Assembly: GCF_001021165.1 (NCBI RefSeq)
Contig: NZ_AZAY01000007.1
Span: 1 to 35,657, forward strand
DNA from: Marinitoga sp. 1197
GTDB lineage: Bacteria; Thermotogota; Thermotogae; Petrotogales; Petrotogaceae
DNA: 35,657 nucleotides
Direction of reading: 5' to 3'
Shown here: positions 1 through 35,657 of the stretch, one piece after another
How positions within the stretch are numbered: the stretch's first letter is position 1
How the letters are laid out: each line of letters begins with the position of its first letter
Translations under genes and position numbers: made by a program
Notes under the pieces: model-generated
What the model was told of the DNA's origin: nothing
Databases searched by the model: none
The model's input: the letters and a program-made list of their open reading frames with translations, nothing else

Positions 1-2
1 TA

Positions 3-824
3 GATGATAACATAATGAGTGATTACAAAAAAGTACAGAATCTATTTAGTCTTGGTGAATTACTTGGAGTAAAAATAGACAAAGAAGAAACCAAAGAAGA
101 AAGAGAAAAAACAACATCAAAAAAAATAATAGGAGAATTATTAAATGAAATACTATTAACAGGAAAAACAGAATTAACAGAACTCACAACAATGTTCAAT
201 CCAGGAAAAAGGATAGAAATAAAAGATATAAAATCATTATTATTCTATCTTGGGTTCATGACATTTGAAAAAAAAGGAATAATAACATATTTAAAAATAC
301 CAAATTACTCAATGAAAAAAATATTCTCAGAATACTTCACAGAATACATAGAAGAAAAACTAACAGAATACATAGACCCAGAGCCAATAGAGATAGCAGT
401 AAGAAAGATACTATCAGATGGAGAAATAAAAAGCTTTGCCAAAGAAATAGAAAACCTATTGAGCAAAATGGACAACAGAATATTCATGGGATTAGATGAA
501 AAATACATAAAAGCAATAATGTATAGTTATCTAATACTAACGCCATATGCAATGGTAAAAATGGAATATCCAGTAGAAAATGGGTATATAGACATAGCAA
601 TGTTCAAAAGGTATGAAGAAGTACCATATGAAGCGATAATAGAAGTAAAATACATAAAACAAAAAGAATACACAGAAGAAAAATTAAAAAGGAAAATAAA
701 ACAGGCAAAAGAACAAATAGAAAAATACAAGAAATCATATGAATTAAACACAAAAAATGAAACGATGAAAAAGTATATAATTATCTTTGTTGGTAAAGAA
801 GCAAAGTATATTGAGGAAATATAA
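3..824 (+). CDS. C-terminal part of AAA ATPase/PD-(D/E)XK nuclease-like protein (5' truncated by window edge)
   Basis: The reading frame is open to the left edge, so the visible 274 codons are the 3' part of a longer gene; the ATG at 15 is probably internal. The C-terminal half looks like the PD-(D/E)XK-like domain (PDDEXK_9/DUF1703 type) that follows an AAA domain in multicopy proteins of Thermotogota and other anaerobes. Visible motifs are GYIDIAMF (acidic residue), then EAIIEVKYIK (E-x-K), then KQAKEQIEKY (the Q-I-x-x-Y helix). The upstream section (LLFYLGFMTFEKKG, LKIPNYSMKKIF) matches the usual linker between the two domains. Codon use is very A-rich compared with the next genes (for example 37 A among bases 61-120). 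A gene with the N-terminal half of this architecture starts at 34965. The true function of the family is unknown. The assignment rests on motif recognition. Confidence 0.75.
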   Translation, partial: DDNIMSDYKKVQNLFSLGELLGVKIDKEETKEEREKTTSKKIIGELLNEILLTGKTELTELTTMFNPGKRIEIKDIKSLLFYLGFMTFEKKGIITYLKIPNYSMKKIFSEYFTEYIEEKLTEYIDPEPIEIAVRKILSDGEIKSFAKEIENLLSKMDNRIFMGLDEKYIKAIMYSYLILTPYAMVKMEYPVENGYIDIAMFKRYEEVPYEAIIEVKYIKQKEYTEEKLKRKIKQAKEQIEKYKKSYELNTKNETMKKYIIIFVGKEAKYIEEI

Positions 825-862
825 AAGACTACAAGAATTTTGGTATTTTAAAATGCAATATA

Positions 863-891
863 TCGACTTTAGGTTAATGATATGTTATAAT
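863..891 (+). promoter_or_regulatory. sigma-70-type promoter for the chemotaxis receptor
   Basis: TCGACT (863-868), a 17-bp spacer and TATAAT (886-891) lie 56 bases before the receptor start codon at 947. The gap up to the preceding gene contains no other gene. The ribosome-binding site GGGGGAG is just before the ATG. Confidence 0.6.
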
Positions 892-946
892 TGAGATATA
901 TATTTTAAACATATATCGCATTCAAGAATATAAAAGGGGGAGTTTT

Positions 947-2901
947 ATGAAGTTATTATACAAATATATGTTATATTTTTTTATTGTAGGATTGATACCA
1001 TTAATTATAATTTTTGGTGTTATACGAATTGAAAACAGAAAAATGGTAAATTTTACATTGGAAGATGAAAAAAATAGAATAAAAAATTCCGTTAATAAAT
1101 TTTTTGGAAATAAATTCGAAGAATTACTACAAATAGCTTATAAATATTCAAATAATAATAATATAAAGAAAGGATTACTAACAAATAATAGAGAATATGT
1201 AAAAAAATATTAGTTCCAGATTTCAATGTTTTAAAAGTTACAGGATTAAAAGTATTAGAATTAGAAGATGCTAATGGAAAAGTTTTTTATAGAGGACATC
1301 ATCCAGGAAAATTTGGTGATGATAAATCTCATATTTCTGGTGTTAAATTAGCTTTAGATGGAACTAAAAATTATGGTTTTGATTTTGGCTCTAGTGGTTT
1401 TGGATTAAGAGCTTTTTATCCAATTATTGTAGAGAATAAGGTAATAGGAATTGTTCAAACGGGAGTTCCATTTTCTTCAGAAACTCTTATGAATTTCAAA
1501 AAAATGATTTCAACTGATATGCTTGTTTATACAAAAAATGGTCTATATGCTGCAACTGAGAAAAAATATCTTTTGCCAGAAAATAAAATAAAGGATTTTT
1601 TCACTGAATTAAAAAATAATGGATCTTTTAAATATACAGTAAAACCTGGCATTTCATTTTTGCTATTTCCTTTAAAAGAACCCAATGGAAAAATAATTGG
1701 ATTATTGGCTGTTTTAGAAGATACGACTAATTTTGTTGCATTGAACTCCGAAATAATGAAATCTATGATTATGACTTTTATTTTTATAATCTTAATAATA
1801 TTATTATTCTCTGTTGTTGTAACAAAAATTCTTATAAAAAAGATTAATCATTTATCTTTTAACATTGAAAAAATTTCAGATGGAGATTTAACCGTTAAAA
1901 TTAAAAGTTCTGGTAAAGATGAAATTGACCATATTTTTTTAAAATTGAAAAGTTTGCTGGATAATTTTAAAAATATTTTAAAATCAGTTCTTGATACAGG
2001 CTTAAAATTAGATAAATCCTCAGAAGAGGTTATTGATGCTGTTATGAAAACAGAAAAAAGTTCTGATGATTTATATTTAAGTGCGAAAAATATAGAACAA
2101 AATATGAATGATATTTCCTCCACAATTGAAGAAATAACTTCTGGAATTGAAGAGATTGAAAGTTCTGCACAAATGGTTTCTGAAAATTCTCAAGAATTAT
2201 CCTCTATAGCAATAGAAAGTATTAAAAATGCTGAAAATGGAACTAAAGGTTTAAATACTATATCAGAAATAATACACAATGCTGTAATTCAATCAAAAAA
2301 TACTGAAAAAAAGGTTGAAGAATTGTTATATTTAACGAGTAATATAGGAGAAATTGTTGATTCTATAAACACAATAACTGAACAAACAAATTTATTAGCT
2401 TTAAATGCTGCTATAGAAGCTGCTAGAGCTGGTGAAGCTGGAAAAGGGTTTGCTGTTGTTGCTGATGAAATTCGAAAATTGGCAGAAGAAAGTAAAAAAG
2501 CAACAGAAAAGATTGCTGAAATATTATTAGATGTTCAAAATAGCGTTAAAGATGTAAATAGCGCAACATTAGAAACTGTTAATATAGTAAATAAAGTTGA
2601 ATCAGGGGCAAAAAATATAAAAGAAAATTTTAGAATCATATTAGAACAAATTGATTTAATAAATAATAAAGTTGAAAATTTAACTGCAACATCGCAAGAG
2701 CAAAGCGCGTCAACAGAAGAGATGGCAGCTGCAATGGATAAAAGTATGAAAAACATTACTGAAATACTTAAACAAATTGAACAAATGGCTGAAATTTCAT
2801 TTAATCAAAAAAATGAAATTTCCATGCTAAAAGAGGTATCTCAAGAATTGAAAAATGATTCAGAAGTATTAAAAGAAAATATTAAAAAATTTAAAATATA
2901 A
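947..2901 (+). pseudogene. methyl-accepting chemotaxis protein with a -1 frameshift at A7 (1201-1207)
   Basis: The product would be a transmembrane chemoreceptor signalling to CheA/CheW, about 651 residues if the frames are joined. The first frame (947-1213) gives an N-terminal membrane helix (about residues 5-25) and the start of a periplasmic sensor domain, then stops at TAG. The second frame is continuous from 1207 and carries the rest of a dCache_3-like sensor ([34 protein letters not shown]), a second membrane helix near 273-297, a HAMP domain, and the cytoplasmic coiled-coil signalling domain. That domain has the conserved tip [20 protein letters not shown] near residue 480. Apart from the frameshift the gene looks intact. 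It may be a sequencing or assembly indel, a phase-variable tract, a fresh pseudogene, or a programmed frameshift, because A_AAA_AAA is a slippery heptamer in the correct phase. No C-terminal CheR-docking pentapeptide is seen. Confidence 0.85.
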
Positions 2902-2941
2902 TTTCCAATAATATAAAGAATGATTTTATATATTATTATAA

Positions 2942-2977
2942 ATTACCAATGCTGGGTTATAACCCAGCATTGGTAAT
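2942..2977. terminator. bidirectional hairpin terminator
   Basis: A perfect inverted repeat with 17-bp arms (ATTACCAATGCTGGGTT and its complement) and two central bases lies between the convergent chemoreceptor and phosphatase genes. AT-rich tracts follow on both sides, so it probably ends both transcripts. Confidence 0.85.
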
Positions 2978-2985
2978 GTTATTTA

Positions 2986-3642
2986 TTAAACTGAGATTAT
3001 TTTATAATTGTTGTTTTTATCAATTCCTAATGCTGATAATTTTCCACCATAAACACATCCTGTATCTATATCTATACTGATAATTTTATTTTTTTCATTT
3101 TTATGAAAATATATTTCATATTTTCCTGTTATATAAAATGTTGGCGTATGTCCATGAACTATAATATAATTTTCATATCTTTTATTTTTCATATAAAATT
3201 CATCTCTTATCCAGAGTAAATCTTTTTCATTTTGATCTGTTAATTTTATTCCATATCTAATTCCCCCATGAACAAATAAATATTTTTGTTCATTTAGTTG
3301 TTCTATATGATATAATTTTAAAGATTTTATAAATTTAAAATATTTTTCTTCTATATTATTATTAAAACTTTTTAAGGTAGCTGATGCCCCATTTCTAAAC
3401 CATACACCTTCTGCATATTTTCCTTTTTTTTCTATATAATCAATCATCATATCTTCATGATTTCCTTTTAAAAAAATGGATCTATTCCTTAATTTCATTA
3501 ATAAATCGAGGACCTTTTTTGAATCCGGTCCCCGATCAATATAATCTCCTAAGAAAATGATTTTATCATTTTCTGGTATTTTATTTATTAATTTTAATAA
3601 TTTTTCATACATTCCATGTATATCTGATATTATCCATATCAT
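2986..3642 (-). CDS. PP1-type serine/threonine protein phosphatase / metallophosphoesterase
   Basis: This 218-residue single-domain metallophosphoesterase resembles bacterial PrpA/PrpB and diadenosine tetraphosphatase-like phosphatases. The metal-ligand motifs are in order: DIHG (7-10), GDYIDRGP (32-39), GNHED (60-64), FVHGGI, and HGHTP near residue 164. It should bind two metal ions and hydrolyse phosphomonoesters. Whether the substrate is a phosphoprotein or a nucleotide cannot be read from the sequence. The gene is last in the minus-strand series with pncB-pdxS-pdxT and a DUF3307-like gene. It starts 1 base after the stop of the DUF3307-like gene, and its weak Shine-Dalgarno sequence (AAAGGT) lies inside that gene's final codons, suggesting coupled translation. 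A strong hairpin follows. Confidence 0.85.
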   Translation of the reverse strand: MIWIISDIHGMYEKLLKLINKIPENDKIIFLGDYIDRGPDSKKVLDLLMKLRNRSIFLKGNHEDMMIDYIEKKGKYAEGVWFRNGASATLKSFNNNIEEKYFKFIKSLKLYHIEQLNEQKYLFVHGGIRYGIKLTDQNEKDLLWIRDEFYMKNKRYENYIIVHGHTPTFYITGKYEIYFHKNEKNKIISIDIDTGCVYGGKLSALGIDKNNNYKIISV

Positions 3643-3643
3643 C

Positions 3644-4261
3644 TTAGAAAATACCTTTCATTATCAATAGCCAGATAGATGATATTATAACACCATAAAT
3701 AGGTGAAAAAATCCATTCTTTGGATTTTTGTTTTACGATAAAAAATCTGTACAATAAACCAACAAATATTGAGATTAATACCCATTCTATTTTAAATTTG
3801 CTTAAAAATATGTATATGGCTAATCTTTCAGAAGCACCTGCTGTATCTTTTATCTGTTTGTCAATGATATTAAATGTTCTTTCAATAAAAGAGCCAAAAC
3901 TTGTTGCCAACATCATTCCAATTAAATAATATATAAATTCATTTGAAATATATGAGTTCATATAAACTTTATAAAATATTAGGTTAATAATCAAAGCACC
4001 TATAAGATATAATATTTCTCTTTTAAAGGTTGTTCCTTTTGTTCTATAAATATCTATAAATATATGATAAGATATTAACAACAAAAAAGCTGTTATTCCT
4101 AATGGTGTTTTTAATGTATCAAATGTAAAAGATAATATAGCTAATATACTCCAAACTATGTGTGTTATTAAATTATTCTTTAATTTTAATTTTTCAGAAT
4201 ATACATTAGAAAATGCATGATCTGCAACAAAATGAGATAAAAATCCATGTAAGGGTATCAT
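3644..4261 (-). CDS. DUF3307-like multipass membrane protein
   Basis: This protein has 205 residues with about five to six hydrophobic helices. The N-terminus (MIPLHGFLSHFVADHAFSNV followed by a charged KLKLKNNLITH segment) resembles the DUF3307 family, which has an early HxxxD-like motif and a later histidine. SYHIFIDIYR around residue 70 fits the second polar patch. The function is unknown. The ATG overlaps the pdxT stop (TAATG), and the phosphatase follows after 1 base, so expression is tied to the cofactor genes. The family call is from motif resemblance only. Confidence 0.55.
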   Translation of the reverse strand: MIPLHGFLSHFVADHAFSNVYSEKLKLKNNLITHIVWSILAILSFTFDTLKTPLGITAFLLLISYHIFIDIYRTKGTTFKREILYLIGALIINLIFYKVYMNSYISNEFIYYLIGMMLATSFGSFIERTFNIIDKQIKDTAGASERLAIYIFLSKFKIEWVLISIFVGLLYRFFIVKQKSKEWIFSPIYGVIISSIWLLIMKGIF

Positions 4262-4839
4262 TATTTCACCTGCTTTTTTGCTACCATTTGTTCTATAAAA
4301 TATTGATGAATTGCAGGATCATCTTCTATTTCTGGATGAAATGAGGCAACTAAAATATTATCCTGTCTAACAAGAACAGGAGCATCTTTGAATTCTATTA
4401 ATTTTTCAATATTTTCTCCATATTTTACTATTTTTGGAGCTCTGATAAATGTAACTTTTAATTTATTTCCCTGAAATTCCAGAATCTCTTCAAAAGAAAA
4501 TACTTGTCTTCCATATGCATTTCTTTCAACATATATATCTATTAATCCCATTGTTTCTTGTTGAGGATAATTAGCAATCCTTTTAGAAACAACTATCATT
4601 CCTGCACATGTTCCAAAAATAGGGAATCCTTCTTTGGCTCTTCTTTTTAATTCTTCCCAAATACCAGTTTTTTTCATTAATTTTGAAATTGTTGTACTTT
4701 CACCACCAGGTATTATTAAACCAGCAACGTCATTTAAGGTTTCTATAGATTTAACTCTAACGGGTGTATGTCCTATTTTTTCAATCATATTTGCATGTTC
4801 TCTAATATCTCCTTGAACAGCTAATACACCTATTTTCAA
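4261..4839 (-). CDS. pdxT: pyridoxal 5'-phosphate synthase glutaminase subunit PdxT
   Basis: Class I glutamine amidotransferase that releases ammonia from glutamine and passes it to PdxS in the DXP-independent route to pyridoxal phosphate. With a TTG start at 4839 the protein begins MKIGVLAVQGD, like its homologues, and has 192 residues. The nucleophile is Cys78 in GTCAGM. PGGEST (44-49) forms the glutaminase loop and SFHPEI near the C-terminus supplies the His-Glu pair. An ATG three codons upstream (4848) is also possible, but the AGAGG Shine-Dalgarno sequence touches it directly, whereas the spacing to TTG is 9 bases. It follows pdxS by 2 bases and its stop overlaps the next start, so it is tightly coupled. 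Confidence 0.95.
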   Translation of the reverse strand: MKIGVLAVQGDIREHANMIEKIGHTPVRVKSIETLNDVAGLIIPGGESTTISKLMKKTGIWEELKRRAKEGFPIFGTCAGMIVVSKRIANYPQQETMGLIDIYVERNAYGRQVFSFEEILEFQGNKLKVTFIRAPKIVKYGENIEKLIEFKDAPVLVRQDNILVASFHPEIEDDPAIHQYFIEQMVAKKQVK

Positions 4840-4841
4840 AC

Positions 4842-5717
4842 TTACCATCCTCTTTCTTGTAAATGAACATCCAATTGGTCTATTTCTAAACCTTCCATTG
4901 CTTCCCCAACATCTTCACTTATTTTTGCTAATTTTTCTGGATCATCATAATGTAATACAGCTTCAACTATAGCTTTTGCCATTTTTTTAGGTTCTTTTGA
5001 TTTAAATATCCCAGAACCTACAAATACACCGTCTGCTCCTAATAGCATCATTAAAGCTGCATCGGCAGGTGTAGCAACTCCACCTGCTGCAAAATTAACT
5101 ACAGGTAGTCTTCCTAATTTTTTAACTTCTGCAACTAAATCAACAGGAGCTCCAATTTGTTTTGCATATGTAACTAATTCTTCTTCTGGCATGTTTTGAA
5201 CTAATCTTACTTCATCCATAACCTGTCTCATATGTTTAACTGCTTCTACAACATTTCCTGTTCCAGCTTCACCTTTTGTTCTAATCATTGCAGCACCTTC
5301 TGCTATTCTTCTTAAAGCTTCACCTAAATTTCTTGCTCCACAAACAAATGGTACTTTATAATCATGTTTGTTTAAATGATATTTGTTATCAGCAGGAGTT
5401 AAAACTTCTGATTCATCTATAAAATCCACACCTAAAGCTTCTAAAATTCTTGCTTCAGCTATATGGCCTATTCTTACTTTTGCCATAACTGGAATTGAAA
5501 CTGCTTCCATTATTTCTTTTATTTTAGAAATACTTGCCATTCTTGCAACGCCGCCTGCCTTTCTAATATCAGCAGGAACTCTTTCAAGTGCCATAACTGC
5601 AACTGCACCAGCTTCTTCGGCAATTTTTGCCTGTTCTGCTGTTGTTACGTCCATAATAACACCATTTTTAAACATTTCTGCAAACCCTTTTTTTACCACC
5701 CATGTACCTTTTTCCAT
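4842..5717 (-). CDS. pdxS: pyridoxal 5'-phosphate synthase lyase subunit PdxS
   Basis: TIM-barrel synthase that condenses ribose 5-phosphate, glyceraldehyde 3-phosphate and ammonia to pyridoxal phosphate. It forms a dodecamer decorated with PdxT. The 291-residue length is standard. The Schiff-base lysine is Lys80 in MAKVRIGH, Asp23 is in the GVIMDV strand, and the second lysine is in RTKGEAGTG. The Shine-Dalgarno sequence GGGAGG lies 8 bases before the ATG. It starts 1 base after the pncB stop and is followed by pdxT. The protein is highly conserved, so the call is secure. Confidence 0.97.
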
Positions 5718-5718
5718 T

Positions 5719-7026
5719 TTATATGCCTCCCTTTTCTTCCCAATATTTTTTTGAAATTGTAATTAATCGGGATAAATCACCTTTTTTTCTTCCAACTTTT
5801 GCACAATGTTTTCCATCTACTTCTACTATATCTGCAGTAAAATCTATTTTTTCTTTTAATAATTTTGAACCAACACCATAACTATCTACGGGAACATCTA
5901 ACGTTTCAAATAATTTAATTTTTTCAGCATCAAATCCTCCAGAAACAAGTATTTTTAGATTTTTTAATCCATTACTATCAAAAATCTGTCTTGCTCTCCA
6001 TACTAATTCTGGATTTACTCCTAATGATGACCTATCTTTTGGTATTACGCTTTTATCCCTGAGACTTCCAGATGTATCAAATCTAACACCCCATATTTTA
6101 TTTTTCCCTTCACCTATTATTATAGATGGATCCGTAATACCTGGCTTAAATGTTTTTCCAGTAATATATTCATAGAATTTCGATACCAATTTTAATGTTG
6201 TTCCAATAACATCATTATCCCAATCTACAAGTACTATTCGATTTACCTTTTCATCAATATGTTTATCAAAAGCTATAGCGGCTTCTGTTGTATCGCCGTC
6301 ATATGATGCAATTAATGCATGAGGGATGGTCCCCATTGATTCAACACCCCAATAATCGGCATTAGCATCTGTTGACACACCAAATGCACCTGCTTTTAAA
6401 GCGGCGTAACCATCAGTAGCCTGTACCCAGAAGTGGTCGAATCTTGCACTGAAAAACAATATGGGTTTCCCATTTGCAACATCTACGACTTTTTTTACAG
6501 CTGTTGCGGTTGATGTGGCCCTTGCAAGTACTCCGAGTAATATTGTTTCTAAATATCCAAAATAAGCTGGATCACCTTCTATAGTAAGAATTGGTTCCAT
6601 ATTATTTGCAATATCACCATCATATAAGGCTTTAACTTCTATTTCATCCCATTTATCTACCCATAAATCGTTTAGCATCATTCTTAAATCCCACTTTTTT
6701 GATGTTATCTTCAAAAGCTCATCTTTATTCATATTATGCGCAGCATTTTGAAGTGCTTTTTCAAGATTTAATATTTGATTAAATAATTCATTTGCTTTTT
6801 CTTCATCTTTATAGTATCCTGTTCCAAATCTTAAAATAGCAAGGGCTTCATCTATTCCAACCACTACACAATCTTTTCTTGGAAAATACTGATAAAGCAC
6901 ATTTACATGTCTGTTGTCTTTTTTTAATACTTCAACGTATCTTGTAAAATACTTATCAGAATAATACCCCATTCTAATTCTGTCTATTGGCACTTTAAAT
7001 ATTTTAGGATGTAATCTTTTTGGCAT
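5719..7026 (-). CDS. pncB: nicotinate phosphoribosyltransferase
   Basis: Converts nicotinate and PRPP to nicotinate mononucleotide in the Preiss-Handler NAD salvage route. The 435-residue protein has the type II phosphoribosyltransferase barrel signatures [34 protein letters not shown] and [17 protein letters not shown], plus a C-terminal [10 protein letters not shown] phosphate-binding loop. The start is placed at the ATG at 7026 because GAGGTGA sits 5 bases upstream of it. The in-frame GTG at 7035 is part of that Shine-Dalgarno sequence. The gene begins 58 bases after ogt and ends 1 base before pdxS, so a joint NAD and vitamin B6 cofactor operon is likely. Confidence 0.93.
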
Positions 7027-7084
7027 TTTAATCACCTCAAGTTTAATTATATATTTAAATTTATTCTTAAATGTTTTGTAAACG

Positions 7085-7573
7085 TTAAAGTTTGTTACAC
7101 GAAATAACTCTATTATTCCTAATATTTATACCTTCAATCTCTAAAAAAAATTTTTTCCAATGACTTCCTCCACCATAATTTCCTATATTACAATTATTTT
7201 TTATAACTCTATGGCAAGGTAAAATCAATGGAATTGTGTTTTTTGCCATTACAGTACCTACTGCTCTTGAAGCATTTGGATATCCGGATATTATAGCAAG
7301 TTCTTTATAAGAAACTACTTTACCAAATTTCACTTTTTTTAAGGCTGTCAGAACATCTTTTTCAAACTTATTTTTATAATAAATTTCATATGGAATTTCA
7401 TCCAATACATCATTTCCTTCTAAATATTCCTTAATTTTATAATAAAAATCCTTACTATATGCATCATAATATTCTTCTAACTTCTCATTTAAAATTTCAA
7501 TTTTAATTATTTTATTATTTTTCACAAATCCTTTTATGCTACCAAATTCGACAGCTACTATAAAGTTATTCAT
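7085..7573 (-). CDS. ogt: methylated-DNA--[protein]-cysteine S-methyltransferase
   Basis: Suicide DNA-repair protein that transfers the alkyl group of O6-alkylguanine to its own cysteine. The active site is PCHRV with Cys120, preceded by the winged-helix DNA-binding part (VVSYKELA, NASRAVGTVMAKN with the arginine finger Arg103). The length of 162 residues is normal. The C-terminal part after the active site (NIGNYGGGSHWKKFFLEIEG) matches the family GGxxxKxxLLxxE segment. GGAGATGA precedes the ATG. It lies upstream of pncB on the same strand with no clear terminator between them, so it may be the first gene of that transcript. Confidence 0.95.
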   Translation of the reverse strand: MNNFIVAVEFGSIKGFVKNNKIIKIEILNEKLEEYYDAYSKDFYYKIKEYLEGNDVLDEIPYEIYYKNKFEKDVLTALKKVKFGKVVSYKELAIISGYPNASRAVGTVMAKNTIPLILPCHRVIKNNCNIGNYGGGSHWKKFFLEIEGINIRNNRVISCNKL

Positions 7574-7754
7574 TATATCATCTCCATTTTATTTTTATAT
7601 TTGTAGTATACCAGAATTTCTTTTATAATCATATAGGGATATATTTCAAATATAGACAAATAATCCTTAATATTAATTAAAAATTTTCGATTATGAAATT
7701 TTTTTCATGGTTATATATTTTAATTGAATATTAGTTTTTTAAATGAAATAATGT

Positions 7755-7760
7755 TATAAT
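7755..7760 (+). promoter_or_regulatory. -10 element upstream of the SDH protease gene
   Basis: TATAAT lies 34 bases before the ATG. TTAGTT (7731-7736) at 18 bp is only a weak -35. The 221-bp gap (7574-7794) between this gene and the divergent ogt gene holds no other gene. It contains an ATGAAA...TTTCAT motif at 7693-7708 that recurs before the Opp operon. Confidence 0.5.
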
Positions 7761-7794
7761 TACAATAATAGAATTATTTAAAAGGAGGAGTTTT

Positions 7795-8619
7795 ATGACT
7801 ACAGGATTTTTAGGTACCTTATTATGGTGGATTTTTATTTTCTACATATTAATGGGACCACAAATGAAGTTTGCACAATTAATTGCAGGAAGAAAAGCTT
7901 TATTATCCTCATTATCGAAAAAAAGAAACTCTACTGTTATTACTTTAATTCACAGACAGGAAAGTATGGGTTTTTTAGGTTTTCCTTTTTATAAATATAT
8001 AAATGTTGAGGATAGTGAAGAGATTTTAAGAGCTATTAGAAAAGCGCCAAAGGATAAACCTATTGATTTAATTATACATACTCCAGGTGGACTTGTTTTA
8101 GCAGCTACACAAATAGCTAAAGCTTTACATGATCATCCAGCCGAAACAAGAGTTATTGTTCCACATTATGCTATGAGTGGTGGAACATTAATTTCTTTAG
8201 CTGCAGATCAAATTATTATGGATAAACATGCTGTGTTAGGTCCTGTTGATCCGCAATTAGGACAAAACCCTGCACCAAGTATTGTTAAAGTTGTAGAGCA
8301 AAAAGGTGTGGACAAGGTTGATGATCAAACATTAATATTAGCAGATGTAGCAAAAAAATCTATATCTCAAGTTCAAAGATTTATTTTTAATGTTTTAAAG
8401 AATAATATGGATGAAGAAAAAGCTAAAGAATTATCTCAAACATTAACTGAGGGAAGATGGACACATGATTATCCAATAACAGTTGAAGAAGCTAAAGAAC
8501 TTGGACTAAATATTTCAATAGATATTCCTGAAGAAGTATATGCACTAATGGATTTATATTCACAACCAATTAGACAAAGAGGAACTGTAGAATTTGTATC
8601 TTATACTAATAAAAAATAG
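7795..8619 (+). CDS. membrane-anchored ClpP-fold serine protease, SDH (SppA-like) family
   Basis: Member of the SDH/serine dehydrogenase proteinase family, related to signal peptide peptidase SppA and ClpP. A single N-terminal membrane helix (about 5-21, FLGTLLWWIFIFYILMG) is followed by the crotonase-like protease domain. HTPGG (95-99) forms the oxyanion region and Ser128 in AMSGGT is the nucleophile. LGPVDPQLGQNPAPS and the TEGRWTHDYPIT segment are typical of this family. The length is 274 residues and GGAGG precedes the ATG. It probably degrades membrane or signal peptides at the cytoplasmic membrane; the real substrate is unknown. It is a single-gene unit ended by the hairpin at 8719-8749. 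Confidence 0.85.
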   Translation: MTTGFLGTLLWWIFIFYILMGPQMKFAQLIAGRKALLSSLSKKRNSTVITLIHRQESMGFLGFPFYKYINVEDSEEILRAIRKAPKDKPIDLIIHTPGGLVLAATQIAKALHDHPAETRVIVPHYAMSGGTLISLAADQIIMDKHAVLGPVDPQLGQNPAPSIVKVVEQKGVDKVDDQTLILADVAKKSISQVQRFIFNVLKNNMDEEKAKELSQTLTEGRWTHDYPITVEEAKELGLNISIDIPEEVYALMDLYSQPIRQRGTVEFVSYTNKK

Positions 8620-8718
8620 AACATCTGGTTTTAACTTTGAATAATAGGTTTTAATCACTGCAATTATAATAATATAGTATTAAAATTTTAAATATATATG
8701 TATAATATGTAATAATAT

Positions 8719-8749
8719 AAAAGTTCTGAGGATATCCCTCAGAACTTTT
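8719..8749. terminator. bidirectional hairpin terminator between protease and AAA+ ATPase
   Basis: AAAAGTTCTGAGG pairs with CCTCAGAACTTTT around a 5-base loop. A run of T residues follows on each strand. It ends the plus-strand protease transcript and the minus-strand ATPase transcript. Its right end touches the left copy of the 46-bp repeat. Confidence 0.85.
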
Positions 8750-8793
8750 CGGCATAGTCGACAACTTCGACAAATTTCGACTATCTTCGACAA
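8748..8793. repeat. 46-bp TCGAC repeat block, left copy (just after the ATPase stop)
   Basis: The core pentamer TCGAC occurs at 8758, 8767, 8777 and 8787, about one helical turn apart, with a degenerate fifth unit TTCGGC at 8748. The block matches positions 10002-10047 at 44 of 46 bases (differences at 8752 and 8774) at an offset of exactly 1254 bp, in the same orientation. It ends 2 bases from the ATPase stop codon. See the findings for its dyad symmetry. Confidence 0.9.
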
Positions 8794-8795
8794 CT

Positions 8796-9941
8796 TTAAT
8801 TTATATACAAATATTTACTTTTTCCTGAAAGTCTGTAAATTCCATTTTGTTCAATTATTATCCCAGTTTTTAATAATTTATCAAAAATAGAATATGCTGT
8901 AGATCGTGGGAATTTTTTATTTTCTATTGCTTTTTTTAATATTTCTTCTTTCTTACCTGGAAACAAATCTTCGTCTATCATTAATTTTTGTTTTTCTGTC
9001 AAAGAAATTTCATTTAAATATTCATTTACAATATTCTTTATTGTTTCTTCAGCAAACATTTTGTCAATTTTACTTAATTTTTTGGATAATGCTTCAAAAA
9101 CTAACTTTTGAGTTATCCAAAAAGCATCTCTTGGATTACCATCAGAATAATCTACAATTAGGTCTATTACACTTTCATTAAAATAATAAATAAATTCTTT
9201 TATTCTTTTTATAAGAATTTCCTTTATTTCACTATTAGTAAATTCTCTTAAGTATATAATATCTTTTATCACATTTTCTAAATTTCCGCTCTCATTTCTA
9301 TGCATTCTATCAAATTTATATTCTCTATAAATAGAATATGGTAATGAAACCATAACAACAAAACCTTCCTTTTGTAATTCCAATTTTAAATTATCTAAAA
9401 CTAATAAAACTTCTTTTTTGCTTTCTTTATCGAGTTCATCAATTATTAAAACAACCTTTTTATATTTTTTTATCAATTCATCAGTTAATTTATTCAAATA
9501 TTCTTTAGCCTTAAAATAATTAAACCTTGGAGTTTTCTGTTTTTGATTAGATATATCACCATTACCAAAAAATTTAACTCCTATTGCAAAACCTTTTATA
9601 TAAGATATTTCCTCTAAAATCCATTCTTTTATTTCACTGGATATTTCTATATCTTTTTCTGTTTTTGCAGATATATTATATAAAATATCGTATAATATTG
9701 TATCCTGACTTTCTCTTTGAGATAAAGAAATTTTTATAGTATAAGAATCTGTATGTATGTTATTTATAACTGTGGTTTTGCCAATACCAGTCTCCCCACA
9801 TATTCCATATATTCCATATGGTTGATAATTTATAATCAAATTAATCAACTCAAATTCTTTATCTCTATTAACAAGTAAATTTTTATTTTTTTCATCTAAA
9901 GGTTTATCTATAAGTCTTTCTATTATTTTTCCTAATTCCAT
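8796..9941 (-). CDS. Orc1/Cdc6-like AAA+ ATPase with C-terminal winged helix, flanked by direct repeats
   Basis: This is a 381-residue protein of unknown function. Walker A is GETGIGKTT (49-57), and Walker B is VVLIIDE with Asp168-Glu169. A sensor-1-like strand is VVMVSLPYS, and a sensor-2-like SDGNPRDAFWITQ (lid region) recalls Orc1/Cdc6 and other AAA+ initiator ATPases. The last 70 residues (LTEKQKLMIDED ... FPRSTAYSIFDKLLKTGIIIEQNGIYRL) look like a winged-helix DNA-binding domain. There is no membrane segment. The gene is alone on its strand and bounded on both sides by the same 46-bp TCGAC block. A TATAAT -10 lies between the right block and the gene, so the right block covers the -35 region. 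It might be a replication- or partition-like initiator, an autoregulated regulator, or the core of a mobile cassette. These roles are inferred, not shown. Confidence 0.8.
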   Translation of the reverse strand: MELGKIIERLIDKPLDEKNKNLLVNRDKEFELINLIINYQPYGIYGICGETGIGKTTVINNIHTDSYTIKISLSQRESQDTILYDILYNISAKTEKDIEISSEIKEWILEEISYIKGFAIGVKFFGNGDISNQKQKTPRFNYFKAKEYLNKLTDELIKKYKKVVLIIDELDKESKKEVLLVLDNLKLELQKEGFVVMVSLPYSIYREYKFDRMHRNESGNLENVIKDIIYLREFTNSEIKEILIKRIKEFIYYFNESVIDLIVDYSDGNPRDAFWITQKLVFEALSKKLSKIDKMFAEETIKNIVNEYLNEISLTEKQKLMIDEDLFPGKKEEILKKAIENKKFPRSTAYSIFDKLLKTGIIIEQNGIYRLSGKSKYLYIN

Positions 9942-9985
9942 TATTACACCTCTTTGTATAATATTATAATTTATTATTTACATAT

Positions 9986-9991
9986 ATTATA
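9986..9991 (-). promoter_or_regulatory. -10 element of the AAA+ ATPase gene
   Basis: On the minus strand TATAAT (9991 to 9986) lies 44 bases before the ATPase ATG. The expected -35 position (about 10009-10014) has no good hexamer and falls inside the TCGAC repeat block. This is the arrangement expected of a promoter controlled by a protein that binds the repeats. Confidence 0.55.
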
Positions 9992-10001
9992 CCATATTAT
10001 C

Positions 10002-10047
10002 TTCGACATAGTCGACAACTTCGACAAGTTTCGACTATCTTCGACAA
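10002..10047. repeat. 46-bp TCGAC repeat block, right copy (upstream of the ATPase promoter)
   Basis: TCGAC occurs at 10003, 10012, 10021, 10031 and 10041, spaced 9-10 bp. ATAGTCGA (10008-10015) and TCGACTAT (10031-10038) form inverted arms, with AACTT-CGAC-AAGTT (10017-10030) at the centre, so the block is also a quasi-palindrome. It is the near-identical partner of the block at 8748-8793. Confidence 0.9.
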
Positions 10048-10093
10048 TATAAGAAACTCTTAAAAATGGAGTTTCAATTTTCACTGTATCGTA

Positions 10094-10135
10094 TGAAAAA
10101 TAAATAAGACCAGGTAATTTCCTGGTCTTATTTAT
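10094..10135 (-). terminator. hairpin terminator of the kinase-regulator transcript
   Basis: Perfect 15-bp arms (10100-10114 and 10121-10135, GACCAGG/CCTGGTC at the top) surround a 6-base loop. Read on the minus strand the stem is followed by TTTTTC, a normal intrinsic terminator downstream of the response regulator gene ending at 10298. Confidence 0.85.
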
Positions 10136-10297
10136 CCTATGAATTTATTTTTCCCGGATCAAAAACAAAAATTAATAAATCTTTTTTATTAATAGTATTT
10201 TTTTAATATTTACCGCTTATTATTCTATTTATAAGTCTTTTTAGACATCGTATTTGTAGATGTAATATTTAATTTGAAGTATTATGATAATAAAAAA
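10136..10297. other. AT-rich spacer with no recognised feature
   Basis: This 162-base stretch lies between the terminator and the response regulator stop codon. Neither strand shows a coding frame with a ribosome-binding site, a GC-rich hairpin or a repeat. It would be the 3' untranslated part of the kinase-regulator mRNA. Confidence 0.5.
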
Positions 10298-10702
10298 TTA
10301 AAATGAGTTTCTAAAAGCGTTTCTCCATCTTTCTATTTTTGCAAATGAACATTTTAAAATTTCTTCTATTTCTTTTGTTGAAAAAGGTTTTAATATATAA
10401 TCATCTGCACCAGCTTCTATGGCTTCAACAACTCTTTCCATTGTAGAATTTCCTGTAATCATTATTATATGAATTAAAGAGTTTAAATTTTTTACTTTTT
10501 TTAAAAATTCAAAAGCATCTAATCCTGGCATTACAATATCCAATAAAACAACGTGAAATTGATCTTCATTTATTTTTTTTAGAGCAATATCAGCATTTTC
10601 TGCAGTTTCTATTTTTGTGTGTTCGAAATTCATTTCAATATAGTCTTTTAAAACTTCTCTTATTCCAGATTCGTCATCAACTATTAAAATTTTCCATGAC
10701 AT
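10298..10702 (-). CDS. single-domain response regulator (CheY-like receiver)
   Basis: This 134-residue receiver domain has no output domain. The acidic pocket is Asp9-Asp10, the phospho-acceptor is Asp55 in LLDIVMPG, the switch Thr is in IIMITGN, and the conserved Lys is in ILKPF. The C-terminal tail FAKIERWRNAFRNSF goes beyond the usual receiver end and resembles the tail of the second regulator in this island (VERVKRWKTSLGLI). The Shine-Dalgarno sequence AAGGAGGA lies inside the end of the kinase gene, which ends 2 bases upstream, so the pair is co-translated. The partner is presumably that kinase. The output is unknown. Confidence 0.9.
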   Translation of the reverse strand: MSWKILIVDDESGIREVLKDYIEMNFEHTKIETAENADIALKKINEDQFHVVLLDIVMPGLDAFEFLKKVKNLNSLIHIIMITGNSTMERVVEAIEAGADDYILKPFSTKEIEEILKCSFAKIERWRNAFRNSF

Positions 10703-10704
10703 AA

Positions 10705-11703
10705 CTATTCCTCCTTTACTTTTGGAATTTTTAAAATAAATTTTGTTCCCTTTTTAAAATTACTTTCAACGTTGATTTCTATATTATGCTTCATACAAAT
10801 ATTATAAACAAAGAATAATCCATATCCCATACCTCTTTTGGATTTTGTAGTGAAAAATGGTTCAAAAATTCTGTTTATATTTTTATCTGAAATTCCAATG
10901 CCATTATCTTTTATTGTAACAATATAAAATGTAGGTAACTTTTCAAGTTGAATATTGATAATTCCATTTTTATTTGTTTCTTGTATAGCTTCAATTGAAT
11001 TCTCTATGAGATTTGAAAAAACTATCATTAACTCCTGTTTATTTCCGTATATATAATATGAATTATTTTCGTAGTTAAGATTTATTTCAATTTTTGAACC
11101 GGCTTTGTATCTCATGAATTTCACAACACTTTTTAGTATATCTATTAAATTAAGTCTGGATTTAATTTCAGTTCTTTTTACAAGACTTCTGAAAAGATTT
11201 GTTATTTCAATTATTTTGTATAGATTATCAGAAATTAATTTAATATCCTTTTCATATTTTTTATCAATATTTTTTGAAAGCATTTCTGTTTTCATTAAAA
11301 TTACAGATAAAGGATTATTTATTTCATGAAACATCCCAATAATAAGGTTATTTGCTATATTTAGATAATCAAAATCTTTTTGATGATGTATATGTTTAAA
11401 GGTGTATTCAAGTATTGATGAGTGTGTATTTATCATTTTTATAATATATTCTTTTATATTTGTTGGAATATTGTCATCTATATTATAGTAATATTTGTGT
11501 CCAAATATATTAAATTGATATTTTGATTTTTTATATATCGAATAACTGGAAATAAGTTTATAATCAACTAATAAGCTGATAAAATTATCAATTATCTCAC
11601 TCTTGTTGAGTGTATTTAAAGAAATATAAAGTGAAGAAATTTTTAGTGAAAAATCGAGTAATGACTGAAGAATCTCCGAATTATTATTATTTTTTAAATT
11701 CAT
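10705..11703 (-). CDS. soluble sensor histidine kinase
   Basis: Two-component kinase of 332 residues without membrane helices, so it senses a cytoplasmic signal or is recruited by another protein. The N-terminal ~110 residues are a helical/unknown input region. The H-box is FHEINNPL with His126. The HATPase domain shows the N-box NLIENSIEAI, G1 DNGIGI, F-box FEPFFTTK, and G2 GMGYGLF. All catalytic boxes are intact. The ATG at 11703 is preferred because AAAGGTGAT precedes it; a GTG three codons earlier is part of that signal. It is cotranscribed with the receiver protein downstream and is divergent from a second receiver/pseudokinase/HD-GYP set. Confidence 0.92.
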   Translation of the reverse strand: MNLKNNNNSEILQSLLDFSLKISSLYISLNTLNKSEIIDNFISLLVDYKLISSYSIYKKSKYQFNIFGHKYYYNIDDNIPTNIKEYIIKMINTHSSILEYTFKHIHHQKDFDYLNIANNLIIGMFHEINNPLSVILMKTEMLSKNIDKKYEKDIKLISDNLYKIIEITNLFRSLVKRTEIKSRLNLIDILKSVVKFMRYKAGSKIEINLNYENNSYYIYGNKQELMIVFSNLIENSIEAIQETNKNGIINIQLEKLPTFYIVTIKDNGIGISDKNINRIFEPFFTTKSKRGMGYGLFFVYNICMKHNIEINVESNFKKGTKFILKIPKVKEE

Positions 11704-11803
11704 AAAAATCACCTTTATTTTGAAAAATATAGTATATAATTTGGAGTTTCTATGTTCTAATTTTTGTGATATAATTTAAATAAAGATTAATAATATATAT
11801 TAT

Positions 11804-11832
11804 ATTATACTATTTTTCAAATAAAAAGTAAA
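11804..11832 (-). promoter_or_regulatory. promoter of the kinase-regulator operon
   Basis: On the minus strand TTTACT (11832-11827), a 17-bp spacer and TATAAT (11809-11804) lie about 100 bases before the kinase start. This is the best promoter match in the 355-bp divergent gap. Confidence 0.55.
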
Positions 11833-12058
11833 ATTTATATCCGGTATAATCATAAATTTGTTTAGGATTATTACTCATACTTTAACCTTTTTGTTAAAAA
11901 GTATATTTTTATTTTACTTAATTAAATAAAAAATTAACTCAAATATATTATATACCAAGGAGATAACTCTCTCAAAGAGATAATATGAAAATATTGTAAA
12001 CAATAGAGTTTTAGAAATTTTGAAGATAAAAATAATAATGATTGAAGGAGGTAATAAA
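11833..12058. other. regulatory gap of the divergent signalling operons
   Basis: AT-rich leader before the second response regulator. Possible -10 elements for the plus strand are TATAAT at 11845-11850 and the extended TGATATAAT at 11767-11775. Either would give a long 5' leader of about 200-280 bases. Direct copies of GAGATAA flank CTCTCTCAAA near 11960-11982. No convincing structured RNA or gene was found. Confidence 0.4.
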
Positions 12059-12451
12059 ATGGCAAGAATACTTGTAGTCGATGATGATAAGGTTATAAGA
12101 GACGTATTAAAAAAGGTGTTAGAAAGTGCTAAATATGAAATTGATCTAGCTGATGGTGGAAAAAAAGCGATAGAGTTAATTAAAAATACAGAATATGATG
12201 TTGTATTGTTGGATATTATAATGGAAGATATGGATGGAATAGAAGTTTTAAGAAAAGCTAAAAAAATTTCTCCATTAACAACTGTTATAATGATGACAGC
12301 GTATTCGAGTCCTGATTATGTTCTTCACGCCTTAACCCTTGGAGCTACTGATTTTATTGAAAAACCATTTGAACCAGACCATATGATTAATTTAGTAAAA
12401 GAAAATGTTGAAAGGGTGAAAAGGTGGAAGACCTCATTAGGACTGATATGA
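12059..12451 (+). CDS. single-domain response regulator (CheY-like receiver)
   Basis: Receiver of 130 residues from the ATG at 12059, which is preceded by GGAGG at a normal distance. An ATG 13 codons earlier has no such signal. Pocket residues are Asp8-Asp9, phospho-acceptor Asp52 in LLDIIMED, switch Thr in IMMTAY, and Lys in IEKPFEP. The C-terminal tail VERVKRWKTSLGLI is like that of the receiver encoded at 10298. It starts an operon with a GAF/pseudokinase protein (start 11 bases after its stop) and an HD-GYP protein. The receiver is intact, so it can be phosphorylated, most likely by the divergent histidine kinase. Confidence 0.9.
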   Translation: MARILVVDDDKVIRDVLKKVLESAKYEIDLADGGKKAIELIKNTEYDVVLLDIIMEDMDGIEVLRKAKKISPLTTVIMMTAYSSPDYVLHALTLGATDFIEKPFEPDHMINLVKENVERVKRWKTSLGLI

Positions 12452-12461
12452 GGTGAAAAAA

Positions 12462-13835
12462 ATGGGTTTTATTTCCAATTTAACCTACAAAGAGTTTGAT
12501 GAGTATATAAAGGATATATTTGACAGAATTATCAACAAAATAAATGTTGATTCTGGATCGCTTATTATCCTTAATGGAGAGGAAAGAGTTATATTTAAGA
12601 TAGAAAAAAATTTGAAAGTAAATATTGATAAAATATCTATAGGAAATATAGATAAATTAGTATTAAAGAAAAAAGAACCTATGATTATAAATGATGAAAA
12701 TTTATCAAAATTAAATATAACTGGAAAGAAGAAGCATATAGCTTCAGCAATTGTTTTTCCACTTTTTTTTAAAGAAAGATTAATAGGAATAATAAATTTA
12801 AATAGGGAAAAAAATAATTTTGAAGAAAAAGATTTAAAATATCTTTTAAAGGAACGAAAATATCTTTTACCTTCAATATATAATATAATATTATTAGAAG
12901 AAATTCATGAAGAAAAAGAAAGGTTCAATAAATATGTAAATGTAATGGAATTAATAGTTGAATCTTATTCTGAAACAAAAACAATTGAAGACTTTATGGA
13001 TACAATTATAAAAAAAATGAAAGAGAAGTTTAGAGTAACTTTAAAATTTATTGAGTATAATGAACCAATAAAAAATGGTTTGATAAAAATAGGAGATAAA
13101 TTTTTTGAAATTAAACACGATTATGAATATGATAGCGATATAATAGAAAAAATAAAAAAATTTTTTGAAAAAGTATTATTAATAAAACATGCTGAAGAAT
13201 TAAATAAAATACTTGAAAATTATTCAGATCTTGCAAAAGAAACGCTATTAATGAATTTTGTTTCATGGGATTTGATTCAAGAAATTAATAGTGCATTAAC
13301 CTCTTTAAATTTGATAACTTTCTTTTTTGAAAAAAATTATCCAGATATGGTAGCAGAAATAAAAAAGTCTATTAATAGAATACGAGATGCTATAATACAG
13401 TATAAAAATAGGTTTTATACTGAAGAAAATATAGAAATAGTAAATTTGAAAAATGTATTAGTAGAAATTGGGAAAAAATTGATGTTTTTAAATCCAAATA
13501 TAAAGTTTAATATACGTTCATATACTGATGATGCGCATATATATGGTTCAAAAAATATCTTATTAAATGCAATATTAAATATACAGATCTCTATTTTAAA
13601 ATATGTTGAGTTGGATAGAAATATAATATTTGATGTAGATTTAACTAAAAATGATATATTATATATACTAAAGATCAGTTGTAATACAATTACATGTAAA
13701 ATTTCCTCTGAATTTGAGAAAAACATAAATATTTCAAAAAATATGCTTAGTAATTATCATATTAATTTAAAATATTATTGTGAGAATAATAAAAAAATTA
13801 TATTTATAATAGAAATACCAGCCAAATCCGAATAA
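12462..13835 (+). CDS. GAF-domain protein with degenerate histidine-kinase core (pseudokinase)
   Basis: Cytoplasmic protein of 457 residues. Residues ~5-150 form a GAF domain (SGSLIILNGEERVIFKIEKN ... AIVFPLFFKERLIGIINLNR), followed by helices. Around Gln273, DLIQEINSALTSLNLI lines up with the H-box pattern F-x-H-E-I-N-N-P-L-x-x-I, but the phospho-accepting His is replaced by Gln. The C-terminal ~170 residues are spaced like an HATPase domain (NAILNIQISILKYV at the N-box position), yet no DxGxG or GxGxG boxes are seen. Autophosphorylation is therefore unlikely. A scaffold or sensor role between the receiver and the HD-GYP protein is inferred. The ATG at 12462 is chosen because GAGGTG lies 6 bases upstream; the in-frame GTG at 12453 is part of it. 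Confidence 0.75.
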   Translation: MGFISNLTYKEFDEYIKDIFDRIINKINVDSGSLIILNGEERVIFKIEKNLKVNIDKISIGNIDKLVLKKKEPMIINDENLSKLNITGKKKHIASAIVFPLFFKERLIGIINLNREKNNFEEKDLKYLLKERKYLLPSIYNIILLEEIHEEKERFNKYVNVMELIVESYSETKTIEDFMDTIIKKMKEKFRVTLKFIEYNEPIKNGLIKIGDKFFEIKHDYEYDSDIIEKIKKFFEKVLLIKHAEELNKILENYSDLAKETLLMNFVSWDLIQEINSALTSLNLITFFFEKNYPDMVAEIKKSINRIRDAIIQYKNRFYTEENIEIVNLKNVLVEIGKKLMFLNPNIKFNIRSYTDDAHIYGSKNILLNAILNIQISILKYVELDRNIIFDVDLTKNDILYILKISCNTITCKISSEFEKNINISKNMLSNYHINLKYYCENNKKIIFIIEIPAKSE

Positions 13836-13851
13836 AAACGGGGGGATTGAA

Positions 13852-15543
13852 ATATTTAATTTAGAAGTTATCAAAAGAGCCATAAATATATATTCAAGAA
13901 CATTGTTTCAAAATAAAAATATATTTGTGGGATTGGCTATAAAGCTCGAAAAAAACAATTTTTTAAATATATTTACTTTTGATAATTTAAATAAAGAATA
14001 TTTAAAATATTCTAAGGATGTTGCATTTAAATTACCAGAAAAAATGTATGATGTTTTTGAAGAAAAGAGAGAATCTAACTTTAAAATTTCATATTCCAAT
14101 GAAATATCTTTTTTAATCAATAACAAATTTGATAATTTTGTTATTAAAACAATCTTATTACCAGAAAAGAGAAAGAATTATGGTTTTTTTTACTTAATTT
14201 CAGAAGAGTTGCTGTTGTTTAAAAAAAATAAGGATGTTTTTTCGCGTTTTTTATCAATATTTGAAAAAAATATTGATGCAATATATTTTGATAAATATTA
14301 TAAATATTCGATAAAGGCTTTTGTAAAAAATTATTTGAATTTATTGCAAAATCATTCTGAACTTTTGTATGAACATTCTTTAAGGGTTGCAGATTTAACG
14401 GGGATTATAGGAACTTTATTGGGAATGGATGAGGAAAGTTTATATAAGCTGCAAATAGCTTCCTTTATTCATGACCTGGGATATATGTGGTTTTCTGAAA
14501 AAGCTCTTGCTGAAATGTTAGAATATGTAGATGAAAGGGAGAAAGACCCATTAATTAGTATTCATTTACAAAGGCTTGAAGAAATGTTTTTTGGGAATGT
14601 ATTGATGAACCCATATGTTAAATTAGCGTTGAATCATCATGAAAATATGTTAGGAACAGGATATTTTAAAAAGAAAAATTTAGACGTGGAGGATAATATA
14701 CTAATAGTAGCCAATTATATAGATGAGAAAATAGTGTTATCTGGAAATCAAGAAATAGGTAATATTATAAAGGTGTTGGAAAAATCTGCAGGTAAATTAT
14801 ATGATATTAATGTTGTAAATGCTGCAATAGAAGCTCTTAAAATATATTATACAGAATTTGGCAGCGATAGTTTTTTAAATCTTACACTGCAATCGAAAAC
14901 AATTAACCTGAGATATGAAGGATTAGGTGAAGAATTAATCGAATTAACAGGAATAATAGAAAAAGTTATAGGAGATACTCTTTATGTAAATACAAGAACA
15001 ATAGAAAATATTAATATAGGTTCAGTTTTAAAAGTAAAAATAACAACAAAGGATTTTCCATTAATAGCAAAAGCTCAGGTTATATTAAAAAATCCGTATG
15101 GATATGTAATTAAAATAATAGAAAAAAGGGAAACTAAAAAATCAAAATTAAAGGTATTCTGGAATTTTAATTTTCTATTGGGACACAAAAATGAAGTTAC
15201 ACCAATTTTACGAGAAAAATTAACACCTGTTATGTGGAATGTTTTAAAATCAAAAATGAAGTCGGCAAGATGTAAGTTTTTTGCCGCAGAAGGAATAATT
15301 TTTACAATAAATCAGGAAGACGATATTTTTAAACAAGGTGATGTTATAATGATATATATTGAAGAATTCGGAGAAAAATTATTTATACCTGCAACTTTAA
15401 TATCAAAGAAAAAGATGTTATATTATAACGAGTATGAGGCGAAATTTTTCGAATTACCAGAAAGATTACAATCTGCGATATATAGAATAATTTTCAGAAG
15501 GCAGTCATCCATTAGAACCATAGGTGGAATTTCAGAATTATAA
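13852..15543 (+). CDS. variant HD-GYP protein with C-terminal PilZ-like region
   Basis: About 563 residues. The N-terminal ~150 residues are unassigned. An HD-GYP phosphodiesterase-like domain follows: EHSLRVADLTGIIGTLLGMD, HDLGY (His207-Asp208), HHENMLGTGY (His262-His263), then ILIVANYIDEK. Canonical HD-GYP has HDIGK, HHExxDGxGYP and a metal-binding Asp where Asn288 sits here. The last ~200 residues resemble a YcgR-like linker and PilZ fold (YEAKFFELPERLQSAIYRIIFRRQSSIR), but the RxxxR and D/NxSxxG motifs that bind cyclic di-GMP are not clear. The frame is open to 13816 and reads as protein before the first standard start, TTG at 13903, which has no Shine-Dalgarno sequence. GGGGGG at 13840-13845 suggests initiation at ATA (13852) or ATT (13846). 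Last gene of the receiver/pseudokinase operon. Confidence 0.75.
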   Translation: MFNLEVIKRAINIYSRTLFQNKNIFVGLAIKLEKNNFLNIFTFDNLNKEYLKYSKDVAFKLPEKMYDVFEEKRESNFKISYSNEISFLINNKFDNFVIKTILLPEKRKNYGFFYLISEELLLFKKNKDVFSRFLSIFEKNIDAIYFDKYYKYSIKAFVKNYLNLLQNHSELLYEHSLRVADLTGIIGTLLGMDEESLYKLQIASFIHDLGYMWFSEKALAEMLEYVDEREKDPLISIHLQRLEEMFFGNVLMNPYVKLALNHHENMLGTGYFKKKNLDVEDNILIVANYIDEKIVLSGNQEIGNIIKVLEKSAGKLYDINVVNAAIEALKIYYTEFGSDSFLNLTLQSKTINLRYEGLGEELIELTGIIEKVIGDTLYVNTRTIENINIGSVLKVKITTKDFPLIAKAQVILKNPYGYVIKIIEKRETKKSKLKVFWNFNFLLGHKNEVTPILREKLTPVMWNVLKSKMKSARCKFFAAEGIIFTINQEDDIFKQGDVIMIYIEEFGEKLFIPATLISKKKMLYYNEYEAKFFELPERLQSAIYRIIFRRQSSIRTIGGISEL

Positions 15544-15544
15544 T

Positions 15545-15573
15545 AAAATCCCCCATTGGGGGATTTTGTTTTT
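15545..15573. terminator. hairpin terminator between HD-GYP gene and sugar permease
   Basis: AAAATCCCCC and GGGGGATTTT (15545-15554, 15558-15567) with a 3-base loop are followed by GTTTTT on the plus strand. The stop codon of the converging permease gene overlaps the T tract. It can act in both directions. Confidence 0.85.
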
Positions 15574-16423
15574 ATCCTTTTACTGCACCAGCTGTTAAAC
15601 CAGCAACGATTTTCTTCTGGAAAATCAATACCAATATTACCAGCGGTAAGGTAACAATAACTGCAGCCGCCATTAATTGACCCCATGGAAGTTCATAGAA
15701 TGTTTTTCCTGAAAACATAGCAATTGCAACTGGAACAGTATATTTTTCCGGCAATTGCATAAAAGTTAATGCAAATAAAAATTCATTCCATGCAGCTATG
15801 AATGTTAAAAGTCCTGTTGTAACAAGACCTGGTGCAGATAGTGGAATTATAATCCTCCACAAAGTCATAAATTTTGAGCATCCATCAATTGCTGCAGATT
15901 CTTCAATTGAAATAGGAATCTCTTTAAAGAAATTATGTAATATCCATGTTGTTAATGGCAGGTTTAAGGCAATATATGGTAAAATCAGCCCTGGATATGT
16001 ATTTATTAATTTCATGCTTCTTAATATTTGGAATAATGCTCCCAATATTGAAACTTGAGGAAACATACTTACAGCAAGTATCATAGACATTATAGCAACT
16101 TTTCCAGGTATTTTTAATCTTGCTACAGCATATCCGGCAAATGCACCAAATATTAAAGAAAGAATTGTTGTAGCTCCTGCAACTATTACAGAGTTTAATA
16201 TATTCTGGTAAAAAGGTCTTTCAGTAAATACCAATATATAATTTTTAAAAGTAGGATTCTTTGGGAATAATTTAATGCTTCTGGAGAATAATTCGGAATT
16301 TGGTGTAATGGATGATGAAATAGCATAATAAAATGGGAAAATATAAAAAATAAGCATAATGATTACTAAAATATATAAAATAAAAGCACTTATCCTTTTT
16401 TTGGTCTTATAAGATTTTATCAT
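15572..16423 (-). CDS. carbohydrate ABC transporter permease, MalG type
   Basis: Inner-membrane permease of 283 residues with six predicted helices. The EAA loop that docks the ATPase is EESAAIDGCSKFMTLWRIIIPLSAP. FAAWNEFLFAL-type residues near the end are typical of MalG/LacG (carbohydrate uptake family CUT1). The start at 16423 is supported by AGGAGGA 7 bases upstream; an ATG 13 codons earlier overlaps the preceding permease gene and lacks such a site. It pairs with the MalF-type permease upstream and the binding protein at 17423. No ATPase gene is nearby, so a shared MalK/MsiK-like ATPase elsewhere is expected. Confidence 0.93.
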   Translation of the reverse strand: MIKSYKTKKRISAFILYILVIIMLIFYIFPFYYAISSSITPNSELFSRSIKLFPKNPTFKNYILVFTERPFYQNILNSVIVAGATTILSLIFGAFAGYAVARLKIPGKVAIMSMILAVSMFPQVSILGALFQILRSMKLINTYPGLILPYIALNLPLTTWILHNFFKEIPISIEESAAIDGCSKFMTLWRIIIPLSAPGLVTTGLLTFIAAWNEFLFALTFMQLPEKYTVPVAIAMFSGKTFYELPWGQLMAAAVIVTLPLVILVLIFQKKIVAGLTAGAVKG

Positions 16424-16454
16424 ATACAAGTCCTCCTTTAGATCAATCCAGGGA

Positions 16455-17351
16455 TTAATCAAAGCGTAAATTTAATGATTTGATATAAACTATAGCAAAA
16501 ATGCTTATTAATAAAAATATTACAACAGATATCGATGAACCATACCCGAACCATGCACCAGTAAATGCTCTATCCATTAAAATATGTCTGTTATAGACTG
16601 CAAGAGTTTCAACGGCTTTGTTCATAATATAGAAAATATCAAAAACTCTTAAAGCATCTAATGTTCTGAAAATAAGGGCTACGGCGATTGTAGGTTTTAA
16701 TATTGGTAAAGTTATTTTGGTAAATTGCTTCCATCCTGAAGCACCATCTATTCTTGCTGCTTCATATAATTCGGATGGAATTGTCTGTAAGCCAGCTAAC
16801 AATAATAAAGCCATAAATGGTGCTGTCTTCCATACATCAACAGCTAAAATAGCAAACATAGAAGACCATTTATCGCTTAAAATTGGAGTTCCAGGAGCTA
16901 AAAAACCTAATTTATATAATATTTGTGATATAATGCCATACTGATCATTATACATCCATTTCCACATTTGTGAAGATACTGAGGTTGGAACAGCCCAGGG
17001 TATTAATATAGCAGCCCTTACCAATCCTCTTAAAGCAAAATCGGCATTTAAAATTAAAGCTGTTATCAATCCAAGAAGAAACTCCAATGAAACAGAAATT
17101 GCCGTAAATATTAAAGTATTTATTAAACTCGTCATAAACCTTGTATCATTTAACAATCTAATATAATTATCAAATCCTATAAATCTTTTTGGAATACCTG
17201 GTCTTAAGCCAAAAGAAAAGAAACTATCCCAGAAAGTTTTTAATAAGGGGAAAAAAGCTGTAATGAAAATGGCTATCATTGCTGGAGTAATTAACCAGAA
17301 TCCCAACCATAGTTCTTTCTTTTTATATCGTACTTTAATTTTTGCACTCAA
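16455..17351 (-). CDS. carbohydrate ABC transporter permease, MalF type
   Basis: Permease of 298 residues with about six helices. The EAA loop is YEAARIDGASGWKQFTKITLPILKP. The N-terminal segment (LGFWLITPAMIAIFITAFFPL) and RAAILIPWAVPTSVSSQMWKWMYND are characteristic of MalF/UgpA-type CUT1 permeases. The start is most likely the TTG at 17351, because GGAGGG lies 6 bases before it; the upstream in-frame ATG precedes the Shine-Dalgarno sequence. It lies between the binding protein gene and the MalG-type gene on the same strand. A hairpin separates it from the binding protein gene. Confidence 0.92.
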   Translation of the reverse strand: MSAKIKVRYKKKELWLGFWLITPAMIAIFITAFFPLLKTFWDSFFSFGLRPGIPKRFIGFDNYIRLLNDTRFMTSLINTLIFTAISVSLEFLLGLITALILNADFALRGLVRAAILIPWAVPTSVSSQMWKWMYNDQYGIISQILYKLGFLAPGTPILSDKWSSMFAILAVDVWKTAPFMALLLLAGLQTIPSELYEAARIDGASGWKQFTKITLPILKPTIAVALIFRTLDALRVFDIFYIMNKAVETLAVYNRHILMDRAFTGAWFGYGSSISVVIFLLISIFAIVYIKSLNLRFD

Positions 17352-17382
17352 GTATATCCCTCCTATTAAAACCACATTAAAA

Positions 17383-17414
17383 TTTTAACCGGAGGATTTT
17401 TCCCCCGGTTAAAA
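17383..17414 (-). terminator. intercistronic hairpin after the binding-protein gene
   Basis: TTTTAACCGG pairs with CCGGTTAAAA around a G/C-extended loop in the 71-bp gap between the binding-protein and MalF-type genes. On the minus strand it is followed by TTTTAATG, a weak terminator. It probably keeps binding-protein mRNA more abundant than permease mRNA. Confidence 0.65.
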
Positions 17415-17422
17415 ATCAAAGG

Positions 17423-18673
17423 TTATTGTCCAATTATCATTTTTAATTCAGATTCTAAATCGTTTAAAGCTTTTTCTACACTCTTTTTTCCAAGTAAGAA
17501 ATCATGTATATGTCTCTGAATTGCATCTGAAACTTCAGTGTATACAGGAGTAATAGGTCTTGGTTCTGCATTGATGAAGACATTGTATAATTCAACCATA
17601 AATGGAGCAGCTTCTTTTAATTTTGGATCAGAATAAACTGCTTTTCTTGTAGGATTTTGACCGGCATTTATTGCTTTATATAATTGTTGATCATAAGATG
17701 TTAAGAATTTAATGAATTTTTTAGCTGCTTCCTGTTCTGCTGGAGATGAATATGCGTTAATTGCAAGCATCCATCCACCTAATGTTGCAGAATGTCTTCC
17801 TCCTTCTATATCTCCTTTTGGTAATGGAGCAACTCCTATTTTACCAGCGATTTTTGATTGTTTAGAATCGTTTGCCAATGACCATACGTATGGCCAGTTT
17901 CTTAAAAATACAGATTCGCCATTCTGGAAAGGTCTTCTTGTTTCTTCTTCCATATATGTTAAAACTCCTTTTGGAGCAACGCCGTCGTCAATAAAGCTCT
18001 TTAACATAGTTAAAGCTTTTATCAATCTTTCATGATTATCTTTATCGCCAATGATTACTTTTCCATTTGCATCTAAGAAATCAGCACCATAAGAGTGTAC
18101 AAATTCTGCAACATCACAAACTAAACCTTCATATCTGTTTAACTGGAATAACATTCCATTTATGTTCTCTTTTGAAGCAATGTCAGCAGCAACTGTTTTT
18201 AATTCTTTCCATGTTTGTGGAACATCATAACCGTACTTTTTCAATAAATCTTTTCTGTAATATAACAATCCTGCATCTGTAAACCAAGGAATTGCAACAA
18301 TTTTCCCTTGAACAGTACCTGATTTAACTGTTCCTGGTAAAAATTTATCTAATTCAAAGTAATCATAATCCTTTGTTAAATCTAAAACAAATGGTGCAAA
18401 TTCTGCTGGCCATATAACATCAATCATCAAAATATCAGGATCTGATGTCATAGCTCCAAGATATGTAACGTATAAATCATGTCTTGCTGTAGAACTATTT
18501 GGCATAGGTAACAGTTGAACTTCTATGTCCGGGTAAATTTTGTTAAATGCTTTAATTTGATTCATTAATACCTCTAACTCTTTACCCACTGCACCAGCTG
18601 CCATGGTGATTTTTACACTCATACCAATAACTGTCATTAAAATAACAAGAGATAATACCAGAATCTTTTTCAT
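17423..18673 (-). CDS. trehalose/maltose-type ABC transporter substrate-binding protein
   Basis: Periplasmic solute-binding protein of 416 residues. The start MKKILVLSLVILMTVIGM with GGGAGGG upstream gives a Sec signal peptide cleaved near TMAAG. There is no lipobox Cys, so the protein is probably soluble in the periplasm or anchored otherwise. The mature part strongly recalls the trehalose/maltose-binding proteins of Thermococcus and Thermotoga: SSTARHDLYVTYLGAMTSDPDILMIDVIWPAEFAPF, PWFTDAGLLYYRKDLLKKYGY, YEGLVCDVAEFVHSYG, NWPYVWSL, ATLGGWMLAINAYS. The sugar is inferred from this resemblance. First gene of a binding protein-MalF-MalG set. Upstream sequence has a promoter and two operator-like palindromes. 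Confidence 0.9.
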   Translation of the reverse strand: MKKILVLSLVILMTVIGMSVKITMAAGAVGKELEVLMNQIKAFNKIYPDIEVQLLPMPNSSTARHDLYVTYLGAMTSDPDILMIDVIWPAEFAPFVLDLTKDYDYFELDKFLPGTVKSGTVQGKIVAIPWFTDAGLLYYRKDLLKKYGYDVPQTWKELKTVAADIASKENINGMLFQLNRYEGLVCDVAEFVHSYGADFLDANGKVIIGDKDNHERLIKALTMLKSFIDDGVAPKGVLTYMEEETRRPFQNGESVFLRNWPYVWSLANDSKQSKIAGKIGVAPLPKGDIEGGRHSATLGGWMLAINAYSSPAEQEAAKKFIKFLTSYDQQLYKAINAGQNPTRKAVYSDPKLKEAAPFMVELYNVFINAEPRPITPVYTEVSDAIQRHIHDFLLGKKSVEKALNDLESELKMIIGQ

Positions 18674-18694
18674 GCTCACACCCTCCCTTTCTTT

Positions 18695-18710
18695 ACGCAA
18701 CCGTTTTCAT
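18695..18710. promoter_or_regulatory. possible LacI-family operator before the binding-protein gene
   Basis: ACGCAACCGTTTTCAT lies between the -10 element and the ribosome-binding site of the binding-protein gene. It has the central CG and the GCAA/TTTTC half-sites of LacI-type operators but is not a perfect palindrome. No regulator gene is in the window. Confidence 0.3.
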
Positions 18711-18736
18711 TAATTTAAATAAACAAATTCATTTCA

Positions 18737-18778
18737 ATTATAACAGTTTTTTTAAAAAAATTGAAATCCACATGTGGA
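18737..18778 (-). promoter_or_regulatory. promoter of the sugar transporter with upstream 12-bp palindrome
   Basis: On the minus strand TTTCAA (18766-18761), an 18-bp spacer and TATAAT (18742-18737) form a promoter. Directly upstream of the -35 is the perfect palindrome TCCACATGTGGA (18767-18778), a position typical for an activator or repressor site. No strong terminator separates it from the barrel gene that ends at 18849, so read-through is also possible. Confidence 0.55.
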
Positions 18779-18848
18779 AAGTATATGAATGAAAAACAGA
18801 TTAAATCAAAGAAAAAATAAAATAATTAATATTAATAATATTTAATTA

Positions 18849-20045
18849 TCAAAAATCACCAACGACACTAAATTCTATTTTATCTTTAAATGTGTCTTTT
18901 GTATCATCATAATATTTTGTATATAACATGAATAAACCATTTGATATAGGATAACCTATCGATATTTCTGCTGTTGTATTCTCGCCCAATAAGTTATTTA
19001 ATTCTTCTAAGTTTTTCATAGGTTTATAATATTTTCCGACAATTATCAAAGGGAATTGTTCTGAAGGTATTTTGGCATATAAAGAACCATTTAATTCAGG
19101 ATTTGATATTTCAAATTTTGTAGATAAGTCATAATTTAATCTTGCAGAAGCTTTTAATAATGAACCAAGATTTATTTGTAATTCTCCAATTCCACCTAAT
19201 CTCGTATCAGAATAGGATAATAATTCATTATATTTTGTATTATCTTCAAGATAATTTTCATAGTTTTCATTTACAAAACCAAGTTTATAATATGGCATTT
19301 GTAATACAACTGGCAAGGCTTTTAATGTGATAATTCCAAGATTTAATATTCCTCCAGCACCAGCACCATATCCTTCAACCGTTGTTGAATCAAATGTTGA
19401 TTTTATATAACCAGCTTCACCACCAAATTTTAGGATTCCACCACCTAAATATGCCGAAACACTACCTAATAAATCATCTCTTAATGGTTCTACTTCGTTT
19501 TTTGACATAGTTTTTCCGGCAAAAGTTTCTATATTTATAAAACCTAATTTTGTTTTTAATATACCGTAGTATAAATAACCACTCTGGCTATATTCAAATG
19601 GCATAATTGCATCAAGTGAATATGGAATATGAATAATAGTTTCTGAAGTTTGGGTGATTAACCCAAGATCAAGAGAATTTTGATAATTGTTTGTGTAATT
19701 GTACATTAGCATTCCCAATCCAACTGTTTTAGGAAATGAAAATCCATATTTAAAATACAAAGGTCCCATTCTTAATTTTAATAGATTAATAGTCAAACCA
19801 CTTAATACATCCGTTTTTTCTGTACCTGGTTTTCCATAATATAGGTTTCCGCCTATTTCTGTTTGATATGCATTTAATCCAAGACCTATGCCGAAATTTT
19901 GTGTTTCAAAAACGCCCGTAATAGAGTAAGTCAAATAATCCTGATTATTTACAGTTACAGTGTTGAAATAAGGTCTTACATAAAATGAAGCGAAAGTTGA
20001 AATAACTAATAGCAGCACAATAGTAAATACAAATACTTTTTTCAT
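18849..20045 (-). CDS. putative outer-membrane (toga) beta-barrel protein
   Basis: Exported protein of 398 residues. The Sec signal MKKVFVFTIVLLLVISTFASF is preceded by GGAGGGA. The mature part consists of alternating hydrophobic/polar strands rich in Gly, Tyr, Phe and Asn and ends in VVGDF with a terminal Phe. These are typical of bacterial outer-membrane barrels. No family was recognised. Its ATG overlaps the galT stop as ATGA, so translation is coupled to galT. The sugar-transporter genes lie just downstream on the same strand. A porin for sugars across the toga is a reasonable inference; an outer-sheath structural protein is the alternative. Confidence 0.65.
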   Translation of the reverse strand: MKKVFVFTIVLLLVISTFASFYVRPYFNTVTVNNQDYLTYSITGVFETQNFGIGLGLNAYQTEIGGNLYYGKPGTEKTDVLSGLTINLLKLRMGPLYFKYGFSFPKTVGLGMLMYNYTNNYQNSLDLGLITQTSETIIHIPYSLDAIMPFEYSQSGYLYYGILKTKLGFINIETFAGKTMSKNEVEPLRDDLLGSVSAYLGGGILKFGGEAGYIKSTFDSTTVEGYGAGAGGILNLGIITLKALPVVLQMPYYKLGFVNENYENYLEDNTKYNELLSYSDTRLGGIGELQINLGSLLKASARLNYDLSTKFEISNPELNGSLYAKIPSEQFPLIIVGKYYKPMKNLEELNNLLGENTTAEISIGYPISNGLFMLYTKYYDDTKDTFKDKIEFSVVGDF

Positions 20046-21046
20046 ATTAATCCCTCCTCTATGGATTTTAAATTTTGAGCAGCATTTTCTGGTGAAACAG
20101 GATTTATAAAGAAACCGGAACCCCATTCAAAACCGGCTGCGTTGGTTAATCTCGGTATAATTTCTAAATGCCAGTGATAATAAGAATTATTAATATTTTC
20201 AAATGGTGATGTGTGTATCATATAATTATAAGATATATTCCCCAATAGAATATTTAATCTTAATAATGTATTTTTAAGTATTTCAGCAAAATTCTTGACT
20301 TCAGAAACAACAAGATTTCCAAAATTTGAGTTATGATTTTTTTGTATTATCCATGTTTCATATGGAAACCGCGGTGCAAAAGGTTCAAAAGAAATAAAAT
20401 CATCGTTTTCTTCTATAATCCTTATATTTTCTTCTTTTTCCTGTTGAATAATTGAACAAAATATACAGTTGTTTTTTATGTTAAAATAATTTTTAGCACC
20501 TTTTATTTCTTCTTCTATGAAAATAGGAATTATTGGTGTTGCGATTAATTGAGAATGAGGATGTTGTAATGAAGCACCTGCAGTAGTTCCATAATTTTTA
20601 AATATCTGGACATACTTTATCTTCTTATCTTTTTTTATTGCATTAAATCTTTTCAAATAAGCCCATATTATTTCTTCAACCTCATAATATTCCATATATG
20701 CTATAGTGGTGTTGTGGATAGGTGTTTCTATTATAACTTCATGATATCCATAACCTTCTACAGAATAATATAATCCATTTTTTTTTAAAACAGGTATTTT
20801 TTCTTGTGTTACAGCCGGAAATTTATTAGGAACAACGCGCAACCACCAATTTTCATCATTTGGTTTTGAATTTTCTGGTTTAAACGCCAGTATTTCCGGT
20901 GGAGTTAAATTTTCTTTTCCTTTATCAAATGGACAGAAATTAGATTGAGTTTCTTTTATAAATATCTTATCTATCGGTCGATTGGATCTTTCTTCAGAAA
21001 TAATAACCCATCTGTTTATTATAGGATCTTTTCTATATTCAGGCAT
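20042..21046 (-). CDS. galT: galactose-1-phosphate uridylyltransferase
   Basis: Leloir pathway enzyme that swaps UMP between UDP-glucose and galactose 1-phosphate. The length of 334 residues is standard. It carries MPEYRKDPIINRWVIIS, the N-terminal CPFD metal region, NKFPAV, GYHEVIIETP, the catalytic ASLQHPHSQ (the HxH nucleophile) near residue 160, CIFC, and YHWHLEIIPR. AGGAGG precedes the ATG. It follows glgA by 9 bases and overlaps the barrel gene by 4 bases. galK and galE are not in this window. Since GalT supplies hexose 1-phosphates, its pairing with glycogen synthase suggests a galactose-to-glycogen link. Confidence 0.95.
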   Translation of the reverse strand: MPEYRKDPIINRWVIISEERSNRPIDKIFIKETQSNFCPFDKGKENLTPPEILAFKPENSKPNDENWWLRVVPNKFPAVTQEKIPVLKKNGLYYSVEGYGYHEVIIETPIHNTTIAYMEYYEVEEIIWAYLKRFNAIKKDKKIKYVQIFKNYGTTAGASLQHPHSQLIATPIIPIFIEEEIKGAKNYFNIKNNCIFCSIIQQEKEENIRIIEENDDFISFEPFAPRFPYETWIIQKNHNSNFGNLVVSEVKNFAEILKNTLLRLNILLGNISYNYMIHTSPFENINNSYYHWHLEIIPRLTNAAGFEWGSGFFINPVSPENAAQNLKSIEEGLI

Positions 21047-21055
21047 AATTGCCTC

Positions 21056-22516
21056 CTAATATCTTTTTTTAGCTAATGCTCTATTATATAAACGCAAATA
21101 TTCATCTGCTGATTTTTCCCATGAAAAATTTTCACTCATGGTATTGAATATAAGTTTATTCCAGCATTCCTTGTTTCTTTTATACGTATGAATGGCTTTC
21201 AATGTTTTTACAAGCAAATCAGATGATGAATAATTATAAAAACCAAATCCTGTACCTAAAAGTTTTTCGCATGAGAATTCTTTTACTGTATCTGCTAATC
21301 CACCAGTATATCTTACTATTGGAATTGTTCCATATCTCATTGCATACATCTGACCCAATCCACAGGGTTCATATTTAGAAGGCATAATAAACATATCGCT
21401 TCCAGCGTATATTAATTGAGCTAATTCTTTATCAAATTTTAAATTAATTGATAAGTTTTTACTATACCTATTTTGAAAACTATTTAGTAAATCCTCATAA
21501 CGTTTTTCCCCTGTTCCAAGAATAATTATCTGTATATTAAACAGTGTCAGATAATCTAAAATTTCTGTTATTAAATCTATACCTTTTTGCTCAACAACCC
21601 GACCTATAAAACTTATTACAGGTATATCCTCATCTATAGGAAGATTTAATTTATCCTGAAGATATGTTTTGTTTTTCATTTTATTTTTTAAATTGTTTTT
21701 ACTATAATTATAAGGTATTAAAGGATCTGTTTCTGGATTGAATAGGTTATAGTCAATGCCATTTAAAATTCCATATAAATCATCATTTCTTACCTTTAAA
21801 ACGCCATCTAATTTGTATCCATATTCTTCAGTTTGAATCTCTTCAGCATATGTTTTGCTCACAGTATTTATTATATCGCTGAAAAGAATTCCACCTTTTA
21901 AAAAATTAATCTGTCCAAAAAATTCCAAAGCGTCTATATTATAAAGATAACCAGGTAGTCCGGCAATACTCAATATTTCTGGAGAAAAAATCCCCTGATA
22001 TCCCAGATTGTGTATTGTTAATATGGTAGAAATTTTTGAGAGTATATTATCATCTCTGTAATTGTTTTTTAGATATACAGGGATTAAAGCAGTTTGCCAA
22101 TCATTAATATGCAAAATATCAGTATCAGGTAGATAATTTTTTATAAAAGCAAGAACACTATCTGAAAAATATGAAGTTTGATGATCTTTATTGGGATATT
22201 CATAAATTTCTTCCGTGGAAAAAAGATTGTTATTTTTTATGAAATATATTGGAACATCGGTTTCTGGAAGATATGATTTATAAACAGAAAATGGATACTT
22301 AAAAGAATGACTGATAGGATATAATTCTTCCGCTATCTTTTCGAGGGTTAAATTGTATTTTTTTATATTCTTTTCAACTATTTTATGAAAAGGCATGATT
22401 ACATTTATTTTATCGACTTTATTTTTCAAAAACTTTGGCAATGTTCCAACGACATCGGCTAATCCACCAACCTTTGCAAATGGATCAACCTCATATGATA
22501 CCAGCAAAACATTCAT
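21056..22516 (-). CDS. glgA: glycogen (starch) synthase, GT5 family
   Basis: Extends alpha-1,4-glucan using ADP-glucose (or UDP-glucose). The 486-residue protein starts MNVLLVSYEVDPFAKVGGLADVVG, with the substrate-binding KVGGL at 15-19. The second Rossmann half holds SFIGRVVEQKG, and the end has EPCGLGQMYAMRYGTIPIVRYTGGLADTV, whose Glu is the conserved catalytic-site residue. The ATG at 22516 is preferred over an upstream GTG because AGGTGG sits 8 bases before it. It is followed by galT after 9 bases and preceded by a metallo-hydrolase gene on the same strand. glgC, glgB and glgP are not here. Confidence 0.95.
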   Translation of the reverse strand: MNVLLVSYEVDPFAKVGGLADVVGTLPKFLKNKVDKINVIMPFHKIVEKNIKKYNLTLEKIAEELYPISHSFKYPFSVYKSYLPETDVPIYFIKNNNLFSTEEIYEYPNKDHQTSYFSDSVLAFIKNYLPDTDILHINDWQTALIPVYLKNNYRDDNILSKISTILTIHNLGYQGIFSPEILSIAGLPGYLYNIDALEFFGQINFLKGGILFSDIINTVSKTYAEEIQTEEYGYKLDGVLKVRNDDLYGILNGIDYNLFNPETDPLIPYNYSKNNLKNKMKNKTYLQDKLNLPIDEDIPVISFIGRVVEQKGIDLITEILDYLTLFNIQIIILGTGEKRYEDLLNSFQNRYSKNLSINLKFDKELAQLIYAGSDMFIMPSKYEPCGLGQMYAMRYGTIPIVRYTGGLADTVKEFSCEKLLGTGFGFYNYSSSDLLVKTLKAIHTYKRNKECWNKLIFNTMSENFSWEKSADEYLRLYNRALAKKRY

Positions 22517-22553
22517 CCATATCACCACCTTTATTAAAAAATCTATTTGAAAA

Positions 22554-23171
22554 TTATTTCTTCATTTTATATGGTGTGTCATGAGTGAAAATGATATAAT
22601 CAGATTTTTCAGCCCATTCTTTTACAATTTCTGCTACCTTATCTGTTCTCAAATTTCTCATAATATCATAAAAATCTATTTTTGTCATACATATATCACC
22701 TGGTAAAAATAAATTTCCCATATTTTCTGTTTTTATAAAAAGAGAAACATGTTCTTTTGAGTGATATGGGGTGTAAATTATTTTTATTGTTTCAAATAGA
22801 GTTTCATTTCCTTTAAATGTTTCAACCCTACCATTCCATGAATCGATCATTTGCTGATATGCCTTACCGATTAAAGGACCGAATTTTTTATAATCTTTTC
22901 CTTTATAATTTTCATGAATTCTTATTGTAGCTTTTGGAAAGAAAATTGAATTGTATGCATGGTCAAGATGAACATGAGTTAATACTATATCGGTTATTTC
23001 TTCTGGTGAGATATTTAAGTTATTTTCAATATCTTGAATTGTATGAATATGACCTGGATCTATTAAAACCTTTCTTTTATCATCTTCCAGTAAAAATACG
23101 GAAGAAAAAGTGCCATGAACTCTTCCTGTTATTGTTAATAACCCGCCGTCTAAAATGATTTTAAAATTCAT
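22554..23171 (-). CDS. metallo-beta-lactamase-fold hydrolase
   Basis: This 205-residue protein has the glyoxalase II-like metal site THVHLDHA (His66, His68, Asp70, His71), IDPGH near residue 37, PYHSKEHVSLF, LPGDIC, and FTHDTP with the last ligand His. It is a single-domain member of the MBL superfamily whose substrate cannot be read from the sequence. AAGGAGG precedes the ATG. It sits in the same minus-strand series between the CBS-ACT protein and glgA. Confidence 0.85.
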   Translation of the reverse strand: MNFKIILDGGLLTITGRVHGTFSSVFLLEDDKRKVLIDPGHIHTIQDIENNLNISPEEITDIVLTHVHLDHAYNSIFFPKATIRIHENYKGKDYKKFGPLIGKAYQQMIDSWNGRVETFKGNETLFETIKIIYTPYHSKEHVSLFIKTENMGNLFLPGDICMTKIDFYDIMRNLRTDKVAEIVKEWAEKSDYIIFTHDTPYKMKK

Positions 23172-23183
23172 TCAATTACCTCC

Positions 23184-23792
23184 TTAAGATTCTTCATAAA
23201 TTCCATCATATTCGATATTGTTTTTATCCAATATAGTAGATACTGTGTTAACATCCTTTAAGGATAATTTTATGGATAACATTCGTCTTTGACTATTTAT
23301 TTTACATGTTGTCATGGATAAAATATTTAAATTATTATTGCTGAATACTTCAACAATCTTTTGTAGTTCACCCGGTTTGTCATCCAGGGTAAGTATAACT
23401 TTTGTACCGATTTCATCAAGGGCTGTAATATTTACCATAGCCCTGATGAGTTCTTGAAAACCAAATAATCCAACGGGTTTCATATCATAGTCTACAACAG
23501 GCAATACTTTATAATTCGTTTCAAGCATTGTTAGTAATACATCTTCAACTAAATCATCTTCATATAGGAAATCTTCTATTGGGTCAAATATATCAATAAG
23601 AAAATCATCGCTGTTATATTCCTGTAGAATAGCCATATCCCCACGATAGATGGATGAAAAAAGTGTTCCATTTTTTCGAAGAATAAGAACAATTTCATCA
23701 TCTTTTTCAAAAAATTTTTTAATAGCATCATCTACAGTATTTGTACTTTGTAAAGTTTCAAATTTATTTTTCATCCACAATTTCACATACAT
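23184..23792 (-). CDS. CBS-pair and ACT domain protein (AcuB-like)
   Basis: This 202-residue regulatory protein has two CBS motifs (about 7-60 and 70-125; DDAIKKFFEKDDEIVLILRKNGTLF, EDVLLTMLETNYKVLPVVDYDMKPVGLFGFQELI), which often bind adenosine nucleotides, followed by an ACT domain (LTLDDKPGELQKIVEVFSNNNLNILSMTTCK), which often binds amino acids. The architecture resembles AcuB. It is the first gene of the minus-strand glgA-galT series, so it could sense energy state for it. That link is inferred from position only. AAGGAGGA precedes the ATG. Confidence 0.85.
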   Translation of the reverse strand: MYVKLWMKNKFETLQSTNTVDDAIKKFFEKDDEIVLILRKNGTLFSSIYRGDMAILQEYNSDDFLIDIFDPIEDFLYEDDLVEDVLLTMLETNYKVLPVVDYDMKPVGLFGFQELIRAMVNITALDEIGTKVILTLDDKPGELQKIVEVFSNNNLNILSMTTCKINSQRRMLSIKLSLKDVNTVSTILDKNNIEYDGIYEES

Positions 23793-23820
23793 AAATATCC
23801 TCCTTTATTCTTTTAATTAT

Positions 23821-23856
23821 ATTATACACCAAAAATAATAAATTTTGTGCTATAAT
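23821..23856. promoter_or_regulatory. overlapping divergent -10 elements (CBS-ACT gene and degV)
   Basis: The plus strand has the extended element TGC-TATAAT (TATAAT 23851-23856), 38 bases before the first degV gene. The minus strand has TATAAT at 23826-23821, 28 bases before the CBS-ACT gene. Neither has a good -35 hexamer. Confidence 0.5.
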
Positions 23857-23894
23857 TGGAATAACAGTAAATTTAAATATTATGGGGTGGTAAT

Positions 23895-24761
23895 ATGGAA
23901 AGAATAGGCGTTATTGTGGATTCCGGTTGTGATGTGCCCAAAAGCATTTTGAATGAATATAATAATATAAGTGTTGTTCCATTAAGAACAATTATAAACG
24001 GTAAAGAATATGACGAAGATTCTTTTGAAGAAAAATTTTTGTTTGAACATCTGGAAGAAAAAATTACAACATCTTTACCTAAACCAGAAAATATTAGATC
24101 AGCTATAGAAAATATGATTGAAAAAGGCTATAATAAAATAATAACGTTGAATATTTCAAAAAAGTTGAGCGGAACATTTAATTTATTTAAAATGATTTCA
24201 GATGGTATAAAAAGGGATAATAAAGATATTAAAATTGAAAATATTGATACGCTAAATATTTCTATTGGTTCCGCTTTAATAGTTATTAAAGCATTGGAAT
24301 ATATAAAAGAACAAAAAGGATTTAAAGAAATTATAGATTTAATAAATAATGATATAAAAAACGCAACTGTATTTTATATCGTTCCAACATTAAAATATCT
24401 GGCTCGTGGTGGCAGAATAGGAAAGGTATCTGCTATGTTAGGTCAAATTATGAATGTTAAACCTATAATATCTGTTAATGAAGAAGGGGTCTATTATACT
24501 GTATCAAAAATTAGAGGAATGAGTAAATCTTTAGAAGCGTTATATAAAGAGGTATTAAAATTTATAAATAATCAAAAATTTATAGCAGGTGTTGTAATTA
24601 GTGGAAACAATGAAAAAGTTAAAAGAATGCAAGAAGATTTAATATTAAGACTGAAAAATTTAGATGTTATAAAAATTTTTAAAAGTAAGGTGTCAAGCAC
24701 GCTATCTGTTCATACTGGTCCAGATTTAATAGGAATTGGAGTATTAAGAATAGGAGGTTGA
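23895..24761 (+). CDS. DegV family fatty-acid-binding protein (first of tandem pair)
   Basis: This 288-residue DegV protein has GVIVDSGCDVPKSIL, the TSLPKPENI loop, a LNISKKLSGTF segment whose Ser contacts the ligand carboxylate, the IDTLNISIGSAL helix, and the C-terminal LKYLARGGRIGKV signature. DegV proteins bind long-chain fatty acids; in Firmicutes the FakB members present them to the kinase FakA, which is not in this window. It is paralogous to the following gene over its full length (same size and motif order). The Shine-Dalgarno sequence is GGGGTGG. Confidence 0.92.
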   Translation: MERIGVIVDSGCDVPKSILNEYNNISVVPLRTIINGKEYDEDSFEEKFLFEHLEEKITTSLPKPENIRSAIENMIEKGYNKIITLNISKKLSGTFNLFKMISDGIKRDNKDIKIENIDTLNISIGSALIVIKALEYIKEQKGFKEIIDLINNDIKNATVFYIVPTLKYLARGGRIGKVSAMLGQIMNVKPIISVNEEGVYYTVSKIRGMSKSLEALYKEVLKFINNQKFIAGVVISGNNEKVKRMQEDLILRLKNLDVIKIFKSKVSSTLSVHTGPDLIGIGVLRIGG

Positions 24762-24765
24762 TAGT

Positions 24766-25632
24766 ATGGAAAATGTTGGTATTATAGTGGATTCTGGAAC
24801 AGATTTGCCAGAAGATATTATTGAAAAATACAATATAAAGGTAGTTCCTTTAAGAATAATAATAAATGATAAAGAGTATGAAGAGGGAAGTATAAGTGAA
24901 GAATTTTTATTACAGAGGCTTGAGGATAGTGATGTGAAAACATCATTACCAAAACCTGAAGCAATAATAAAAGCTGTTGAAGAATTTATTGAAAAAGGGA
25001 TAAACAAAATAATGACATTTAATATTTCTGGTAGTATGAGTGGAACATATAATCTATTTAAATTAACTTCAGAGTCATTAAAAAGTAAGTATCCAGAATT
25101 ACAAATAGAAAATATCGATACTTTAAATATTTCAATTGGTGCAGGATTAGTAGCTTATCAGTCTATACGAATGCTTGAAGAAGGAAAAACTTTTGAAGAA
25201 GTTGCTGATTGGGCAAAAAATAATGCTAAAAAATCTAAAATATTTTTTATAATACCAAGTTTAAAATATCTTGCAAAAGGCGGTAGAATTGGAAGAGTTT
25301 CGGCGAAAATAGGCGAAATGCTAAATATTAAACCTATTATTTCAAATAGTGATGATGGAATATACTATACAGTATCGAAAGTTAGGGGATTAAAAAAAGC
25401 ATATAATAAAGTGTATGATGAATTCTTGAAGTTTGTTAAAGAAAATGAGTATTTAGCTGCTGTTTATATAAGTGGAGTTTCAAAAGAAGTAGAAAAATTA
25501 CAAAGTGAATTCTATGAAAAAATAAATCACTTAGAACATTCAATAGAAGTTTTTGTAGGAAAACTTTCGAGTACTTTAACAATACATGCAGGTCCAGATA
25601 TGTTTGGAATAGGTGCATTAATAGTAGAATGA
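24766..25632 (+). CDS. DegV family fatty-acid-binding protein (second of tandem pair)
   Basis: Also 288 residues, clearly a tandem duplicate of the preceding gene: GIIVDSGTDLPEDII, TSLPKPEAI, FNISGSMSGTYNLFK, ENIDTLNISIGAGL, LKYLAKGGRIGRV, STLTIHAGPDMFGIGA. It starts 4 bases after the first copy, with AGGAGG inside that copy's end. The two have diverged well beyond recent duplication and may prefer different fatty acids. It is followed by rarA after 9 bases. Confidence 0.92.
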   Translation: MENVGIIVDSGTDLPEDIIEKYNIKVVPLRIIINDKEYEEGSISEEFLLQRLEDSDVKTSLPKPEAIIKAVEEFIEKGINKIMTFNISGSMSGTYNLFKLTSESLKSKYPELQIENIDTLNISIGAGLVAYQSIRMLEEGKTFEEVADWAKNNAKKSKIFFIIPSLKYLAKGGRIGRVSAKIGEMLNIKPIISNSDDGIYYTVSKVRGLKKAYNKVYDEFLKFVKENEYLAAVYISGVSKEVEKLQSEFYEKINHLEHSIEVFVGKLSSTLTIHAGPDMFGIGALIVE

Positions 25633-25641
25633 GGAGAAAAC

Positions 25642-26874
25642 ATGAATAATGTTCCATTATATGAAAAATTAAGGCCAAAGAAATTAGAAAATGTTTTAGG
25701 AAATGAAAAATTAAAGAATATGTTGAATACATGGATTAGTAATAATAAAATCAAATCGTTTGTAATTTATGGTCCTCCTGGATCTGGTAAAACTACATTA
25801 ATATCTGCTTTTTTAAACGAATTAAATAAAAGCTTTTATGAAATTTATACGATTTCTGGAGCGCTTGAAGGCTCGAAAACATTAAAAAAAATTATATCGA
25901 GCACTCAATCAACGCTTTTTAATAAACAAACAATTCTGTTTGTAGATGAAATTCATCGATTGAATAAAAAAGAGCAGGATGTTTTATTGCTTCATGTTGA
26001 AAAGGGAGATTTGATTTTAATTGGGTCAACAACAGAAAATCCGTCTTTTGCCATAAATCCAGCTTTGCTTTCGAGAATATTGATTTTTGAGATTTCAACG
26101 TTATCAGAACATGAAATAAAAATATTGCTGGATAAAATAAAAAGAATATATCCGCATATACATTTTTCAAAAGGATTAAATAAAATTTTAAAAGATTTTT
26201 TTTCTTATGATATTAGAAGAATTATAAACACAATAGAAGCATTGATAGATATGGGAATAAATGAAATAAATGCGAAATCATTTAAAGAAGTACTGCCTGT
26301 TTTTGGATATTCAAAGGAAGATAAGTATGATATAATTTCAGCTTTTATAAAAAGTATAAGAGGAAGTGATCCGGATGCTGCAGTGTTTTATCTTGCATAT
26401 ATGCTTGAAAATGGAGAAGATCCTTTATATATAGCAAGAAGATTGATAATTTTAGCTTCAGAAGATATAGGGCTTGCAGATCCCATGGCTTTAAATATAG
26501 CAGTTTCAGCTTTTCTTGCAACAAAAGAAATAGGATACCCTGAATGTTTGTATCCTCTAACGGAAGCAACAATATATTTATCGGCTGTTCCAAAATCAAA
26601 TTCAACGCTTGAATCATATAATAAGGCAAAAATATATATTGATAAAAAAATTGATATTCCAATGAAATTAAGAAATCCTGTAACTAAGTTTATGAAAAAT
26701 AAAGAGTATGGAAAAAACTACAAATATCCTCATGATTTCGGAGGATTTATAAAAGAAACATATTTACCAGAAAATATAAGGAATATCCAGTTTTATAATC
26801 CAAAAAATATAGGTTTTGAAAACAAAATAAAACAAAGATTAAAAAAGTTATGGGAGGAGTTTAAAAACTATTAG
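25642..26874 (+). CDS. rarA: replication-associated recombination protein RarA (MgsA)
   Basis: AAA+ ATPase related to clamp loaders that acts at stalled replication forks. It is 410 residues, slightly shorter than the E. coli protein. It has PLYEKLRPKKLENVLGNEKL, Walker A GPPGSGKTT (44-52), Walker B ILFVDEIHRL, sensor-1 GSTTENPSF, and the family-specific C-terminal half IRGSDPDAAVFYLAYMLENGEDPLYIARRL, ASEDIGLADPMAL, YPHDFGGF. Start ATG is preceded by GAGGAGA. It is the last gene of the degV-degV-rarA run and its last 4 bases overlap the converging S4-domain gene. Confidence 0.95.
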   Translation: MNNVPLYEKLRPKKLENVLGNEKLKNMLNTWISNNKIKSFVIYGPPGSGKTTLISAFLNELNKSFYEIYTISGALEGSKTLKKIISSTQSTLFNKQTILFVDEIHRLNKKEQDVLLLHVEKGDLILIGSTTENPSFAINPALLSRILIFEISTLSEHEIKILLDKIKRIYPHIHFSKGLNKILKDFFSYDIRRIINTIEALIDMGINEINAKSFKEVLPVFGYSKEDKYDIISAFIKSIRGSDPDAAVFYLAYMLENGEDPLYIARRLIILASEDIGLADPMALNIAVSAFLATKEIGYPECLYPLTEATIYLSAVPKSNSTLESYNKAKIYIDKKIDIPMKLRNPVTKFMKNKEYGKNYKYPHDFGGFIKETYLPENIRNIQFYNPKNIGFENKIKQRLKKLWEEFKNY

Positions 26875-27107
26875 GTGTTTTTATTAACATTTATTTCCTG
26901 TAATAACTCAATTTTATAGTCTTCTAACACTTTGAAAATAATTTTTTTATTGTATAATAGAATGTCTATTGTATCACCAATTTTAACCTCATAAGAAGGT
27001 TTTAAATTTTTACCATTCTTTTGTATTTTTCCAGATTTAGCTAATTCGTTTGCAATAGTTCTTCTTTTTATTATTCTATGTGTTTTTAAAAATTTATCAA
27101 GGCGCAT
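26871..27107 (-). CDS. rqcP: S4-domain RNA-binding protein, RqcP/Hsp15-like
   Basis: Small protein of 78 residues consisting of one S4 RNA-binding domain (MRLDKFLKTHRIIKRRTIAN ... SGKIQKNGKNLKPSYEVKIGDTIDI). In Firmicutes RqcP binds stalled large ribosomal subunits and helps alanine tailing in ribosome quality control; the related Hsp15 acts in heat-shock rescue. The start at 27107 has GGAGGT upstream; the longer frame starting at 27134 has none. It converges with rarA, overlapping by 4 bases, and no GC-rich terminator is visible there. The exact family name is likely but not certain. Confidence 0.8.
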   Translation of the reverse strand: MRLDKFLKTHRIIKRRTIANELAKSGKIQKNGKNLKPSYEVKIGDTIDILLYNKKIIFKVLEDYKIELLQEINVNKNT

Positions 27108-27163
27108 ATTAAACCTCCATGAAATTTTTTTCATAATTATAAATTAAAAACCTTTCTTAATAC

Positions 27164-27192
27164 TTGACATAGTACCTTAAAACAATTATAAT
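27164..27192 (+). promoter_or_regulatory. consensus sigma-70 promoter of the Opp-type operon
   Basis: TTGACA (27164-27169), exactly 17 bp, then TATAAT (27187-27192). Both hexamers match the consensus fully. It lies 64 bases upstream of the first ATPase gene, whose Shine-Dalgarno sequence is GAGGTGA. Confidence 0.9.
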
Positions 27193-27255
27193 ATATTTAG
27201 CTAAAATTTTTAGTTACAATAAAATAAATTAATCATAAATTATGAGGTGATAGAG

Positions 27256-28281
27256 TTGTCTGAGCCAGTTCTTATAGTAGAAAACTTAAAAACTTATTTT
27301 GACATAGCCGAAGGAACGGTAAAAGCAGTGAATGGTGTATCTTTTACATTGGATAAAAATGAATCTCTTGGAGTTGTTGGGGAAACCGGTTCTGGAAAAA
27401 GTGTAACAATGAAAACTATTATGGGGCTTATAAAAAAACCAGGATACATTCCAGAGGGGAAAATTTTATTTCATACAGATGAATTTAGTAAAGATGGGAA
27501 AAAAGAGTATATAGATTTAACAAAATTACCGTTACATCAATTTACAAGAATTAGAGGAAGACACATAGCGATGATTTTTCAGGATCCAATGACATCTTTA
27601 AATCCTATGTATACTGTTGCAGATCAAATGATAGAAACAATAATGTATCATCAGAATGTTTCTGAATTAGAAGCCAGAAAAAGAGCTGTCGATTTATTAA
27701 AAAAAGTTGGTATTCCAAATGCAGATAAAAGAATTGACGATTACCCTTTTCAATTTTCTGGAGGACAAAGACAGAGGATAGTTATTGCTATTGGGCTTTC
27801 ATGTAATCCTGAATTATTAATAGCAGATGAACCCACAACAGCTCTTGATGTTACTATACAGGCTCAAATTTTAGAATTAATGAAAGATTTACAAAAAGAG
27901 TTCAATACTGCTATGATATATATAACACATGATTTATCAGTTGTAGCAGAGATAGCAGATAAGGTTATGGTTATGTATGGTGGTATGCAAATGGAAATGG
28001 CTGATGTAAATACTATATTTGAAAAACCAATTCATCCATATACCAATATGCTTCTTAATTGTATTCCAAGGCATGACGCTAAAAAAGAGGATCTGGAACC
28101 AATACCTGGACAACCTCCTATTATGCTTGATCCTCCTAATTTGTGTCCATTTTTACCAAGATGTCCAAAAGCAACAGATAGATGTAAAAAAGAACTTTCA
28201 GAATTCAAAGAAATCGAACCAGGGCACTTTGTTAGATGCTGGAATCCTATATTGGACACAAGAACGGAGGGAGATAAATAA
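27256..28281 (+). CDS. Opp/Dpp-type ABC transporter ATP-binding protein (OppD-like)
   Basis: Energises uptake of oligopeptides or, as often in Thermotogota, oligosaccharides. From the TTG start at 27256 (GAGGTGA 5 bases upstream; the in-frame GTG at 27247 is part of that signal) it has 341 residues. Walker A is GETGSGKS (42-49), Q-loop FQDPMTSLNP, signature FSGGQRQR, Walker B LLIADEPTTALD, and switch His in THDLS. The C-terminal oligopeptide-transporter domain carries CPFLPRCPKATDRC and a later Cys, the cysteine set seen in OppD/DppD. First gene of the operon; its stop overlaps the next start (TAATG). Confidence 0.95.
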   Translation: MSEPVLIVENLKTYFDIAEGTVKAVNGVSFTLDKNESLGVVGETGSGKSVTMKTIMGLIKKPGYIPEGKILFHTDEFSKDGKKEYIDLTKLPLHQFTRIRGRHIAMIFQDPMTSLNPMYTVADQMIETIMYHQNVSELEARKRAVDLLKKVGIPNADKRIDDYPFQFSGGQRQRIVIAIGLSCNPELLIADEPTTALDVTIQAQILELMKDLQKEFNTAMIYITHDLSVVAEIADKVMVMYGGMQMEMADVNTIFEKPIHPYTNMLLNCIPRHDAKKEDLEPIPGQPPIMLDPPNLCPFLPRCPKATDRCKKELSEFKEIEPGHFVRCWNPILDTRTEGDK

Positions 28282-29444
28282 TGCTTTTAAGAGTAAATGA
28301 TTTAAAAAAATATTTCCCCATAAAACATGGGTTTATAATTGAAAAGACGGTTGGTTATGTTAAAGCTGTTGATGGTGTTACTTTTTCACTTGATAAAGGA
28401 GAAACATATGGCCTTGTTGGTGAATCAGGATGTGGAAAAACAACAATTGGAAAAACTATATTAAGATTATACAATCAAACAGATGGAGAAATATTTATAG
28501 ATGATAAAGATACAAGTTATTTCTTTATGAAAAGAAGCGAGGCAAAAGACTACTTAAAAAAGCATTATATAGAAGTATTGCATAGTGAAATAAAAAAGAA
28601 ATCACAGTCACAATTTTTAAAAGATTTACCTGATTATAAAAAGCCGTATTTCGAATTTTTAATAAAAAATGGAGAAAGCAAATTTATTGAATATATGCTT
28701 TCTGACATAAAGGAAAAAAGAATGCATTTTAGAAGAAAGGTTCAAATTGTATTCCAGGATCCAACATCATCATTAAATCCAAGAATGACTGTGGGAACTA
28801 TTTTATCTGAACCACTATTGTTTCATGGCATAGCAAAAACTAAAAATGAAGCTTTTGATATAGTTAAAGAAATACTTGTAAATGTAGGTTTAAAGAAATA
28901 TCACGTTGATAGATATCCTCATCAATTCTCTGGAGGACAAAGGCAAAGGATTGCTGTTGCAAGAGCAGCAATTTTAAAACCGGATTTAATAATTTTAGAT
29001 GAGCCAACATCAGCGCTTGATGTATCCGTTCAGGCACAAATTATTAAGTTATTAAAGGATTTGCAAACAGAATTGAATGCAGGATATTTGTTTATTTCAC
29101 ATGATTTAGGAGTTGTTAGATTTATTTCTAATTATGTTGGCATAATGTATCTCGGAAGAATGGTTGAATACGGGGATTCAGAAGATATATTTGATAATTT
29201 TAAGCATCCATATACTGAAGCATTATTAAATGCAGCGCCAGTTCCAGATCCAAGAAAAAGAAGAGATAGAAAACAGTTTATTATAAAAGGACAGGTTCCA
29301 TCGCCAATTAACAGACCAAAGGGATGTTTCTTTTCACCAAGATGTAAATATGCATTTGAACCATGTTCTAAAAAGTATCCACCATATTATGAAGTGGGAA
29401 ATAATCATTATGTAGGATGTTATAAATTTGAATCAAAATCTTAA
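28281..29444 (+). CDS. Opp/Dpp-type ABC transporter ATP-binding protein (OppF-like) with helical insertion
   Basis: This second ATPase of the pair has 387 residues, about 60 longer than usual OppF. Walker A is GESGCGKTT (47-55), Q-loop Gln159 in FQDPTSSLNPR, signature FSGGQRQR, Walker B LIILDEPTSALD, and SHDLG. The C-terminal CFFSPRCKYAFEPC domain is present. Between Walker A and the Q-loop there are 106 residues rather than about 50; the extra part, about 78-145, is charged and predicted helical. All catalytic motifs are intact, so it should be active. The binding-protein gene follows after 19 bases. Confidence 0.93.
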   Translation: MLLRVNDLKKYFPIKHGFIIEKTVGYVKAVDGVTFSLDKGETYGLVGESGCGKTTIGKTILRLYNQTDGEIFIDDKDTSYFFMKRSEAKDYLKKHYIEVLHSEIKKKSQSQFLKDLPDYKKPYFEFLIKNGESKFIEYMLSDIKEKRMHFRRKVQIVFQDPTSSLNPRMTVGTILSEPLLFHGIAKTKNEAFDIVKEILVNVGLKKYHVDRYPHQFSGGQRQRIAVARAAILKPDLIILDEPTSALDVSVQAQIIKLLKDLQTELNAGYLFISHDLGVVRFISNYVGIMYLGRMVEYGDSEDIFDNFKHPYTEALLNAAPVPDPRKRRDRKQFIIKGQVPSPINRPKGCFFSPRCKYAFEPCSKKYPPYYEVGNNHYVGCYKFESKS

Positions 29445-29463
29445 CTTCAAGGGAGGGAGTAGC

Positions 29464-31206
29464 ATGAAGAAAGTTTTAGTTTTATTGTTTGTTTTGGTTG
29501 CAGCATTAGCTGTGTTTGCCGAAGAAGTAGATTGGGCAATTGAAGACGTGGCAGGAAAACCCGGGGGAACATTATTTTTAACAACAACGTCAGGTCCAAA
29601 GACTATGAATCCTGCCTGGGCACAGGAAACATCTTCAACGGATATTATAGGATGGGTATTGGACACATTGGTACATTCTTCAAACAAAGGTCTTGCAGAA
29701 TTACCAGGATTGGCAAAAGATTTTTCTGCTAAGGTTACAGAAGATGGAAAAACTATTTACACATATGTTTTAAGAAAAGGTTTAAAATGGTCTGATGGAC
29801 AGCCATTAACAATTGATGATGTTATCTGGTCATTTGAAAAAGTATGGTTTGATGAAAATATGACTGCAAATGGTAATGCTGGATACATGGATTCAAATGA
29901 TGAATTACCTCAAATAGTAAAGGTTGATGATTATACAGTTCAATTTGTTTATAATTCAAAATTTAGAAGGGGTCATGAATCAATAGGATGGACAGAAATT
30001 TTACCAAAACATATTTTGGAACCATATTATGAAGAAGGTAAATTCAAAGAAGCATGGTCATTAGCAGATATTGATAAAGTTGTATCATCTGGACCATTTG
30101 TTTTAAAACAATATAAAGAAGGCGTTAGAGTAGTTTTAGAAAAGAACCCATATTATTACAGAAAAGATAAAAATGGAGTTCAATTACCTTATTTAGATCA
30201 GATTGTTTATATTATCGTTAAAGATTTAAACACTGCAAGATTAAAGTTCGAAGCAGGCGAAACAGACATTTATTCGCCAACAGCTGAAGAATTCCCTGAA
30301 ATCAGAGCTATGGCTGATGAAAAAGGTTGGGTAGTAAGACAGGGTGGTCCAAACTTAGGTTCACAGTTTGTTACATTTAACTTCAATGCAAAGGATCCTG
30401 TAAAGAGAAAATGGTTCAGAAATGATCATTTCAGAAGAGCAATTGCTTATGCTATAGATAAACAAACATTGATTGATGTATTATACAACGGTTTAGGAGC
30501 AGCATTATATGGACCAGTATCACCATCATCAGGATATTATAATCCAGAAGTTGAAAACTTAGGATTCAGATATTCATTGTCAAGAGCAAAAAGAGAACTT
30601 AAAAAAGGTGGATTTGTATTAAAAGGCGGAAAATTATATGATGCTGATGGAAATCAGGTTAAATTCGAATTAACTACAAATGCTGGTAACAACGTAAGGG
30701 AAGAAATAGGTAATATCGTTAAAGAAAACTTATCAAAATTAGGAATCGATGTTAACTTTGCACCAATGCAATTCAATGCATTAGTTGGAAAATTGGTAGC
30801 AACAGGTGATTGGGAAGCAATTATTATAGGCTTAACAGGCAGCGTAGATCCTGCATCAGGTTGGAATGTATGGAGATTAGATGGTGGATTACATTTCTGG
30901 AATTATTCACCAGAAGTTAAACCAAAGATGTTTGATGATGCATTAAAAGCAGATTATGTAGTTCCTGAATATGAAAAGAGAATAGATGAAATTATGAGAT
31001 TACAAGTAAGTGCAGTTGACAAAGATGAATTACAAAAATTATTCGATGAATTCCAGATGTTAGTAGCAGAACATCAGGTATTGGTATACACTGTAGCACA
31101 AAATTACTTAATTGCTTACAAAAATACAGTTCATATCTTTAATCCAGAACCAAACCCAGCAGCAGGAGTATTGTGGAAAGCTTGGAATATCTGGAAAGAT
31201 CAATAA
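29464..31206 (+). CDS. Opp-type ABC transporter substrate-binding protein (family 5)
   Basis: Exported binding protein of 580 residues. Signal MKKVLVLLFVLVAALAVFA with cleavage after AFA-like residues and no lipobox Cys. Family 5 motifs: GGTLFLTTTSGPKTMNPAWA, LAKDFSAKVTEDGKTIYTYVLRKGLKWSDG, YTVQFVYNSK, SGPFVLKQYKEGVRVVLEKNPYYY, HFRRAIAYAIDK. The ligand may be a peptide or an oligosaccharide; related Thermotoga proteins bind sugars. GGGAGGG precedes the ATG at 29464. It lies between the ATPase and permease genes, an unusual order for Opp operons. Confidence 0.92.
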   Translation: MKKVLVLLFVLVAALAVFAEEVDWAIEDVAGKPGGTLFLTTTSGPKTMNPAWAQETSSTDIIGWVLDTLVHSSNKGLAELPGLAKDFSAKVTEDGKTIYTYVLRKGLKWSDGQPLTIDDVIWSFEKVWFDENMTANGNAGYMDSNDELPQIVKVDDYTVQFVYNSKFRRGHESIGWTEILPKHILEPYYEEGKFKEAWSLADIDKVVSSGPFVLKQYKEGVRVVLEKNPYYYRKDKNGVQLPYLDQIVYIIVKDLNTARLKFEAGETDIYSPTAEEFPEIRAMADEKGWVVRQGGPNLGSQFVTFNFNAKDPVKRKWFRNDHFRRAIAYAIDKQTLIDVLYNGLGAALYGPVSPSSGYYNPEVENLGFRYSLSRAKRELKKGGFVLKGGKLYDADGNQVKFELTTNAGNNVREEIGNIVKENLSKLGIDVNFAPMQFNALVGKLVATGDWEAIIIGLTGSVDPASGWNVWRLDGGLHFWNYSPEVKPKMFDDALKADYVVPEYEKRIDEIMRLQVSAVDKDELQKLFDEFQMLVAEHQVLVYTVAQNYLIAYKNTVHIFNPEPNPAAGVLWKAWNIWKDQ

Positions 31207-31228
31207 TATTTCAATTTTTAATTTAAAG

Positions 31229-31265
31229 GGAGTGGGGGAATGTGGAGTTTTCTCCACTCCTTTTT
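31229..31265 (+). terminator. intercistronic hairpin with T tract between binding protein and permease
   Basis: GTGGAG (31242-31247) pairs with CTCCAC (31252-31257), or GGAGTGG (31229-31235) with CCACTCC (31254-31260); the two folds exclude each other. TCCTTTTTC follows. It probably lets only part of transcription pass on to the permease genes. Confidence 0.65.
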
Positions 31266-31291
31266 CAAATTAATGTGAGGAGGTTTTTTTA

Positions 31292-32269
31292 ATGCTTAAG
31301 TATATCATCAGAAGGATAATACTGGCTATTCCAGTATTGCTTGGTGTTTCTATAGTATCATTTATGATAATCTCTCTTGCACCAGGTGATTTCTTAGATA
31401 GCTATAGGTTAAACCCGGCTGTAAGTGCTGATCAGGTTAAAAATTTAGAAAGACAGTTTGGTCTGGACAAATCACCTGTTGTTCAGTATTTTTTATGGTT
31501 AAAAAACATGTTGCAGGGTGAATGGGGACAATCATTTACCTATCAAATACCTGTTTGGGACTTAATCTGGAGAAGGGTTGGAGCGACCTTATTGCTCAGT
31601 ATAACAACATTCATTTTTACCTGGGGGATAGGTATCCCGCTGGGTATATACGCTGCATTACATCAATATAGTCTTGGTGATCAAATTGTTGGAGTTATAG
31701 GATTTATAGGTTTATCTATACCAAACTTTTTCTTTGCTTTGCTATTTTTATTCTTTGCAGCAAGAACAGGTGGAAGAATCTTCCCAGTTGGTGGTTATAT
31801 ATCATTAAACTATGATACATTTCCAGCATGGAAAAAGGTTCTTGATATATTCTGGCATGTATTAGGACCCATGATTACACTTGGAACTTCTGGGTTGGCT
31901 GGAACAATGAGAATTATGAGAGGACAATTACTTGATGAATTGAAGCAAGATTACGTTGAATTTGCAAGAGCTAAAGGAATGCCAGAGAATGTGGTAATTT
32001 ATAAACATGCTTTAAGAAATGCAATTAATCCAATAATAACAGCTCTGGGTTTTTCTATTTCTGGGCTTTTAGGTGGAGCAGTTTTAACAGAAAATGTTTT
32101 TGGATGGCCAGGAATGGGACAATTGATTATTGAAGCTTTATTACAACAGGATATATTTGTTATAATGGCTGATATAATGCTTGTATCCTTGATGCTTGTT
32201 ATAGGTAATTTAATTGCCGACATATTACTTGCTGCAGTAGATCCAAGGGTACGTTTGAGATTAGGATAA
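31292..32269 (+). CDS. Opp/Dpp-type ABC transporter permease (OppB-like)
   Basis: Permease of 325 residues with six predicted helices. N-terminal MLKYIIRRIILAIPVLLGVSIVSFMII is typical of DppB/OppB; LAPGD follows, and the EAA loop is EFARAKGMPENVVIYKHALRNAINPIIT. The end, AAVDPRVRLRLG, is also typical. GAGGAGG precedes the ATG. It is followed by the second permease after 13 bases. Length and motif order are normal, in contrast with its partner. Confidence 0.95.
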   Translation: MLKYIIRRIILAIPVLLGVSIVSFMIISLAPGDFLDSYRLNPAVSADQVKNLERQFGLDKSPVVQYFLWLKNMLQGEWGQSFTYQIPVWDLIWRRVGATLLLSITTFIFTWGIGIPLGIYAALHQYSLGDQIVGVIGFIGLSIPNFFFALLFLFFAARTGGRIFPVGGYISLNYDTFPAWKKVLDIFWHVLGPMITLGTSGLAGTMRIMRGQLLDELKQDYVEFARAKGMPENVVIYKHALRNAINPIITALGFSISGLLGGAVLTENVFGWPGMGQLIIEALLQQDIFVIMADIMLVSLMLVIGNLIADILLAAVDPRVRLRLG

Positions 32270-32282
32270 TGGAGGGAATATA

Positions 32283-33953
32283 ATGGCTGAAAATAAAGAG
32301 ATAAAACAGGAAAAGCAAGATGTTTTTGAGAAGCAATTTTTATCTACGCCACAATTGGTATGGAGAGCTTTAAAAAGACATAAGTTTGGTCTTATATCAA
32401 TGTGGATTTTACTTATTTTATACATGCTCGCATTATTTGCAGATTTCCTGTCACCAATGGATTATAGGGTACAGCACATTCAATATAAATATGCACCTCC
32501 TATGAAGGTATTCTGGAAGGATGAAACTGGTGAATTTGTTGGACCTCATGTATATTTATATAAGAGAGTAAAAGATCCCGTTACTTTTCAGAGTGTCTTT
32601 AAAGAAGCTACATATTTTGATAATTTTAAGGTGTATGATGATTTAAATTTCGATACTGAAAAAGAAACTATAATAAAAATAGGCGAATATAATCCTGACT
32701 TTGAATCTACAATTACAAATTATCAGTTTGTTTTAAATTATAATACATATGCTATTACCCAGGATGGAAAAAAATATAAAATTTTAACTGAGACGAAAAC
32801 AGAACCATTAATTACATTTGATGAATTGGGTATAAAAAATAAAACATTAAGAAAAAATGAAGAAGGCTTTTTGAATGTTGATCAGATTCCTTTGTTAAAC
32901 GGTGAAGATGTTTTATTGAGTGTAGAAGATAGAGGAATAGCTTCAACTTTCTATTTTGTAGAAAATTACAAAACTAAATCAAAACTTTCAAGATATAATT
33001 TAAAACCAGAGGATATTAAAGAATTTAAAAAATACGTTTCACTTGAAGCAATAGAAGTTGAAACAGAAGATGATTTTTATGAATATTATCCAGAAAATTT
33101 TGAAGGGGTAAATTTCAAAAAATTTAATATAAAGTTCTTCACAAGAGGCTGGGAATATAAATGGCTTGGAATAATTCCTGGAAATATTCATCTATTTGGT
33201 GTGGAGAAGAGTAAAATGCCATTTTTAGCAGAAGATTATGCTTCAAAAGATGGAATAATATATTTATGGGGCGCAGATAAATTTGGTAGAGATATGATAA
33301 GTAGATTAGTTTTTGGAAGTAGAGTATCATTAACAATCGGGTTATTGGGTATTATGATAACATTTACAATCGGATTGATGTTAGGAGGTACAGCAGGATA
33401 TTTTGGCGGATGGATAGATGAAGTTCTAATGAGATTTACAGAAATATTAATGTCAATTCCAAGTTTTTATTTGCTTGTTTCTTTAAGTGCGATTTTACCA
33501 TCTGAATTATCACCATCTATAAAATATATCTTAATTATTGTAATTCTTTCATTTATTGGTTGGCCAGGTATGACAAGGGTTATAAGAGGTATGACTCTTG
33601 GTTTAAAAGAAACAGAATTTATACAAGCTGCAGTTGCACTTGGATATCCATCAAGAAGAATTATCTGGAAACATTTATTGCCAAATACTGCAACGTATGT
33701 TATTGTTTCAGCAACATTATCAATACCGGGATATATCCTTGGTGAAGCCGGTTTGAGTTTCCTTGGCCTTGGTATCAGGGAACCTTCAGCAAGTTGGGGA
33801 TTAATGTTATCTCAGGCTCAAAATATTACAGCCTTAACTAATTATCCATGGCTATTATTACCAGGTTTGTTCATATTTATAACTGTTTTAGCATTCAATT
33901 TATTTGGTGATGCAATAAGAGACGCTCTGGATCCAAGAGCATTAGGTCATTAA
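32283..33953 (+). CDS. Opp/Dpp-type ABC transporter permease (OppC-like) with large periplasmic insertion
   Basis: This 556-residue permease is nearly twice the usual OppC length. Membrane helix 1 is at about 36-55. The next conserved OppC element, ADKFGRDMISRLVFGSR, begins at residue 331, so about 275 residues lie between them instead of about 50. Parts of this loop resemble an extended OppC variant (APPMKVFWKDETGEFVGPHVYLYKR; FFTRGWEYKWLGIIPGNIHLFGV). The middle section (about 110-280) is additional and mostly beta-like and acidic. The permease core has its EAA loop FIQAAVALGYPSRRIIWKHLLPN and ends DALDPRALGH. Codon use and frame are smooth, so it is not a sequencing fusion. Last gene of the operon. 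Confidence 0.93.
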   Translation: MAENKEIKQEKQDVFEKQFLSTPQLVWRALKRHKFGLISMWILLILYMLALFADFLSPMDYRVQHIQYKYAPPMKVFWKDETGEFVGPHVYLYKRVKDPVTFQSVFKEATYFDNFKVYDDLNFDTEKETIIKIGEYNPDFESTITNYQFVLNYNTYAITQDGKKYKILTETKTEPLITFDELGIKNKTLRKNEEGFLNVDQIPLLNGEDVLLSVEDRGIASTFYFVENYKTKSKLSRYNLKPEDIKEFKKYVSLEAIEVETEDDFYEYYPENFEGVNFKKFNIKFFTRGWEYKWLGIIPGNIHLFGVEKSKMPFLAEDYASKDGIIYLWGADKFGRDMISRLVFGSRVSLTIGLLGIMITFTIGLMLGGTAGYFGGWIDEVLMRFTEILMSIPSFYLLVSLSAILPSELSPSIKYILIIVILSFIGWPGMTRVIRGMTLGLKETEFIQAAVALGYPSRRIIWKHLLPNTATYVIVSATLSIPGYILGEAGLSFLGLGIREPSASWGLMLSQAQNITALTNYPWLLLPGLFIFITVLAFNLFGDAIRDALDPRALGH

Positions 33954-33956
33954 TAT

Positions 33957-33990
33957 AAAAAAGATGATTCCATATGGAATCATCTTTTTT
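33957..33990 (+). terminator. terminator of the Opp-type operon
   Basis: AAAAAAGATGATTCC pairs with GGAATCATCTTTTTT around a 4-base loop, ending in six T residues, 4 bases after the permease stop codon. Confidence 0.9.
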
Positions 33991-34035
33991 ATATACTTTA
34001 TAACTATATTTTTATTTTGTTTATGTTAAGAAAAT

Positions 34036-34064
34036 TTGACTTTTTTAAAAAAAAGTGATATGAT
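34036..34064 (+). promoter_or_regulatory. promoter of hpf
   Basis: TTGACT (34036-34041), 17 bp, TATGAT (34059-34064), with TG one base before the -10 (extended -10). It lies 33 bases before the hpf start codon, so the leader is very short. Confidence 0.8.
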
Positions 34065-34096
34065 TATATTAGGGATCTTCCAAAGGAGGTGTTCTT

Positions 34097-34642
34097 ATGG
34101 ATTACAAACTATTTACTAAAAACATCGAGTTAACAGCTGCATTAGAAAACTATCTGGAAAAAAGAATGGAAAAAATTGATAGGGTTTTTAAAAAACATGA
34201 CGATTTACTTATGAGCACAGATATTAGAGTTGAAAAAGAAAGAGAAATTTTTAAGGTTGAAATTACATCACATTTAAAATTTAAAGGTAGCATTTTAAAG
34301 GTTGAGGAGAGGGGCACGGATCTTTATGAAGTAATTGATAGGGTTTCAGATGCTTTTGAAAGAAAATTAAAAAAGTTCAAATCAAAATTGCAGAATCACG
34401 ATGCACCTAATCCATTTAAAGAAATAAACAGTGATATTCTTGAAGAAGAAGAGGAAATATGGACAAAAATTAGTAAAAAAAAGCGTTTTGATTTAAATAT
34501 GTATTCATTGGAAGAAGCAGTATTGCAACTGGAATTATTGGGTCATGAATTTTTTGTATTTAGAAACTCAGATTCAGAAGAAGTTAATGTTGTTTATAAA
34601 AGGAAAGATGGAAGTTTGGGGTTAATAGAATTTATAGGTTAA
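34097..34642 (+). CDS. hpf: ribosome hibernation promoting factor, long form
   Basis: This 181-residue protein should dimerise 70S ribosomes into inactive 100S particles during slow growth. The N-terminal HPF/RaiA domain (1-105) includes MDYKLFTKNIELTAALENYL, HLKFKGSILKVEERGTDLYEVIDRVSDAFERKLKKFK. An acidic linker (LEEEEE) leads to the C-terminal dimerisation domain (about 127-181; KRFDLNMYSLEEAVLQLELLGHEFFVFRNSDSEEVNVVYKRKDGSLGLIE). AAAGGAGG precedes the ATG. It is a single-gene unit with its own promoter and terminator. Confidence 0.96.
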   Translation: MDYKLFTKNIELTAALENYLEKRMEKIDRVFKKHDDLLMSTDIRVEKEREIFKVEITSHLKFKGSILKVEERGTDLYEVIDRVSDAFERKLKKFKSKLQNHDAPNPFKEINSDILEEEEEIWTKISKKKRFDLNMYSLEEAVLQLELLGHEFFVFRNSDSEEVNVVYKRKDGSLGLIEFIG

Positions 34643-34650
34643 TATAAATA

Positions 34651-34678
34651 AAGCGGGGAATTTCCCCGCTTATTTTAT
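34651..34678 (+). terminator. terminator of hpf
   Basis: AAGCGGGGAA pairs with TTCCCCGCTT (34651-34671), followed by ATTTTATT. It lies 8 bases after the hpf stop codon. Confidence 0.88.
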
Positions 34679-34714
34679 TAATAGAACATTGAATATCAGA
34701 ATATTTAAATTTAT

Positions 34715-34846
34715 TCAAAGAATAATTGATAGTATATTCCCATATAATTCACCTTCTGAAATATTATTTCTTAAATTTGTTATATTATAGTCTTTTTCAT
34801 ATATTGCTGGGACAAAAAAAGAGAGTGCAATAGTTATGTGATTAGT
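34715..34846 (-). pseudogene. possible 3' remnant of a decayed gene
   Basis: The minus strand is open for 43 codons with a protein-like product (FFVPAIYEKDYNITNLRN ... SEGELYGNILSIIL) ending in TGA. There is no ATG, GTG or TTG start with a ribosome-binding site, and a TAA lies just upstream. It looks like the C-terminal tail of a lost gene. No family was recognised, and chance coding character in AT-rich DNA cannot be excluded. Confidence 0.3.
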
Positions 34847-34868
34847 TTAAAATGAAATTACTGAAATG

Positions 34869-34877
34869 TGATATAAT
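34869..34877 (+). promoter_or_regulatory. extended -10 promoter of the right-edge AAA ATPase gene
   Basis: TGATATAAT (TATAAT at 34872-34877) lies 88 bases before the ATG at 34965, giving a leader of about 80 bases. No convincing -35 hexamer is seen. Confidence 0.5.
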
Positions 34878-34907
34878 TCAAGTGTATAAAAATCAAAAAA
34901 AATTAAA

Positions 34908-34960
34908 CCGATGTCCGCAGCAGCGCGAATATAGTTGTAGGCGTGTAACACCGGAGGTGA
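34908..34960 (+). promoter_or_regulatory. GC-rich 5' leader that may fold over the ribosome-binding site
   Basis: 30 of 53 bases are G or C, in sharp contrast with the surrounding AT-rich DNA. CCGATGT (34908-34914) can pair with ACACCGG (34948-34954) with one mismatch, and GCAGC (34917-34921) with GTTGT (34934-34938). The 3' arm overlaps the start of the GGAGGTGA ribosome-binding site. A seven-codon frame, ATG to TAG at 34911-34934, is also present but has no ribosome-binding site. Confidence 0.4.
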
Positions 34961-34964
34961 AGAG

Positions 34965-35657
34965 ATGAGGAGATTCTGCACAAGTGGTCCTGTTGATAAA
35001 AAGACATGTTATTATGTGGAAAGACCTGATATAATGAAAGAAGCGCTTGATCATATAGAAAACTGGAGATACTTCACAGTATCAGCACCAAGACAAAGCG
35101 GAAAAACAACATTGTTAAAAGATATAGTTGAAAAAACAAAAGAAAAATATTTACCTATTTTTATATCTTTTGAAAGTTATGGAGAAAAAGGAAAAATTGA
35201 ATTTTTAAGGACGTTTGTAAAGGATATAAATCGTTCATTAAAAGGTTTGTATGGTAAAACTATTGATTTAACTATACCAGGAAGTATAGATGATATAAGA
35301 AATTTAATTGAAGAGATAACAGAAAAAGAAGGAAAAGAAATAGTATTAATGATAGATGAATTTGAGAAATTTGAAAATTCAAAGTTAATGAATCAATTTT
35401 TACATGTGATAAGAAATATATATCATGATAGAAAAATATATGGGTTAAGAAGTGTAATATTAATAAGCGTAGGATATCTAAGCGGAATATTAGAAGATAA
35501 TGCCAGTCCATTCAACATAGCAGAACATTTAGAAGTACCATACTTTACAAAAGAACAAGTATATGATTTACTTTCACAACATGAAAAAGAAACAGAACAA
35601 ATATTCGAAGAAAAAGTAAAAGAATTAATATGGCATAACGCAGCAGGACAACCAGGA
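34965..35657 (+). CDS. AAA-like ATPase, N-terminal part (3' truncated by window edge)
   Basis: 231 codons are visible and the frame runs off the edge. It starts MRRFCTSGPVDKKTCYYVER, the typical opening of AAA_35/AAA-like proteins. Walker A is APRQSGKTT (41-49), the Walker B strand is EIVLMIDEFEKF, and a sensor-like strand is SVILISVGYLSG. GQPG at the end begins the helical lid. GGAGGTGA precedes the ATG. Full-length relatives usually continue into a PD-(D/E)XK-like domain like the one at the left edge. The role of these multicopy proteins is unknown. From about 35,470 on the sequence becomes strongly A-rich, like the left-edge gene. Confidence 0.85.
   Translation, partial: MRRFCTSGPVDKKTCYYVERPDIMKEALDHIENWRYFTVSAPRQSGKTTLLKDIVEKTKEKYLPIFISFESYGEKGKIEFLRTFVKDINRSLKGLYGKTIDLTIPGSIDDIRNLIEEITEKEGKEIVLMIDEFEKFENSKLMNQFLHVIRNIYHDRKIYGLRSVILISVGYLSGILEDNASPFNIAEHLEVPYFTKEQVYDLLSQHEKETEQIFEEKVKELIWHNAAGQPG

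Follow-up and report, generated by a model that had tools for sequence, protein, structure and literature searches.

Same-orientation iteron blocks bracket a lone AAA+ ATPase gene in Thermotogota: a possible cassette of a block-delimited modular element

An AAA+ ATPase gene bracketed by two iteron blocks in the same orientation was identified in a Marinitoga genome, and in nearly all of its intact homologues, too, a block was present at the promoter and a second immediately after the stop codon. We lean towards reading the ATPase unit as one cassette in a modular element delimited by blocks, the iterons of which would be bound by the unit's own AAA+/winged-helix ATPase. Single-block sites, homology breaks at block edges and changes in cassette order between genomes are consistent with this reading.

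Results

The window, i.e. the whole stretch of 35,657 nt that was analysed, is contig G000:C7 of genome G000 (assembly of 2.27 Mb). The ATPase gene (8796-9941, minus strand; 381 aa) is the only gene of a 1.25-kb unit. As described in the initial annotation, two 46-bp blocks bracket this gene in direct orientation, 44 of their 46 bases being identical and 1254 bp separating them. The downstream (D) block (8748-8793, minus strand) lies 2 bp past the stop codon, and the upstream (U) block (10002-10047, minus strand) ends 10 nt before the TATAAT -10 box of the gene (9986-9991, minus strand), so that the -35 position falls within the last iteron. In the orientation of the gene the block reads TTGTCGAAGA TAGTCGAAAC TTGTCGAAG TTGTCGACT ATGTCGAA, a series of five GTCGA iterons that follow one another at about one helical turn (spacings of 10, 10, 9 and 9 in the U block). 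The blocks had been noted as unique in the window, and this was extended to the whole 2.27-Mb assembly, where neither the 46-mer nor an 18-mer core, each searched with up to 3 mismatches, was found anywhere but at these two places. Both were recovered by block model R1 (at 5e-11 and 1.3e-9).

A terminator-like hairpin, AAAGTTCTGAGGATATCCCTCAGAACTTTT (8719-8749), is situated directly outside the D block, and an equivalent hairpin was observed beside the D block in three further Marinitoga genomes (G003, G004 and G005), while G001/G006 have one at their solo block. The flanking chromosomal gene at 7795-8619 (plus strand), ClpP/SppA-type protease-like by eye, adjoins the element in G004 too. The DNA on the U-block side (10048-11712) varies between the window's genome and G003, G004 and G005; the response regulator and histidine kinase-like genes found there (by eye; 10298-11712, minus strand) adjoin the element in the window's genome only, and not in these three. 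An Rfam search of the window matched no known RNA. Elsewhere in the window, coding stretches at 24068-24282/24939-25153 and at 27805-27944/28977-29116 form two further duplicate pairs that have diverged to about 70% identity; they are probably paralogous neighbouring genes.

The ATPase contains a Walker A motif (GETGIGKTT), a Walker B motif (LIIDELDKE), a GNPRD motif and a C-terminal winged-helix-like KRxTAYS region. In Pfam, the window protein passed the cut-offs of AAA_22 (37.4 bits, cut-off 27) and ATPase_2 (34.9 bits, cut-off 33.2). The ATPase_2 model (PF01637) recognised 37 of the 37 aligned members, in which the Walker A lysine and threonines and the Walker B DE were invariant or nearly so, and the winged-helix-like C-terminus was matched by MCM_C in 7 members and by TrmB in 3. 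The gene had initially been labelled Orc1/Cdc6-like. This label is a weak one beside the formal Pfam matches, as the ORC-CDC6-like profile gave a weak partial match in the family, and the orc1/cdc6 model TIGR02928 scored 25.3 bits against a cut-off of 181.3, over residues 145-274 only, which falls short of full-length membership. The nearest named protein match was from Marinitoga lauensis (87% identical). Comparison of the family with solved structures gave sub-threshold or P-loop-only matches and nothing closer; TnsC (7ufi) was sub-threshold against the family profile, with an E-value of 0.27. An AlphaFold prediction from a two-sequence alignment (mean pLDDT 36.7) was discarded.

Homologues of the ATPase were found in 36 of the 121 genomes searched, several genomes having two copies or broken copies. 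At 45 homologous loci, the flanking 350 bp on both sides were scanned for blocks, which in the Thermotogota family consist of about five 9-10-bp iterons. Two good blocks in the same orientation were present at 30 of the 45 loci (L039 being counted with L011), and inverted pairs at none. Homologues without flanking blocks, which the initial annotation had named as evidence against a module, were a few exceptions: the loci with no recognisable second block (L022, L023, L037, L048, L049 and L052) look degraded or truncated. A perfect TATAAT followed within 35 nt of 26 of 33 U blocks, but of only 1 of 32 D blocks. In G077 (contig C1), one ATPase gene was split near residue 70-76, with its pieces (L043 at ~1.843 Mb and L044 at ~1.788 Mb) 54 kb apart; each piece still adjoined its own block, as if a rearrangement had cut the gene.

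That the blocks are a coincidence, or a widespread intergenic repeat unrelated to the gene, is scarcely credible and is already contradicted by the data, although solo blocks do occur in some genomes without the gene. Only two copies are present in the window's genome, and when the 220 bp flanking a gene on both sides were scored for direct repeats, 21 of 27 family genes scored 25 or more, compared with 8 of 342 non-family ORFs of the same DNA. With block models R1 and R2, which were trained on family loci, a block at an E-value of 1e-5 or better was detected in 34 of the 36 genomes having the gene and in 15 of the 85 without an intact or partial ATPase. Moreover, a homologue from another phylum has the same architecture built from a different motif, as described below.

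Two block types were distinguished in Thermotogota, TGTCGA (A-type, 24 cases) and TGTCACA (B-type, 13 cases). These types fall on two well-supported protein clades, one switch of type on the tree accounting for their distribution, and in genomes with two ATPase copies (e.g. G004, G044, G058 and G068) each copy lies beside its own block type. The two clades differ within the winged helix (S347/Q, S351/T, I352/Y), which is suggestive of a role in specificity but proves nothing in this respect: fixed differences are just as dense outside the winged helix (28 of 304 columns) as within it (7 of 77). Outside Thermotogota, genome G132 of another phylum encodes a homologue (family-model E-value of 2.9e-80) with TTCCA iterons in the same orientation, seven upstream and five downstream, at a spacing of 9-11 bp. 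These iterons match neither Thermotogota block model, and none of 500 shuffled versions of the locus reached their density over 60 bp. The layout being retained with unrelated iterons in this one genome, the architecture appears to be more conserved than the repeat sequence. A search of 291 genomes of a second phylum (that of G106) detected no homologue. The ATPase gene tree crosses family lines, with L031 (family f3) placed inside f11 and the Marinitoga loci L045/L046 placed with f10, which suggests horizontal transfer.

Within a locus, U and D blocks shared a median of 42 of 45 bases, compared with 31 between U blocks and 30 between D blocks of different loci of the same type. Concerted evolution of U and D was considered as a universal rule; it holds for many loci and fails in the Thermotoga-like group. 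In this group, U and D form two distinct stable lineages (U-U 45/45, U-D 39/45), so frequent exchange between blocks is not universal.

Comparison of related genomes revealed sites with and without the ATPase. G095 has the order flank-U-ATPase-D-flank, and at the orthologous junction G050 has flank-block-flank, the single block being identical to D. Likewise, at the site that is filled in G004, the ATPase cassette is absent from G001/G006 and exactly one block is left. The empty single-block sites asked for at the outset were therefore found, with the pattern of an att-type site: two direct copies when filled and one when empty. This outcome would also be expected from simple homologous deletion. 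Solo blocks in the Mesotoga-like genomes share a left edge (cttctcgcttt) and a right edge (agtgataaaatctct), and these common edges define the solo state as L-block-R and the filled state as L-block-ATPase-block-R.

Several homology breaks coincided with block edges. The elements of G024, G026 and G027 share about 95% identity from one block to the other and for roughly 20 bp more; beyond this they are unrelated, and their surroundings differ. The element of G058, a genome of family f3, comes from within the Thermotoga-like clade (f11), its homology stopping at the end of the D block, and the B-type homology between G044 and G058 begins at the U block. The order of cassettes was also changed: G090 has Y-block-X-block-ATPase-block, its third block being degenerate yet recognisable, and G058 has Y-block-ATPase-block-X. 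The cassette edge in G058 is not tight, because X starts 545 bp beyond the D block. In the Thermotoga-like group the flank breakpoints lie about 230 bp upstream and about 660 bp downstream, not at the blocks. A jumping element had been suggested in Marinitoga by the differing flanks of G000 and G005 despite 98% protein identity. This was ruled out by G003, G004 and the single-block G001/G006, from which the site is seen to be largely ancestral and its flanks rearranged; the element, being largely at one ancestral site, moves rarely within Marinitoga.

These comparisons bear on two alternatives. It is very unlikely that the blocks are transposon ends served in trans by some transposase still to be found, with the ATPase as a TnsC/TniB/MuB-like helper. 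The AAA_22 membership, the sub-threshold match to TnsC, the TGTC with which the blocks begin and the different surroundings in G024, G026 and G027 would fit such ends. However, transposons of the Tn7/Mu/Tn5053 kind have inverted ends, and the blocks were direct at all 30 two-block loci; no target-site duplication was evident outside the blocks at the empty sites, and no transposase gene accompanies the element. An integrated mini-replicon is also unlikely, if rather less so. In that case the block would be an iteron origin and the ATPase an initiator, Orc1/Cdc6- or DnaA-like in action, and a 1.25-kb block-promoter-gene circle would have entered by a single crossover at a resident block, thereby duplicating it. 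The C-terminal winged helix of the AAA+ protein, the iterons of ~10 bp at the promoter of its gene, the weak partial matches to TIGR02928, MCM_C and the ORC-CDC6-like profile and the single-block sites would agree with this origin. The D-side copy may extend into a decayed promoter at L014-L016, L019 and L020, as expected of a duplicated block-promoter unit. Against this, no ATPase homologue was found in plasmid, phage and virus collections (PLSDB, INPHARED and IMG/VR), so that a plasmid or virus origin of the element was rejected; the elements were chromosomal in every case seen, no free circle was seen, and no AT-rich unwinding element or replication partner was identified. Extra blocks within one chromosome would, in addition, mean extra origins.

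Such extra blocks were found kilobases away from ATPase copies, around accessory genes. G027 has five identical blocks across two contigs, G024 four blocks over 9.4 kb, and G069 four B-type blocks over 13 kb with no ATPase. The initial annotation had proposed a self-contained module able to excise. The anatomy was borne out, with the gene plus two blocks as one module and with single-block empty sites; as other cargo, away from the ATPase gene, is likewise delimited by blocks, however, the unit is often a cassette within an array and not always a solitary module. Genes between blocks included the PADLOC defence families HEC-01A/B, AriA/AriB-like (PARIS-like), HEC-02A and AbiLi/PDC-M38, as well as ATPase_2/DUF234, AAA_14/DUF4143, radical SAM and MFS genes, and Cas10/RAMP genes were found near the blocks of G058 and G044. 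Two large between-block ORFs (L147:11966-14119, 717 aa, and L151:5939-9454, 1171 aa) matched neither Pfam (E 1e-4) nor PADLOC (E 1e-6) and are candidate uncharacterised cargo, possibly defence genes. At L155, two near-identical large ORFs (2705-4297 and 4873-6453; VKKLPIGINDYKQIIEGNYIYVDKTRY...) lie in tandem just downstream of a B-type element. The same accessory region, in L147 and L148 (G027), is also crowded with numerous other dispersed repeats, about 150-220 bp long and intergenic, which are independent of the blocks.

The blocks could instead be operators, with the ATPase as an autoregulator, perhaps of neighbours too, and with the array features and single-block sites produced by passive homologous recombination. 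The U block is indeed locked to the ATPase promoter, protein and block co-segregate, and rare deletions of the RecA type can occur between repeats of 45 bp. This transcription module is nonetheless distinctly unlikely: the D block lies 3' of the gene and almost never precedes a TATAAT, yet is nearly always kept, G132 included. In addition, several cargo-associated blocks point into gene 3' ends and not promoters (L147, L151), and regulation alone does not explain the block-edge homology breaks and the changes in cassette order.

Discussion

From the two-sided architecture, the match of iteron type to protein clade, the single-block sites, the block-edge junctions and the cassette reordering, which the genome comparisons show, we infer how a block-delimited cassette might work. 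Each block would be an array of about five 10-bp iterons bound by the gene's own ATPase, and the position of the U block at the promoter suggests that the ATPase probably also controls its own expression. Assembled on the iterons, the ATPase might hold two blocks side by side for a recombinase, which would be the host homologous machinery or an enzyme yet to be identified. Active excision, by recombination of same-orientation blocks, would remove a cassette and leave one block; integration at a block would add or reorder cassettes. Both outcomes were seen in the comparisons.

Host homologous recombination could be sufficient for the recombination step, and between 45-bp repeats it could explain several of the outcomes without the ATPase. 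Alone, it would not explain the long retention of both blocks or the joint change of iterons and protein. The infrequent movement in Marinitoga, the stable U and D lineages of the Thermotoga-like group, the flank breakpoints away from the blocks in that group and the loose edge of X in G058 count against the block-delimited cassette, as does the fact that no recombinase or transposase was noticed in connection with the blocks.

It is possible, and is put forward tentatively, that these elements represent an undescribed class of mobile cassette, in which a lone AAA+ ATPase binds the iterons and, without its own integrase or transposase, defines and mobilises cassettes that are bounded by same-orientation blocks and carry anti-phage defence genes, the architecture being kept across phyla while protein and iterons change together. 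The initial annotation had recognised no described system with this layout, and a literature search, mostly outside subscription journals, likewise found no description of a block-bracketed ATPase; given this coverage, the novelty is provisional. If true, cassettes would be shuffled here without any dedicated recombinase in sight, which might explain how thermophilic bacteria put together and exchange their defence genes. Because iteron type and protein clade co-segregate, natural combinations of protein and block, both matched and mismatched, are at hand for binding assays, and the block is a handle for finding unrecognised cargo, as at least two large between-block ORFs match no Pfam or PADLOC family.

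Among known systems, integron arrays similarly have tandem cassettes parted by recombination-site-like repeats in the same orientation, with loss, gain and reordering of cassettes and with accessory cargo. Integrons, however, rely on an integrase and on imperfectly palindromic attC hairpins, whereas here the sites are iteron arrays; no integrase tied to the array, such as an IntI-type tyrosine recombinase, was recognised by eye among the ORFs next to the blocks. The cargo units here are several kb with their own promoters, and the only block-linked gene is that of the AAA+ ATPase. A-type blocks are direct iterons, and not the hairpin-forming imperfect inverted repeats of attC. Some B-type blocks are partly self-complementary, since they match their own model on both strands (L151:13532-13576 and L158:2153-2198, positions 2-36), which A-type blocks did not show; their layout is not attC-like.

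The AAA+ transposition regulators TnsC, TniB, MuB and IstB are also ATPases of the broad AAA_22 group tied to moving DNA segments. Here, in contrast, there is no transposase or TniQ-like partner, the end blocks are direct and not the inverted terminal repeats of Tn7/Mu/Tn5053-type elements, the iteron type matches the protein clade, and the 1.25-kb unit, consisting of the ATPase gene only, encodes neither a DDE transposase nor an integrase. The archaeal-type ATPase_2 proteins, with or without DUF234/DUF4143, share the ATPase domain that was recognised in every aligned member; this subfamily differs from ATPase_2 at large in its winged-helix tail and flanking iteron blocks, and the ATPase_2/DUF234 and AAA_14/DUF4143 proteins occur here as between-block cargo without block pairs of their own. 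Iteron initiators (plasmid Rep, DnaA and archaeal Orc1/Cdc6 with ORB sites) likewise place an ATPase/winged-helix gene beside helically phased direct repeats overlapping the promoter. In this family, the blocks are on both sides of the gene, the location is chromosomal throughout and membership is a weak partial match. While failing those defining features of each that could be tested, the arrangement appears, on this analysis, to join the outcome of an integron array to the protein and site of an iteron initiator.
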